DNA of 46,604 bases from a virus, in the IMG/VR virus record IMGVR_UViG_3300038701_002500, positions 1 to 46,604 of that record; one strand, 5' to 3'. Both the position numbers and the translations under genes were made by a program. The notes below the pieces were generated by a model. That model searched no databases and was not told where the DNA came from. It saw nothing but the letters and a program-made list of their open reading frames with translations. Positions 1 through 46,604 of the stretch are shown here, in pieces (position 1 is the stretch's first letter; the number at the start of each line of letters is the position of its first letter).

Positions 1-2149
1 GCTCCCGGGCGATGTCCATCCACTCCTCCTGCATCTCTTTGATGGCGGGGTGCTCCTCATACCAGGACTTAATGACGCGCTTAACAAACGCCAGCTGCAC
101 CTTGGGGAACTTGGGCAGGAGCGTCCGCCAGATGGTCTCAGCACCACCACCGTAGCTCATACCGTAGACCACGCCCTTGGTCATGGCCCGCTGGGCCTTG
201 GAGACCTTCTCTACTTTGAAGACGTCTTTGGCAACCTCAGTGTGAACGTCGTAACCCCGTCGGTACCATTCGAGAAGCTTAGCGTCACCGGAAAGGAGAG
301 CGGTAATTCGTAGCTCCAGCTGGGAGTAATCGGATGCGAGTAGCCAACGCCCATCTCGCGCACGAAACATGTCGCGCATTTTAGGCGGGATATTTTGTGC
401 GTTAGGCTCGGCAGACGACCATCTCCCAGTTTTTGTACCATAGACTTTGAAAGTAGGACGAATGATTCCGTCGTCGAGGACATGCAGCCCTTTGGTCCAG
501 TCCCCGTTGGGGAGTCGTACGCTTTTCCGCACGTATGTGGAAAGAAGCTTAGAAGCCTCACGAAACTGTAAGATTCGACGGGCTGTCCCCGCGATGAGAG
601 GGTCAGCGTTCCCGCACTCAAATGATAGAAGATCGCGGTCGAGCTTGGGGAGTCCAGTTTCTTCGCTATACTCGCGGGGTTTGACACCCCACACCTCGAA
701 GAACAGCTTGTTGAGGTCCCGGTGCTGGCCATTGGCTCCGAGTCGGTAAGGACCACAGTAGACCTCAGTTCGGTCTTGATACTCTGGGCAACGCTCTCTC
801 TTACCTGTTTCATCGTTTCGTCTAGACTTCTTAAAGACTTTTTTGCCCACGAGTACATGGTCCATAGGTACCGCATCACTAAACTCCTTTTGGGCCGCCT
901 CAATCATGGCCGTCAATACCTTTTCGTGTTTCTTTCTGTGCTCTTCAACGAGCGGAATGCCGTAGTCCCGCATCTCCATGGCGACCTCGGCCAGGGCATG
1001 CAGCGTCTTGTTCTGCTCGTGGCCGCGGTGGGTCTTCTCAAGCGAGCCGCGCAGGGCTTGCTCAAGCTTGGCAGTCATCAGCGCGTCTTTGGCGTTGTAG
1101 TCTCGCAGGACGGGTCCGGGGCGGGTCGTAAATACGGCCAGCCCTTTCTCGCCGGAGCTTGCTCCGAAGATGGTCTTCCATCGGGGTGCGCTGAAGTAGC
1201 AGGTCGCGATAGTTCCAAGATTGTGGGAAAGCTGAGGCGCGACGACGTGATGAGCCAGTAGAGTATCAAAAAGGTCACCGCCAACATCAATTGAATTGTG
1301 TCGAAGAGTGAGTATGTCGTGTTGCGCATTCTGCATAACCTTCGGTTGTGTGGATTCGATGAGTTCCGTTAGGGCAATCATTTCCTGCGTCGTGCCCGCA
1401 GTCCAGTTGACGGAGACGGCCAAGTCCCGTGATGCAACCCCAACACAGAGGAGCGGAGCTGAGCGGGGGCACTTCCCGGCCGTCTCAACGTCAACACCTA
1501 GAGGCAGTCCCGATTCCGCTAGGCGCCAGATAGCGTCCATCATCGCGGGGCCTTCTTCCGTATGGATTTCAGGCCAGGTCCATTCCTCCAGGCTGCCCGT
1601 TGCTAGCTGCCAGGCTCGCCGGCAATCGATGTCCATCAGAGGCATCAATGCTGGGTTCACCCGTGGGGCATAACTAGCTAGGGCAGGGAACACATTGCCG
1701 AGAGGCGCGCCGCGCCACGCCGTGGGAGAAGACTTCCCGGCAGTTGCTTGGAGAGCGCGTTGACCCATTGCCATGACCGTGCGGTCCTGGATCTCGGCTT
1801 CCAAGCGGGGTTTGCAGCACTCAATCGCTTTCTTCCACTCCCGGGGTAGGAGCTTTCGCCCTTGAGGCGGAAAACAAAGCACTGCATTCGTAAGGTGAAG
1901 GTCCGAGCGTTCAACCCGAACCTTCTTGAAGCTACGCATGACTGTGTAGCCGTTGCCCCCCGTAAGGATGCGGTCGTCTTCTAGTTCGCGCTTGTTGGCA
2001 TGCTCCCCAACGACGACTAAAGGACTGGAGTAATTCTGCGCAGGAGAAACATAGCGGCCTTTGTCGCACTGTCCCTGTAGTGGACACTCGTCACACTTCG
2101 CCCCATGTGCGCGCGGGTCGTAGCTATCGCTTCTCCTACTTAGCCGCAT
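1..2149 (-). CDS. DNA polymerase: UDG-like domain fused to family A polymerase (N-terminal 716 residues; gene crosses the contig ends)
   Basis: Reading leftward from the ATG at 2149 the frame stays open to the window edge and continues at 46477-46097, giving an 842-residue protein. Residues 1-200 look like a family 4 uracil-DNA glycosylase: CxxC at 19-22, a VGEHAN...ED...G segment near 47-66, and an ECCKPRLEAEI helix. Next comes a 3'-5' exonuclease with D220/E222 (DVE), a NAQHD motif and YNAKD (D355). The polymerase has TKTGRWSS..PNAQNIP, motif A DYSQLELR (D607) and motif B with K658 before VYGMSYG. The exonuclease and polymerase residues look intact; the HPS-type catalytic motif of UDG is not obvious, so that domain may be structural. 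The start overlaps the stop of the upstream gene (TAATG). It is the last gene of the leftward replication arm. Phage SPO1 polymerase has a comparable UDG-like domain. Confidence 0.93.
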   Translation of the reverse strand, partial: MRLSRRSDSYDPRAHGAKCDECPLQGQCDKGRYVSPAQNYSSPLVVVGEHANKRELEDDRILTGGNGYTVMRSFKKVRVERSDLHLTNAVLCFPPQGRKLLPREWKKAIECCKPRLEAEIQDRTVMAMGQRALQATAGKSSPTAWRGAPLGNVFPALASYAPRVNPALMPLMDIDCRRAWQLATGSLEEWTWPEIHTEEGPAMMDAIWRLAESGLPLGVDVETAGKCPRSAPLLCVGVASRDLAVSVNWTAGTTQEMIALTELIESTQPKVMQNAQHDILTLRHNSIDVGGDLFDTLLAHHVVAPQLSHNLGTIATCYFSAPRWKTIFGASSGEKGLAVFTTRPGPVLRDYNAKDALMTAKLEQALRGSLEKTHRGHEQNKTLHALAEVAMEMRDYGIPLVEEHRKKHEKVLTAMIEAAQKEFSDAVPMDHVLVGKKVFKKSRRNDETGKRERCPEYQDRTEVYCGPYRLGANGQHRDLNKLFFEVWGVKPREYSEETGLPKLDRDLLSFECGNADPLIAGTARRILQFREASKLLSTYVRKSVRLPNGDWTKGLHVLDDGIIRPTFKVYGTKTGRWSSAEPNAQNIPPKMRDMFRARDGRWLLASDYSQLELRITALLSGDAKLLEWYRRGYDVHTEVAKDVFKVEKVSKAQRAMTKGVVYGMSYGGGAETIWRTLLPKFPKVQLAFVKRVIKSWYEEHPAIKEMQEEWMDIARE
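2..126. repeat. Terminal direct repeat, left copy
   Basis: Identical over 125 bases to 46478-46602. Both copies code for the same stretch of DNA polymerase in frame, so this is most simply an assembly overlap of a circular or circularly permuted genome rather than a biological terminal repeat. The bases flanking the match (1 versus 46477, and 127 versus 46603) differ, as expected for frayed contig ends. Confidence 0.95.
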
Positions 2150-2406
2150 TACTCACCCCATCCTACGTAAAGTTTCCCAAAGTAAATGTGTACATCATAA
2201 CCGTGGGAAGACAAAGCCTCCTTGAGAGCTTCACGCTCCTCTTTTGACACCCCGTCCAAGCTGACGTGGGTTACCGTTTCCCCGTGGTTGGCAGCGTCGA
2301 ACATCTTCATGCTCAATCGCTCAAGCCGCCCGAACACGGACTTCTTGGTGTTGCTCACCATCTCTTTGGCGTGTGGTATCCCGTGGGCCTCAGGCTTAAT
2401 TTCCAT
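2149..2406 (-). CDS. Small protein of unknown function (85 aa)
   Basis: I do not recognise this family. The protein is mixed-charge and soluble-looking, with a helix-rich N-terminal half and an ending VHIYFGKLYVGW that looks like a beta hairpin. GGAG lies just upstream of the ATG at 2406, and the stop overlaps the polymerase start (TAATG), so it is probably translationally coupled to the polymerase. Its start lies inside the end of the upstream membrane-protein gene. Confidence 0.75.
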   Translation of the reverse strand: MEIKPEAHGIPHAKEMVSNTKKSVFGRLERLSMKMFDAANHGETVTHVSLDGVSKEEREALKEALSSHGYDVHIYFGKLYVGWGE

Positions 2407-2632
2407 TCCTGTGTCTCTCCTCCATGCGTTCGACCTCCTGAAAGATTTCTTCCATGAGGTCCCGTTTAATCTGATTCTCTAACCGGTAGTTACTAAAAAA
2501 GGTAATTACCACCCCTACAGCGCCGATACAGTACATCCAAGCGAACGGCATCTGCATTAGAGGGGCGGCAACGAACCCGAAGGCACATCCTACCAGGAAG
2601 AGGCCAATCTGCAAGCCGTGCCTAGCATTCAT
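2396..2632 (-). CDS. Small membrane protein with two transmembrane segments (78 aa)
   Basis: Hydrophobic segments IGLFLVGCAFGFVAAPL and FAWMYCIGAVGVVITFF are followed by a charged helical tail rich in E and R. I chose the ATG at 2632 because AGAGAGGT precedes it; an in-frame ATG at 2650 exists further up. The start overlaps the end of the upstream gene. It probably sits in the inner membrane with a cytoplasmic C-terminus. Its place between a DNA-binding-like protein and the polymerase does not reveal a job. Confidence 0.7.
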   Translation of the reverse strand: MNARHGLQIGLFLVGCAFGFVAAPLMQMPFAWMYCIGAVGVVITFFSNYRLENQIKRDLMEEIFQEVERMEERHRNGN

Positions 2633-2921
2633 GCTCGCACCTCTCTGCATACTCCGCCGCGTAGCGCTTCCGCCGCTGCTTCATGCGTCTCAGGGTAGTG
2701 GAATTGCCGTTTTGCTGTATCATCAGCCGCCATTCGGCGAGGGAATACCCCAGATATTGCATTCCCCATTTTTGGAGTTGGTCCTTATTGATCCCCCAAT
2801 CGTCGCAAAAGTCGTTCACGGTAGTGTGGTACCCTGATTCGTACACCAGCCATTTAAAGCGCTCTACAATACGTTTCTGTGCCGCCGCATCCCAGCGGGG
2901 CGTCGTACGATGTGCTGTCAT
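2622..2921 (-). CDS. Putative small DNA-binding protein (99 aa)
   Basis: Basic protein. Residues about 35-65 (VNDFCDDWGINKDQLQKW) resemble a helix-turn-helix, and the C-terminal third is rich in K and R (RRMKQRRKRY). A GGAGG ribosome-binding site precedes the ATG at 2921. It lies just after a leftward terminator (2934-2970), so its expression probably depends on read-through or on a start nearby. A regulatory or nucleic-acid-binding role is an inference from composition only. Confidence 0.7.
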   Translation of the reverse strand: MTAHRTTPRWDAAAQKRIVERFKWLVYESGYHTTVNDFCDDWGINKDQLQKWGMQYLGYSLAEWRLMIQQNGNSTTLRRMKQRRKRYAAEYAERCEHEC

Positions 2922-2933
2922 CTAATCCTCCAT

Positions 2934-2970
2934 AAGAAAAGCCCCCGAAGCTCGTTAGAACCCCGGGGGC
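2934..2970 (-). terminator. Rho-independent terminator, leftward
   Basis: On the minus strand the arms GCCCCCG and CGGGGGC (2964-2970 and 2941-2947) form a 7-bp GC stem followed by TTTTCTT. It lies 20 bases after the stop of the single-strand-binding candidate and before the next leftward start, so it probably lowers transcription of the 2622-2921 gene, its neighbours and the polymerase. Confidence 0.85.
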
Positions 2971-2990
2971 TAGAAGCCAAACAAAGGAGA

Positions 2991-3578
2991 TTAGACTAGA
3001 ATGTCTTCTGCGCTCTCCAAGGGAGTATACTTCTTAGAGTATGGAGACACAACCTTATCAATACCGCGGAAGGAAGAAGTCTTACCGTTGTAGGTGTCTC
3101 CCTCTTCGGTGTTGGTCAGAATGGTCACCACTTCTTCGCGGAGAACATCAGGGTCAGCCCAAACTGCCTTACCAAACTGCATGACGGCGTCCGTGTAGGC
3201 ACGCTTGTCTTGCCGAGCGTTCGGGAGGTCCTCAACGATCGTATCCGCGTACGTGCTGAGGAAGCCGAACGTGTTCGGTGCTTCGTGACCGTCTACATGC
3301 GGGTTGGTGAAGGGAAGGGTCAGCCAAGTGTCCTTGAGCCGGCCTTCCTGAAGGGGAGTCAGATCGTCCGCCTCGCCTACGAGCGGTTGCATCGAGAGCT
3401 TCAGGGCAACGTGGCCTTTCTTGGTCACGACGCGCTCCGCGCCCTTAATAACCGCCCGAAGTACCTTTGCAAAGCCGATTTGCTTGAAGGTCTTCTTGCC
3501 GGTGCTCACCGACTCGGCAAAGCGCTCGGTATCGGCATCGTTAAAGTCAATTTCTTCTGGAATAGCTACATCTGTCAT
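2991..3578 (-). CDS. Probable single-stranded DNA-binding protein (195 aa)
   Basis: Start chosen at 3578 because AAGGAGACAAAC stands right before that ATG; a longer frame to 3623 has no such site. The central part is predicted strand-rich (HVALKLSMQPLVGE, DTWLTLPFTNP), compatible with an OB-like fold, and the C-terminus is acidic (PLESAEDILV) as in many SSBs. It follows the Sak4-like ATPase with a short overlap-free gap, and Sak4 proteins commonly neighbour an SSB. The function is inferred mostly from context; I see no diagnostic motif. Confidence 0.6.
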   Translation of the reverse strand: MTDVAIPEEIDFNDADTERFAESVSTGKKTFKQIGFAKVLRAVIKGAERVVTKKGHVALKLSMQPLVGEADDLTPLQEGRLKDTWLTLPFTNPHVDGHEAPNTFGFLSTYADTIVEDLPNARQDKRAYTDAVMQFGKAVWADPDVLREEVVTILTNTEEGDTYNGKTSSFRGIDKVVSPYSKKYTPLESAEDILV

Positions 3579-3588
3579 GTTTGTCTCC

Positions 3589-4482
3589 TTAGAGTTTTGG
3601 TTGGTTTGCCTTGATGGCTTCAATCAGCTTGCCCAAGTGGGCAGGCATCTTTGGTTCGAGTCCGCGCAGGAATCGAGAACAACCCTGTATATACTGGGTC
3701 GATTGGGTGTGCAAGAAGTACGTGGGATCTTTCTTTCCTTTGCGCTCGCGCACAACGGGTAGAATCATAGAGCCATTTGCCTTCCAAGCCTCCCCGCCCT
3801 TGCCAGTAACGGCCAGCGTAAGAGGTGCATCGTCTGGTAGGGAGGTCGCCACCTTCTTTGCAGCCGCCTTTTGGCGGTCATCAAAGGTGGCGGTCTTAGG
3901 GGTAAGGTCAACGGGAGCTTTTGGGTGAAACACCGCGACGACACGAGCGCCCGTATTCACCACACCCCTGTACAGGTGTCCATGCATCGAAGCAACATCA
4001 CCCCAAATTTCCATCTTGTTGTCGTTGTTTTCGTGCTTGTTGAAGAGGTGGTACGTCATCATGGTGTCAAACTGCGACACGGAATCCACCACAATGTTCT
4101 TGATGATGCCCGCCTTGACCAGCTCGCGAGCCTTCTTTAGCGCATCGTTTAGTTGTTTTTGAAAACTATAAATGTCTTCCGCGCCCACACTGAGGTCGAT
4201 GAGGGGGACCGAAAGCCCCAACTCCGCAAACCCATCCGTCGCGCCCCGGTCGAACCCGAGCCAAAGCGTGTCCTCCAGGAAGGTCATCTTGTCTCCGCCG
4301 AGTTCCTCTGGGAAGTGCTCTGAGATAGTAGCAGCACAGACGCTCTTCCCCTGTTTGACGGGTCCGACGAGCACGAACACCGAGTTCTTCAGTGTCTCCT
4401 TGTGTGAGGCGAGCCCCTTCAGGCTCGCTTTAAGCGCGTCAAGGTCCACCTTGGGCGCTTCTTTCTTTCCTAACTTAGCCAT
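3589..4482 (-). CDS. RecA-fold ATPase, Sak4-like single-strand annealing recombinase
   Basis: This 297-aa protein has a Walker A GPVKQGKS at 40-47 and a Walker B IVVDS at 130-134, followed by ...HMHGHL-type polar segments and a long C-terminal helix. Size and motif spacing fit the phage NTP-binding/Sak4 group, which anneals single strands with an SSB. It starts one base after the previous stop (TAA then ATG at 4482) with GAGAGG upstream. With the nuclease at 4763-5611 and the SSB candidate at 2991-3578 it forms a recombination module. It could also act as a replication helicase loader-type ATPase. Confidence 0.8.
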   Translation of the reverse strand: MAKLGKKEAPKVDLDALKASLKGLASHKETLKNSVFVLVGPVKQGKSVCAATISEHFPEELGGDKMTFLEDTLWLGFDRGATDGFAELGLSVPLIDLSVGAEDIYSFQKQLNDALKKARELVKAGIIKNIVVDSVSQFDTMMTYHLFNKHENNDNKMEIWGDVASMHGHLYRGVVNTGARVVAVFHPKAPVDLTPKTATFDDRQKAAAKKVATSLPDDAPLTLAVTGKGGEAWKANGSMILPVVRERKGKKDPTYFLHTQSTQYIQGCSRFLRGLEPKMPAHLGKLIEAIKANQPKL

Positions 4483-4770
4483 TTAATTATCCTCTCTTTG
4501 GCCCTTGCCGCCCGGTAGGACGGTGAAGTTTTGCTTGGCCTCCCATTGGCGCTTTTCTTCCACGAGTTCCTTTAGTTCCTCTTGGGTAGCGGGCGTCGCA
4601 GTGACGGGTAACCCCAACTCAATGTGGAGTGCAATGACGTGAAAAAGAACGCTCTCTAGGGCGGCATAAAGCACCTGCTCCAACTCCTCTTCGTCCGTCG
4701 CGTCCTGAAACCCGGCAAGGAGTATTGTGAGGGCATCCACCACTTTCTGCGCGCGTTCTTCTTCAGACAC
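4483..4770 (-). CDS. Acidic helical protein of unknown function (95 aa), GTG start
   Basis: The likely start is GTG at 4770, which overlaps the stop of the nuclease gene and has AGGAG ten bases upstream. An ATG start at 4893 would extend the frame 123 bases into the nuclease gene and adds an arginine-rich segment that looks like a shadow. The protein is mostly acidic helix (EEERAQKVVDALTILLAGF, EEELEQVLYAALESVLF). It sits between nuclease and annealing ATPase, so it may be an accessory factor of that module, but no family is recognised. Confidence 0.7.
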   Translation of the reverse strand: MSEEERAQKVVDALTILLAGFQDATDEEELEQVLYAALESVLFHVIALHIELGLPVTATPATQEELKELVEEKRQWEAKQNFTVLPGGKGQREDN

Positions 4771-5611
4771 GATTGCACTCTCCTGTCTCGTAAAAATAAC
4801 ACCGACCAAACATGGAATCACATTCCGTCGAGCGCGCAAAGCCCCCATCGATGAGCGTCTTGGAAGCATGAAGGAACACCATGAACGCCTCATGCGACTG
4901 TACCGCCGCCTCCCAAGGCACGAACTGTAAGTGGAGCTTGGGCTCCTTGGTCCGCGTCATGTTCGCGGCAATCATCCCCAGCGGCTCCTCGTCGAAGCAC
5001 GCAGCATACATGAGTTGGTACCCCAGGAACTGCCAATCTAGGTCCCACGCGCCTGCCTTCTTCTTGGACTTGCTGGTCTTGTGGTCCAGAATGTAGAGGC
5101 CGGCGCCCGGTAGCACTAGGTCGTGATCCGTCTTGAGGCGTGAACGCGCTTCGTTGTCGATACGCACGACCATGTCCATATGAGCTGTGAGTGGGTCTTC
5201 GAACTGGAACGCCTCGGCTAGCGCCGCAACATCCTCTTCCCCCCGAGGGAGGCCCAGCTCTACGGAGTCGACATGCCCCCAGTACCCCGGGTCGTTGCGA
5301 CAGAACTTCTTATACGCCTTGAAGAGCCGCTCGGCCTCATAATACTCCTTTTCGTAAATGTCGTTGGAGGGCACCGCGTACTCAAGGACCCCCTGGCCAT
5401 GCCAGACTTCGCACAACTTGTGATAGATGGTCCCTACTCGAGTGGCCTCGGACCCCTTGCCATGAGGGTTCTCGCCGTTGGCAATCTTCTTTTCTTTGAG
5501 GGCGGTGTTTAATTGAGCCTTACGCCCGCAGGCCATTCCCTGCTTATAATAGCTAATCCCACGGCCCGAACCGCCTGACACGCTGTCAATAATTGGCAAT
5601 GCTTTAGCCAT
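4763..5611 (-). CDS. PD-(D/E)XK nuclease with Cas4/AddB-type cysteine cluster
   Basis: This 282-aa protein has the RecB-like nuclease motifs: H64 in VGTIYHKL, D146 in AHMDMV, D176-x-K178 in YILDHKTS, and QFLGYQL after it. C28 near the N-terminus and C264, C271 and C279 at the C-terminus form the four-cysteine arrangement that holds an iron-sulphur cluster in Cas4 and AddB nucleases. Start at 5611 chosen for GGAGCGTACA upstream; the frame could begin at 5638. A DNA-resecting exonuclease that feeds the Sak4-like ATPase is the likely role. No CRISPR array or cas1/cas2 accompanies it. Confidence 0.88.
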   Translation of the reverse strand: MAKALPIIDSVSGGSGRGISYYKQGMACGRKAQLNTALKEKKIANGENPHGKGSEATRVGTIYHKLCEVWHGQGVLEYAVPSNDIYEKEYYEAERLFKAYKKFCRNDPGYWGHVDSVELGLPRGEEDVAALAEAFQFEDPLTAHMDMVVRIDNEARSRLKTDHDLVLPGAGLYILDHKTSKSKKKAGAWDLDWQFLGYQLMYAACFDEEPLGMIAANMTRTKEPKLHLQFVPWEAAVQSHEAFMVFLHASKTLIDGGFARSTECDSMFGRCYFYETGECNRV

Positions 5612-5664
5612 TGTACGCTCCAGTTTGGCGCCGAACAATATGGCCGGCGGTCGTACGCTTTACC

Positions 5665-7320
5665 TTAAAAGCCATAACCATCCTCCTCTTCCCACCCTTC
5701 GGTGGCACTGTCGAGCATCTCTGCCCACTGGTCTTCCGAGACCGCAAAAGCGTCCTCTAGTTTTTTCTCTGTAATGCCTGCTCTGAGGCTGGCGTTGATT
5801 GCTTCCATCTTGTCCTCTAGTTTGTCCGCGATGATTTCGTCGATCGTACCCGACAAGACCATAAGTGTACAGACCGACGGTTTCGTGCCACTAAGCCGGT
5901 GGAACCGCCCGAGCGCCTGGACCATCGTAGCAGGTTGGTACGCCATTTCCAGGAATAGCACCTGTGTGCAGGCTGTGAGGTCAATCCCCACCTCAACCGA
6001 CTTAATGGTGCATACCAGGATGAACTGCTCCCCAGCACCGGACAAGTCGTCAATAAGCATCTGCCGCTGTGCGGGCGTCATGTTCCCATCGATCAGGCCC
6101 ACGTTCATTTTACGGCGCCCCTTCGCGATGTGACTCATTACCTGCTTGGACAGCTCCCGGTGGTAGGTCATCACGCAGATGTTCTCCCCCGAAAGGATGG
6201 CGTCTTCCATCCACTTCTTGCAATGCTCAAGCTTCTCTTCCCCCGCCTTCAACAACGCAGTTGACACCTGCGTTTGGTGATCCTTCGCCGCTTGGGCTTC
6301 GCGATCGATTGCAAGCTTGTACTTCTCTGTATTTTTGGTCGCGAGCCGCCAAGTGTTCACGTTACACGGTGGGAGCAGATGCGCCACCTCTTCTTTGGTC
6401 GTGCGTGTCGAGAGCTGCTCTAGCCGCTCGCGCAGTTCCTTGACGTAGCGCTGGTTCACCCCCGTGAACTTCGTCCCATACTTGTTCTCTTCGCGGTTGC
6501 AGTAGCGGTCCATGAAGTTGAATGGTTGTCCCCACTTCGGGTGTTCCTTACCCCAGAGGCCCGGCCACAGCGTGTCGACGATGTTCCAGACCTGTTTGGG
6601 CTGATCGGGCATCGGCGTAGCTGTCAGCCCGAACACTGCCGCGTTAGGATTCGCCCGCACCACGGCCTTCACTGCCTTTGACCATTTGGTCGAGGTGCTC
6701 TGAAGTCGATGCGCCTCGTCTAGGACGATAACGTCCCACGCCCGCTCCGAGGGGATGGTGTGCACCAGGCCATAGCTAATTACCTGGATGCTAGCTTCCC
6801 GCGCTGCGTCCCAGCGAATCCCTGGCTTCTTGCCTTTCGGGCGGCTTTGATCCCAGAGCGCGGCAGACGGGTGCTCGGGCCACCATTTGTCCAGCTCCCG
6901 CATCCAGTTAACCCGCACCACCGCAGGACACACGACCAGCACCCGCTCCTTACCGAGCAGACGGGCCGCTTCGATAGCCTGGGGGGTCTTACCTAGGCCC
7001 ATCTCGTCCGCAAAGATATGTCGGCGGTGTTGGAGCGCCTGGGCCACTCCTCGCTGCTGGTATGGGTAGAGCCGCTCGTTAACCCCCCGAGTAACGAACC
7101 CTGGCTTGGGGACCTGGCTCATCACCGTGGTGAACATCCGCTCATATGTCGCGCGCATATCCATCGGTATGACCGCCCATGCGTTCCCCCTCCCGCGTTC
7201 TTTGTCCCGCCAACAACGGGCGCCTGGAACCCCCCGCCAAAACTCCTCGGCACTCTCGTTGTGGGGGAATGTGGCGAACAGGAACCCCGCATCCCGCGCC
7301 TGCGATAGCGTTGCTGTCAT
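5665..7320 (-). CDS. SNF2-type DEAD/H helicase
   Basis: This 551-aa superfamily 2 helicase has Walker A DEMGLGKT (105-112), DEAH at 201-204, a GLTATP motif III, and a C-terminal helicase domain ending in QALGRFHR. The layout matches SNF2/SMARCAL1-like DNA translocases, which anneal or remodel DNA at forks. I start it at ATG 7320 because GAGGAA precedes and it overlaps the stop of the small gene before it; the frame extends to 7404 with a shadow-like arginine-rich segment. It is the largest enzyme of the replication arm after polymerase. Confidence 0.92.
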   Translation of the reverse strand: MTATLSQARDAGFLFATFPHNESAEEFWRGVPGARCWRDKERGRGNAWAVIPMDMRATYERMFTTVMSQVPKPGFVTRGVNERLYPYQQRGVAQALQHRRHIFADEMGLGKTPQAIEAARLLGKERVLVVCPAVVRVNWMRELDKWWPEHPSAALWDQSRPKGKKPGIRWDAAREASIQVISYGLVHTIPSERAWDVIVLDEAHRLQSTSTKWSKAVKAVVRANPNAAVFGLTATPMPDQPKQVWNIVDTLWPGLWGKEHPKWGQPFNFMDRYCNREENKYGTKFTGVNQRYVKELRERLEQLSTRTTKEEVAHLLPPCNVNTWRLATKNTEKYKLAIDREAQAAKDHQTQVSTALLKAGEEKLEHCKKWMEDAILSGENICVMTYHRELSKQVMSHIAKGRRKMNVGLIDGNMTPAQRQMLIDDLSGAGEQFILVCTIKSVEVGIDLTACTQVLFLEMAYQPATMVQALGRFHRLSGTKPSVCTLMVLSGTIDEIIADKLEDKMEAINASLRAGITEKKLEDAFAVSEDQWAEMLDSATEGWEEEDGYGF

Positions 7321-7493
7321 CGCATTTCCTCTTCCAAGAGGCGCAACAGCTCCGCCTTGACCTCGTACGCGCTGACGTTGCCGCCTCGGTTGTCCGCGAA
7401 GCACATCATCTCGTGCTCAAGCTCAACCATTACGCTCATAACAGTCTCATGCCCCTCTTGCACCATCATGATTTCTTGATCATCCATGTTCAT
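7317..7493 (-). CDS. Small acidic helical protein (58 aa)
   Basis: A short frame from ATG 7493 (GGAGAC upstream) to a TGA that overlaps the helicase start (GATGA). The product is methionine- and glutamate-rich helix ending ELLRLLEEEMR. Both junctions are typical of this genome's overlapping genes, and it fills the gap between two genes exactly. Function unknown; coupling suggests it is made with the helicase. Confidence 0.75.
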   Translation of the reverse strand: MNMDDQEIMMVQEGHETVMSVMVELEHEMMCFADNRGGNVSAYEVKAELLRLLEEEMR

Positions 7494-7680
7494 TGCCGTC
7501 TCCTATGTTTTCAAAGTCTCGCGGGTCAAAGCGACCCTTGACGTTTTCTAGTTCGATGGCCCACCCATGGCGCACTATGTGGAATCGGGTCAAGGTAAAA
7601 ACATCCCCGCGGTCCCACTTTTCTGTGCTGGGCCCGGTGTAACGTACTTTCGCGCCCGAGGGTGTGTCACTATTTAGCAT
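7480..7680 (-). CDS. Small protein of unknown function (66 aa)
   Basis: The product has a strand-rich pattern (AKVRYTGPSTEKWDRGDVF, GWAIELENVKG) that suggests a small beta-barrel such as an SH3-like fold. Start and stop overlap the flanking genes by 11 and 14 bases. No family recognised. Confidence 0.7.
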   Translation of the reverse strand: MLNSDTPSGAKVRYTGPSTEKWDRGDVFTLTRFHIVRHGWAIELENVKGRFDPRDFENIGDGNEHG

Positions 7681-7990
7681 TCTTGGCCTCCAGAGCTTGT
7701 AGTGCGGCCTCCGTGTAGGTGAGGTTGCAGACGGTCTGAATTAGCTCGCGTGCGTCCGCCCCCTCCTTGGATTGCAGCATGGTAATAACCTCACGTGAGT
7801 AGCGCTCAATCTGCCGGCCTAGGCTCTCCTCGGTGTCGAGCATCGCCCCCGTAGCTACATCCGCACGGGCGCAACAAGTGTACCAACGCACCATGTGGCG
7901 TGCCGGGCTCTCGTCTTCCATAAGCGCTTTGATAAGGCGTAGGCGTGCGTCTACCTCATTAATCTGGTGGTCTTGTGCTGTCATTTTCAT
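7670..7990 (-). CDS. Small helical protein of unknown function (106 aa)
   Basis: Start at 7990, where ATGA overlaps the stop of the RepA-like gene and GAGGAG lies upstream; the frame open to 8092 reads through the ATPase gene in a shadow frame. Largely alpha-helical with a central WYTCCARADV segment and a cysteine pair. Possibly an accessory to the ATPase, by coupling only. Confidence 0.72.
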   Translation of the reverse strand: MKMTAQDHQINEVDARLRLIKALMEDESPARHMVRWYTCCARADVATGAMLDTEESLGRQIERYSREVITMLQSKEGADARELIQTVCNLTYTEAALQALEAKNAK

Positions 7991-8964
7991 TTCTTCTCCT
8001 CGATTACGTAATAAAAGCGGCCCTCCCGCCGCAGATAAGTTCCTAGCATCTCGGCGACCTGGGCCTTCGCCTCCCCCACCGAAACCTTCCATGCCTCCGC
8101 TAGATTGTCTAGCGTGTAGCCCATCGGCTCCCCTTGCATGTTCACCGTGATGAGCATGTTAACGAGGGAACCTAGGTTATCATCAATACCATCCCCCTCC
8201 CGCATGTACAGACGGGCGCTCTCATCCTCGCGCCTGATGTCCCAACGCACCTGGTAGTGCTTGGCCTCATCCTCGTTCGAAAATATATCCAGGTTCAAAT
8301 GCGGTTGGTTCAGTGAGCGTTTGCCCAGAGCCCAGTGTACGTCCATGTAACCAATCAATGCACTCGACCCCCGGAGCTGGTCATTGTGACTACCAATCTG
8401 CTTCTCCCCCCGCTTCCGCGTATGGTGTACGAGCATGATAGTCGCCCCCGTCTCCCGCAAAGAAGCGATACGCCGCATGACATCACCGGTATGTTGAGAA
8501 CTGTTCTCATCTCCCTTGTTGGTCTTGGCGTAGGTATCAAACACCACTAACTGGATATTATGCGCCATAATGTAGTGTTGAACCTGCCTTAATGCGTCGT
8601 CATTCTGGAATGTGAATCCCTGGCGGTGCATGAAGTGGATCGGCAGTTCTGCAAAATCCACGCCATTGCCTTTGGCGAGCCACTTCCACCGATTTGCCGT
8701 CGGTTTGGCAGGGCCCTCTTCCTCGATGATGAGAATCGGCACGCCGCAAGGATCGACAGGCGTAATACCCTGCACTGTGCGGCCTGAGGCCAAGCACAGC
8801 GCCGCCTGGAACACCAACCATGTCTTATGCCCAATCTGGCTAGGACCGCTCACAACGCACGTGGCGTCCGCTGGTAGCATATCCTGGATCAACCACTCAG
8901 GGTCGGGGCGCTGCTCTACCTCAGCCACCCACGCATCTAGGCGTGGTACTGTTAATTTGTCCAT
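7987..8964 (-). CDS. RepA/AAA_25-like hexameric helicase-type ATPase
   Basis: This 325-aa protein has a P-loop at 40-48 (GPSQIGHKT), a Walker B-like LVVFDTY at 139-145 and a MLVHHTRKRG sensor segment, followed by a C-terminal winged-helix-like part. This is the layout of RepA-family replicative helicases found in many phages and plasmids. The P-loop reads GHKT where GKT is usual, one residue longer. It may serve as the replicative helicase since no DnaB- or T7 gp4-type protein is visible. Its start lies 15 bases from the divergent zinc-ribbon gene. Confidence 0.85.
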   Translation of the reverse strand: MDKLTVPRLDAWVAEVEQRPDPEWLIQDMLPADATCVVSGPSQIGHKTWLVFQAALCLASGRTVQGITPVDPCGVPILIIEEEGPAKPTANRWKWLAKGNGVDFAELPIHFMHRQGFTFQNDDALRQVQHYIMAHNIQLVVFDTYAKTNKGDENSSQHTGDVMRRIASLRETGATIMLVHHTRKRGEKQIGSHNDQLRGSSALIGYMDVHWALGKRSLNQPHLNLDIFSNEDEAKHYQVRWDIRREDESARLYMREGDGIDDNLGSLVNMLITVNMQGEPMGYTLDNLAEAWKVSVGEAKAQVAEMLGTYLRREGRFYYVIEEKK

Positions 8965-8966
8965 GT

Positions 8967-8972
8967 TAGAAT
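8967..8972 (+). promoter_or_regulatory. -10-like hexamer directly before a leaderless start
   Basis: TAGAAT matches the sigma-70 -10 consensus at five of six positions and lies six bases before the ATG at 8979, with no ribosome-binding site between. The -35 region is weak. Transcription starting about seven bases downstream would begin at the start codon itself. Confidence 0.45.
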
Positions 8973-8978
8973 ATCCCT

Positions 8979-9182
8979 ATGACTGAAAGAACTGTTACTC
9001 CAACGACCTGGGCCCTCATGTGGGAGTGCCCTCATTGCGGTCAACCCAGCCTGGCCGAATGTGAGCGCATGCTATCTGCAAGCCAAACGTGCGCGATGTG
9101 CGACGCTCCCCTACACTTGGTACTCCCAGATGAAGAGGCCGAAATAGACCTGCTGCTGGATTCCCCTCCAGCCCTTCAGTGA
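8979..9182 (+). CDS. Small zinc-ribbon protein on the opposite strand of the replication arm (67 aa)
   Basis: Residues 17-20 (CPHC) and a later CAMC pair form a zinc-ribbon signature with an extra cysteine between. The gene reads rightward although all neighbours read leftward, and starts 15 bases from the divergent RepA-like start. There is no ribosome-binding site. Codon use and a natural acidic tail support coding. An overlapping leftward frame (9016-9222) with a good AGGAG exists but its protein has no recognisable features. Function unknown; a nucleic-acid-binding or protein-bridging role would suit a zinc ribbon. Confidence 0.62.
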   Translation: MTERTVTPTTWALMWECPHCGQPSLAECERMLSASQTCAMCDAPLHLVLPDEEAEIDLLLDSPPALQ

Positions 9183-9203
9183 CCCAAGCAGGCTCGCCCA
9201 CGC

Positions 9204-9401
9204 TCAATACTCTTTGCGACATTTTGGTCTCCTGTTGTCGTACGCTCGCAGCTCTGTCTGCGCGTACTCATACCGTAGTTCACATTTCTGCAATGCGCGA
9301 GCCGTTACGGGCTCAATGCGGTTCGCAATGTAACCGCAGTACCCGCACACCGCGCCATATAGCGCAATCCCGAGCGCCTGGCATAACGTTCGCAGGCTCA
9401 T
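9204..9401 (-). CDS. Small single-pass membrane protein (65 aa)
   Basis: An N-terminal hydrophobic segment (LGIALYGAVCGYCGYIA, about 10-26) is followed by a charged helix (ARALQKCELRYEYAQTEL). The start overlaps the stop of the metzincin-like lipoprotein (ATGA). The layout resembles an inner-membrane spanin or a membrane anchor next to a lipoprotein, though this is far from the lysis genes. Function unknown. Confidence 0.65.
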   Translation of the reverse strand: MSLRTLCQALGIALYGAVCGYCGYIANRIEPVTARALQKCELRYEYAQTELRAYDNRRPKCRKEY

Positions 9402-9937
9402 AGCGGGTTGGTCCGCATTAGGTGAGTCCCAACCTCCGTCGGGATGTTGTCCTCATAGCCGCAAAAGCGCACGCCCGCGCGCCGTTTCACCGCCTGTTCC
9501 ACCCCGATGATGTACCAATTCCCCTCCACGCCGCCCCACACATGCCTATTCGAGTGCTTGTGATCGGTCTCGTGAATTCCACGCAGAACATGAAGTAGCT
9601 CGTGTCCGAATGCGGTAGAGCTAAAACATTTCCCGCTGTATGCGACCTCACCATACCCGGCATCAACGCGGACCCAGCCCCCGACCTGGGCACCATTATC
9701 CGGGCGAAACGCCTCGTCTACGATGGATAGCTCAAGACCCCTCAATCTGAGGGTATCCCCCCCGTTGAGTTTGACCGTTTCGGTGATCAGGAAATCAATT
9801 TCGTCATAGTTGAGTTCGTGCGCGGTCTCGTTGAACACGTGCACCTGGTATGCCGCGATGTAGTCCGGAGTGGCGCCGCACGCCCCCACGAAAAACGTGG
9901 CCAGAAAAATGTTTACTCGAAGTGTATAGCTGTTCAT
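9398..9937 (-). CDS. Lipoprotein with metzincin-like zinc metallopeptidase motif
   Basis: This 179-aa protein has a signal peptide (residues 1-19) ending in a lipobox VGAC with C20, then a secreted domain holding HELLH at 112-116 and a third histidine at 122, matching the HExxHxxxxxH zinc-binding pattern of metzincin peptidases. The glycine sits at place nine of the motif, not place eight as in most metzincins. Conserved-looking cysteines C104 and C159 could form a disulphide. It should be exported and anchored to a membrane, unusual for an early phage gene. It starts at ATGA overlapping the previous stop. Superinfection exclusion or envelope protein cleavage are possible roles. Confidence 0.75.
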   Translation of the reverse strand: MNSYTLRVNIFLATFFVGACGATPDYIAAYQVHVFNETAHELNYDEIDFLITETVKLNGGDTLRLRGLELSIVDEAFRPDNGAQVGGWVRVDAGYGEVAYSGKCFSSTAFGHELLHVLRGIHETDHKHSNRHVWGGVEGNWYIIGVEQAVKRRAGVRFCGYEDNIPTEVGTHLMRTNPL

Positions 9938-10167
9938 CCCGTGTGCCTTTCCTCTCTCAGTTGCTGAAATAGTTCCATAGCGCGGCGATATGCCGCTTGT
10001 CGAGCGCGTTTAATGTGGTCCCTCGACACCCCCTCGACTGTGTGGAACTCAACGCCATTGGCCCAGTACCAGCCTGTCGCGGTTCGTTTCCACTCCGATT
10101 CTCGGGTCAGTGCCTCCCAGCGGCGACATGCATGGCGGCTGAGCGCCTTGAGTTTCCCAATGTCCAT
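9934..10167 (-). CDS. Small basic protein of unknown function (77 aa)
   Basis: Arginine-rich helices (KLKALSRHACRRWEALTR and KRARQAAYRRAMELFQ) flank a short hydrophobic strand GWYWANGVEF. The start has GGGGAAG upstream and overlaps the stop of the helix-turn-helix gene (TAATG); the stop overlaps the lipoprotein start. No family recognised; composition suggests nucleic-acid contact. Confidence 0.7.
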   Translation of the reverse strand: MDIGKLKALSRHACRRWEALTRESEWKRTATGWYWANGVEFHTVEGVSRDHIKRARQAAYRRAMELFQQLREERHTG

Positions 10168-10820
10168 TATCTTCCCCTTAATTGGTGTTCAAGACGTATA
10201 ATGCGCCGTTCCATAGTCATTAATCTCTGTTTTAAATCAGCCATTTTTTCACGTTGGGGCAACTTCTTTCCCCAATGAGGCAACCCCCGAAATTCCTCCC
10301 AGCCGGCCCCTTTGACCAAGCCCTGATCATTTAGCAGCTCCCACCGGCCGTGCCTGTCCTGCGAGAACTCCAGAAAGTCTGCGGGCTCGTATGGTGGGAG
10401 CGCAGTGTACTCAAGCCGTTTTAGGTGCTTGCCCACTTTATCCCCAGGGAGGTGGACCCGCTGCCCAATCTGGGCGCGGGCCGTTTTCCCCAGTAATAGC
10501 ACCAACATGATTTCCAACCGAGTCACCAATGTGCGCGTTCCCCCACGGGCGGGCGCACGGGCGGAATACACCCCCCGATACAACCGCTCGTAATACAGTG
10601 CGTTATCGAACGCGTAGCCGCCTAGCTCGGCATCATAACGAGCTAGTGGCATTCCAAGCGAACGCAAATGGCTCAAATCCCGATAGAGATATCTATCCGC
10701 GTTCTCCACATCCCGGCCCGGATACGACGCCAACAGCGTGTCTTTGCGCACAACTCCCTCACGCAACAGTAATCCCAGAACGCCACATAGGCGGTCTGTC
10801 CTAAATTTTCCTCGTGGCAT
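10167..10820 (-). CDS. DeoR/WYL-type helix-turn-helix protein (217 aa)
   Basis: The N-terminal 70 residues have the winged-helix signature of DeoR/WYL regulators (RYLYRDLSHLRSLGMPL followed by GGYAF). The rest is not recognised, but includes a second helical segment (RLEIMLVLLLGKTAR) and a charged coiled-coil end. Start at 10820 chosen for the GGAGG just upstream; further in-frame ATGs go to 10847. It is the only clear transcription-regulator candidate in the genome and may act at the operator-like repeats at 11888-11973. Confidence 0.7.
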   Translation of the reverse strand: MPRGKFRTDRLCGVLGLLLREGVVRKDTLLASYPGRDVENADRYLYRDLSHLRSLGMPLARYDAELGGYAFDNALYYERLYRGVYSARAPARGGTRTLVTRLEIMLVLLLGKTARAQIGQRVHLPGDKVGKHLKRLEYTALPPYEPADFLEFSQDRHGRWELLNDQGLVKGAGWEEFRGLPHWGKKLPQREKMADLKQRLMTMERRIIRLEHQLRGR

Positions 10821-10938
10821 CCTCATCCTCCGTCGCCGTCTCTTCAACGCGTTTGTTCAGAATTGAGCGCAATCGAGCCGTCTCGATCGCTGCAACCTCG
10901 ATATCCGCCATCAACTTTTCCAATTCTTCCTTATTCAC
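10801..10938 (-). CDS. Tiny acidic helical protein (45 aa), GTG start
   Basis: The GTG at 10938 overlaps the stop of the previous gene (GGTGAATAA) and the TAG lies 20 bases inside the next gene. The product begins VNKEELEKLMADIEV and is one charged helix. Fit between neighbours and lack of shadow character support it; no function can be given. Confidence 0.6.
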   Translation of the reverse strand: MNKEELEKLMADIEVAAIETARLRSILNKRVEETATEDEDATRKI

Positions 10939-11110
10939 CGAGTGCTGCCTCCGCTAACATTTGAATTAGGGTTGTCAAATCATCGCCGTTATCCAGGCAT
11001 AGTGCCCGCGCCTCTTCACTCGTTAAAATCACAATGATTTCGGCAAGCAAAAGCGAATCCCGCACCTCACGATGGGTTACCATCGTTGTTCCCGCTCCAA
11101 AATCCATCAT
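10931..11110 (-). CDS. Small helical protein of unknown function (59 aa)
   Basis: Starts at ATG 11110 (GGAG five bases upstream), overlapping the TGA of the lipoprotein-like gene. Amphipathic helices (REVRDSLLLAEIIVILTSEE, LTTLIQMLAEAALGE). A TTG at 11125 is a weaker alternative start. Unknown role. Confidence 0.65.
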   Translation of the reverse strand: MMDFGAGTTMVTHREVRDSLLLAEIIVILTSEEARALCLDNGDDLTTLIQMLAEAALGE

Positions 11111-11301
11111 TCGCTCCAATTCCAACTAAGGTTCTCAAGTTTCGTGCCAGCAAGCGGCTCTACCCGCTCCACCACACCATCATAGGCCACACATTGGCCT
11201 GCAACGACCGCCGGGCCGTAGTCCTCGTTGTTCCAAGAACCGCTTGCATCTGAGCAGGGCGGTAGGATTGTCATCGCTGCGATAAAACTAAAAATAAACA
11301 T
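11107..11301 (-). CDS. Small secreted or lipoprotein-like protein (64 aa)
   Basis: The N-terminus MFIFSFIAAMTILPPC is a short hydrophobic leader followed by a cysteine at 16, which could be a lipobox in a non-standard context. The rest is polar with a second cysteine. GGAG lies before the ATG at 11301; a longer frame to 11523 runs through the neighbour gene in another register and was not used. It may be a small envelope lipoprotein. Confidence 0.62.
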   Translation of the reverse strand: MFIFSFIAAMTILPPCSDASGSWNNEDYGPAVVAGQCVAYDGVVERVEPLAGTKLENLSWNWSE

Positions 11302-11302
11302 G

Positions 11303-11584
11303 TTAAGCTCCGAATTTGTATAGGCGTTCAAGGTCGTTGTAGATGAGTTCGTTAACAGAATCAGGCTCTGGCCCATTCTCCCCCCAAGCGGGGGTGTAGA
11401 TCGCCGATAGGGCGCAATAGAGCCGGTACAGATCCGAGGATTGCCCGCCATGGTGTTCTGCGCTGAACCAATACAACGCAATAATTGCCTCATAGCAGGC
11501 GAATTGCCGACCATCGATGACACAATCTAGCGCCATTGATTTGGCCGCTCTACAGTAATCAGATATTGAGGGTTCGATTCGCAT
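11303..11584 (-). CDS. Protein of unknown function (93 aa)
   Basis: GGAGGT stands upstream of the ATG at 11584. The protein is rich in tyrosine, alanine and acidic residues (CYEAIIALYWFSAEHH, DLYRLYCALSAIYTP) and ends LERLYKFGA; it looks globular and helical. Along with the tiny frame before it, it opens the second leftward gene group after the gene-poor region. No family recognised. Confidence 0.7.
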   Translation of the reverse strand: MRIEPSISDYCRAAKSMALDCVIDGRQFACYEAIIALYWFSAEHHGGQSSDLYRLYCALSAIYTPAWGENGPEPDSVNELIYNDLERLYKFGA

Positions 11585-11646
11585 TACAGCACCTCCGTTG
11601 CGTTAGCTGCTACAGTCATCAGAGTTAGTGCCCAAAGTAAAATCAT
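11584..11646 (-). CDS. Possible 20-residue hydrophobic leader peptide
   Basis: A frame from ATG 11646 to TAA overlapping the next start (TAATG) encodes a hydrophobic peptide beginning MILLWALTLMTVA. The overlap style matches other junctions in the genome and AAAGG lies 7 bases upstream. It could be a leader peptide coupling the next gene or a tiny membrane protein; it could also be chance. Confidence 0.35.
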   Translation of the reverse strand: MILLWALTLMTVAANATEVL

Positions 11647-11887
11647 GTTTTTTGCCTTTATGTTCTTGAGTGAATGCTCTGCGTTTTCACGGGGTTGCAA
11701 CCGTCCAATGCCCGCATTATTCACTTTGTCTTCCAAGCGAGTCCAGAACCCACGTCGTTGGCTATCGCCTCTGTCCTATTCGAGCGTCCCGCCCGACACT
11801 ACTATACATTGCAGGATCACTGCCAACTTTGCAGGCGTAACGATTACAGGGACTTAGCGCCGATAGGCGCGCACGTTCCATACCAAA

Positions 11888-11973
11888 CTATGACAGAGAT
11901 GTCGCGCGCTCGCGTAAGTGCCCGATATCACTAGTGACTTCCATGTCATAGCGATGATGCGAATGTCATAGCG
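11888..11973. repeat. Operator-like repeats of TGTCATAG
   Basis: TGTCATAG occurs at 11945-11952 and 11965-11972 within two copies of ATGTCATAGCG spaced 20 bases apart (two helical turns), and inverted at 11888-11895. Such same-face spacing suggests a binding array for a regulator, possibly the helix-turn-helix protein at 10167-10820. Confidence 0.5.
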
Positions 11974-12003
11974 GAGGAAAAACGTAGGCCACATCTGTTT
12001 TTA

Positions 12004-12013
12004 ACCGGCCGGT
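12004..12013. repeat. Palindrome ACCGGCCGGT
   Basis: Perfect 10-base dyad flanked by TTA and AAC. It may be an operator half of a larger site; no partner copy was noticed nearby. Confidence 0.4.
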
Positions 12014-12229
12014 AACAAATAGGGGTGTGCGAAAAGGAAAGGGGGAGTAGGCACTCACTCATACACAACGCAATGCGTCAAGCAAAAGCAATGTCAAAGT
12101 TATGTAAAAGTTGAAGCCGCCCGTTCCACTCCCCCGAGGGTACCTGTCTCGATGACGCGGCGTGTTATATGTATGGTCTACGAACGAAGTGAGGCGTTTT
12201 CTCGCGTGCGGACCAACTTAAAAACCCGA

Positions 12230-12256
12230 GGGAGGGAGGGAGGGAGGGAGGGAGGG
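12230..12256 (+). repeat. Seven GGG runs separated by single A (G-quadruplex former)
   Basis: GGG at 12230, 12234, 12238, 12242, 12246, 12250 and 12254, each followed by one A. Single-base loops favour a very stable parallel quadruplex on the plus strand and a C-rich i-motif strand opposite. It lies about 60 bases past the U-run of the leftward terminator. Confidence 0.9.
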
Positions 12257-12316
12257 TCATAATTAAAAGACCCCTCATAAGGCCAGACCTTATAATCCGA
12301 AAAATGCGGGGAACAG

Positions 12317-12379
12317 AAAAAAGCGCTCGTTGGAGACAAAAGGTCGGTAGATATGAATAAGTAAAGACCTTTTGTCTCC
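12317..12379 (-). terminator. Strong leftward terminator with 14-bp stem
   Basis: GGAGACAAAAGGTC (12332-12345) is the exact inverse of 12366-12379 around a 20-base loop. On the minus strand an outer TCGTT/AACGA pairing closes the structure and is followed by GCGC and six T (12322-12317). It ends the operon 16135-12445. The unusual loop and branch could also make it a processed small-RNA end. Confidence 0.75.
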
Positions 12380-12444
12380 GCGGAGCCGCTCAACGAACTA
12401 ACGACCCGGGGCGAGCCGCTCGTCCTCCGTCCTCGCGGACAGCA

Positions 12445-12831
12445 TTAAGGGTAATGTCCTTCCTGGTTACGAAACGCCTCGCATGAGGTGCAGTAGCGTG
12501 TTGGTGAGTGCTTCGCGGATTCGCCGCAACTCCAGCAAGCAGTAGTAAACTCGAAGGCCTCCCTCCGGCAAATGTCACGCATCATTCGCTTGATATTCTT
12601 CCGGTGGGTCTCTTGAACCGCTCGATCCTGAAAGTCCCGGGGGTCGACGCTCCAACCCTCCCAGGGGGAGAAGTCGTCCTCGTCCTCCAAGACTTTAAGC
12701 GGCTTAGTCGTCCGCTTCGCGTCCTGGGCCTCTTGTGCTAGGCGGGCGTCCTTAGCAGGACAGTCCCCTCCTCTAGTCGACGGGCACCCATTCATCATGA
12801 GGGCCTGCATTGTACATTCACACTTACGCAT
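12445..12831 (-). CDS. Small cysteine-rich zinc-binding-like protein (128 aa)
   Basis: The N-terminus has CEC, GCPS and DCPA cysteines and the C-terminal part has CWSCGES...RYCTSC, a four-cysteine zinc ribbon. Start at ATG 12831 with GGAGG before it. It is the last gene of the early cassette, 66 bases before the terminator stem. Function unknown; a protein-protein or nucleic-acid adapter would fit the zinc sites. Confidence 0.75.
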   Translation of the reverse strand: MRKCECTMQALMMNGCPSTRGGDCPAKDARLAQEAQDAKRTTKPLKVLEDEDDFSPWEGWSVDPRDFQDRAVQETHRKNIKRMMRDICRREAFEFTTACWSCGESAKHSPTRYCTSCEAFRNQEGHYP

Positions 12832-13141
12832 CGTATCCTCCAAAGTCTTGAGTCGTTTGGGCTAGTGCATCGAGCTGAGCCGTCCTCAACCGCGTAAAAA
12901 ATACAGCATGACCCCTGACCTTTAAGTATTGTGCGAGCCTTCGTTTAACTTCGGCTGCAATCTCCTCTGGGGTACGGTCTGCACACCACTTATCGGAAAG
13001 AAGAGGGAAAAACGTTTCCCCACCGAAAGTGTGATCCTTCAACCGAACATAGGTCATACAGTCCTTCCGATAAAGAACCAAATCCACAAAGAGCTCTTCG
13101 AGTTCCCTGTTTAGTTCAGGGCAATTAGGTACATGCTTCAT
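12824..13141 (-). CDS. Protein of unknown function (105 aa)
   Basis: Start at 13141 preceded by AGGAGG; the frame extends to 13231 through the Tad2-like gene in shadow. Mixed fold with helices (NRELEELFVDLVLY, PEEIAAEVKRRLAQYL) and a strand AVFFTRL. Overlaps neighbours at both ends. No family recognised. Confidence 0.72.
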   Translation of the reverse strand: MKHVPNCPELNRELEELFVDLVLYRKDCMTYVRLKDHTFGGETFFPLLSDKWCADRTPEEIAAEVKRRLAQYLKVRGHAVFFTRLRTAQLDALAQTTQDFGGYDA

Positions 13142-13523
13142 CCTCTGGCTCCTCCTTTCTATGCTCCGCCAAGACCCAATCGTTGGCCAATAGGTCCTGT
13201 ACAGATGGCTGCCACCCCCAAGGCCCCCCATCTATGGAGCGGGCAATAATATTGTCTGACGCGTAGTAAAGGTAGTCTATATTCCCTGGGGCATATGAAC
13301 GGCGCCTGACCTCCCACCCCTTTTGCATCTGAGCGAGCGCCCAACCAAAGTCATGCCCGGGAGGCCCTTCCTCTACGAGGCGCTGTAGGCACTTCGCCCA
13401 CTCTTCAGGGGTAAAGTCGCGAAACACACTCTCCCCAAACTCCGTGGTGTGGCGTACCTTGACGGTACCATCGAAATCAAGAGTTAGTCCCGCAGCACCC
13501 CCATCCAATGCTAGGTTAATCAT
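13125..13523 (-). CDS. DUF2829/Tad2-like protein, candidate anti-Thoeris factor
   Basis: Residues 59-121 of this 132-aa protein follow the DUF2829 pattern: FGWALAQMQKG, a VRRRSY strand, a YLYY strand, and the signature WQPSVQDLLANDWVL near the end. Proteins of this family include Thoeris anti-defence 2 (Tad2), which captures the NAD-derived signal of Thoeris immunity. About 55 extra N-terminal residues (strand-rich, then helix) precede the domain. AAGGAGGAG lies upstream of the ATG at 13523. Its place in the early cassette suits an anti-defence role; the exact ligand is unknown. Confidence 0.78.
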   Translation of the reverse strand: MINLALDGGAAGLTLDFDGTVKVRHTTEFGESVFRDFTPEEWAKCLQRLVEEGPPGHDFGWALAQMQKGWEVRRRSYAPGNIDYLYYASDNIIARSIDGGPWGWQPSVQDLLANDWVLAEHRKEEPEDEACT

Positions 13524-13717
13524 CTGTCTCCTCCTTTGTTAAAGAATGTTTTGCACTTCCTACATCGAGCCGTCACCTTAATCAGGCCGAACAAGAGCGC
13601 CCGACACGGCTCCCAATCGTGGTAGCAAGTCGCTGGCCTACGAGAGAGGGCAGACGAGCGCTCACTATCTAAGGCCCTTTGTGGGTCGGACGGGCGCTCA
13701 CTACGCTCACCGGTCAT
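13520..13717 (-). CDS. Small arginine-rich protein with CxxC (65 aa)
   Basis: Start at 13717 (ATGA overlapping the previous stop). The first third is disordered and arginine/serine-rich, then CYHDWEPC and CRKCKTFF supply four cysteines for one zinc site. The longer frame to 13792 is a shadow. Unknown function. Confidence 0.65.
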   Translation of the reverse strand: MTGERSERPSDPQRALDSERSSALSRRPATCYHDWEPCRALLFGLIKVTARCRKCKTFFNKGGDR

Positions 13718-14082
13718 AGCTCGTCCTCCAAAGGAGGCATCTTTAGGTCGTAGAGGAGGGCAACACAGAGTAATGCTGTTTCCCAGTTGCACACTTCCAC
13801 ACCGTCATGGACCCTCTGTAGGGCCCCCAACAGAGACAAAGAAACCTCTTCTAGAGACGGCGCGAAGGTACCCTCCCTACGGCGCAAGAGAGTTTCTATT
13901 GCCTTACCCTCCATAGAAGGTTCATATTCCTCGTCGGGAATAAGGCACCCAATTGCACACATCTTCCCGTCCTCCCCACGATAGCGACACCGGAGGGCCT
14001 CATCCTCCTCCCTTATAGAGCGTTCTCCCTGCTGCCTTAGGTGTTGTACCACCTTTGTGAATGCTTCTTGGTTAGTCATCAT
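13714..14082 (-). CDS. Conserved phage protein of unknown function (122 aa)
   Basis: The segment CRYRGEDGKMCAIGCLIPDEEY (read here as residues about 31-52) is a pattern I associate with small phage proteins of unknown role; two cysteines flank a glycine. Helical N- and C-terminal parts. The start overlaps the stop of the previous gene (CTATGATG). It belongs to the early cassette. Confidence 0.72.
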   Translation of the reverse strand: MMTNQEAFTKVVQHLRQQGERSIREEDEALRCRYRGEDGKMCAIGCLIPDEEYEPSMEGKAIETLLRRREGTFAPSLEEVSLSLLGALQRVHDGVEVCNWETALLCVALLYDLKMPPLEDEL

Positions 14083-14327
14083 AGCTCCTCCTCTCCTTCG
14101 CGCAGAATACGCACTGCGTTAGTCAAGCGTTGGACCTCCGCCTCAAGCCGCTCGATCTGATTGGCCGCTTCCTCCATCGTTCGGGGCTTACCGTCGTAGA
14201 TCGAGTCCACGTAGACCTGGCGCCCGTCGAGATACACCAGGGGCTTTTTCTCTGAGTACGCTCGCATACGCATCCCCTCGAGATAGACTTCCACTTTCAT
14301 CTCCTTTGCTGTCGTCTTGACCTTCAT
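14079..14327 (-). CDS. Small protein with C-terminal coiled coil (82 aa)
   Basis: Beta-rich N-terminal half (KVEVYLEGMRMRAY, PLVYLDGRQVYVD) and a heptad-like helix EEAANQIERLEAEVQRLTNAV. AAGGAGGACC stands before the ATG at 14327. It probably oligomerises. No family recognised. Confidence 0.7.
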   Translation of the reverse strand: MKVKTTAKEMKVEVYLEGMRMRAYSEKKPLVYLDGRQVYVDSIYDGKPRTMEEAANQIERLEAEVQRLTNAVRILREGEEEL

Positions 14328-14812
14328 GAATGGTCCTCCTTAATATCGATCCGTCGTGTACAGCGGGGCGCGATGTCCTCCAGAGCACGGCCTCTCCTGT
14401 ACCATGCTCTAATTTCTAAGTAGTCAAAAACTCCCCACCACTTTTCTTCAACCCGTATTACATGAGAGGTGAGAGTCCCATCTAATACGTTGGTGATTGT
14501 GTACAGAGAAGCGGTGTTGAGGTCCGCAGACTCCACCATGTAAACTGCCTCTGCCTCGGGGTGGGCCATCAATTCTTTAACGACGTCCCCAAGAGGGTGT
14601 GGCAGGTCACAGCGCGAAGGGGGTAGGAGGCTGGATGGCAATGCCCCTGGGTGTTCCGGCTCAAGGGCATCCATTAGTTGTGCGGCTATTAGTTTCTCCT
14701 TAGGCTTCTCTAACCGTGCGATAACTTTCATCAAACGGTCCCAGTACTCGATTTTCTTTTGCTCAGCAATAGTTCGAGGTAACTTTAACTCCAACTCCAA
14801 TCCCTTCATCAT
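14324..14812 (-). CDS. Protein of unknown function (162 aa)
   Basis: Start at 14812 in ATGATG with AGAGG upstream, overlapping the previous stop; the frame open to 14854 has no better site. Contains a helical N-terminal half and a strand-rich middle (AEAVYMVESADLNTASLYTI). Part of the early cassette. Confidence 0.7.
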   Translation of the reverse strand: MMKGLELELKLPRTIAEQKKIEYWDRLMKVIARLEKPKEKLIAAQLMDALEPEHPGALPSSLLPPSRCDLPHPLGDVVKELMAHPEAEAVYMVESADLNTASLYTITNVLDGTLTSHVIRVEEKWWGVFDYLEIRAWYRRGRALEDIAPRCTRRIDIKEDHS

Positions 14813-15090
14813 CCTCTTTCTCTCCTTCGCTCCATCATGTAGCGCTGACGCCACTCCTCTAATTCGAGGCCTGCGTCTATATTCATATCAGGCCTCAGCT
14901 CAATGTAATCCCAAAAAGGCTCGTTCAAGTCCGGCTGCGGCTCGAGGCCATCATCATAAACGTCATTCGGGTACGGGAACCACTCACTGTTCCGGAGGAC
15001 CCCAAGCGGTCTCCCCATGTACGTGACTTCGAAGAGGCGCCCGTCCCCGGACAATAAGTATAGGTCTGTCCAGAGATCATCCCTGTCCAT
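14809..15090 (-). CDS. Protein of unknown function (93 aa)
   Basis: Acidic in the middle (YDDGLEPQPDLNEPFWDYIEL) and basic at the end (RQRYMMERRRERG). Start at 15090 behind CGGAGG. Overlaps both neighbours. The acidic tyrosine/aspartate-rich stretch is reminiscent of DNA-mimic proteins, but that is speculation. Confidence 0.68.
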   Translation of the reverse strand: MDRDDLWTDLYLLSGDGRLFEVTYMGRPLGVLRNSEWFPYPNDVYDDGLEPQPDLNEPFWDYIELRPDMNIDAGLELEEWRQRYMMERRRERG

Positions 15091-15484
15091 TGGAAGGGCC
15101 TCCGCGGCCTGAGAACGCCCGCAATCGGAGTGTCTCCTGATACCAACTCTGCATGTCTCGACGCGCTTGATCCCTCTCCTGGGTGATCTTTGTCAAACGG
15201 TTCTGTAACTCTCTGTTCGACTGCTCTAGGTCAAGCGCTTCCTGCCACTTCTGCTCCATGCGCGCTCGAAGGTGCACATTATCTGCGTGATAGTGCTTGA
15301 TAAACTCATGTGCTGTCGCTAGGTCCTTTGGGCACATCCCCGGTTCGACTTCGGGCGATTCGCTCTCGGCGACCTTGTTCCTAAGCGCGAATAGCTCCGT
15401 CCCAAGGCGAGCGTTCTCCTCCCTGAGGTGCTTAATTTCCCTGGCGAGGGTCCGCTCGCCTTGCTCGTCTAGTTTTAGCCGCAT
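15077..15484 (-). CDS. Long coiled-coil protein (135 aa)
   Basis: Nearly the whole protein is charged heptad helix (REIKHLREENARLGTELFAL, NRELQNRLTKITQERDQARR). Start at 15484 with GGGAG upstream. Likely a dimeric or trimeric rod; role unknown. Confidence 0.72.
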   Translation of the reverse strand: MRLKLDEQGERTLAREIKHLREENARLGTELFALRNKVAESESPEVEPGMCPKDLATAHEFIKHYHADNVHLRARMEQKWQEALDLEQSNRELQNRLTKITQERDQARRDMQSWYQETLRLRAFSGRGGPSNGQG

Positions 15485-15486
15485 GG

Positions 15487-15582
15487 TTAATCTCCCATCC
15501 AAAGGCCAATAACCATCAACACGGCGAAAATGAAACAGCTGACCGCGACAACGCCCGCTAGCAATCCAATATCGTAGTGCAT
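15487..15582 (-). CDS. Tiny transmembrane protein (31 aa)
   Basis: Frame from ATG 15582 (GGAGGAGTCGATA upstream) to TAA at 15487, overlapping the previous stop as TAATG. The peptide is a single hydrophobic helix (GLLAGVVAVSCFIFAVLMVI). It exactly fills the gap between two genes, so it is very likely real. It may modify the host membrane early in infection. Confidence 0.72.
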   Translation of the reverse strand: MHYDIGLLAGVVAVSCFIFAVLMVIGLWMGD

Positions 15583-15782
15583 TATCGACTCCTCCAGTCC
15601 TTGTGGCTGTCCATGCGAGATTCCTTAGGCCTATCGGCCCGGCCGTTCATGATGTGAAGTACGAGGGGAGCATCCTCCGAGGCATTGACGTGCACGAGGA
15701 CCTTATATCCCATGCCTCTCCACTTCTCGGCGACTTCGCACGCTTCTGCATAAGTACTGCGTGTTAGGCGAATGGTCTGCAT
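15582..15782 (-). CDS. Small protein of unknown function (66 aa)
   Basis: Helix then strand pattern (TYAEACEVAEKWRGMGYKVLVHV). Start at 15782 behind GGGGGAG and overlapping the previous stop (TAATG). Unknown. Confidence 0.68.
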   Translation of the reverse strand: MQTIRLTRSTYAEACEVAEKWRGMGYKVLVHVNASEDAPLVLHIMNGRADRPKESRMDSHKDWRSR

Positions 15783-16135
15783 TACTCTCCCCCTTCTATG
15801 ATGTTCGCACTGTGAAAGCTGGACCTAGTTATTCCGGGAAGCTGCTGCTGCCCGAACTCATCCATGAAAGCCTCCTTCTTCGCTCGTTTGAGGGTCTTCT
15901 GCTTAACTTCCTCGGAGTGCAAGAGTAGATCCAAAGAGGTATTCTCTTCTCCTACCTTCTGCGTGAGTTCCCTACCTTTAACGTACTGCGGATGGAAGAC
16001 AGTAGCTTCTTTGGGATAAGCTTCTTCAATCCGGAGGCGTAGCTGACCCCTCTGGGGTCCAGCGGAGACCTCCGATAGCACTGTGGTTTTCAGAATGTAA
16101 CCTTCACGGGTTAGCACCCAAGTTAATGCCGACAT
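15782..16135 (-). CDS. First gene of the early leftward cassette (117 aa)
   Basis: The N-terminus is strand-rich (ALTWVLTREGYILKTTVL), followed by a charged helical middle (EEVKQKTLKRAKKEAF) and a polar end. AAGGGGG is placed well before the ATG at 16135, right beside the inverted repeat at 16148-16204. As the first gene expressed leftward it may be an early host-takeover protein, but no family is recognised. Confidence 0.7.
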   Translation of the reverse strand: MSALTWVLTREGYILKTTVLSEVSAGPQRGQLRLRIEEAYPKEATVFHPQYVKGRELTQKVGEENTSLDLLLHSEEVKQKTLKRAKKEAFMDEFGQQQLPGITRSSFHSANIIEGGE

Positions 16136-16147
16136 AATACCCCCTTA

Positions 16148-16204
16148 ATAGGTAGTTAATGGGTCAGAGTTAATCCCTAGTTAATGTCCCCATTAACTAC
16201 CTAT
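16148..16204. repeat. 16-bp inverted repeat with AGTTAAT direct repeats
   Basis: ATAGGTAGTTAATGGG (16148-16163) is the exact inverse of 16189-16204. AGTTAAT occurs directly at 16154, 16168 and 16179 and inverted at 16192. It abuts the ribosome-binding site of the first leftward gene, as an operator or iteron would. Confidence 0.75.
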
Positions 16205-16238
16205 AATATCCCTCACCTCCATGCAAGGGTTAAAAGTT

Positions 16239-16271
16239 GGGAAAAACGCACGTACTTTCGTGCATTTTCCC
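16239..16271. repeat. Imperfect 13/14-bp dyad
   Basis: GGGAAAAACGCACG (16239-16252) pairs with CGTGCATTTTCCC (16259-16271) with one extra base, around loop TACTTT. It could be an operator, or a hairpin in either transcript. Confidence 0.6.
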
Positions 16272-16294
16272 TAAAAATTTCCACTGCTGGAGTA

Positions 16295-16323
16295 TTGACT
16301 TTTCTCTTCATTTATGGTAAACT
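16295..16323 (+). promoter_or_regulatory. Rightward sigma-70-like promoter
   Basis: TTGACT (16295-16300), 17-base spacer and TAAACT (16318-16323): five of six and four of six matches to consensus. It would drive the structural arm with a leader of about 280 bases. Confidence 0.6.
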
Positions 16324-16343
16324 CGACTTATATACGAAGTTAA

Positions 16344-16400
16344 GGCGAGTAGCCCCAAGGCGTACTCGCCAGGCTTCACGTAGGAGGCGACTCCTCTTTT
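16344..16400 (+). promoter_or_regulatory. Leader hairpins of the rightward transcript (possible attenuator)
   Basis: GGCGAGTA (16344-16351) pairs with TACTCGCC (16363-16370); then AGGAG-GCGA-CTCCT (16382-16395) is followed by C and TTTT. The second is a short terminator-like hairpin about 70 bases after the expected transcription start. Confidence 0.5.
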
Positions 16401-16609
16401 ATAAGTTAAGACTGAAAGTTTACTAAGATAACCTAATGAGTAAGTCTTAGACCTTCTCTTGCTGTCTCCGGTCGAGGGCCCTTTAGGGGCCTCTCCCTAC
16501 GACAGGACAGTATTCTTTAATAAAGAGAATAAAAGAAATGGGGGAGAGCCCCCGCAAAACTACATTTCCCTACATTGCACATTCCATGCCACTGTACTAA
16601 GGTCCAGCT

Positions 16610-16816
16610 ATGAACACCGAACCCTATGATTGCCTTGAACTGTGGATAACGGAAGATCAGCGATGGGAGGCCCAACGAGCGCTTCATCGCGGGGATTGCT
16701 TCGAAAAACTAGAGGGAGATCTTCTAGCTATGGAAGCGCTCGATATCTACTATCGACATGGCTACCCAGCTCCGATGGAACTTAAGCTCCGAGCGCTCGA
16801 AGAGATCAAAGAGTGA
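16610..16816 (+). CDS. Small acidic protein, first rightward gene (68 aa)
   Basis: AAGG lies upstream of the ATG at 16610. Helical, acidic (LEGDLLAMEALDIYYRHGYP, ELKLRALEEIKE). Its TGA overlaps the GTG start of the next gene. As the first gene of the packaging cluster it could be a terminase accessory; no family recognised. Confidence 0.68.
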   Translation: MNTEPYDCLELWITEDQRWEAQRALHRGDCFEKLEGDLLAMEALDIYYRHGYPAPMELKLRALEEIKE

Positions 16817-17205
16817 ACGACCTTCCGACGATCGATCCCCAAATGTTCCCAGTAGTCGAGGGGAAGAAACGCAAACCCATCTACCACTGCGGTCTGATCG
16901 CTCACCCAAAGACGGTTGAAGCTTTCCAGAAAAGGGGATGGGAACCGATTGATCTTCGCTTGCAAGAATCGGGCCCAGAGACGCTCAAGAACTGGTTAGA
17001 AGGCATTAGATTTGGTACAATAGAGGCTAATCGCCAAACGGAGAAATTCGTAGAGCTAGAACTCAAAGCGTATGGAGTGCTCGCGAATCGAAAGCAAGAA
17101 GAGAAGAAGAAAGACGATACAATCGCGGATCTAGACGACATGTTCGCTTCTCTCCCCGCCCACTACACGAATCCCAAGAGAACTAAGGGCAAGAAGGATA
17201 AGTAA
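16813..17205 (+). CDS. Candidate terminase small subunit (130 aa)
   Basis: Starts at GTG 16813 overlapping the previous stop. A central amphipathic helix region (LKNWLEGIRFGTIEANRQTE) and a lysine-rich end (KRTKGKKDK) with a coiled coil KQEEKKKDDTIADLDD. Size, helical content and position before the large terminase suit a small terminase, but six small genes intervene and no helix-turn-helix is certain. Confidence 0.4.
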   Translation: MNDLPTIDPQMFPVVEGKKRKPIYHCGLIAHPKTVEAFQKRGWEPIDLRLQESGPETLKNWLEGIRFGTIEANRQTEKFVELELKAYGVLANRKQEEKKKDDTIADLDDMFASLPAHYTNPKRTKGKKDK

Positions 17206-17591
17206 TGGCCACCCGCTACACCAAGACACAGATTAAGACCCTCATCTCCGACAATTCCGACCATAACGACCCTGATTGCCGCTCGACCTTCACGGCCGTG
17301 ACAAACTCCGTAACTGAGGGGCTCGCTTACGTAGTCCAAGCGGCTACCGGTGGCACCACTGTCGACCTGACCAACTTCACGACCCTTAACGAAGTCATCC
17401 TCCATAACACGGATACCACCAACTTCGTCACCCTCCTATTCAGCGCTGACAACGGGAACATCTCAGGAGCCACCCTCCGTATTCCTGCGGGCGCTCAAGT
17501 CTGCCTAACCGATGTGGACCCTGCGAGCACTTTCACCCTCACAGCAGACACAGCAGCTGTCTGTGTAGACCTTATGGCATGGGGCGATTGA
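17205..17591 (+). CDS. Beta-rich structural-type protein (128 aa)
   Basis: Starts at TAATG overlap. Threonine-rich strands (GGTTVDLTNFTTLNEVILHN, TNFVTLLFSADNGNISG) and a phrase RIPAGAQVCL typical of small virion surface domains. First of six beta-rich proteins before the large terminase; probably a decoration, fibre or head-completion protein. Confidence 0.65.
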   Translation: MATRYTKTQIKTLISDNSDHNDPDCRSTFTAVTNSVTEGLAYVVQAATGGTTVDLTNFTTLNEVILHNTDTTNFVTLLFSADNGNISGATLRIPAGAQVCLTDVDPASTFTLTADTAAVCVDLMAWGD

Positions 17592-17947
17592 TGGCTGGTA
17601 GTGGGTTCGCAAAAACCGCACTATTCCGTCTTAGCAATGCTACTTCCGATGCTGGGGCGGGAATCGAGGTAACGGTCGTCACCAAGACAACTGATTTTAC
17701 CCTTGGCACGGCCACAGACGTTATTTTGGCAGACGCTTCTGCAGGGGCTATCACCATCTCCCTTCCTGCGGCTGCTAATGCCTCTGGGAAGCTCTTCTGG
17801 ATCAAGAAGATAGACTCCAGTGCAAATCTCGTCACAGTCGATCCTGACGGTTCCGAGTGCATTGACCAGTACACTTCCCTAGCCCTTTGCGAGCGTGGAG
17901 ACGCAGTGCAGATTGTCTCTAACGCTAGCCAGTGGTGGATTATATGA
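17591..17947 (+). CDS. Beta-rich protein of phage surface-domain type (118 aa)
   Basis: Start at ATG 17591 overlapping the previous TGA; 17579 is a weaker alternative. Sequence pattern DVILADASAGAITISLPAA, then GKLFWIKKID and NLVTVDPDGSECID, then SQWWII is a recurring beta-structured module in phage fibre and decoration proteins. Likely a virion surface protein. Confidence 0.68.
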   Translation: MAGSGFAKTALFRLSNATSDAGAGIEVTVVTKTTDFTLGTATDVILADASAGAITISLPAAANASGKLFWIKKIDSSANLVTVDPDGSECIDQYTSLALCERGDAVQIVSNASQWWII

Positions 17948-18306
17948 GTTTCATCCAGAACGCAGACTTCCCTATTCCAGGGGAATCGGCCATATGCGTT
18001 GACTATAAATTCAATGCCTCCCAGGGCAAAATCACTGTTAATGAGTCGGACCTTACGGGCGTCCTCCTTGTGATTAATCTTGCTGACGGCCAGGTTATAT
18101 TTAACCCTACAAAGCCTGCCTTGACGGGTGACCTGCGCGGAAATGCGCTCTACTTAACGTTGGACACCTCCACCATGGATGATGGGGACCCACTCCTAAT
18201 TATTGCATCGGTGGACCGGCATTCCGCGCAGGAACGGCTGCTAATCGAAGTTCGTAATGAACTTAAAGAACTAAACTTCATTCTTAGAGGAATCGCAGAA
18301 CAATGA
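17944..18306 (+). CDS. Beta-rich protein of unknown function (120 aa)
   Basis: ATGA start at 17944. Strand-rich body (GKITVNESDLTGVLLVINLA) and a C-terminal amphipathic helix (LIEVRNELKELNFILRGIAEQ) that could mediate trimer or head contact. Coupled to the next gene by ATGA. Confidence 0.65.
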   Translation: MSFIQNADFPIPGESAICVDYKFNASQGKITVNESDLTGVLLVINLADGQVIFNPTKPALTGDLRGNALYLTLDTSTMDDGDPLLIIASVDRHSAQERLLIEVRNELKELNFILRGIAEQ

Positions 18307-18896
18307 AAGTCGAACTAACTGACGGGGCTGGAAAAGGCTATTTAGGTAAAATAGGGTCGGATAACCGCCTTTACACTTCCTCCGTTATCCGCACCCAAAT
18401 CCAGCAGGCTACGATTGAGGGTAATACTTATAATGTCAATACCGGTACAATTACGCTTTCCGGTACTACGCGGTCGGGCGTGCTTTATATCAAGAATAAT
18501 GAGAGCCGAGACCTACACATCGACACGATTGTCGTAATTCTTGGACCTTCGACAGGTGGGGCAAGCACTGACACTACTTTTATTGAATTTGTGCGAAACC
18601 CCACGACGGGTACCCTCATCTCGGGTGCGAGTGAAGTCGACATGAACCAAAACCGGAACTTCGGTAGCTCGAATACGTTAACAGTAGATGCCTATAAAGG
18701 GGCACACGGGAATACCATTACGGATGGTACCAACATCATTGAGTCTTTAGTATCCCCTGGGAGTCGGGCAGTCTTTTCTATTGATTTGTTACTTCCACAA
18801 GGTAGCTCTCTAGGGGTTGCGTATACCGCCCCCGCTTCGAATACAAACATGGAAGTTCAATGTGCGGCTATTTGTCGCTTGGAGGATAACTCGTAA
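18303..18896 (+). CDS. Beta-rich virion-type protein, paralogue 1 (197 aa)
   Basis: Opens MKVELTDGAGKGYLGKI and holds YIKNNESRDLHIDTIVVIL followed by long serine/threonine-rich strands and a LPQGSSLGVAYTAP segment. These parts recur in the next gene (FKNNEEVDIIIDEIAI; LPKGKAIGISVEPP) and partly in the one after. The order and style suggest gene duplication. Virion decoration or fibre role inferred. Confidence 0.7.
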   Translation: MKVELTDGAGKGYLGKIGSDNRLYTSSVIRTQIQQATIEGNTYNVNTGTITLSGTTRSGVLYIKNNESRDLHIDTIVVILGPSTGGASTDTTFIEFVRNPTTGTLISGASEVDMNQNRNFGSSNTLTVDAYKGAHGNTITDGTNIIESLVSPGSRAVFSIDLLLPQGSSLGVAYTAPASNTNMEVQCAAICRLEDNS

Positions 18897-19486
18897 TGTC
18901 CACTAGAATTGCTGATGGCACCGGAAAGACTGCATTCGCCCGTGTAGATGCCTCGAACCACCTCCACACCCGCGGGGTCGTGCGCTCTGAGGTTAATCTA
19001 GCTGCCCAAGAAGGACGAGCGTTCCAGTGCGGGACGACTACTGTCGCTTTAACAAGTGCTAATGACTCTGCAATCTACTACTTCAAGAACAATGAAGAAG
19101 TGGACATTATTATAGACGAGATTGCCATCAATAGTAGTGCGCACGCCACAAGCGGAACGGACGACTACCTTATCTTCTCCTTCACCGCAGACCCTACCAG
19201 CATCTCAGCGACTAACGCGGCGGCCTGCGCGGATGTGCGTATTGGGGATACGACAGTCCCCGATGTGACCCACTACACTGGAGCAGAGGCAGCCACTTTC
19301 ACGGGAGGGACGAGCATTCCTCTGGCGGCTTCGCTTGAAGTGAACCGCTTTCACACTTTGAAGTCCCAGGTTGCCCTTCCCAAAGGGAAGGCAATTGGCA
19401 TCTCCGTCGAGCCTCCAACAGGTACCACTGGGTTGAATGTCACCGTTGCCCTCCGTGTCTATCTAGCCCCCACGGACGACCTCTAA
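18896..19486 (+). CDS. Beta-rich virion-type protein, paralogue 2 (196 aa)
   Basis: Same plan as its upstream neighbour: IADGTGKTAFARVD opening, YYFKNNEEVDIIIDEIAI, and LPKGKAIGISVEPPTG near the end. Start TAATG overlap at 18896. Probably a second copy with different specificity. Confidence 0.7.
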   Translation: MSTRIADGTGKTAFARVDASNHLHTRGVVRSEVNLAAQEGRAFQCGTTTVALTSANDSAIYYFKNNEEVDIIIDEIAINSSAHATSGTDDYLIFSFTADPTSISATNAAACADVRIGDTTVPDVTHYTGAEAATFTGGTSIPLAASLEVNRFHTLKSQVALPKGKAIGISVEPPTGTTGLNVTVALRVYLAPTDDL

Positions 19487-20115
19487 TGGCGATTAACGTC
19501 AAGCAGTATAATGCTCGGGGAGAGCCACACGGACAGAACATTACGCCGTGTGGTGCAGGGGATGTGGTGATACACCAACACCCCTCGAAGTGTACTAGCG
19601 ACCTTGCAACCCCTTATGTAGAGTTTCTGACAGACTCTGCAGGGTCTTCGGATATGGTAGTGAACGGGGGGGCAACTGCCCAAATCTTTAGTGTAGACGC
19701 TGAACAAGAGAAGAACATCTACATTAAACAGCTCATCATTGTTATCGCAGACGCCAGCGCTACCCTAAATAAGTTCGGTAACATCAACGCTCTTTCAAAC
19801 GGGTGCATCCTACGTTGGGTAACCCAAGATGCAGGTAGTGTTCAGCTAGGGCCTAACCTAACCTCTAACTTTGAGATCATACGGGCCGCGGGCTTTAACC
19901 CCGCATTTGGCGACGGCAATGGGGTCTTCAAAGCCAACAACGTAGAGGGGGCGTCTGAAGGTTATTTGGCAGTGTACGACTTCCAGAAATCCCATGGCTA
20001 CCCTTGGGGGCTACCATTACGGGTGGGCACTACGGATCGCATTGAGTTCGTTATTCAGGACAATATCTCCGCCATCGATCGCCTAGACATTCAGGCCTCC
20101 GGAATTCGCTTCTAG
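19486..20115 (+). CDS. Beta-rich virion-type protein, paralogue 3 (209 aa)
   Basis: Begins MAINVKQYNARGEPHG and carries EQEKNIYIKQLIIVIADASA, equivalent to the KNNE...IDTIVV segment of the two genes before. More divergent than they are. Ends one base before the terminase start. Confidence 0.65.
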   Translation: MAINVKQYNARGEPHGQNITPCGAGDVVIHQHPSKCTSDLATPYVEFLTDSAGSSDMVVNGGATAQIFSVDAEQEKNIYIKQLIIVIADASATLNKFGNINALSNGCILRWVTQDAGSVQLGPNLTSNFEIIRAAGFNPAFGDGNGVFKANNVEGASEGYLAVYDFQKSHGYPWGLPLRVGTTDRIEFVIQDNISAIDRLDIQASGIRF

Positions 20116-22053
20116 ATGAACGAACACGAGCTAATTACATACGCCGAGCGCATTCTGGTGAATGCCGGAGGAGAACTCCCAGAGAAGATGGACGTTACCA
20201 CCTTCGGGGAGTTCGCCGAGAACGCTATGTATGCGGCTAAGGCGATGCGGCCCCAAACGCGGGCGCGCCATTATCCCGAGATGCGTGGGTGGTTGGACGG
20301 TTTCCTGAAGCTCTACCATCGCTTCGATGTTGAGGTCAAACAGGACCCCATGATCCTCTACCGCCCGAAGCACCACGTCTCTGAGGCGTTCCATGCTTCA
20401 GAGGCGTTCGTGCGCTATTACATGGCGGGCAACGGTACGTCGAAAACCCAGACAGGGGTGGCGGAGCACTACTACACCACCACACATCAGCACCCCTATA
20501 AGAACCTCCCTCGGGGGCAGAACCACACTGCCCTGATCGGGCTGTCCTACACCAAGTACATGGGGGGTGTCTTCGAACCGAAGTTCCTCACGGGTGAGAC
20601 GGGCAACGTCGTGTCCCCTCTTTTCCCCCCAGATGGAAAGTGGCTCCATCGCTACGACAAGAAGTCTGCCACTATCGTAGTCGCCTGCCCCGAGTGCGCC
20701 AATAAAGGCCAGGCCCGTGATTGCCCCCACCCCAAGTCTTCTATCCGTCTCTTCTCGGATGAGGGTGGCTGGGAGGTCCTCCAGGGGGCGAACTACCGCC
20801 TCGTACACTTCGACGAGCACGTCAATGAGGGCTTCTTCAATGAGGCTCGCCAGCGGGTCATCCGGGTTGAGAAGGGCAGCATGATTGTGACGGGCACACC
20901 GCTCTTCGGGCTAGAAGCCTGGGAGATTCGGCGCCTCTACAAGCGAGCCATCGGCAACCCCGAGAAGAACCTCCGGATTCCTGGGAAGTCAGGTAGCGGG
21001 AAGTATGTCGAGCTGTTCATGATCGATCAGTTCGAGGCGGGCATCGTGCCTCACGACGAGATCCGCATGTCCATGCAGGACATGGACGAGTTCGAGATCC
21101 GAGCGCGCGTGTACGGGAAGCCCGGACCGCTGGCGAAGAAACCGGTGTTCGATCGAGCGGCCCTGTCCAAGATGAACGAGGCGACCCGGGACCCTCATAT
21201 GTACGCTCTCTCGACTGAGGTTCCGTTAGAGCACTTTCCACAGGCGCACCAGATCGTTAGGACGAATTTGGGCATCGAGGATCGGGAGCATGCCATCTTG
21301 GACCCCTGGACGGGCGTTTGCGTCTGGGAGGAGCCGGAGCCGGGTGAGATTTACGTCATGGGCATCGACTCCGCGAAGGGCCTCTACAAGGGGGATGTGA
21401 ACACCTCCGGAGACGCCTCGGCTTGTTCTGTGTTCAAGGTGAAGTTCGACGGCATGGTCCTCAAGCTCCAGATGGTGGCCCAATTTCATGGGTGGATTAA
21501 CCTTTTGGAGTACGGAGACGAGGTCTACAAGCTAGGAACGTGGTATAATAGCGCCATGGCGGTCATTGAGACCACCGGGGGCTATGGTGAGGCCGTTCTC
21601 ATGCGGCTTAAGAACCAGCTCTTCTACTCCAACATCTATGCGGGTCATGGCAAAGAGAGTCAGAACAAGCCCGTCTCGGATACCCGAGTAGGCGTCGACA
21701 CGAACCAGAGCACCAAGCCGATGATGGTCAGTTTGGCCCAGCGCATGGTGAAGAACCTTCAGATGGAGATTCCTTGCAAGTACACGCTCGACGAGATGAT
21801 TGCATTCGAACAGGTGGACGTGGGACAGGGCGGAGCCCGACTACGCGTACCGAGATTCGAGGGGACAGGCGGCGCCCACGACGACAGAACCATGTCCGTG
21901 GTAATCGCCGCATCGATAGCCCAGGACCAGACATTGTTCAACCCCCTGGCGCTCGAAATGGCACGGAAGCAGGAACAGGTAAACCTACCCCCGAATCCCA
22001 TCTGGGATGACCTCCGCAAGGATCTGAACGGGGAGCACGAGGAAATTATATGA
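20116..22053 (+). CDS. terL: Terminase large subunit
   Basis: 645 aa. ATPase: Walker A AGNGTSKT (104-111) and Walker B LVHFDE (229-234). Nuclease: D418 in MGIDSAKG, E485 in VIETTGGYG, and DD at 589-590 in GAHDDRT. It packages DNA into the prohead at the portal. Between the ATPase motifs (191-203) lies CPEC with a later DCPHP, a possible zinc-binding loop that most large terminases lack. Follows six beta-rich genes and precedes portal. Confidence 0.95.
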   Translation: MNEHELITYAERILVNAGGELPEKMDVTTFGEFAENAMYAAKAMRPQTRARHYPEMRGWLDGFLKLYHRFDVEVKQDPMILYRPKHHVSEAFHASEAFVRYYMAGNGTSKTQTGVAEHYYTTTHQHPYKNLPRGQNHTALIGLSYTKYMGGVFEPKFLTGETGNVVSPLFPPDGKWLHRYDKKSATIVVACPECANKGQARDCPHPKSSIRLFSDEGGWEVLQGANYRLVHFDEHVNEGFFNEARQRVIRVEKGSMIVTGTPLFGLEAWEIRRLYKRAIGNPEKNLRIPGKSGSGKYVELFMIDQFEAGIVPHDEIRMSMQDMDEFEIRARVYGKPGPLAKKPVFDRAALSKMNEATRDPHMYALSTEVPLEHFPQAHQIVRTNLGIEDREHAILDPWTGVCVWEEPEPGEIYVMGIDSAKGLYKGDVNTSGDASACSVFKVKFDGMVLKLQMVAQFHGWINLLEYGDEVYKLGTWYNSAMAVIETTGGYGEAVLMRLKNQLFYSNIYAGHGKESQNKPVSDTRVGVDTNQSTKPMMVSLAQRMVKNLQMEIPCKYTLDEMIAFEQVDVGQGGARLRVPRFEGTGGAHDDRTMSVVIAASIAQDQTLFNPLALEMARKQEQVNLPPNPIWDDLRKDLNGEHEEII

Positions 22054-22331
22054 CCGCGGAAATGGCAATTGTACTTCTAGCCTGCATGGGCACAACGGGC
22101 CTGATGGGCCTCGTGGCTCTGAAGGGACTCTCGGTTATCGCCGAGCTGATGGTCCTACTCAAATCGGAGAACCTCTCCCAGGCGGCCGAATACGAGTATG
22201 TGAAAGACCTACCCCTGCCCGAGCCTACTCCCCTGCCCCAAGAGTACTATGAGGCCCCGAACGCCCCCCGGATGGTCAAGGACCTGGATGGCAACGAGTA
22301 TCCTGAAGATGAACTTCTTTCTATGTCCTAG
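22050..22331 (+). CDS. Small single-pass membrane or hydrophobic-helix protein (93 aa)
   Basis: An N-terminal hydrophobic helix (MAIVLLACMGTTGLMGLVAL) is followed by acidic and proline-rich tail (LPEPTPLPQEYYEAPN). ATGA overlap with terminase. Lies between terminase and portal; could be a minor head protein or membrane protein. Confidence 0.65.
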   Translation: MTAEMAIVLLACMGTTGLMGLVALKGLSVIAELMVLLKSENLSQAAEYEYVKDLPLPEPTPLPQEYYEAPNAPRMVKDLDGNEYPEDELLSMS

Positions 22332-22340
22332 GAGAATAAA

Positions 22341-22673
22341 ATGATTTTTAAAGACGAGACGGGCGCGCCCCGCAGAAGCTACCTGGACGATTACGCTGAC
22401 GAGATGGATCAGATCCCAGGCATCGATGACCCCGAGCTGATGGCTCTCCTGGGCGAAGGCTTTGATGATGCCGGTTACGGTGAGACGAGTCTCCTTGGGG
22501 GGAGCCAAGAACCCGGCCTGGAGGACATGCCTGAAGCACCGCAGGAGGAGGAGTCCGAAGAGGAAATACGAGCCGCTTCCCGAGATCTCTTGCTTCGCCG
22601 GGCCAAAGAGCGTCAGAAGCGCTCGGACGAGTTCCAAGAGCAAGCCCACGACATGCGCAATAGGAAGCTGTAA
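22341..22673 (+). CDS. Acidic protein with C-terminal coiled coil (110 aa)
   Basis: Acidic middle (EAPQEEESEEEIRAASRD) and a basic helical end (LLLRRAKERQKRSDEFQEQA). GGAGAATAAA precedes the ATG. It overlaps the portal start by one base (TAATG). Possibly a portal- or scaffold-associated minor protein. Confidence 0.65.
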   Translation: MIFKDETGAPRRSYLDDYADEMDQIPGIDDPELMALLGEGFDDAGYGETSLLGGSQEPGLEDMPEAPQEEESEEEIRAASRDLLLRRAKERQKRSDEFQEQAHDMRNRKL

Positions 22674-25111
22674 TGACGGATAGACGGGACGCCGAGGACT
22701 ATTTCGGCTATTTAGACGGGCACCAGACTGCAGAGATCTATGACGTGCCTAAGGCCGATCAAGACCTCTTGGGGCGCTTGAAACAGGAGTTCTTCCTTGC
22801 ACAGCAAGTGAAGTCTTCATACGAGCGTGACTGGGAGCTTTATCGCCAGTATCTCAAAGGAGAGCAACTTGTTATCCATAGACTCACTGGTAATGTCGTT
22901 CGGCTTAGCCATGATGATGGTCGGCGCCTTCGTTCTGTTCGCAACATTTGTAGACCTGCTGGTCGGGCCCTTGTTGGAAAAGCTTCTCGGGTTAAACCCG
23001 CGCTCCGAGTTACCCCCGCCACCGCAGACTGGAACGAGCAGCACGGGGCGGCCACGGCGGACAAACTCCTCGAATACTTCGCGCGAACGCTCCAACTAGA
23101 TGTCAAGTACGTTGATGTGGCTAACATGCTGCCTTGGGCCGGGAACGGCTTTACTAAGGTAGAGTGGGACCGTACAGCGGGCCGTCGAGTTGCGTATTGT
23201 GAAGTGTGCGACTATGTAGGCGAGCACGATGAGATAGGGGCCATTTGCCCCCAGTGTGAGAGCCAGCGTGAGTTAGAGCTGGACTTCCAGCAGCAGGAAA
23301 CGATCCTACAGGGGGAAATAGCCCTTGGTGCGCGCGAGGTCGCTATCGAGGACGGTATCGCCAACGCGCAGCAGGGGAATATGCCTGAGCCAGGGTTCGC
23401 CGAGGCGATGCAGACGGAGGTCCCAACGACTCCGCCTCCAATCCAACCAATCGGGCCCTTAGCGGCAGACCAGGATCCCCCAGCGCTCATTGAGATGGCT
23501 GAGGGTGAGATCTCGGTGCGCGTTATCGACCCCCGGGATGTTTATGTTCCTGAGGGAACGGAATGCATCAAAGAGGCCGATTGGATTTGCTATCGTCGCG
23601 TGCTGTCGGTGCCGAAGGCACGGGCGAAGTTCCCCGAGATGGCGGAGTTCATCCAAGTAGAGGGTGACCTCGGGGCGTATAACGGTGACAGCTACCGCTA
23701 TGGCAGCACAGGGGACACGGGCGAAGTCCGGGAGTACCAGAACCACGTAGCCATCTTTGAATGGCACGAGCAGCCTACAGAGGCATACCCCAACGGGCGC
23801 ATTATTTGGCATACCGAGAAGATGATTCTCCGAGAGGAAGAGTCGCCTTACTTTAGGGAGCTGCAGCGGTTCCCCTTCTACCACTTCGGGTGGGACGTTA
23901 ATGATGGGGAGTTCTGGCGTGAGCCCCCAATGCATCAAGCATGGCACCGTCAGCGGGAGCTGAACAAGGTCGAGCAGGCCATTCGCGAGCACACCGAGAT
24001 CAGCCTACGGCCGAAGTGGATTGTGCCGCGGTCTGCGGTCCTTGCGGCGAACGAGATCACATCCGCCAGCAACCAGGTCCTTCATTGGTCCGGGATTGGT
24101 GCACCCCCGCAGCAAATCAGCCCGGCCCCCGTGCCCCAGGACCTCTGGAACCGTGGCGAGAGCCTTGCCAATGACATCTATCAGCTCTTTGGGGTGACGC
24201 AGCAGGAAGCGGGCCTCGCGACCACAGACCCCAACGGGCGCGCTATGGCCATTATGGAAGCTGAGTCCAACCAGACCATTGGCCCAATGTTGACTCGGAA
24301 CAACGCGGAGTGGAAGGAGATGCACAAGGCTCTTCTAGCACTCGCGGTGAAGTACTACCACAATGACCGCCTGATGGCGATCCCGGGCCCAGACGGCTAC
24401 GAGACCTTTGCGATGAAGGAGATCAATCTCACGGCTGGTTGGGACATCATTCTGGCCGAAGAGGACTCGATGAGCCGCAACCCAGCGGTTCGCCTCCAGC
24501 AGGCACTGGATCTCATGAACGCGGGCGTTTTCACCGACCCTGCTACAGGTGTTCCAGACACGAAGGCGTTCCTGCGGATGGCGCGGTTGAACAACCCAGA
24601 AGCCGGCTATGACATCGACAAGTACGAGCGGGCGCGTGCGGCCGAGATCCCATACAAGCTTGATCGTGGTTGGGAGTGGGAGCCGAAGGATTACGATAAT
24701 CCGTTGATCTACGCAGAAGTGCTTAAAGGATGGCTCCTTTCGGCCCGAGGCCGCACAGATATCCCCAAAGCGCTAATTGCGAAGGCAGAGGCGGTGTTTA
24801 ACTACGTTAATATGTGGGCGATTACTGGGGCGATGCCGGACCCTGCGATGATGGGTGGCGCTAACCAGGGCGCCCCAATGGGCTCAGGTACGGGGGGAAC
24901 GCCTCCTGGCGGAGCACCACCCCCCGGAGCTTCCCAGCCAGGCCAGGACATGACGGCCCCCGGCGGCTCGGCCAATAACGCGGGCCATGTAGGCACGGAT
25001 GCTATGGCTCAGGGGGCAGCCCCAAATGCCGCAGCGGCCCAGCAGACCCTGCAGGGAACTGACGAGAAATTAGAAGGAATGGCCCAATCGACCGCAAATC
25101 GAGAGGGCTAG
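22673..25111 (+). CDS. Portal protein with inserted zinc-ribbon
   Basis: 812 aa, about the size of P22-type portals. The order terminase-portal-scaffold-capsid and features such as DPRDVYVP, EWHEQPTE and a proline/glycine-rich C-terminus fit portal. Residues 176-195 contain CEVC and CPQC sixteen apart, a zinc ribbon not usual in portals. It is the dodecameric DNA gate at a head vertex. Followed by a 137-base gap with a promoter. Confidence 0.85.
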   Translation: MTDRRDAEDYFGYLDGHQTAEIYDVPKADQDLLGRLKQEFFLAQQVKSSYERDWELYRQYLKGEQLVIHRLTGNVVRLSHDDGRRLRSVRNICRPAGRALVGKASRVKPALRVTPATADWNEQHGAATADKLLEYFARTLQLDVKYVDVANMLPWAGNGFTKVEWDRTAGRRVAYCEVCDYVGEHDEIGAICPQCESQRELELDFQQQETILQGEIALGAREVAIEDGIANAQQGNMPEPGFAEAMQTEVPTTPPPIQPIGPLAADQDPPALIEMAEGEISVRVIDPRDVYVPEGTECIKEADWICYRRVLSVPKARAKFPEMAEFIQVEGDLGAYNGDSYRYGSTGDTGEVREYQNHVAIFEWHEQPTEAYPNGRIIWHTEKMILREEESPYFRELQRFPFYHFGWDVNDGEFWREPPMHQAWHRQRELNKVEQAIREHTEISLRPKWIVPRSAVLAANEITSASNQVLHWSGIGAPPQQISPAPVPQDLWNRGESLANDIYQLFGVTQQEAGLATTDPNGRAMAIMEAESNQTIGPMLTRNNAEWKEMHKALLALAVKYYHNDRLMAIPGPDGYETFAMKEINLTAGWDIILAEEDSMSRNPAVRLQQALDLMNAGVFTDPATGVPDTKAFLRMARLNNPEAGYDIDKYERARAAEIPYKLDRGWEWEPKDYDNPLIYAEVLKGWLLSARGRTDIPKALIAKAEAVFNYVNMWAITGAMPDPAMMGGANQGAPMGSGTGGTPPGGAPPPGASQPGQDMTAPGGSANNAGHVGTDAMAQGAAPNAAAAQQTLQGTDEKLEGMAQSTANREG

Positions 25112-25137
25112 GCATATGGCACAGTTTTTGCTATAAT
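25109..25137 (+). promoter_or_regulatory. Extended -10 promoter before the scaffold gene
   Basis: TGCTATAAT with a perfect TATAAT (25132-25137) and TG one base before it; the -35 region TAGGCA (25109-25114) matches at four positions. It would boost scaffold and capsid transcription. A TTGACA at 25143-25148 nearby has no good -10. Confidence 0.65.
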
Positions 25138-25248
25138 CAACCTTGACAGTCGCACAATACGAGTCGTTCACGTTACGGACAGAGCTGAGATTGTCAAAAC
25201 CCCAATAAATACCCTCAATTCGTGTAGCGACGTAATCGCGGAGGCAAG

Positions 25249-26271
25249 ATGCAAGTAGGAGCACCCCCAGATACCGTAACCCCTGATGAGATCCTGACCA
25301 GTGATGATGGCCCTCAGGAGCCTATGCTAGATGTCGCGGAAGCGGCTGAAGGTTCAGATCTTACATTTCAGGACATTGCTTACGGTGAAGGTGTCGGCGA
25401 CGAAGCAGCCCCCGAGGAGATAGCTGACGATCCCGATGGTCTGTACGCAGACTTCGAAGACGGCAGCGAAAATGATGCTGAAGCCGAGATGGAGGCTCAG
25501 AAGGATGGTGAACAGGAGGCCGAGGAGTACACTCCGCGGGCGAATGAACGCATCCAGACTTTGGTGAACCAACGCAAGGAAGCAGAGGCGCAAGCCGCTG
25601 CGATGCAGGCGCAGATGCAGCAGATGCGAGCACATCTTGCACAGCAGCAACAAGCAGCCCAGCAACAACTTGCCGCCCAGAACCGAGTCCTCCAGGAGCA
25701 ACTTAGTGTGATCCAAAATGCGAAGCTTGAAGAGCAGCGCAGGGCGGAAGAAGCTGACCTGACCGATTTTGAGTTGTGGCAGCGGAAGGAAGCACAGAAG
25801 TCGCAGTCAGCGCTTCAGCAAGTGAAGGATGAGCTTCGAGCGGAGTTTGAACAGAAGGAGAAGGAGCGCGTACAGCAACAACATCGTGCGCTAGATAACC
25901 TTCGAAAGAAACAGCTCCAGGAGAAGATGGATTCCGGTGCCTCCAAGGCAGTAGAGGAATGGTTCCAAGGCCTTCCCGAGGAAGAAGTGGCCCCCCTACG
26001 GGATGGCTTTAAATCAATGATCCTCAATTATGGGACAATGTTCGGGGTCCCCCCGGCGGAAGCGGCCAAGGAATTCAAGGCGTATTTTACTGCCTATCGG
26101 AAGGCAGATCACAAACGGAGGCTTGCGGCCAGTAAGGCCAAGCCAAAGGCACCGCAAGGCAGTCGAGTAGTTCGGCCTGCTACGCAGCAAGCTCCCGCAC
26201 AGGAAAAGCCCAACTTTGCAGGAATGAACGAGGAGGAAATCTTCGAGGCCATTATGCGGGGCGGGCGGTAA
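25249..26271 (+). CDS. Scaffold protein
   Basis: 340 aa. Acidic N-terminus, long glutamine-rich coiled coil (EAQAAAMQAQMQQMRAHLAQ and on), and a basic end (HKRRLAASKAKPKAPQ), the layout of phage scaffolds that organise capsid assembly and then leave. GGAGG lies five bases before the ATG. Placed right before the capsid gene. Confidence 0.85.
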   Translation: MQVGAPPDTVTPDEILTSDDGPQEPMLDVAEAAEGSDLTFQDIAYGEGVGDEAAPEEIADDPDGLYADFEDGSENDAEAEMEAQKDGEQEAEEYTPRANERIQTLVNQRKEAEAQAAAMQAQMQQMRAHLAQQQQAAQQQLAAQNRVLQEQLSVIQNAKLEEQRRAEEADLTDFELWQRKEAQKSQSALQQVKDELRAEFEQKEKERVQQQHRALDNLRKKQLQEKMDSGASKAVEEWFQGLPEEEVAPLRDGFKSMILNYGTMFGVPPAEAAKEFKAYFTAYRKADHKRRLAASKAKPKAPQGSRVVRPATQQAPAQEKPNFAGMNEEEIFEAIMRGGR

Positions 26272-26299
26272 TCTCAGCTTATTTTAAAAGGATTTAACA

Positions 26300-27520
26300 A
26301 TGGCAGGCGCTAATATTAGTAATGTCGGTCTTCTGTTTACTCATTATCTTGACACAGTGACCGAGACTCTTAACCACGCTTCTAAGGCTCGCTCGCGAGT
26401 TAAGAAGGACAACAAATGGACGGGCTCGCACATCGAATGGCGCGTTCACACGCAGCGTTCGGGCGCGATTCAGTACACCGAAGATGGTGGTGCGTTCCCA
26501 GTAGCTGACAAGCAAGACTACACCCCTGCGAAGGCTTACCGTAAGTTCCTCGTAGGTACCATTCAGCTCACTGACGGTGTTATGGCTACCGGTGTTGGCT
26601 CGAATGTTGCACGTTCGGTCATCGAGTCGGAAATCAAGGGCATGATGCGGGACATCAAGAAGAAGGAAAACTTTGACTTCTTCCGTGACGGTACCGGCGT
26701 AATTGCTACCACCCAAACTGGTTCTTCAGGCACCACTCTTCTCGTAGACGACGCACGTGGTCTTTGGGAAGGCGTTGAGTTCGACGTTTACAATGCGGCC
26801 CTCTCTACCAAACGGGCTTCGGGAGCGTTGGTTACCAGCATTACTTCTGACCCAACTGCTGCTGGCTACGCTACCGTAACCATCGACGCTGCAGTCACCG
26901 GCTTCTCGGCTGGCGATAAGCTGGTTTGGAAGAACTCTTTGAACCGTGCTTGCACCGGTCTTCAAAGCCTCATCGACGACAGTGCATCCACCTTCCAGAA
27001 TGTTGATGTCTCGGCTAATCCTCACTACAGCTCGCTCGTTATGGACAACGGGTCTAACGGGGCCCGGGAGCTTACTCCTTCTCTTTTCCGTCGTATGCTC
27101 GCCGGTATCATGCAGAAGAGCGGTTCTGAGTCGCCAGCTTCTGGCCTCAGCGTTCTTGCTTCGCCATGGGACCTGATCAACGTCGAAGAACTTTACGAGG
27201 GTGAACTTCGCATTGCTCCTGAGACCAAGGTCGCAGGCGCTGCAGTAGCTAGCTTCCAGTCTTCGCTCGGTAAATTCAATATCGATACTGACGTAGATTG
27301 TCCTTACGGTCAGATGTTCTTCTGTGACTTCGACCAAGTTTACCGCGCTACGCAGCGTAAGCTCGGATGGCGTCGACAAGGTGACAGCATCTTCCTCCGA
27401 AGCGACCAGTCGGGTGTTCACACTGCGACCGCTATCGAAATCATGGACTACTACATCAAGAATCGCCACACCAGTGGTCGACTGGATGACCTCGCAGTTA
27501 ACCAGTCTACGATGTACTAA
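26300..27520 (+). CDS. Major capsid protein
   Basis: 406 aa. Follows scaffold with AAGGA before the ATG. Codon use is the most biased in the window (many preferred GCT, GGT, CTC, TAC codons), as in highly expressed capsid genes. Begins with an N-terminal arm, then IEWRVHTQRSG and later a strand-rich domain; consistent with an HK97-fold shell protein. Followed by a hairpin. Confidence 0.85.
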   Translation: MAGANISNVGLLFTHYLDTVTETLNHASKARSRVKKDNKWTGSHIEWRVHTQRSGAIQYTEDGGAFPVADKQDYTPAKAYRKFLVGTIQLTDGVMATGVGSNVARSVIESEIKGMMRDIKKKENFDFFRDGTGVIATTQTGSSGTTLLVDDARGLWEGVEFDVYNAALSTKRASGALVTSITSDPTAAGYATVTIDAAVTGFSAGDKLVWKNSLNRACTGLQSLIDDSASTFQNVDVSANPHYSSLVMDNGSNGARELTPSLFRRMLAGIMQKSGSESPASGLSVLASPWDLINVEELYEGELRIAPETKVAGAAVASFQSSLGKFNIDTDVDCPYGQMFFCDFDQVYRATQRKLGWRRQGDSIFLRSDQSGVHTATAIEIMDYYIKNRHTSGRLDDLAVNQSTMY

Positions 27521-27529
27521 TAGGATATT

Positions 27530-27555
27530 GAGGGGGGTCGCCTGACCCTCCTCTT
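27530..27555 (+). terminator. Hairpin after the capsid gene (partial terminator)
   Basis: Ten-base stem GAGGGGGGTC/GACCCTCCTC around GCCT with one G.T pair, then only two T. It may reduce read-through or protect the capsid message end. Confidence 0.55.
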
Positions 27556-27578
27556 CATCCCGGTTGGATGGAGGTATT

Positions 27579-27965
27579 ATGTCTCGTGGAATTAAAGGGC
27601 GTTCGCTTGCTGCCGATGGCACTGAGCTAGGCGCTCCAGTTTTCTTGCTTCCCATCAAGTCCTTCGGCGCTAGTGATAGCTCGTTGAACTTGGTTCAGGA
27701 TGCAGCTTTTAAATTTAAAATCATTACCGCATGGGTTGTTATGAACGGCGCCGGAGACTCTTTCGATACCGTTAAACTCACTGATGGCACCGATGACATC
27801 ACTGACACGCTGGACGTTTCCAGTGCAGGTGACACTGATTTGGTTTCGTTCGGGGAGTTGGACGACGCTTATGCAACTATCGAGAAGGGTGGAGACGTAG
27901 TCGCCGAAACCGCTTCTGGTGCTCTTGTTGACGTTTACGCACTTTGCGTGAAAATCGAAGGATAA
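27579..27965 (+). CDS. Beta-rich structural protein (128 aa)
   Basis: Start at 27579 after GGAGG. Strands such as KFKIITAWVVMNGAGDSFD and VKLTDGTDDITDTL suggest a small jelly-roll-like decoration or fibre protein. Preferred codons like the capsid gene, so probably abundant. Confidence 0.7.
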   Translation: MSRGIKGRSLAADGTELGAPVFLLPIKSFGASDSSLNLVQDAAFKFKIITAWVVMNGAGDSFDTVKLTDGTDDITDTLDVSSAGDTDLVSFGELDDAYATIEKGGDVVAETASGALVDVYALCVKIEG

Positions 27966-27971
27966 TTTATT

Positions 27972-28349
27972 ATGGCACTTACTATTACGGCTTCTACGCC
28001 TACGGATGAGTACAATAGTCCTCTGGGCACTGTACGTTCTGTTAACCTCAACGTTACCCTTGATGGTAGTTTGGACACGGGGGTTATGGCCGACATCGTG
28101 CACGGTGGGCCCTCGGATGCGGCTCCTATCATCCTCGGTGTCGAGGCTGTTACCGTTCCGGCGGACGCAACCTATATCACCGCTTGTGCGGTAGCTAACC
28201 TGAACTCTAGTGCGTCGGATTTCGATCTTGCGTTCCAGCTCAGCGATGCGGGCACCAATACGCAGGTAGTGGAAGCCAAGGTATTCTACCTTCTCCCGCT
28301 TAGCGCTGCGCAGGATGGCCAGTCCATCAGCCAAGACAACAACGTATAG
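27972..28349 (+). CDS. Beta-rich structural protein (125 aa)
   Basis: AAGGA before the ATG. Regular strand pattern (RSVNLNVTLDGSLDTGVM, ILGVEAVTVPADATYITA) and no charged helices; Ig-like or jelly-roll. Capsid-like codon use. Probably a head decoration protein. Confidence 0.7.
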   Translation: MALTITASTPTDEYNSPLGTVRSVNLNVTLDGSLDTGVMADIVHGGPSDAAPIILGVEAVTVPADATYITACAVANLNSSASDFDLAFQLSDAGTNTQVVEAKVFYLLPLSAAQDGQSISQDNNV

Positions 28350-28352
28350 CGG

Positions 28353-28381
28353 TTGACAAAGTTTCTCCTTGGGGTTATCTG
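28353..28381 (+). promoter_or_regulatory. Possible promoter of the HNH gene
   Basis: TTGACA (28353-28358), 17-base spacer, then TATCTG (28376-28381): perfect -35, weak -10. Would make the endonuclease message independent of the capsid operon. Confidence 0.4.
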
Positions 28382-28412
28382 GAAAGTATCCCTTAATCCC
28401 TTGGAGAAACAT

Positions 28413-28934
28413 ATGTCAAAAGTTAAACGAGTCATTACCGGCACAGACCTCACTCCGAAAGACCTCCGTCGTTTTTGGTCGAAGGTAGAGAAGGGTGAGG
28501 GCTGCTGGGAATGGCAAGCCTCCCTACTTGGGGGTGGTTACGGTGGTTATTGCTACCCTATAAACGGGAAGCTACAGAATATCGGCGCGCATAGAGTATC
28601 CTGGGTTATCCATAATGGGCCCTACGATCAGTCGAATCAGGTCGTTTGCCACAAGTGTGATAACCGGAAGTGTGTTAACCCCGACCATCTGTTCCTTGGG
28701 ACACAGTCGGATAACATCAAGGACGCAGTAAAGAAGCGACGCTTCACTGTCGGGTCCAAGCACAAGTTGTCCAAGTTGACGGAAGATGACGTGCGGGCGA
28801 TACGCAAGTTATATACCAACGTTCCTGCGGGTTACCGAAAGCCTGCTTTTGCTTCGGTGGCGCGGGAATACGGTGTAGACCCTACGATTATCTCTCGTAT
28901 TGTGAAGGGAACTATCTGGAAGCATGTAAAATAG
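28413..28934 (+). CDS. HNH homing endonuclease
   Basis: 173 aa. HNH_3-type core: AHRVSW, then CHKCDNRKCVNPDHLFLGT with the zinc/metal-binding residues and NI..; a C-terminal helix-turn-helix YGVDPTIISRIVKG. Start at 28413 with TTGGAG upstream. Sits between structural genes as mobile endonucleases often do. Similar in plan to 44655-45125. Confidence 0.88.
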   Translation: MSKVKRVITGTDLTPKDLRRFWSKVEKGEGCWEWQASLLGGGYGGYCYPINGKLQNIGAHRVSWVIHNGPYDQSNQVVCHKCDNRKCVNPDHLFLGTQSDNIKDAVKKRRFTVGSKHKLSKLTEDDVRAIRKLYTNVPAGYRKPAFASVAREYGVDPTIISRIVKGTIWKHVK

Positions 28935-28946
28935 TGCTTCTCATGG

Positions 28947-28952
28947 TAGAAT
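28947..28952 (+). promoter_or_regulatory. -10-like hexamer directly before a leaderless start
   Basis: TAGAAT followed by six bases and the ATG at 28959; the -35 region matches at three positions. Same spacing as 8967 and 45819. Confidence 0.45.
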
Positions 28953-28958
28953 AAGAGC

Positions 28959-29621
28959 ATGCATCCACCTTCAGCATCATGTAAAGCTCTTTTTCGGTAT
29001 CACCCACAATTACGCCTAGCCTGGGCAGGTCGATCTCGTAGACACGCGGGCGAACTCAACCCGGGCTCATTTGCATTGGTACAGCTGTACCATATTGACG
29101 ATGTCGGGACTCCCGACGAGCCCAAGACCATCATGGAGTTTTGGAACGTCAAACCAGAGATCGAAGTGGACACGGGTGAGGTCTGTAATGTCCGCGCATA
29201 CAGAGGGCCCCTCTTTAATCGGTGGGGCGGAACATCCTTAGATTATGACCCGCTCACCCGTGTCCCTATGTTCGTCTGTACCCTCGATGGGGGTTACAAT
29301 TACCCGGACGACGAGCCTCTAAAGACAGAGGACGTTTACACCGGGAAATTTATGTTTGCTGTAGAGCACTGGGGAACCAGCCTCAAGGAACGCAAACGCA
29401 AGAGCAAGATAGCCAAGGCCCGACAAGTCAAGTCCGAGTTGAACGACATGAGCCACATGTTCATGGACGATCTCAAGCACGAAATTAAGAAAGATCCCTC
29501 GGCTAGCTCTCCCATCATGGCGCGCAAACACGCCTACGAGCACAACAAGATGCAACAAGAGCGGGCCGCTCGCATCGACCGTGACCTAAACGAGTCCTTC
29601 GGGGTAGAGAATGAATTTTAA
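28959..29621 (+). CDS. Virion-associated protein of unknown function (220 aa)
   Basis: Begins with a segment YHPQLRLAWAGR seen in phage proteins near the head-tail joint, followed by a globular part (YRGPLFNRWGG, DPLTRVPMFVCTLDGG) and a basic coiled-coil end. No strong ribosome-binding site; a -10-like hexamer lies six bases upstream. Probably a minor structural protein. Confidence 0.7.
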   Translation: MHPPSASCKALFRYHPQLRLAWAGRSRRHAGELNPGSFALVQLYHIDDVGTPDEPKTIMEFWNVKPEIEVDTGEVCNVRAYRGPLFNRWGGTSLDYDPLTRVPMFVCTLDGGYNYPDDEPLKTEDVYTGKFMFAVEHWGTSLKERKRKSKIAKARQVKSELNDMSHMFMDDLKHEIKKDPSASSPIMARKHAYEHNKMQQERAARIDRDLNESFGVENEF

Positions 29622-30270
29622 AGAGATGCAGGACATGGTTGGGTTGATGCTCAACTTCACGTCCAATACTGCTGATGCGGACTTCACCACGGCCCAGGTC
29701 AAAGCCTCCCTGAATCGCGCCTATGTGCGCGAGGTAAGGAAAGCGCGCACCACAGGTAACCCCGAGTACTTCAAGTCCCAGATGACGTTCACCTGGCCTG
29801 CGAGCCAGCAAGATTTCACCCTGACGGCGCAGATGAAGAACTCTGAGTGGATTCGCCTGGACGACATCACCAACAGTGCCATCGGTTCAGAAGTAGTATT
29901 TGGAACGTCCCCCCATCAGGGGACTTTGTATATTTTGGATCGCAATACGCTCCGGTGGGGTTCGACGGGCCCCTCTAGCGAGCGCACTCTCCGCCTTACC
30001 TACTACTCCATGGCGGAAGAACTAATCGATGACGAGGACGAGCCGGAGATCATCCGGCCGGATCACCATGAGCTTTTGGTGTATTCCTCAGCCATTGAAC
30101 TGCGGGCCTTTGCCGACGAGGAGATCCCTCGGGTTTGGCAATCCCGTTACGAGGAGCTGGATATGCAGTTCTTCAAACTTACAGCGCGCGGGCGTCCTCA
30201 CATCGGTGGGGATGTTACAGTAATCAACCGGGACTCCGACAGTGCTTCTGTCGAGTACCTGTACGACTAA
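29611..30270 (+). CDS. Head-tail adaptor (tail tube A-like) protein
   Basis: 219 aa. Helical start (KEMQDMVGLMLNF, QVKASLNRAYVREVRKART) followed by strands and an acidic region ending in DHHELLVYSSAIELRAF. Size, position and layout suit an adaptor that joins portal to tail in podoviruses. Overlaps the previous gene by 11 bases. Confidence 0.65.
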   Translation: MNFKEMQDMVGLMLNFTSNTADADFTTAQVKASLNRAYVREVRKARTTGNPEYFKSQMTFTWPASQQDFTLTAQMKNSEWIRLDDITNSAIGSEVVFGTSPHQGTLYILDRNTLRWGSTGPSSERTLRLTYYSMAEELIDDEDEPEIIRPDHHELLVYSSAIELRAFADEEIPRVWQSRYEELDMQFFKLTARGRPHIGGDVTVINRDSDSASVEYLYD

Positions 30271-30279
30271 GGATGTTAC

Positions 30280-31113
30280 ATGGAATTTGTTAAAATCAAG
30301 AATCACGCAGAAGCGGTTAAGACCGTCTTCGATCCTCAGGGCAACCAGCACTTCATTCCGGCGCGGAGCGTAGCGACGCTGCGGCCAGACCTGGCGGACC
30401 TCTTCGAACGCACTCATCCAGAGTGTAGGAAGGTGGTCGTTGGCGGCATTCAGAAGGATGCCAAGGTAATACAGAATGAGAACATCTGGATTGCCAACAT
30501 GACGGGTAACCCGGAGGCCCCCAAGAAGGTCACCGTCAAACACTACGACGCGAAGACCAAGCGATGGCTACCTACCGAGATCCCCAATCCTCTAGCCGAG
30601 CCGTGTGAAGTTATCCGCTCGATGGGTGGTGGGATGAAAGAGTACATCGACAAGGCGGGTAATGTCATGGCGCGGAACTTGGCCCCCACCAAGTACGTCA
30701 TCGACCCTTTTCAGCGCATTGAAGTGCCGAAGAACGTCGGACAGTGGATGCTCAACCGCAACGCCTCTTCGACCGGAAAAGGCAGCATCTTGCGGAGCCG
30801 AGCGCCTACCGAGCTGGATAGTGCTATCCACGGGTGGCCCATCGAGAAGATCGAGGCTCTCGTGAAGTACGTTGACCCGATGTGCCGCAAGGTAGCGAAT
30901 ACCCGTGAGAAGATGCTGTCGGTCTACAAAGGCAAGAACAAGCTCAGCGACCAAGAGCTTGAGTTGAAACTCTTCAACGAAAAGGAAGCTTGGGTTAAAC
31001 GAGCGCACTTCCGCCTAGCAGATCCCAAGTACGATCTCCCTACTCTCTTCGTCTTCGAACAGTGGTACGCAAGCCGCGGCAAGGAAGAAGCCAAAGAAGA
31101 AGAAAGCGCATAA
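30280..31113 (+). CDS. Tail or head-completion protein of unknown function (277 aa)
   Basis: A strand-rich N-terminal part (VKTVFDPQGNQHFIPARSVATL) and helical C-terminus with charged end (KEEAKEEESA). Located between adaptor and stabilisation protein, so probably part of the neck. No family recognised. Confidence 0.65.
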   Translation: MEFVKIKNHAEAVKTVFDPQGNQHFIPARSVATLRPDLADLFERTHPECRKVVVGGIQKDAKVIQNENIWIANMTGNPEAPKKVTVKHYDAKTKRWLPTEIPNPLAEPCEVIRSMGGGMKEYIDKAGNVMARNLAPTKYVIDPFQRIEVPKNVGQWMLNRNASSTGKGSILRSRAPTELDSAIHGWPIEKIEALVKYVDPMCRKVANTREKMLSVYKGKNKLSDQELELKLFNEKEAWVKRAHFRLADPKYDLPTLFVFEQWYASRGKEEAKEEESA

Positions 31114-33237
31114 ATGGTACGCTCCAACCTCATCCGCTACGAGATTACTGGTGTCCAAGGCATCGACCAGCAGGTCGATAAGGCCTCTGGCAACTCTTTA
31201 GCGGACGCACGTAACGTGTGGGCCCCGGACGGCAAGGTAGTGGTCCGTCCGGGGTATGAGGGGGTTGGGGCGCTCCCCGGCATTCCCGTTGATTTCGAGG
31301 GCACGTGGTACAATTTCGACCTAGATAGTGACTCGCAGACTGGGGGCGACATCGAGCCTTCTCAGAACAGCCCGTATCAGCTTCGTACCAGTGCGAGCGC
31401 GTTGGGCCAGGTCGCTTTGTTTAACCTAGATGGGGACGCTCTTTCGGGCACAACCACCCGGGGAGAGGTTACCGGTATTGGGACTCCCGTGGGGGCCTTT
31501 TCGGCGTACACGACTTCCGGCTCCGCCGGCATGTACATGGAGTACCTCACCGAGAGCGATGAGTGGAAGAAGCTCAACTACTACCTTTTCCTGGGGGATC
31601 CCAGCGAGCCCTTCACCCTAGACGCCGACAACCTCTGGCGGGTGGGCTTCACGCTTCCCAAGGACGCGAAGAACTACAGCACCCAGGACTCTGGCAATAT
31701 CGTGCGTTTCGGGTTCTTTGCCCCGTCGTCGAGCCCAGGCAATATGACGATGACCGCCACCGGCTTCAACATTATGGCTGCCGTCACATCCAATCACGAA
31801 ATCTACGGACTCTTGGACGCTGAGTTCGCGGACGCGAAGAAGGCCTTCATCGTCTATAACTCGACCGCCTCAGGCGAGGGGTTCAGTATTCGGGGCCAGA
31901 ACAGCATCGTAGACACGTATGGAACGAACGACCCTCTGTACGAGCTAGGTTCGGAAGTCACTCGACGGGAGGCCCCAACAATCGCGGTTAACCCGGAGTT
32001 CAACGAGTGCTTCGTCGCAACCGCCGGAACAGACACTGTTCGTGGCGCGCTTGACCCTTCGGACGATTTCAACCTTGGGCTAGCGGCAGCAACCATCGAG
32101 ACCCGGGACGCTCTCGTAGGGGAGAACGCTCCTTTCGACCCTACCCTGATTGCACAGGACCAGCAATGGCCTCACGCAAAGTACATCTCGTTCTTTCGCG
32201 GGCGGCTCTGGGTAGCGGGCCTTCCTGGCTTGCCGTTCCAGGTTAAGTGGAGTGCGGCTAGCCCCGCGCACAAGGTCTGGCCAAGCCTTAACTTCGAAAA
32301 CCTGATGGAGAACGACAACTCCCCCATCACGGGGTTGCATCCCCTCGGGGAGCACATGTGCGTTTTCAAGCAGGACTCCATTTGGATGATGGTCTACAAC
32401 GGCCTGAACGCTTTCGGGCAGCCTACCTTCCTCCCGCGCCAGGTCGTGGCGGGTGTCGGGTGTGTCGCCAATAGCTCTATCCAGGAGATCCGAGGAAACC
32501 TCATCTTCCTCTCGGAAGACGGTATCTACGCCTTCGACGGGACGCCAGACATCAAGAAGTTGTCTGACCCGCTCCAAGAAACGATCAAGGACATTGACCC
32601 CGCTAGACGCCCGTTCAGTAGTTCGGCACACTGGCGCAAAAATAGCCTGTATCTCCTCTCGGTCTCGACCGACGGGGACGGCACGACTAACGACACGACC
32701 ATCGTCTACGACTACAAGAATGGTACCTGGTGGCTCTGGGACAACATCGACGCTCAGCACTGGCTGATTCTCGAAGGTTCCGGTGATGATGAAGAGGTTT
32801 ACTTCGGTGACTCGAAGGGGGCCATCTTCCGCTTTGCCTCAGGCAAGACGGATCACGGTGCCGCTATCGCCTCCTACGTGACCACCCAGCGGATGGACTA
32901 CCGCAAGAATATCAAGCGACGTGTCCGCCAGATTGAACTGACCTGCGACAACAAGACGCGTACGGCTACGTTCAAGATTTTACCTAACGATGCCCATCCA
33001 GATGACGTCACCGCGGTGACCGTCCCGTTCACAGATGCGAACGAGATTGATTGGGCAGACCTCGACTGGGGCTCTGGCGATACGGACAGCTGGTCTAGAA
33101 AAAGGCGTCGTGCGCGTAGAGCGGGGGCCCGAGTCGACTATGATTGGTTTCAGGTGCGGGTGGACCACTCCACCAAGGGCCAGCCCTTTGAGTTGGGACT
33201 CATCGATGTAGGGGCTAAGAGCCTCGGGAGGCGGTAA
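31114..33237 (+). CDS. Large tail/stabilisation protein (beta-propeller-like, 707 aa)
   Basis: Opens with RYEITGVQGIDQQVDK and NSLADARNVWAPDGKVVVRPGYEG, a signature of podovirus tail nozzle/stabilisation proteins, then long strand repeats with FDGTPD..K-type and YDYKNGTWWLWDN segments. It closes or extends the tail tube. TAATG overlap with the next gene. Confidence 0.75.
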   Translation: MVRSNLIRYEITGVQGIDQQVDKASGNSLADARNVWAPDGKVVVRPGYEGVGALPGIPVDFEGTWYNFDLDSDSQTGGDIEPSQNSPYQLRTSASALGQVALFNLDGDALSGTTTRGEVTGIGTPVGAFSAYTTSGSAGMYMEYLTESDEWKKLNYYLFLGDPSEPFTLDADNLWRVGFTLPKDAKNYSTQDSGNIVRFGFFAPSSSPGNMTMTATGFNIMAAVTSNHEIYGLLDAEFADAKKAFIVYNSTASGEGFSIRGQNSIVDTYGTNDPLYELGSEVTRREAPTIAVNPEFNECFVATAGTDTVRGALDPSDDFNLGLAAATIETRDALVGENAPFDPTLIAQDQQWPHAKYISFFRGRLWVAGLPGLPFQVKWSAASPAHKVWPSLNFENLMENDNSPITGLHPLGEHMCVFKQDSIWMMVYNGLNAFGQPTFLPRQVVAGVGCVANSSIQEIRGNLIFLSEDGIYAFDGTPDIKKLSDPLQETIKDIDPARRPFSSSAHWRKNSLYLLSVSTDGDGTTNDTTIVYDYKNGTWWLWDNIDAQHWLILEGSGDDEEVYFGDSKGAIFRFASGKTDHGAAIASYVTTQRMDYRKNIKRRVRQIELTCDNKTRTATFKILPNDAHPDDVTAVTVPFTDANEIDWADLDWGSGDTDSWSRKRRRARRAGARVDYDWFQVRVDHSTKGQPFELGLIDVGAKSLGRR

Positions 33238-33842
33238 TGGCAGAGGGATTGCCCTACGGCCGCGCCAATTACCCGGGCAAGGCCAACATTGGGGAACGGG
33301 ACGAGAGCTTTGCGGGCCGCGCGGATGCGATCGCCGAGAAGAACGGCTGGGTCATTGATACGGCCCGGCTTGCGTTGCACGAAGGTCGCGGTATTGAGAG
33401 CGGAGGGCCCGTCACGGATAATCGAGTGTACTTCTGGCCTCTGCAGTACCTGGACCGCGACTACGTGCTCACTGAAGGGCGCTGCTCTGTCCAATCGGCA
33501 GGGGATGAAGCCCAACAGATGGCTCTTTACTACCTCGACGGTAAGACCCTCCGCCAATTACCTGGATCCCTGGTGTCCTTCACTGCTAACGGGGCTACCT
33601 CTGTGTCCCTGCCTACCGAAGTTATACTACGGCGTAACCAGCGCTATTATGTAGGGGCTTCCTCCACATCAGGGACGGGGGCGTTCATCATGTGGCGCTC
33701 GGGCGATCCGGGGGTCCAATTCCCCTATCTGACGGGGCCCGTACCGCCCCGAGAAGTGGCCCTTTTCGAGCTTGAGAAGACCAACCCAGAACGTGTTCCC
33801 TACACTGTATACCTCTCTAAAGAAGCCTCTCTTGTGCTATAA
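33237..33842 (+). CDS. Tail protein of unknown function (201 aa)
   Basis: Beta-rich body with YYLDGKTLRQLPGSLVSFTA and YYVGASSTSGTGAFIMW strands. It lies between the tail protein and a putative tail/fibre protein. The TGC TATAAT of the following promoter lies in its final codons. Confidence 0.65.
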   Translation: MAEGLPYGRANYPGKANIGERDESFAGRADAIAEKNGWVIDTARLALHEGRGIESGGPVTDNRVYFWPLQYLDRDYVLTEGRCSVQSAGDEAQQMALYYLDGKTLRQLPGSLVSFTANGATSVSLPTEVILRRNQRYYVGASSTSGTGAFIMWRSGDPGVQFPYLTGPVPPREVALFELEKTNPERVPYTVYLSKEASLVL

Positions 33843-33843
33843 T
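33835..33843 (+). promoter_or_regulatory. Extended -10 promoter overlapping a gene end
   Basis: TGCTATAAT with perfect TATAAT (33838-33843), nine bases before the ATG at 33853, weak -35. The AGGTG in between could serve as a ribosome-binding site. Confidence 0.5.
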
Positions 33844-33852
33844 AGGTGTTAA

Positions 33853-34383
33853 ATGAGCTACCTCGTATTGACAAATGACACGCTGTCGGACCCCGCCGAC
33901 AAGACCGAGGTTGAAGCCAACTTCTCGGATATAAAAACCCTAGTTAATGGTAACATTAGCTCTGATAATATCTCCGAGTTGGACGTCGATAAGTTGACGG
34001 GCCAGTACTACAACCACCTGCTCTCCTTCGATTCGGTCGATCTCAGCACCGCTACGACCAGTGCTACTGGGGAGTGTATCCTCATCCCGGCAGGCACCTG
34101 GACAATCGTTAGCGCTCATTGGGCTGCAAAGAACACCGGGGGTAACACCGCCACTGTTCAGGTGGAAGAAGGCAGTTGGGATGGCTCAGGGGCGTTTACT
34201 TCTACCAAGGCGACATCGGCCGCAACTATCTCTACGGCTTCTGGAACGTTCACAGCGAGCACCTTTACTGGGACCACCACGGGAGGGGCAGGTATCTGCT
34301 ACCGGGTTAACGTAACCGGCAACGACGGAACTGCCACAGACCTGCACGTCACCGTAGTCCTTAAGCGAAAGATCCACACGTAA
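33853..34383 (+). CDS. Beta-rich tail or fibre protein (176 aa)
   Basis: N-terminal helix (DPADKTEVEANFSDIKTLVN) is a common attachment motif of phage tail fibres, followed by a threonine-rich C1q/jelly-roll-type domain (GECILIPAGTWTIVSAHW, GGNTATVQVEEGSW). Probably a receptor-binding or side fibre component. Confidence 0.65.
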   Translation: MSYLVLTNDTLSDPADKTEVEANFSDIKTLVNGNISSDNISELDVDKLTGQYYNHLLSFDSVDLSTATTSATGECILIPAGTWTIVSAHWAAKNTGGNTATVQVEEGSWDGSGAFTSTKATSAATISTASGTFTASTFTGTTTGGAGICYRVNVTGNDGTATDLHVTVVLKRKIHT

Positions 34384-35726
34384 TGGCATTTAATAGACGA
34401 ATTAGTGAAGCCAATGCCGGGGCTCTTCAGAGCATGGCCGCGAAGCGGACAGCCACACCTGCAGCCGCGAAGACCACCACGGAGACCGCCCCGGCTAAGG
34501 CAGGCCCCGAGAACACCATGCGGCAAGAGACCGCCCAGACTCTGGCTAAGAACAAGTCCTTGAGCGGGCGCGCCGAACAGGCACTCGGGGCCCGAGGCAC
34601 AGGCCGAGGCCCGCTCAAAGAGCAGGCTGCACCCACACTCCAGCAGCAGGTAACGCCTACACTTCCAGGCATGGAGCCACAGGCGACGACTACCGCCCAA
34701 GGACTGCCCCCAGGCGCAGGCCCAATGGGTACGCCTCCCACGGAGCCAGCCGCCCCAGCAGGCGCAGGCGGAGCAGCCGCACCCCAAGCGGAGCAGCCCA
34801 ACGAGATGGACCAGTTCTATCAGGACCTCCTCGGGGAGGAAGAGAAAGGCTTTGCCGAGATCCAAGACATGCAGTCCGCTCAGCTAGCGCAGGGCCAACG
34901 ACGCCAGATGGAAATGGCCGCTCAGCTCGGACAGTCTGTTGGCGGGGGAGGCTTTGCAGCAGGCCAAGCGCAGGCGCAGATTGCTGGAATGCAGGGTATG
35001 CGCGAAGCCCATCTGCAGCACCTAGACCGCCTCCGCAACATCAAGCTCAAGCAGCAGGATGAGAAGGCCCGTGGCCGCGAGATCAATGAAGACCGCGACT
35101 TCCAGCGCGAGATGCAGGGGCGTCGGGCCTTGGAAAGTCACCAGCAGTATGTGCGCCAGCTCGCTGCCTCCGGGCAGATCAGCGGCGCCGAAGCGGAAGA
35201 GATGCTCTCCGGCCTTGGCTGGGAAGACTTCACCGGGGACCGGCCCCTGCCCGAAATGGGCACTGGAGGCGGAGCAGCCCCCGGGGCGGGTACTCCGGGC
35301 GGGCAGTTTGGGGCCGAGTACGATGCTCTCCCTGATTACCGCAAGCAGTCGCAGTCGAAGGAAGAGTACGTTGAGAGCAAGATGCGAGAAGGCATTACGG
35401 GCGCTCGAACCTACGCTGAGATGCAACAGAAGATGCGTGAGTATGGTGAGGCGACTGGTCAAGACTTTGGTGAAGAGGCGTTCGCTTCCCTCCAGCAGAT
35501 GGGGGCGGACAATGGGGTCCCCGAGAACCTGATGGTGGCTTTGATGCATGACGGGCTCAAAGCGGGCCGCTCGATGGAAGGTATCATGGGCGTTTACAAG
35601 ACGATGGAACAGGCCTGGAGAGGGAGCAACCGCCTCAAGATGCGCGGTGTGACTTTCGACCAGGTAGTTGAGGAGATGTCTAACGCAATGCGGGAAGGCC
35701 GCCCCATCCGTATTGAAGACGTATAA
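34383..35726 (+). CDS. Internal/ejection-type protein with coiled coil (447 aa)
   Basis: Alanine/proline-rich disordered N-terminus, then a long coiled coil (QLDRL..RNIKLKQQDEK, charged) and a helical C-terminus. First of four helical proteins after the tail genes, the usual place of ejection proteins in P22- and T7-like phages. TAATG overlap. Confidence 0.65.
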   Translation: MAFNRRISEANAGALQSMAAKRTATPAAAKTTTETAPAKAGPENTMRQETAQTLAKNKSLSGRAEQALGARGTGRGPLKEQAAPTLQQQVTPTLPGMEPQATTTAQGLPPGAGPMGTPPTEPAAPAGAGGAAAPQAEQPNEMDQFYQDLLGEEEKGFAEIQDMQSAQLAQGQRRQMEMAAQLGQSVGGGGFAAGQAQAQIAGMQGMREAHLQHLDRLRNIKLKQQDEKARGREINEDRDFQREMQGRRALESHQQYVRQLAASGQISGAEAEEMLSGLGWEDFTGDRPLPEMGTGGGAAPGAGTPGGQFGAEYDALPDYRKQSQSKEEYVESKMREGITGARTYAEMQQKMREYGEATGQDFGEEAFASLQQMGADNGVPENLMVALMHDGLKAGRSMEGIMGVYKTMEQAWRGSNRLKMRGVTFDQVVEEMSNAMREGRPIRIEDV

Positions 35727-35739
35727 GTAGGAGTTAGTG

Positions 35740-36546
35740 ATGGCAGACAAACGAGTAGACGCGCACAGCAGGTACAACAAAGCCCTCATGCGGATGGCTG
35801 ACCTGCAGTACAAGAAGCAACAAGAAGCGATGAAGACTCTCGACGCAATGAGCAAGGAACGCCAGCAGGCCGAGCTTGCTCGGGTCCGCGAGGCAGAGAA
35901 AGAAGTCGAGCGTTCCGCTAAGAACTGGGAAGAGGAAGCCATTTCGGGCGCTTCCCTTGGGATGACCGCGGGGGGTCCTATGGGGGCGCTCATTGGCGCA
36001 ATCGGCGGGGCAGCGTATGGGCAGTACAAGGCCGTGAAGTACCGCCAGGACGAAGAAGGCCAGGGTTTCCTTGAAGCCTTCGGCAAGACCCATATGGATA
36101 CGCCTTTCTTCAATGTCGGTGAGGCTATCGACAAGGGCTCGTTCCAAGCGGGCGCAGATGGCGCGATGGGCCTTCCAGGTGAGGGCTACGTCAAGTCAGG
36201 CCTCGGCATGGCCGCAGGGGCCGCCGGTTCGACATACGATCAGCGCCAAGCCCAAGAAGGTATCCCCGAAGGGGGCTACTGGGATCCCGATAAGATGAAT
36301 GCTATGTATGGCGGGGAAACGGAGGGGGCTGTGCGGTCCCGTCGACAATCCAACCTCGCTAAAGATGTCAGCTATCAGCTCGACCTGGAGCGCCTTAACG
36401 AGCGCGAACAGATGTTGCAGCAGGAAGACGTGGATGCGGGGCTTGGGCGCCTTCGACGGCGAGCGGCTCTAGACGATCGTAATCGGGAAGCGGAAGGCGC
36501 GGAACGAGCTGGGGCCTACGTAGGTAGCCAGCTTTGGGGGAAGTAA
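35740..36546 (+). CDS. Ejection protein with glycine-rich membrane-active segment (268 aa)
   Basis: Start at 35740 (TAGGAG upstream). A coiled coil (KKQQEAMKTLDAMSKERQQ) precedes GASLGMTAGGPMGALIGAIG, a glycine-zipper segment of the type found in P22 gp7-like proteins that enter the envelope. Role: part of the trans-envelope DNA channel. Confidence 0.65.
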   Translation: MADKRVDAHSRYNKALMRMADLQYKKQQEAMKTLDAMSKERQQAELARVREAEKEVERSAKNWEEEAISGASLGMTAGGPMGALIGAIGGAAYGQYKAVKYRQDEEGQGFLEAFGKTHMDTPFFNVGEAIDKGSFQAGADGAMGLPGEGYVKSGLGMAAGAAGSTYDQRQAQEGIPEGGYWDPDKMNAMYGGETEGAVRSRRQSNLAKDVSYQLDLERLNEREQMLQQEDVDAGLGRLRRRAALDDRNREAEGAERAGAYVGSQLWGK

Positions 36547-37668
36547 ATGGCGTACAACCCGCTGCAGACATTACAGGCTATCCGGATGCAGCAGGCGCAA
36601 CGGGACGCTCTGTATCTGGACCAGCAGAACACCATAAAGGCCAAGCGTCTTGAGGCCGAAATTCAAGCCGAGAAGGCCAACGAAATCGAGACCTATGAGC
36701 GCACGCTTAAGAACCTCGAACGGGAGGACCAGCGCAAGCAACAAGACTTCGAGAACGGCATCCGCCTCATGGAGAAGGAAGCGGAACTGTCCGAGCGGCT
36801 TGGCCGTGATATCCGCGGTGAACTCGGAGAGATTACGGGCTACAAAGGCGGCTCTAGCATTGCCGGAGATGAAGGCGCTCGCCGAGAGAACATCGCACGG
36901 GCAGGCGTTCAGGCAAAGGCCCAAGACACTGCACGGGCAGAGAAAGCGGCCGAAGAGAAGTTCCTACGTAGCCAAGCACAGGCGTGGCAACTTGAACAGT
37001 GGCGCCGCGATCGCCAGGCTATGGGGCGGGACGATAGGGCAGCAAAGGCTCTTGATAAGGCGGCTTTTAAAGCAGGCTTCGTGAACCCTGATGGTACCGC
37101 AGATCTGGACGGTTACTTCGCCCACAAGGGTGTTATCAGTGAGGGCAAAGAGGCCAAAGCAGCCGATCAACCCGCAGCCATCGCACACAAGCAAGTGATG
37201 CGCCCCATCCAGCAAGAGAAGGGGCGTTTGGACATTGCTGGGAAGAGGCTCACAAACAAGAAAAAGGCCCGTCAACTGCGTTTGCCTAAGGGAACAACCT
37301 CAAGCTCACCTAGCACAAAGAAGTCCCGCACGTGGTTAAAACAACAGGCGGGGAATGTGGCCTCCCAGTTGACCAACAGTCTCACAGCGGCGGGCAGGCG
37401 GGCCCAGGCACCATTAGAGGCCGAAGACGAGTTTGGGCAAGCGAAGGCGCAGGGTAGCTTGACTGCAGCCCAACGCGCGGAGGTCAATGCGTTGAAAGCG
37501 CGGGCCCTACGTGTCTTCAATAATGCCGCCTCGATTGAAGATGGGTTGGAAAAGCTTAAGGCGGAATTTAAGCCTCTCGCTGGGAAGAATGAGTTTGTTG
37601 GTCCTTTCGCGTATGAGTTGTACCGAACGATCTCGACCGAATTGCAGAAGCAAGGTGAGGCCCAATGA
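36547..37668 (+). CDS. Ejection-type coiled-coil protein (373 aa)
   Basis: Almost entirely charged helix (ANEIETYERTLKNLEREDQR; QEKGRLDIAGKRLTNKKKA). Lies between the glycine-zipper protein and the 1104-aa protein. Ends with an ATGA overlap. Likely an internal core or ejection protein. Confidence 0.65.
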   Translation: MAYNPLQTLQAIRMQQAQRDALYLDQQNTIKAKRLEAEIQAEKANEIETYERTLKNLEREDQRKQQDFENGIRLMEKEAELSERLGRDIRGELGEITGYKGGSSIAGDEGARRENIARAGVQAKAQDTARAEKAAEEKFLRSQAQAWQLEQWRRDRQAMGRDDRAAKALDKAAFKAGFVNPDGTADLDGYFAHKGVISEGKEAKAADQPAAIAHKQVMRPIQQEKGRLDIAGKRLTNKKKARQLRLPKGTTSSSPSTKKSRTWLKQQAGNVASQLTNSLTAAGRRAQAPLEAEDEFGQAKAQGSLTAAQRAEVNALKARALRVFNNAASIEDGLEKLKAEFKPLAGKNEFVGPFAYELYRTISTELQKQGEAQ

Positions 37669-40600
37669 CGCTTGCCTGGGATCCAGAGGAATGGGGACTC
37701 CCCCCAGAGACTGTTCCTGACACGCCCGGAGAACAACCAAAACCCCCTGTAGAAGTGCGGGAACCCACCACTCCCGCAGCCGCACTTCCTGAGTGGAACC
37801 CCACAGAGTGGGGGCTCCCTCCAGGAACCCTTCCAACTTCTCCGGGAGAGGCACCTCCTGAACTAAGTTCACAAGAGCGGCGTAGCGAGGAGGACGCTCT
37901 GAAGCAGAGGCGTAAACGCGCGCGTAAAGATTTAAAATACGCCAAACGGTCTGAAAAGAGGGCTTTGCGTCAAGTCCCAGAAGACCGCGGGATGTTTGGC
38001 TGGGAAGAGGACAAGGTCTCACAATACCTTTATGGCACCGGGCGCGATCGCCAAAGAGCGGAACAGAGATTCGCGAAAGCAATGCTTCCTTCTCAGGCAG
38101 AGCAGCTTGACCAAATAGCGCAAGCCAAGGTGCGCCGTAGCACCGAGATCCCTGCTAATGCCGCCGAAGGAACTTCTGTTAGCCTCGAATCCCCCCTTGA
38201 GGGAGAGCTGACCCCCGAGAAGCTGCAAGACCTGAATCTCATGTCCCCCTCAGAATTTGGGGAGTATTACGCTGGCAAGATGAAGGCCCCCGAACTAGCG
38301 AAGAGGCTCAAGCAGCGCCCCGACCTTCAGATCAAGCTCAAGAACTTCGTGAAGGCACAGTACGAGGTTAAGTTGGGGTTGCGTAGTGATGCCAATGTTC
38401 CGTACCCCTCAGAACTAATGATGGGTGGGCTTGAGAAGCCTCCCTCTAAGTTAGATGAGAAGCCGAGCCGCTTTTTTGATGCGTTGGAATTCTACGGTTC
38501 TCTCGGGCGGGCTGTCCCAGGGGCGATTTCCGGTACTGTACGCGGTATCCGCGAGGCCACCACGGACCCGACCCTTTCTGAAGAAGAGTATAGCCAGCTC
38601 ACAGATGGCGAACGCGGGCCTGAGATGATTGCAGGCCGCCGGGTGGAAGACCTTAAGAAAGACTTCAGCCTAGACATGGTGAAGGAGATCGGGGGCAAGG
38701 CCCTCGAAGATGCCAAGTACGCGGTTACGAATATGCACTCGCGCGAGTTGCAGGATATGGGCTACGAGCTTGCTGCTGAGAAAGCAAACATTGCATACAC
38801 GCAGAACCTTGAAGAGACCGGTAGGCATAACCCTGAGTTCGCTCGTTATATCTACGAAAAGATGCAGAGCCCCTCGACTAAGCACCCCGAAGATGAAGTC
38901 TATCTGGAGGATTATCGTAAGTGGCGGGGCGAGGTCGAAGGGGAAGTAGAGCAGCTACTCGACAAAGAACCTATGCTCGTGCAGTTACTGGCCCGTCACC
39001 CCGAAATTAGCGAGGGTGTTACTCAGGTGCTCACTGACCCAACGACGTGGATCTCCCCTGCTGCCGCTGTAGGAAAGCTACAAAAGGCGCCTGTTGTAGG
39101 GAAGGGCATCGCTACAGGCATGGCGCGAGCGCAGATGGCCATTGCCAAGTCCCCGGTAGCCAAGTGGGGGATGTTCGCCCCAGAAGCCCGGCAGATGGAT
39201 GCTGTTGCCGCCATGCGTAAAGCAGCGGGGGATCTCAAAGGAGCAGAAGCTGCGGACAATCTCAGCGCAATGCAGGAGTTCGCTCGTATCCGTCGGAACA
39301 GCCCAAAGGCTCGTAAGGCGGAAGAGAAGGCCTTCAACGAAGCAAAGTTCAGTGGGGCCACCGATGAAGTTGCCCGGAACCTCGCCGGTCTAGCCAAAGA
39401 ATCCGCGCTTAACACGGAAAAAGGATCGGACATCCTCCGTGCTACTGACGAAGCCGGACTGCTTCTACCCGCGGGCACTGATTTAGCGGAGGCCCAGGCA
39501 AAGTACGGGCTGGAGTTTGTCGAGCTAAGCAGCTATACGGGCAGCAAGAAGCTTGCCAAAGAGGTCTTCGGGACCGCAGAGGGGGTTGTTCCCAAGGGCA
39601 TCCTGAACTCCGTGGGGGTTATAGCGGACCCTAGTGTGCTTTCCAAGTTCGGTAATGTGGGCAAAGCGGTGGGGAACGCTGTTAACGCCTATCAAACAGC
39701 TTGGGCAATGGCACGTACCGCAGGACGAGGTGCAGCATTCGCGGTGCCGAATGCCGGGTCGGCTGTCTTTTTCGCAGGGTTCCAAGGGCCCCAGTACCTG
39801 AACCCGAAGTATATGAAAGATGCCTTACTCCTATCCGCCGAATTTGCAGGTAAAAACTATGGGGGGAAGCTTGGGGCTAAGTTCGCGGCAAAGAATGCCA
39901 ATAAGGCCATCGACCTTGGGGGCGGTGTGAAAACCACCCGCGGCGAACTTATGCGCGTCATGGAAGATCTGGGCTACGACGCTGCAGGGGAAGTCCAGCT
40001 AGCAAATACTGCGCTAAAGCAAAAAGCAGGTGAGCTTGGCGAAGAACTGATGCGACAGAGTCCTACAGCGCGGGGAATTACCGGAGTAGCGAAAGCAGGT
40101 ACAGTAGGGCTTTCAGATACATCCGAGTTCTTCCAGCACCTTCTTTTCGCTCGGGGGGCACTAAAGAGAACTTCCCAGATGACGGACCCTATTGAGATGG
40201 CGAAGTATTACCGCAGCATCGCAGACGCGACCCTAGACTACCGCCGAATTGGGGCTTTCCAAAAGGAGATTCTCCGGGAGGTGATTCCTTTCTACAACTT
40301 CCAGCACGCTATTTCCGCTTATGGTGTACACCAACTAGCTACCAACCCGCGCTGGATGATGGCATACGATCGCTTTGCAAAGACCTGGGCTAACCGAAAC
40401 CGCCCTAGCACGAGAGAGGAGCACCAACCTCTCTGGATGCAGGAGCGTAACACGGTAGGGATGGGACCTACATGGGGGGAAATGCAAGACAAGCACCAGG
40501 ATGGGTTGTTTGCGGAGCCTGGAAGCGAGGAATATGCTACTATGGTACTGAACGACCCCATTGCGGGGGTCGTTAGTGGTTACGCTCGTATGGTTGGTCT

Positions 40601-40979
40601 GGACCGTCTGGATGAGGACGCCCCCGTACTGGAGAGTGTAGCCCCCTGGGTGATGGCGGTCCAATACCTAACGGGGGACCAAAAGACGCGGGACAGTATT
40701 GGGCGCCAATTAGACCCCCTTGATCCACAGAAGCGCATGCTTAAAACATTGCAAAATATGGTTGAGCTGGCGGAAACGCACAAGGTGGCCCCAAATGAAG
40801 CGCGCGCACAGGACATGCAGGCAATGCGGGACTTTAACATCCTTTGGTACCCCATCCGGGCTGCAATGTGGGAATTGGATCCCGAGAACATGCCTAAGCC
40901 GGACCCGAGCATTTACTATAAGACCGTCTTCGGTTTCCTAGGCAAACCCTACACGTCGACGACATCATCTAGACCTTAA
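37665..40979 (+). CDS. Large internal/ejection protein (1104 aa)
   Basis: Counterpart by size and place of P22 gp16 or T7 internal proteins. The N-terminus has a tandem repeat: WDPEEWGLPPETVPDTPGE and WNPTEWGLPPGTLPTSPGE about 40 residues apart. Hydrophobic alanine-rich segments (about 670-720) suggest membrane insertion. No lytic transglycosylase or peptidase motif was seen. Starts within ATGA. Confidence 0.75.
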   Translation: MTLAWDPEEWGLPPETVPDTPGEQPKPPVEVREPTTPAAALPEWNPTEWGLPPGTLPTSPGEAPPELSSQERRSEEDALKQRRKRARKDLKYAKRSEKRALRQVPEDRGMFGWEEDKVSQYLYGTGRDRQRAEQRFAKAMLPSQAEQLDQIAQAKVRRSTEIPANAAEGTSVSLESPLEGELTPEKLQDLNLMSPSEFGEYYAGKMKAPELAKRLKQRPDLQIKLKNFVKAQYEVKLGLRSDANVPYPSELMMGGLEKPPSKLDEKPSRFFDALEFYGSLGRAVPGAISGTVRGIREATTDPTLSEEEYSQLTDGERGPEMIAGRRVEDLKKDFSLDMVKEIGGKALEDAKYAVTNMHSRELQDMGYELAAEKANIAYTQNLEETGRHNPEFARYIYEKMQSPSTKHPEDEVYLEDYRKWRGEVEGEVEQLLDKEPMLVQLLARHPEISEGVTQVLTDPTTWISPAAAVGKLQKAPVVGKGIATGMARAQMAIAKSPVAKWGMFAPEARQMDAVAAMRKAAGDLKGAEAADNLSAMQEFARIRRNSPKARKAEEKAFNEAKFSGATDEVARNLAGLAKESALNTEKGSDILRATDEAGLLLPAGTDLAEAQAKYGLEFVELSSYTGSKKLAKEVFGTAEGVVPKGILNSVGVIADPSVLSKFGNVGKAVGNAVNAYQTAWAMARTAGRGAAFAVPNAGSAVFFAGFQGPQYLNPKYMKDALLLSAEFAGKNYGGKLGAKFAAKNANKAIDLGGGVKTTRGELMRVMEDLGYDAAGEVQLANTALKQKAGELGEELMRQSPTARGITGVAKAGTVGLSDTSEFFQHLLFARGALKRTSQMTDPIEMAKYYRSIADATLDYRRIGAFQKEILREVIPFYNFQHAISAYGVHQLATNPRWMMAYDRFAKTWANRNRPSTREEHQPLWMQERNTVGMGPTWGEMQDKHQDGLFAEPGSEEYATMVLNDPIAGVVSGYARMVGLDRLDEDAPVLESVAPWVMAVQYLTGDQKTRDSIGRQLDPLDPQKRMLKTLQNMVELAETHKVAPNEARAQDMQAMRDFNILWYPIRAAMWELDPENMPKPDPSIYYKTVFGFLGKPYTSTTSSRP

Positions 40980-40991
40980 GGATATATTAAC

Positions 40992-41384
40992 ATGGCATCA
41001 AGAGACACTAAGACGAGCGGGCTGAAGTTGGGCCTTGCCAGCTATACGCTGGACGCTTCGAGCAATAGCTTTACCGTAGCTACGGATGGTTACAACCAAC
41101 TAATCATCTACGCCCAGCACACTAATTCCGCCGCAACGGCGCTGACTTTCGCGATCACGGAAGACCCGGGGGACGGTACCGAATACACGCTTCAAGAAGA
41201 AGACGTTGCTTCGGGCGTTGTTACGCTCAGCGATCGGACCTACACGCACGCCGTCTCGGGGGACGATGACTTCCGCTTCGGTATCCCCGTCGACGGGGCA
41301 GGTAACCTAACGGTTACTATCACCGACACTGGCGGCGGTTCCTCGGACTCCCTCATCGTTTACTACAAGCTAGCGGTGCTGTAA
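40992..41384 (+). CDS. Beta-rich small structural protein (130 aa)
   Basis: Repeated strands (YTLDASSNSFTVATDGYNQL, ALTFAITEDPGDGTEYTLQ) with glycine turns; jelly-roll-like. AGGATATATTAAC precedes the ATG. Sits before a LamG-like protein and may be part of the receptor-binding assembly. Confidence 0.65.
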   Translation: MASRDTKTSGLKLGLASYTLDASSNSFTVATDGYNQLIIYAQHTNSAATALTFAITEDPGDGTEYTLQEEDVASGVVTLSDRTYTHAVSGDDDFRFGIPVDGAGNLTVTITDTGGGSSDSLIVYYKLAVL

Positions 41385-42265
41385 TGGCCGGGCGTCGGCG
41401 TGGAAAATCGGGCCGCTTCTTAGAGGGGCGGCTTTCTGGCGGCTTGCACCCAGGCGGGCCCGTTCGGGGCTTCAAGCGTGGGGCAGCGCTCACTACCTCC
41501 CAAACTCTGGGGGACACCTTCACCTATAATGGTCAGGACGCACCCGCTGAGTTTCGCTTCGACGGCACCGAGTTCCCCTTCGATGGGACGGCGTTTTCCC
41601 GGAACTGGGCAGATGAAGTTTCTGGCACGAATCTTGCGGCAGAGGGCTCTTCGCCTGCGGTTACTTCTGTAACCGACTTTGCAGGAGCGAATGCCCCCTT
41701 CTTCGATGGCAATGGAGCAACGTTTGGTGAGCGCTTCGTCAGTGGTGAGTCGGACCTAGGAGATGTTGGCACGGCCGACTTCATCTTAGAGGCCATCATC
41801 CGCATTCCGGGCGCAGTTTCGGGCGTTATGGTCGCCAAGCAGCTGAACAACTCCAATGACGGTTGGTCATTCCGGACCAATGCCAGCAACATTTATATGA
41901 ACCTTAACTCCCCATTAGGGGCGGTTAATATCCTCATTTCGCGGGCCACCTTCACCTTGGATGAGTGGAACCACTTTGTGCTCGCGATCGACCGGTCGGG
42001 GAACGGGATTATGTGGTGTGGTGAGACGGGCGTAGCCCAGACAGCTGTGGTCACGGGCGTGGCGGATTCTATGGACAACGCGCTCGGCCTCGCCATCGGG
42101 GACTTCTCATCCTCAACAAACACCAAGGCCGAATTCGAACTTGCACATACCGCTATGTACCTCCCGAGCAATCTGGACCTCTCAAGCAGTACAAACCTCG
42201 TCGCCGCCTGTAACGCTCGGTATGAAGCAATTGGCGGGACCCCCGGGAGTACGTTAGGAACGTGA
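41384..42265 (+). CDS. LamG/concanavalin-like protein, candidate receptor binder
   Basis: 293 aa. The basic N-terminus (RRRGKSGRFLEGRL) could anchor to virion; residues about 110-270 have the LamG pattern (DFILEAIIRIPG, GWSFRTN, FTLDEWNHFVLAIDRSGNG). This fold binds sugars or proteins. Probably tail spike/fibre tip. Confidence 0.7.
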   Translation: MAGRRRGKSGRFLEGRLSGGLHPGGPVRGFKRGAALTTSQTLGDTFTYNGQDAPAEFRFDGTEFPFDGTAFSRNWADEVSGTNLAAEGSSPAVTSVTDFAGANAPFFDGNGATFGERFVSGESDLGDVGTADFILEAIIRIPGAVSGVMVAKQLNNSNDGWSFRTNASNIYMNLNSPLGAVNILISRATFTLDEWNHFVLAIDRSGNGIMWCGETGVAQTAVVTGVADSMDNALGLAIGDFSSSTNTKAEFELAHTAMYLPSNLDLSSSTNLVAACNARYEAIGGTPGSTLGT

Positions 42266-42266
42266 T

Positions 42267-42530
42267 ATGTCCGAGCTAGGAGAGCTCAAAGTGATGGTAA
42301 GGCATTTAGAACATCGATTGGCGGAAGTAGAGAGGGATATCAAGCCTCTTCCTGAAGTGCGGTTCGAAGTGGGCCACCTAGAGAAGGACATGCGGGAGGT
42401 GCAGTCCAAGACGGATGCGCTCGAGAAGCAAATGCTAAAAATCACTACGTATGTTACAATTTGTGCTGCGGTGGGGTCTCTTATTGCCTCCGTCGCGGTT
42501 AAAGCAATCACTCATTACATGGGATTCTAA
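42267..42530 (+). CDS. XhlA-like membrane-anchored coiled-coil lysis protein (87 aa)
   Basis: A long charged coiled coil (MVRHLEHRLAEVERDIK, EVGHLEKDMREVQSKTDALE) ending in one transmembrane helix (ITTYVTICAAVGSLIASVAV). This is the XhlA-type lysis helper or coiled-coil holin. Directly before a holin candidate and an amidase. Confidence 0.75.
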   Translation: MSELGELKVMVRHLEHRLAEVERDIKPLPEVRFEVGHLEKDMREVQSKTDALEKQMLKITTYVTICAAVGSLIASVAVKAITHYMGF

Positions 42531-42769
42531 TGAAATCTGGTATCAAAACCTCTGAATTTTGGCTCGGCCTTGCAGCACTTCTTCTCCCTATCCTGGGGCA
42601 GGTGTTGGAGATGCCTATTGTCAAGGAAAACGCAATCGCTGCGGCCCTCCTTGCCGGCCTTTACGCCCTCGGGCGTGCCTTCGTTAAGGGCAAAGCCGAA
42701 GCTGGCAAAGCCCTCGTAGAAGAAGCCAAAGCGCTTAAGGGAGAGCCGCTCGACGTGGAAAAGCCCTAA
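42530..42769 (+). CDS. Holin candidate (79 aa)
   Basis: Two hydrophobic helices (FWLGLAALLLPILGQVL and AIAAALLAGLYALGRAF) and a charged tail rich in K and E. One base overlap with the preceding gene. Size and position are typical of holins. Confidence 0.75.
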   Translation: MKSGIKTSEFWLGLAALLLPILGQVLEMPIVKENAIAAALLAGLYALGRAFVKGKAEAGKALVEEAKALKGEPLDVEKP

Positions 42770-42783
42770 GCGACGCTGCTAGT

Positions 42784-42969
42784 TTGAAGCCTGGGTCGGG
42801 GTCCTTGGACCTCGGCCTACTGGCCACAGAAGACACCCTTTCGGCGTCGCTTAAAGCAAAACACAGGTTCAATAGCACATGGTACGCGTTCGCCGAGGCA
42901 GGGTTAGACAAACGTTGGCGTGGGCCCACGAAAGGGCGAGCGCTCTTAGGCTTGGGAGCCAGGTGGTAG
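42784..42969 (+). CDS. Short possible protein with aromatic-rich end, TTG start (61 aa)
   Basis: The only available start is TTG at 42784, without a good ribosome-binding site. The second half (NSTWYAFAEAGLDKRWRGPT, GRALLGLGARW) looks like outer-membrane beta-strands. It fills the gap between holin and amidase. May be a remnant of a longer gene. Confidence 0.4.
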   Translation: MKPGSGSLDLGLLATEDTLSASLKAKHRFNSTWYAFAEAGLDKRWRGPTKGRALLGLGARW

Positions 42970-42971
42970 GC

Positions 42972-43523
42972 ATGGAAATTCACAACCGAGTCCCAGCGGA
43001 ACTACCGCACAAAGTGCGCAAGCTCAAGGCCATCAAGTCCTTGGTCGTGCACCGCATCATGGACCGCGAGGAGTACTTTGCGGGGCCAGAAGCCGTCGTT
43101 GCCGCCTTTGAAGATACATCCAAGTATGCTGCAGGCTCCTACACAGGTGGCAAGACCCCCTATCATTTCTTCCTCGACCGGAGCGGGCGCGTCTTCCAAC
43201 TGCTTCCCCTTACCCGTATTGGGCCCGGGGCGGCGGGCATCAACACCCAGAGCATCCACATCGCCCTTAGTGGGGACTTTCGTGTGCAACCTCCCTCGAC
43301 GGGCCAGCTGCATGGCCTCAAGGGCCTGCTCGTCAAGCTCCAGCTCATGCTGGGGGACAAGGAAGTACGGGGCCATACTGAACGCGGGTTCAGTGGTAAA
43401 GTCCGGACTGCAATCGGCAAGCAGTGCCCCGGCAAGCAGCTGAACCTGGACGCAGTACGCACGCAAGTTAAACTAGCACTCACGCTTAAACGGGCGCAGA
43501 ACGCCTATGGAGTAATAATCTAA
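42972..43523 (+). CDS. Amidase_2-type endolysin (183 aa)
   Basis: N-acetylmuramoyl-L-alanine amidase fold with zinc ligands H27 (VVHR), H135 (GHTERG) and C152 (QCPGKQ), the set found in T7 lysozyme. Cuts the peptide from muramic acid in the cell wall. No signal peptide, so it needs the holin. Start at 42972 chosen over the frame opening at 42879, which overlaps the previous gene. Confidence 0.9.
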   Translation: MEIHNRVPAELPHKVRKLKAIKSLVVHRIMDREEYFAGPEAVVAAFEDTSKYAAGSYTGGKTPYHFFLDRSGRVFQLLPLTRIGPGAAGINTQSIHIALSGDFRVQPPSTGQLHGLKGLLVKLQLMLGDKEVRGHTERGFSGKVRTAIGKQCPGKQLNLDAVRTQVKLALTLKRAQNAYGVII

Positions 43524-43885
43524 TGGCACGTTCATACCCTAAACAAAACTTCCCCACTATGGGGCCTAACGAAGGCGCTTCCGCAAACGGCAAGCCAATC
43601 AAGACCTGGAACCCCGAGTATGACGTCGTGCCTCTAGGCCATGGTAGGGCGAGCGGTCAAGTCACGCCAGGCGGCAAGATGCGCGAGATCAAAGGGCCCG
43701 CAGCAGACCAGTACATGGAAGTCGCCGAGCTAGTTTCGGCCGAGCCTGACATGCAAAAGCGCATGGAAGCTATTATGAAGCTCAATCAGGACGGTGGTTT
43801 CGGTTGGATGGGCGATGATATCATCGCAATCGCCGAAATGGCGGAACGAATGTCGGGTAGAAAAGGCTATTTCCCTGGCGAATAG
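43523..43885 (+). CDS. Protein of unknown function (120 aa)
   Basis: Polar, glycine-rich N-terminal part (NFPTMGPNEGASANGKP) and helical C-terminal half (AEPDMQKRMEAIMKLNQDGG, DIIAIAEMAERMSG). One base overlap with the amidase gene. May be a late structural or lysis-linked protein. Confidence 0.6.
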   Translation: MARSYPKQNFPTMGPNEGASANGKPIKTWNPEYDVVPLGHGRASGQVTPGGKMREIKGPAADQYMEVAELVSAEPDMQKRMEAIMKLNQDGGFGWMGDDIIAIAEMAERMSGRKGYFPGE

Positions 43886-43893
43886 CGCTTAAA

Positions 43894-43907
43894 CGCACTA
43901 TAGTGCG
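43894..43907. promoter_or_regulatory. 14-bp palindrome containing a -10 hexamer
   Basis: CGCACTATAGTGCG is a perfect dyad. Its centre holds TATAGT (43899-43904), seven bases before the ATG at 43912, so a bound protein would block the promoter of the phosphoesterase. Confidence 0.6.
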
Positions 43908-43911
43908 TCGT

Positions 43912-44658
43912 ATGACCAAAACAAAGCGCATCATCATCTTCCCGGACGCCCACTGGCCGTTCGTTGACAAGAAAGCCTGGGCCCTTGCCTGCAAAGCAGC
44001 GAAAGGCTTTAAGCCAGATATCTTTGTTAATCTTGGCGATTGCTACGATTTCAATGCTACTAAGCGCCATCGTAAGCTCCCCAAGATCGAAAAAGATACC
44101 TGGTCATTGCAGAAAGAGCTGTCTAAGGTTCAGAAGGCGGCCACAGACATGCTTGCTATCGGAGCAAAACGAAATGTCTTCATCATGGGTAACCATGAGG
44201 ACAACTTTGATCGATACATCGCAGACCGAGCGCCCGAATTAGCGGGCCTCTTCGATGTGCCGGAACTGGTGGGACTTGATGAAGAAAAGTGGGAAATCGT
44301 CGGCTACCGAGACGACATCAAAATCGGAGCAACGTACTACACACACGAGTGTGGCTTCTCTGGAGCGAACGCAGTGAGGCAGAGCCAAGCAGCCTACGGG
44401 GGTAATGTCGTACATGGTCATACACATCGTATGGACTACCGTATACGGGGCAATCTCCGTGGCCAACCGCATGTCGGCGCTAGCTTTGGGTGGCTCGGAG
44501 ATGTGAAACAGGTAGATTATATGCATCGGGTGTCCAAAGCGCGCGAGATGATTCACGGATTTGGCTATGGTTACATACTCCCGAACGGCGAGACCCATCT
44601 CCGTCCTGCCCCCATCGTTAAGGGGAAGGTCATCGTCGAAGGTAAGATTTACAAATGA
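43912..44658 (+). CDS. Calcineurin-like metallophosphoesterase (248 aa)
   Basis: Complete set of motifs: D12-x-H14 (PDAHW), D43 in NLGDCYD, GNHED with N94-H95, H145 in YTHECG and GHTH at 169-172. Hydrolyses phosphoesters; in phages such proteins may process nucleotides, RNA or signalling nucleotides, and the substrate cannot be told here. Start at 43912 without a ribosome-binding site. The last base region overlaps the HNH start (ATGA). Confidence 0.9.
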   Translation: MTKTKRIIIFPDAHWPFVDKKAWALACKAAKGFKPDIFVNLGDCYDFNATKRHRKLPKIEKDTWSLQKELSKVQKAATDMLAIGAKRNVFIMGNHEDNFDRYIADRAPELAGLFDVPELVGLDEEKWEIVGYRDDIKIGATYYTHECGFSGANAVRQSQAAYGGNVVHGHTHRMDYRIRGNLRGQPHVGASFGWLGDVKQVDYMHRVSKAREMIHGFGYGYILPNGETHLRPAPIVKGKVIVEGKIYK

Positions 44659-45125
44659 TTAGTCCCCTCCTAGTAAAGCAATTCTGGTCCCGCATTAAGC
44701 GTGGGCCAGGCTGCTGGGAGTGGCAACGGGGGCGCAAGGGCTATGGCCAGGTCTGGTTAGAGGGGAAGAAGTGGTACGCACATCGGTTGGCCTACACCCT
44801 TTGTAGAGGGGAAATTCCTCCAGGAAAGAGCATCTGCCATACCTGCGACAACCCTAGGTGTGTACGTCCTAGCCATCTCTGGCTGGGTTCCCAGACAGAT
44901 AACATGCGAGACATGGGGCGCAAGGGACGCACCAATACCCAGAAGATATCCTTCGCCCAGCGACAGAAGATTCGCGCCCGTTATGCCAAGGGGGACGTGC
45001 TGCAGAAGACATTAGCCACAGAGTACGGGGTGGCCAATAGCGTGATAAGCGCGATTGTAAACTACAGGATAGGCTCCGATGACCCGAGACCAAATACCAA
45101 AAAGCATTCACCTAGGGGGCCATGA
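44655..45125 (+). CDS. HNH homing endonuclease, second copy (156 aa)
   Basis: AHRLAYTL, ICHTCDNPRCVRPSHLWLG and TDNMRD form an HNH_3 core; a C-terminal YGVANSVISAIV is helix-turn-helix-like. Related in plan to 28413-28934, with about the same length. ATGA start overlapping phosphoesterase. Confidence 0.88.
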   Translation: MISPLLVKQFWSRIKRGPGCWEWQRGRKGYGQVWLEGKKWYAHRLAYTLCRGEIPPGKSICHTCDNPRCVRPSHLWLGSQTDNMRDMGRKGRTNTQKISFAQRQKIRARYAKGDVLQKTLATEYGVANSVISAIVNYRIGSDDPRPNTKKHSPRGP

Positions 45126-45489
45126 AATCCCCGTAAAGCTCGTTAAGCATGTTCCCGGCGATGAAGACGAGCACGTGTTCGGTCATTACGACCCCAAAAC
45201 CATGACAATCAGGATACGAAAGGACCTCCGCCCATCGATGATGGAGGAGGTCTTCGTACACGAGGTCGTGGAAGCTATCAATGATATCTTCGAGCTAAGG
45301 CTCGCCCATAATAAAATACAGACCCTTGGGGTCGCTTTACATCAGGCGTTACTATGCCAATCGAGCACGTCGGAGACGCCTTCCCCCTCTTCGAAATCAC
45401 CTTCCGAGGAAGCCTCCCGCCCATCGCGTGGTTCTTCTGGGGCTTGGGAGTTGGATTTGGATTCGGGATCGGACTTGGACGACTACTAA
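45079..45489 (+). CDS. Metallopeptidase-like phage protein with overprinted tail (136 aa)
   Basis: Residues 1-92 have the pattern of small phage proteins with HEVVE (61-65) followed by INDIFELRLAH and H77, related to HExxH metallopeptidases but with E instead of the second H. The last 44 residues are serine-rich low complexity (SETPSPSSKSPSEEAS) and coincide with another gene in a different frame. Overlaps the HNH gene by 47 bases. Confidence 0.7.
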   Translation: MTRDQIPKSIHLGGHEIPVKLVKHVPGDEDEHVFGHYDPKTMTIRIRKDLRPSMMEEVFVHEVVEAINDIFELRLAHNKIQTLGVALHQALLCQSSTSETPSPSSKSPSEEASRPSRGSSGAWELDLDSGSDLDDY

Positions 45490-45497
45490 AGTTCTAG
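45354..45497 (+). CDS. Overprinted small transmembrane protein (47 aa)
   Basis: In the frame not used by the metallopeptidase-like gene, ATG 45354 to TAG 45497 encodes MPIEHVGDAF...ending with a glycine-rich transmembrane helix (AWFFWGLGVGFGFGIGLG) and LLKF. The hydrophobic codons read out of frame give the serine-rich tail of the other gene, so this frame is probably the constrained one. The ribosome-binding site is weak (CAGG). Confidence 0.55.
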   Translation: MPIEHVGDAFPLFEITFRGSLPPIAWFFWGLGVGFGFGIGLGRLLKF

Positions 45498-45812
45498 GTC
45501 TTTATTGCTCTCGCAAGGAAAGCCCTTCCATTCGGAAGCGCCCGCGAGGGTAGCGAGCATGATGCATTCGCCGACCTTGGACACGTAAATACACACCTTG
45601 ACCCCCTCACGGAAGTCTTCAGAGCAGCCCTGGAGATAGATTTCGTGGCCAATATGGGCAGGTGGCTCGCCGAAGAGGCTGGAAGTCCGCACGGCCATAT
45701 CGGGCCGCTCTGGCGCAGGGGATTCCTTCTTGGGGACTGAAGGAAGGGGCTTGTGGGCGCAACACGCAGTGAAGACACCCAGGAACACGAGAACAGGAAA
45801 TAACTTAATCAT
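45486..45812 (-). CDS. Small lipoprotein at the convergent end (108 aa)
   Basis: Signal peptide MIKLFPVLVFLGVFTAC with lipobox cysteine C17, then a proline-rich linker (HKPLPSVPKKESPAPERPD) and a domain with three cysteines. Reads leftward, against the late genes, overlapping the overprinted membrane gene by 12 bases. Start at ATG 45812. It may be an outer-membrane spanin or a superinfection-exclusion lipoprotein. Confidence 0.65.
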   Translation of the reverse strand: MIKLFPVLVFLGVFTACCAHKPLPSVPKKESPAPERPDMAVRTSSLFGEPPAHIGHEIYLQGCSEDFREGVKVCIYVSKVGECIMLATLAGASEWKGFPCESNKDLEL

Positions 45813-45818
45813 AATCAA

Positions 45819-45824
45819 ATTATG
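45819..45824 (-). promoter_or_regulatory. -10-like hexamer before the lipoprotein (minus strand)
   Basis: CATAAT on the minus strand, six bases (TTGATT) before the ATG at 45812, no ribosome-binding site; -35 matches at three positions. Confidence 0.45.
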
Positions 45825-45930
45825 ACGGTTTTTTCGTGATTTGGGTAGGATTTAACCCATTTCCCGCATAATCGATTTTGGCTTCCGGGGCCGGCCTCAC
45901 ATCCCAGCGCTGCCATGACTTTGTCAATTG

Positions 45931-45970
45931 AAAAACCCCCTGCCCCCAACGTTATGTAAGGAACAGGGGG
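45931..45970 (-). terminator. Leftward terminator after the DNA polymerase
   Basis: Stem CCCCCTG/CAGGGGG (minus strand) followed by TTTTT (45935-45931). Ends the replication arm. Confidence 0.8.
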
Positions 45971-46032
45971 GGGTCTTCTTATATGCTTGGTTGAAAAGCT
46001 AATCAGCAACGAAGAAGCATAAATTATTAAGA

Positions 46033-46065
46033 TAGAACACCCGATGGGTGAAGGTTCTATTTTTC
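46033..46065 (+). terminator. Rightward terminator at the end of the late arm
   Basis: Stem ATAGAAC (46033-46039) with GTTCTAT (46055-46061) enclosing ACCC-GAT-GGGT, then a run of five T. It closes the late transcript before it enters the polymerase gene in antisense. Confidence 0.8.
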
Positions 46066-46096
46066 CCTAACACTCGAAGAACCACCACCATCCTAT

Positions 46097-46604
46097 TTAG
46101 CCTACCAGCTCTTTCATAATCCCGTCAAGGTCTTCCCGCTGAATCTCGTCCTGCATTTCGCCCCAATTCCGCCCAATCGCGGTATCCGTGGGGAAGGGCA
46201 TGGTGTACCCGTTCCAGGTGATGTCACGCTGCATGGACGTTTTGAGCATATCGTACATCTGATGCGGGTCGGAGCCCTCGATGACGATCTCGTCATGAAC
46301 TTGAAAGATGATGCGAACGTCCGTGCCTTCGCATAGCTCGTTGAGGTGCAGGATAGAGGCGTTCATAATATCCCCCGCGCTGCCCTGGATGGGGTAGTTG
46401 AAGACCTTCGTAGGCTCGATGCGCCCGTCATGGAAGTACTCGCGGCGCCCACTCATAGGGACCTCGACGTAGCAATTCTCCCGGGCGATGTCCATCCACT
46501 CCTCCTGCATCTCTTTGATGGCGGGGTGCTCCTCATACCAGGACTTAATGACGCGCTTAACAAACGCCAGCTGCACCTTGGGGAACTTGGGCAGGAGCGT
46601 CCTC
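46097..46604 (-). CDS. DNA polymerase, C-terminal part (continues into 1-2149 across the circular junction)
   Basis: This is the 3' end of the polymerase gene that starts at 2149. It carries the rest of the fingers and palm, with NYPIQGSAGDIMN and the motif C residues QVHDE (D778 of the joined protein) that bind catalytic metal. Bases 46478-46602 duplicate 2-126, so the last part of this entry is the same DNA as the start of the window. The joined frame is uninterrupted. The stop at 46097 is followed on the minus strand by hairpin terminators at 46033-46065 and 45931-45970. Confidence 0.93.
   Translation of the reverse strand, partial: RTLLPKFPKVQLAFVKRVIKSWYEEHPAIKEMQEEWMDIARENCYVEVPMSGRREYFHDGRIEPTKVFNYPIQGSAGDIMNASILHLNELCEGTDVRIIFQVHDEIVIEGSDPHQMYDMLKTSMQRDITWNGYTMPFPTDTAIGRNWGEMQDEIQREDLDGIMKELVG
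46478..46602. repeat. Terminal direct repeat, right copy
   Basis: Same 125 bases as 2-126; see that entry. Closing the molecule here restores one continuous DNA polymerase gene and gives a unique length of 46,476 bp. Confidence 0.95.

Follow-up and report, generated by a model that had tools for sequence, protein, structure and literature searches.

A block of twelve small genes on the minus strand of a phage genome, read from 16135 down to 12445, is probably an early, promoter-proximal operon of a lytic-type podovirus, with products that act on the host. Early accessory operons for host takeover are a known kind of region, and the contents of this one are unfamiliar. The window (the whole stretch of viral DNA analysed, 46,604 nucleotides) contains a phage genome of ~46.5 kb. 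As the contig ends share 125 identical bases, the genome is circular and complete, and its two-arm map is real. The features of the block and its borders are as follows.

16136-16600, no strand assigned: divergent control region, separating the leftward cassette from the rightward structural genes
16295-16323, plus strand: extended-TG promoter-like site, TTGACT-17-TAAACT; promoter match count at chance level
16148-16204, minus strand: perfect 16-bp inverted repeat (z -3.8), ending just 5' of the g1 Shine-Dalgarno sequence
15782-16135, minus strand: g1, 117 aa; matches no known family
15582-15782, minus strand: g2, 66 aa, basic; matches no known family
15487-15582, minus strand: g3, 31 aa; one hydrophobic segment of putative membrane type
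15077-15484, minus strand: g4, 135 aa; ATG start with GGGAG; coiled coil
14809-15090, minus strand: g5, 93 aa; acidic (pI 4.2, net charge -11), with a basic C-terminal tail
14324-14812, minus strand: g6, 162 aa; matches no known family
14079-14327, minus strand: g7, 82 aa; coiled-coil-like C-terminal half
13714-14082, minus strand: g8, 122 aa; phrog_17693 family; confident model with no match in the PDB
13520-13717, minus strand: g9, 65 aa; C-terminal half with a possible zinc motif; coding signal the weakest among the twelve
13125-13523, minus strand: g10, 132 aa; N-terminal extension of ~56 residues, then a short-form Tad2-like domain (residues 58-118)
12824-13141, minus strand: g11, 105 aa; matches no known family
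12445-12831, minus strand: g12, 128 aa; Cys-rich N-terminus and zinc-ribbon-like CxxC...CxxC C-terminus
12317-12386, minus strand: intrinsic terminator, a 60-nt hairpin (12325-12386) followed by a U6 tail (12322-12317)

The early-operon reading was drawn from the coverage of the block by open reading frames, its ribosome-binding sequences, the gene overlaps, the terminator and the leader hairpin, and also from the place of the block in the genome, the same layout in a distant relative and the surroundings of g8 homologues. Minus-strand open reading frames of at least 60 aa covered 98% of the block, compared with at most 74% (mean 45%) in 300 dinucleotide shuffles. All twelve small genes of the preliminary description are present. 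When the six frames were scored by the codon usage of the phage itself, the gene's own frame was the best one for 11 of the 12 genes. The exception was g9, which has low complexity in its N-terminal half; its start shows both a Shine-Dalgarno sequence and a 4-nt overlap. A Shine-Dalgarno-like sequence accompanied all twelve starts, compared with 32% of the other minus-strand ATGs. From g1 to g12, the junctions measured +1, +1, -2 (a gap), +14, +4, +4, +4, +4, +4, +17 and +8 nt, so that genes overlapped at 10 of 11 junctions by 1-17 nt; the range of 1-20 bases given earlier was close, but one junction is a 2-nt gap.

Downstream of g12, the terminator hairpin has a 14-bp perfect stem core, 30-nt arms and a large loop (MFE -32.7, z -5.3). 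The block shows the features by which an operon is recognised, namely co-directional genes, coupled junctions, ribosome sites and a terminator, and, as claimed, it is probably read as one unit from the control region, with the leader hairpin at one end and the terminator at the other. Rfam and tRNA scans found nothing.

The inverted repeat upstream of g1, which has an array of TTAAT/ATTAA units within and around it, is interpreted as an mRNA leader hairpin and/or an operator. As an operator it could delay expression, which would count against the early-operon reading. Elsewhere in the genome, the exact leader motif CATTAACTA was found as an isolated copy at 33941 within a structural-gene region, with its total at chance level, and therefore no operator network is apparent. 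A longer version of the motif gave 48 loose matches, compared with 23 expected, most of them with three mismatches. Scans of the control region revealed no minus-strand promoter above chance and none that was convincing.

Regarding position, the block opens the leftward arm, on the strand opposite to the structural genes, and is followed on that arm by genes for an AAA_25/primase-helicase-like ATPase, a SNF2-type helicase, a RecB-like exonuclease, a Sak4-like annealing protein and DNA polymerase A; the terminase, portal and capsid genes are read in the opposite direction. Podoviruses usually carry small co-oriented genes of unrecognised function next to the control region. Because the block opens the arm that bears the replication genes, early expression is well founded, although we infer the timing itself; the term "early" used in the preliminary description is thus borne out for the position of the block at the head of this arm.

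The source phage is a podovirus without close relatives. No relative of the whole phage was found by DNA search or by viral-contig scans with single proteins (terminase, g8, portal and SNF2 helicase), and tblastn gave distant matches only. One distant relative, Podoviridae sp. ctLwi270 (MW202554; 20% identity in the portal and 24% in the MCP), has small genes of unrecognised function that adjoin the structural arm on the opposite strand and are followed by PD-(D/E)XK nuclease and polymerase genes. In contrast, homology between its small-gene set and that of our phage was undetectable, and only the present block consists of twelve coupled genes with a leader hairpin and a terminator.

The difference in content from MW202554 would also fit a neutral accessory region, in which loosely selected, exchangeable ORFans that do little together, and some of which are decaying, had gathered at the arm boundary. 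The weak coding signal of g9 and the 10 of 12 products without recognised relatives point the same way. However, no gene of the block has a frameshift or a stop, each one keeps its start, Shine-Dalgarno sequence and coupled junction, and g8 has a conserved invariant core, which makes such neutrality improbable.

The early description of the products as almost all unrecognised was accurate, with g8 and g10 as the exceptions. For eight products, that is, all except g3, g4, g8 and g10, tblastn against 50,697 phage records yielded no relatives at E<=0.1. Family libraries gave only generic coiled-coil matches for g3 and g4, those of g4 all below the cut-offs, and an NCBIfam search returned nothing useful. 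The coiled coil of g4 and the 31-aa hydrophobic g3, both described before, agree with the sequences, and the zinc sites also described there correspond to putative zinc-type Cys pairs in g9 (CYHDWEPC...CRKC) and g12 (CWSC...CTSC). The case for g5 as a DNA mimic is weak: the protein is acidic but ends in the basic tail.

The best conserved gene of the block is g8, a full-length member of phrog_17693 (profile match E 2.2e-27, identity 31-44%), which groups proteins of Pseudomonas pf16, Sinorhizobium phiM7/phiM12, Caulobacter Cr30, Ralstonia phiRSL1 and other phages. It keeps all the family invariants (Q18, C32, C42, A43, G45, Q89, H92 and D93) and shows no notable difference from the other members. 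The family is phage-restricted, with 78 loci in viral contigs compared with 4 in ~85,000 prokaryote genomes. The predicted structure of g8 is confident (pLDDT 92), and neither its sequence profile nor its predicted fold matched any PDB entry. In unrelated phages, homologues of g8 occur in regions of early type with small genes, and in a Luteibacter prophage the homologue is flanked by a repressor gene on one side and recombination/SSB genes on the other. The adjoining genes encode dCMP deaminase, RadC, RNase III, Nin-type and other DNA metabolism proteins, as well as unrecognised ones. None of the other cassette genes co-occurred with g8 in the viral loci. With crude gene calls, the median size of g8 neighbours (95 aa) did not contrast with that of genes further off (98 aa). 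This undiscriminating result, the chance-level minus-strand promoter scans and the poor coding statistics of g9 were counted against the early-operon reading.

The other recognisable product, g10, matches PF11195 (Tad2/DUF2829) with E 6.4e-9 and 36.7 bits, above the curated cut-off of 25. It keeps the F-x-x-AL, K-x-G, R and W-x-P-S-x-x-D-x-L-A-x-D-W motifs of the family, which includes SPO1 Tad2, MoTad2 and AcrIIA7-type proteins. In known Tad2, the β2-β5 insertion contributes to the dinucleotide site, and the β3-β4 loop with strand β4 to the gcADPR pocket (PMC12043709). Unlike these proteins, g10 has an additional N-terminal part and, as judged from sequence alignment, lacks the insertion and the GWNGKG loop, with Tyr in place of the loop Trp. 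The segment is absent from three further members found to share this short form, and the conserved R and W are separated by ~27-32 residues in short forms, compared with ~50 in long ones. Gene g10 does have the Tad2-like domain first described, but the function of Tad2 should not be assumed for it. Structure prediction of the products, proposed in the preliminary description, was informative for g8 but not for g10, as the single-sequence model of the latter (pLDDT 45.7) was too low for a meaningful structure search.

It is a substantial possibility, with chances somewhat short of even, that g10 is no nucleotide sponge but a short-form PF11195 protein that does something else, such as serving as a binding module in DNA metabolism or regulation. 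One weak PHROG match of g10 is labelled transcriptional regulator, and DUF2829 genes elsewhere adjoin an asiA-like anti-sigma gene (Vibrio phage) or lie near terminase/head genes or between helicase and SSB genes. Against this, g10 retains the conserved W-to-W motif, part of the Tad2 pocket helix, and its Tyr is aromatic like the loop Trp.

The block had been proposed as a prime candidate for an anti-defence island, and this proposal was not sustained, its sole anti-defence link being g10, a divergent protein. A dedicated island, in which most of the twelve products would inhibit different defence systems and g10 would be a Tad2-like nucleotide sponge, is unlikely. It draws on the PF11195 match, on the weak similarity of g10 to Tad2 and AcrIIA7 chains in the PDB, and on the known clustering of phage anti-defence genes among small genes of unrecognised function (PMC7648647; PMC11722364). 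The block resembles the anti-defence islands of mobile elements (PMC7648647) in combining small unrecognised genes with a gene whose family includes anti-defence proteins; it differs from them in containing no gene of established anti-defence activity. Moreover, known anti-defence families do not lie side by side in it, as g10, one gene in twelve, alone belongs to such a family, and the characteristic Tad2 segments are missing from it. Short-form relatives of g10 are found in structural-gene regions, none of the 25 Pfam families matched most often around g8 homologues is a known anti-defence family, and no aca-type HTH gene was recognised in the block. PADLOC gave no match, but this says little, as its models are of defence systems and not of anti-defence systems. 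That at least one product has anti-defence activity is plausible, with the chances about evenly balanced.

In the early-operon reading, transcription would start in the divergent control region at ~16.2 kb, presumably by the host RNA polymerase, and a single mRNA with a 5' hairpin would span the twelve translationally coupled genes and end at the 12.32 kb hairpin. The products would be made first and would act on the host; they would comprise small proteins that bind or inhibit host enzymes, a membrane peptide, adaptors with coiled coils or zinc ribbons, a g8-family protein and a Tad2-like protein, readying the cell for the replication genes downstream on the same strand.

Early phage operons are a major source of new proteins that inhibit bacterial machinery and immunity, and this one has clear borders and is small enough for gene-by-gene testing. 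The short form of g10 warns that not every PF11195 match is an anti-Thoeris protein, and g8 opens onto a wider, phage-restricted family that has invariant residues but no relative among solved structures. A bolder and rather improbable proposal is that g10 and the other short forms make up a distinct branch of the Tad2 fold, binding a signal other than gcADPR or cyclic dinucleotides, and that g8 represents an early protein widespread in phages and only there, of new fold and with a Cys/His/Asp site. If so, the operon would encode counter-defence or takeover proteins of two or more classes not yet described.

All twelve reading frames of the cassette were found on the minus strand at 12445-16135, listed here from the first transcribed gene:

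Genes of the cassette
g1, 16135-15782, minus strand
g2, 15782-15582, minus strand
g3, 15582-15487, minus strand, 31-aa hydrophobic peptide
g4, 15484-15077, minus strand, coiled coil (family libraries)
g5, 15090-14809, minus strand, acidic (pI 4.2, not extreme)
g6, 14812-14324, minus strand
g7, 14327-14079, minus strand
g8, 14082-13714, minus strand, phrog_17693
g9, 13717-13520, minus strand, zinc-type Cys pairs (sequence motif)
g10, 13523-13125, minus strand, PF11195 Tad2-like
g11, 13141-12824, minus strand
g12, 12831-12445, minus strand, zinc-type Cys pairs (sequence motif)

Minus-strand ORFs of at least 60 aa covered 98% of the block; in 300 dinucleotide shuffles this coverage averaged 45% and never exceeded 74%. 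With the large genes of the same phage as reference, the codon pattern preferred the annotated frame in 11 of the 12 genes, the exception being g9. A Shine-Dalgarno sequence was detected at every cassette start (12/12), in contrast to 21 of 65 other minus-strand ATGs and 6 of 43 plus-strand ATGs. The overlaps from g1 to g12 were +1, +1, -2, +14, +4, +4, +4, +4, +4, +17 and +8 nt, so the preliminary description of twelve overlapping small genes holds except at the third junction, which is a gap. The Shine-Dalgarno sequences at all starts and the junction overlaps reflect translational coupling, and not chance.

The cassette had also been described as one unit whose reading starts at a control region and stops at a terminator, and both borders agree with this, although no promoter stood out for it in promoter scans. 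Downstream of g12, the transcript can form a hairpin of 60 nt (12325-12386), perfectly paired over a 14-bp core, and then continues with six U (12322-12317); the hairpin had an MFE of -32.7 kcal/mol (z -5.3), and none of 200 shuffles was equally stable. This terminator was not called by a standard scan because its loop is long. On the other side of the cassette, before g1, an inverted repeat with perfectly matching 16-bp arms (16148-16204) reaches the Shine-Dalgarno sequence and folds as an RNA hairpin (z -3.8). As it is composed of TTAAT/ATTAAC units spaced by about one helical turn, it may act as an operator, as a leader that stabilises the mRNA, or in both ways. Elsewhere in the genome the exact leader 9-mer has one further occurrence, a total at chance level. 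Just past the terminator, a mostly non-coding stretch carries a tandem GGGA repeat with G-quadruplex potential (12229-12258, plus strand). The ~1.4 kb that separates the cassette from the replication genes (10900-12320) contains scant convincing coding sequence and is possibly an origin or regulatory region.

The window comprises an entire IMG/VR record. Its ends (1-128 and 46477-46604) overlap by 128 bases, 125 of them consecutive and identical with a mismatch near each tip, despite which no end repeat is recorded for the IMG/VR entry. This overlap, across which the DNA polymerase A gene divided between both ends continues, marks a circular assembly, and the genome is therefore complete at ~46.48 kb. 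Two arms diverge from 16.2-16.6 kb, and within 16001-20000, close to this divergent control region, the cumulative GC skew is at its lowest. The rightward arm carries the structural genes (terminase, portal, capsid, tail, endolysin). Among the rightward genes are also two HNH-endonuclease-like genes with a CHxCDN...CVxPxHL-type motif (28353-28934 and 44655-45125, plus strand). The leftward arm opens with the cassette, followed by genes for an AAA_25/primase-helicase-like ATPase, a SNF2-type helicase, a RecB-like exonuclease, a Sak4-like protein and DNA polymerase A. From this first position on the replication-bearing arm we naturally infer early expression of the cassette. A predicted lipoprotein-like protein encoded at 9398-9937 (minus strand) has a HELLH motif of the HExxH metallopeptidase type and matched nothing in Pfam or PHROG.

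No close relative of the phage was found in the collections searched. The capsid protein shares ~26% identity with Arthrobacter phages and 24% with MW202554 (Podoviridae sp. ctLwi270), and the portal protein 20-22% with the latter. Where this phage has its cassette, MW202554 likewise carries a row of small unknown genes, none of them homologous to the cassette genes. Only two of the twelve cassette products, g8 and g10, belong to known families. Eight of the remaining ten had no relative at E<=0.1 by tblastn against 50,697 phage records, and relatives of g3 and g4 were sought in family libraries only; such absences hold for the collections named.

The g8 product belongs to phrog_17693 (E 2e-27) and is 31-44% identical to proteins of Pseudomonas, Sinorhizobium, Caulobacter and Vibrio phages. 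The family was found at 78 loci in viral contigs, compared to 4 in ~85,000 prokaryote genomes. In the one prokaryote locus that was examined, a Luteibacter prophage, the homologue lies between repressor and recombination/SSB genes, as identified by reading the neighbouring sequences. Genes next to g8 homologues are unknowns and DNA-metabolism genes; the gene caller applied to relatives was crude. In several phages the g8 family is present two to four times (four places in pf16, three in one contig). In podovirus ctDrO704, a homologue unannotated in the record (L002:2518-2832; MW202512, 41569-41883) lies within the small-gene run that adjoins the terminase. Across 60 sequences Q18, C32, C42, A43, G45, Q89, H92 and D93 are invariant. 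The protein may have a metal site of structural importance or an active site of the Cys-His-Asp type. An AlphaFold2 model from this alignment (pLDDT 92) resembled no PDB structure (best E 5), structural resemblance being confined to phage proteins.

The g10 product matched PF11195 over the cut-off (E 6.4e-9), in agreement with the Tad2-like gene announced for the cassette, and phrog_1048 with E 5.6e-7, compared to 4.5e-29 for an SPO1-like Tad2 homologue; among PDB chains, those of Tad2 and AcrIIA7 were marginally similar. When aligned with long-form members of the family, g10 retains the core (F-x-x-AL, K-x-G, R, W-x-P-S-x-x-D-x-L-A-x-D-W), but from beta2 to beta5 it is shorter by ~20 residues, and it has no GWNGKG loop. 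A review of sponge proteins locates the dinucleotide site in the beta2-beta5 insertion, and assigns to the gcADPR pocket the loops beta1-beta2 and beta3-beta4, strand beta4 and helix alpha3 (PMC12043709). Thus, g10 belongs to the domain family but, judged by these missing residues, lacks a feature that characterised anti-defence proteins have; it may still bind some nucleotide. Three further short forms were found, in two viral loci (L098, L099) and phage csAssE-Sib. The long form is widespread, with 259 phage records matching an SPO1-like Tad2 homologue. In L098 a second short-form copy adjoins the first, and the pair (L098:4920-5478) immediately precedes a head-morphogenesis-like gene of this viral contig.

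The cassette had been proposed to be an anti-defence or host-takeover island. The Tad2-based argument for anti-defence is weaker than it first appeared. The cassette is best read as an early operon with an accessory or host-takeover role, ordinary in its architecture and unfamiliar in its contents. Because anti-defence genes generally cluster (PMC7648647; PMC11722364), it is plausible that at least one of its products counters host defence.
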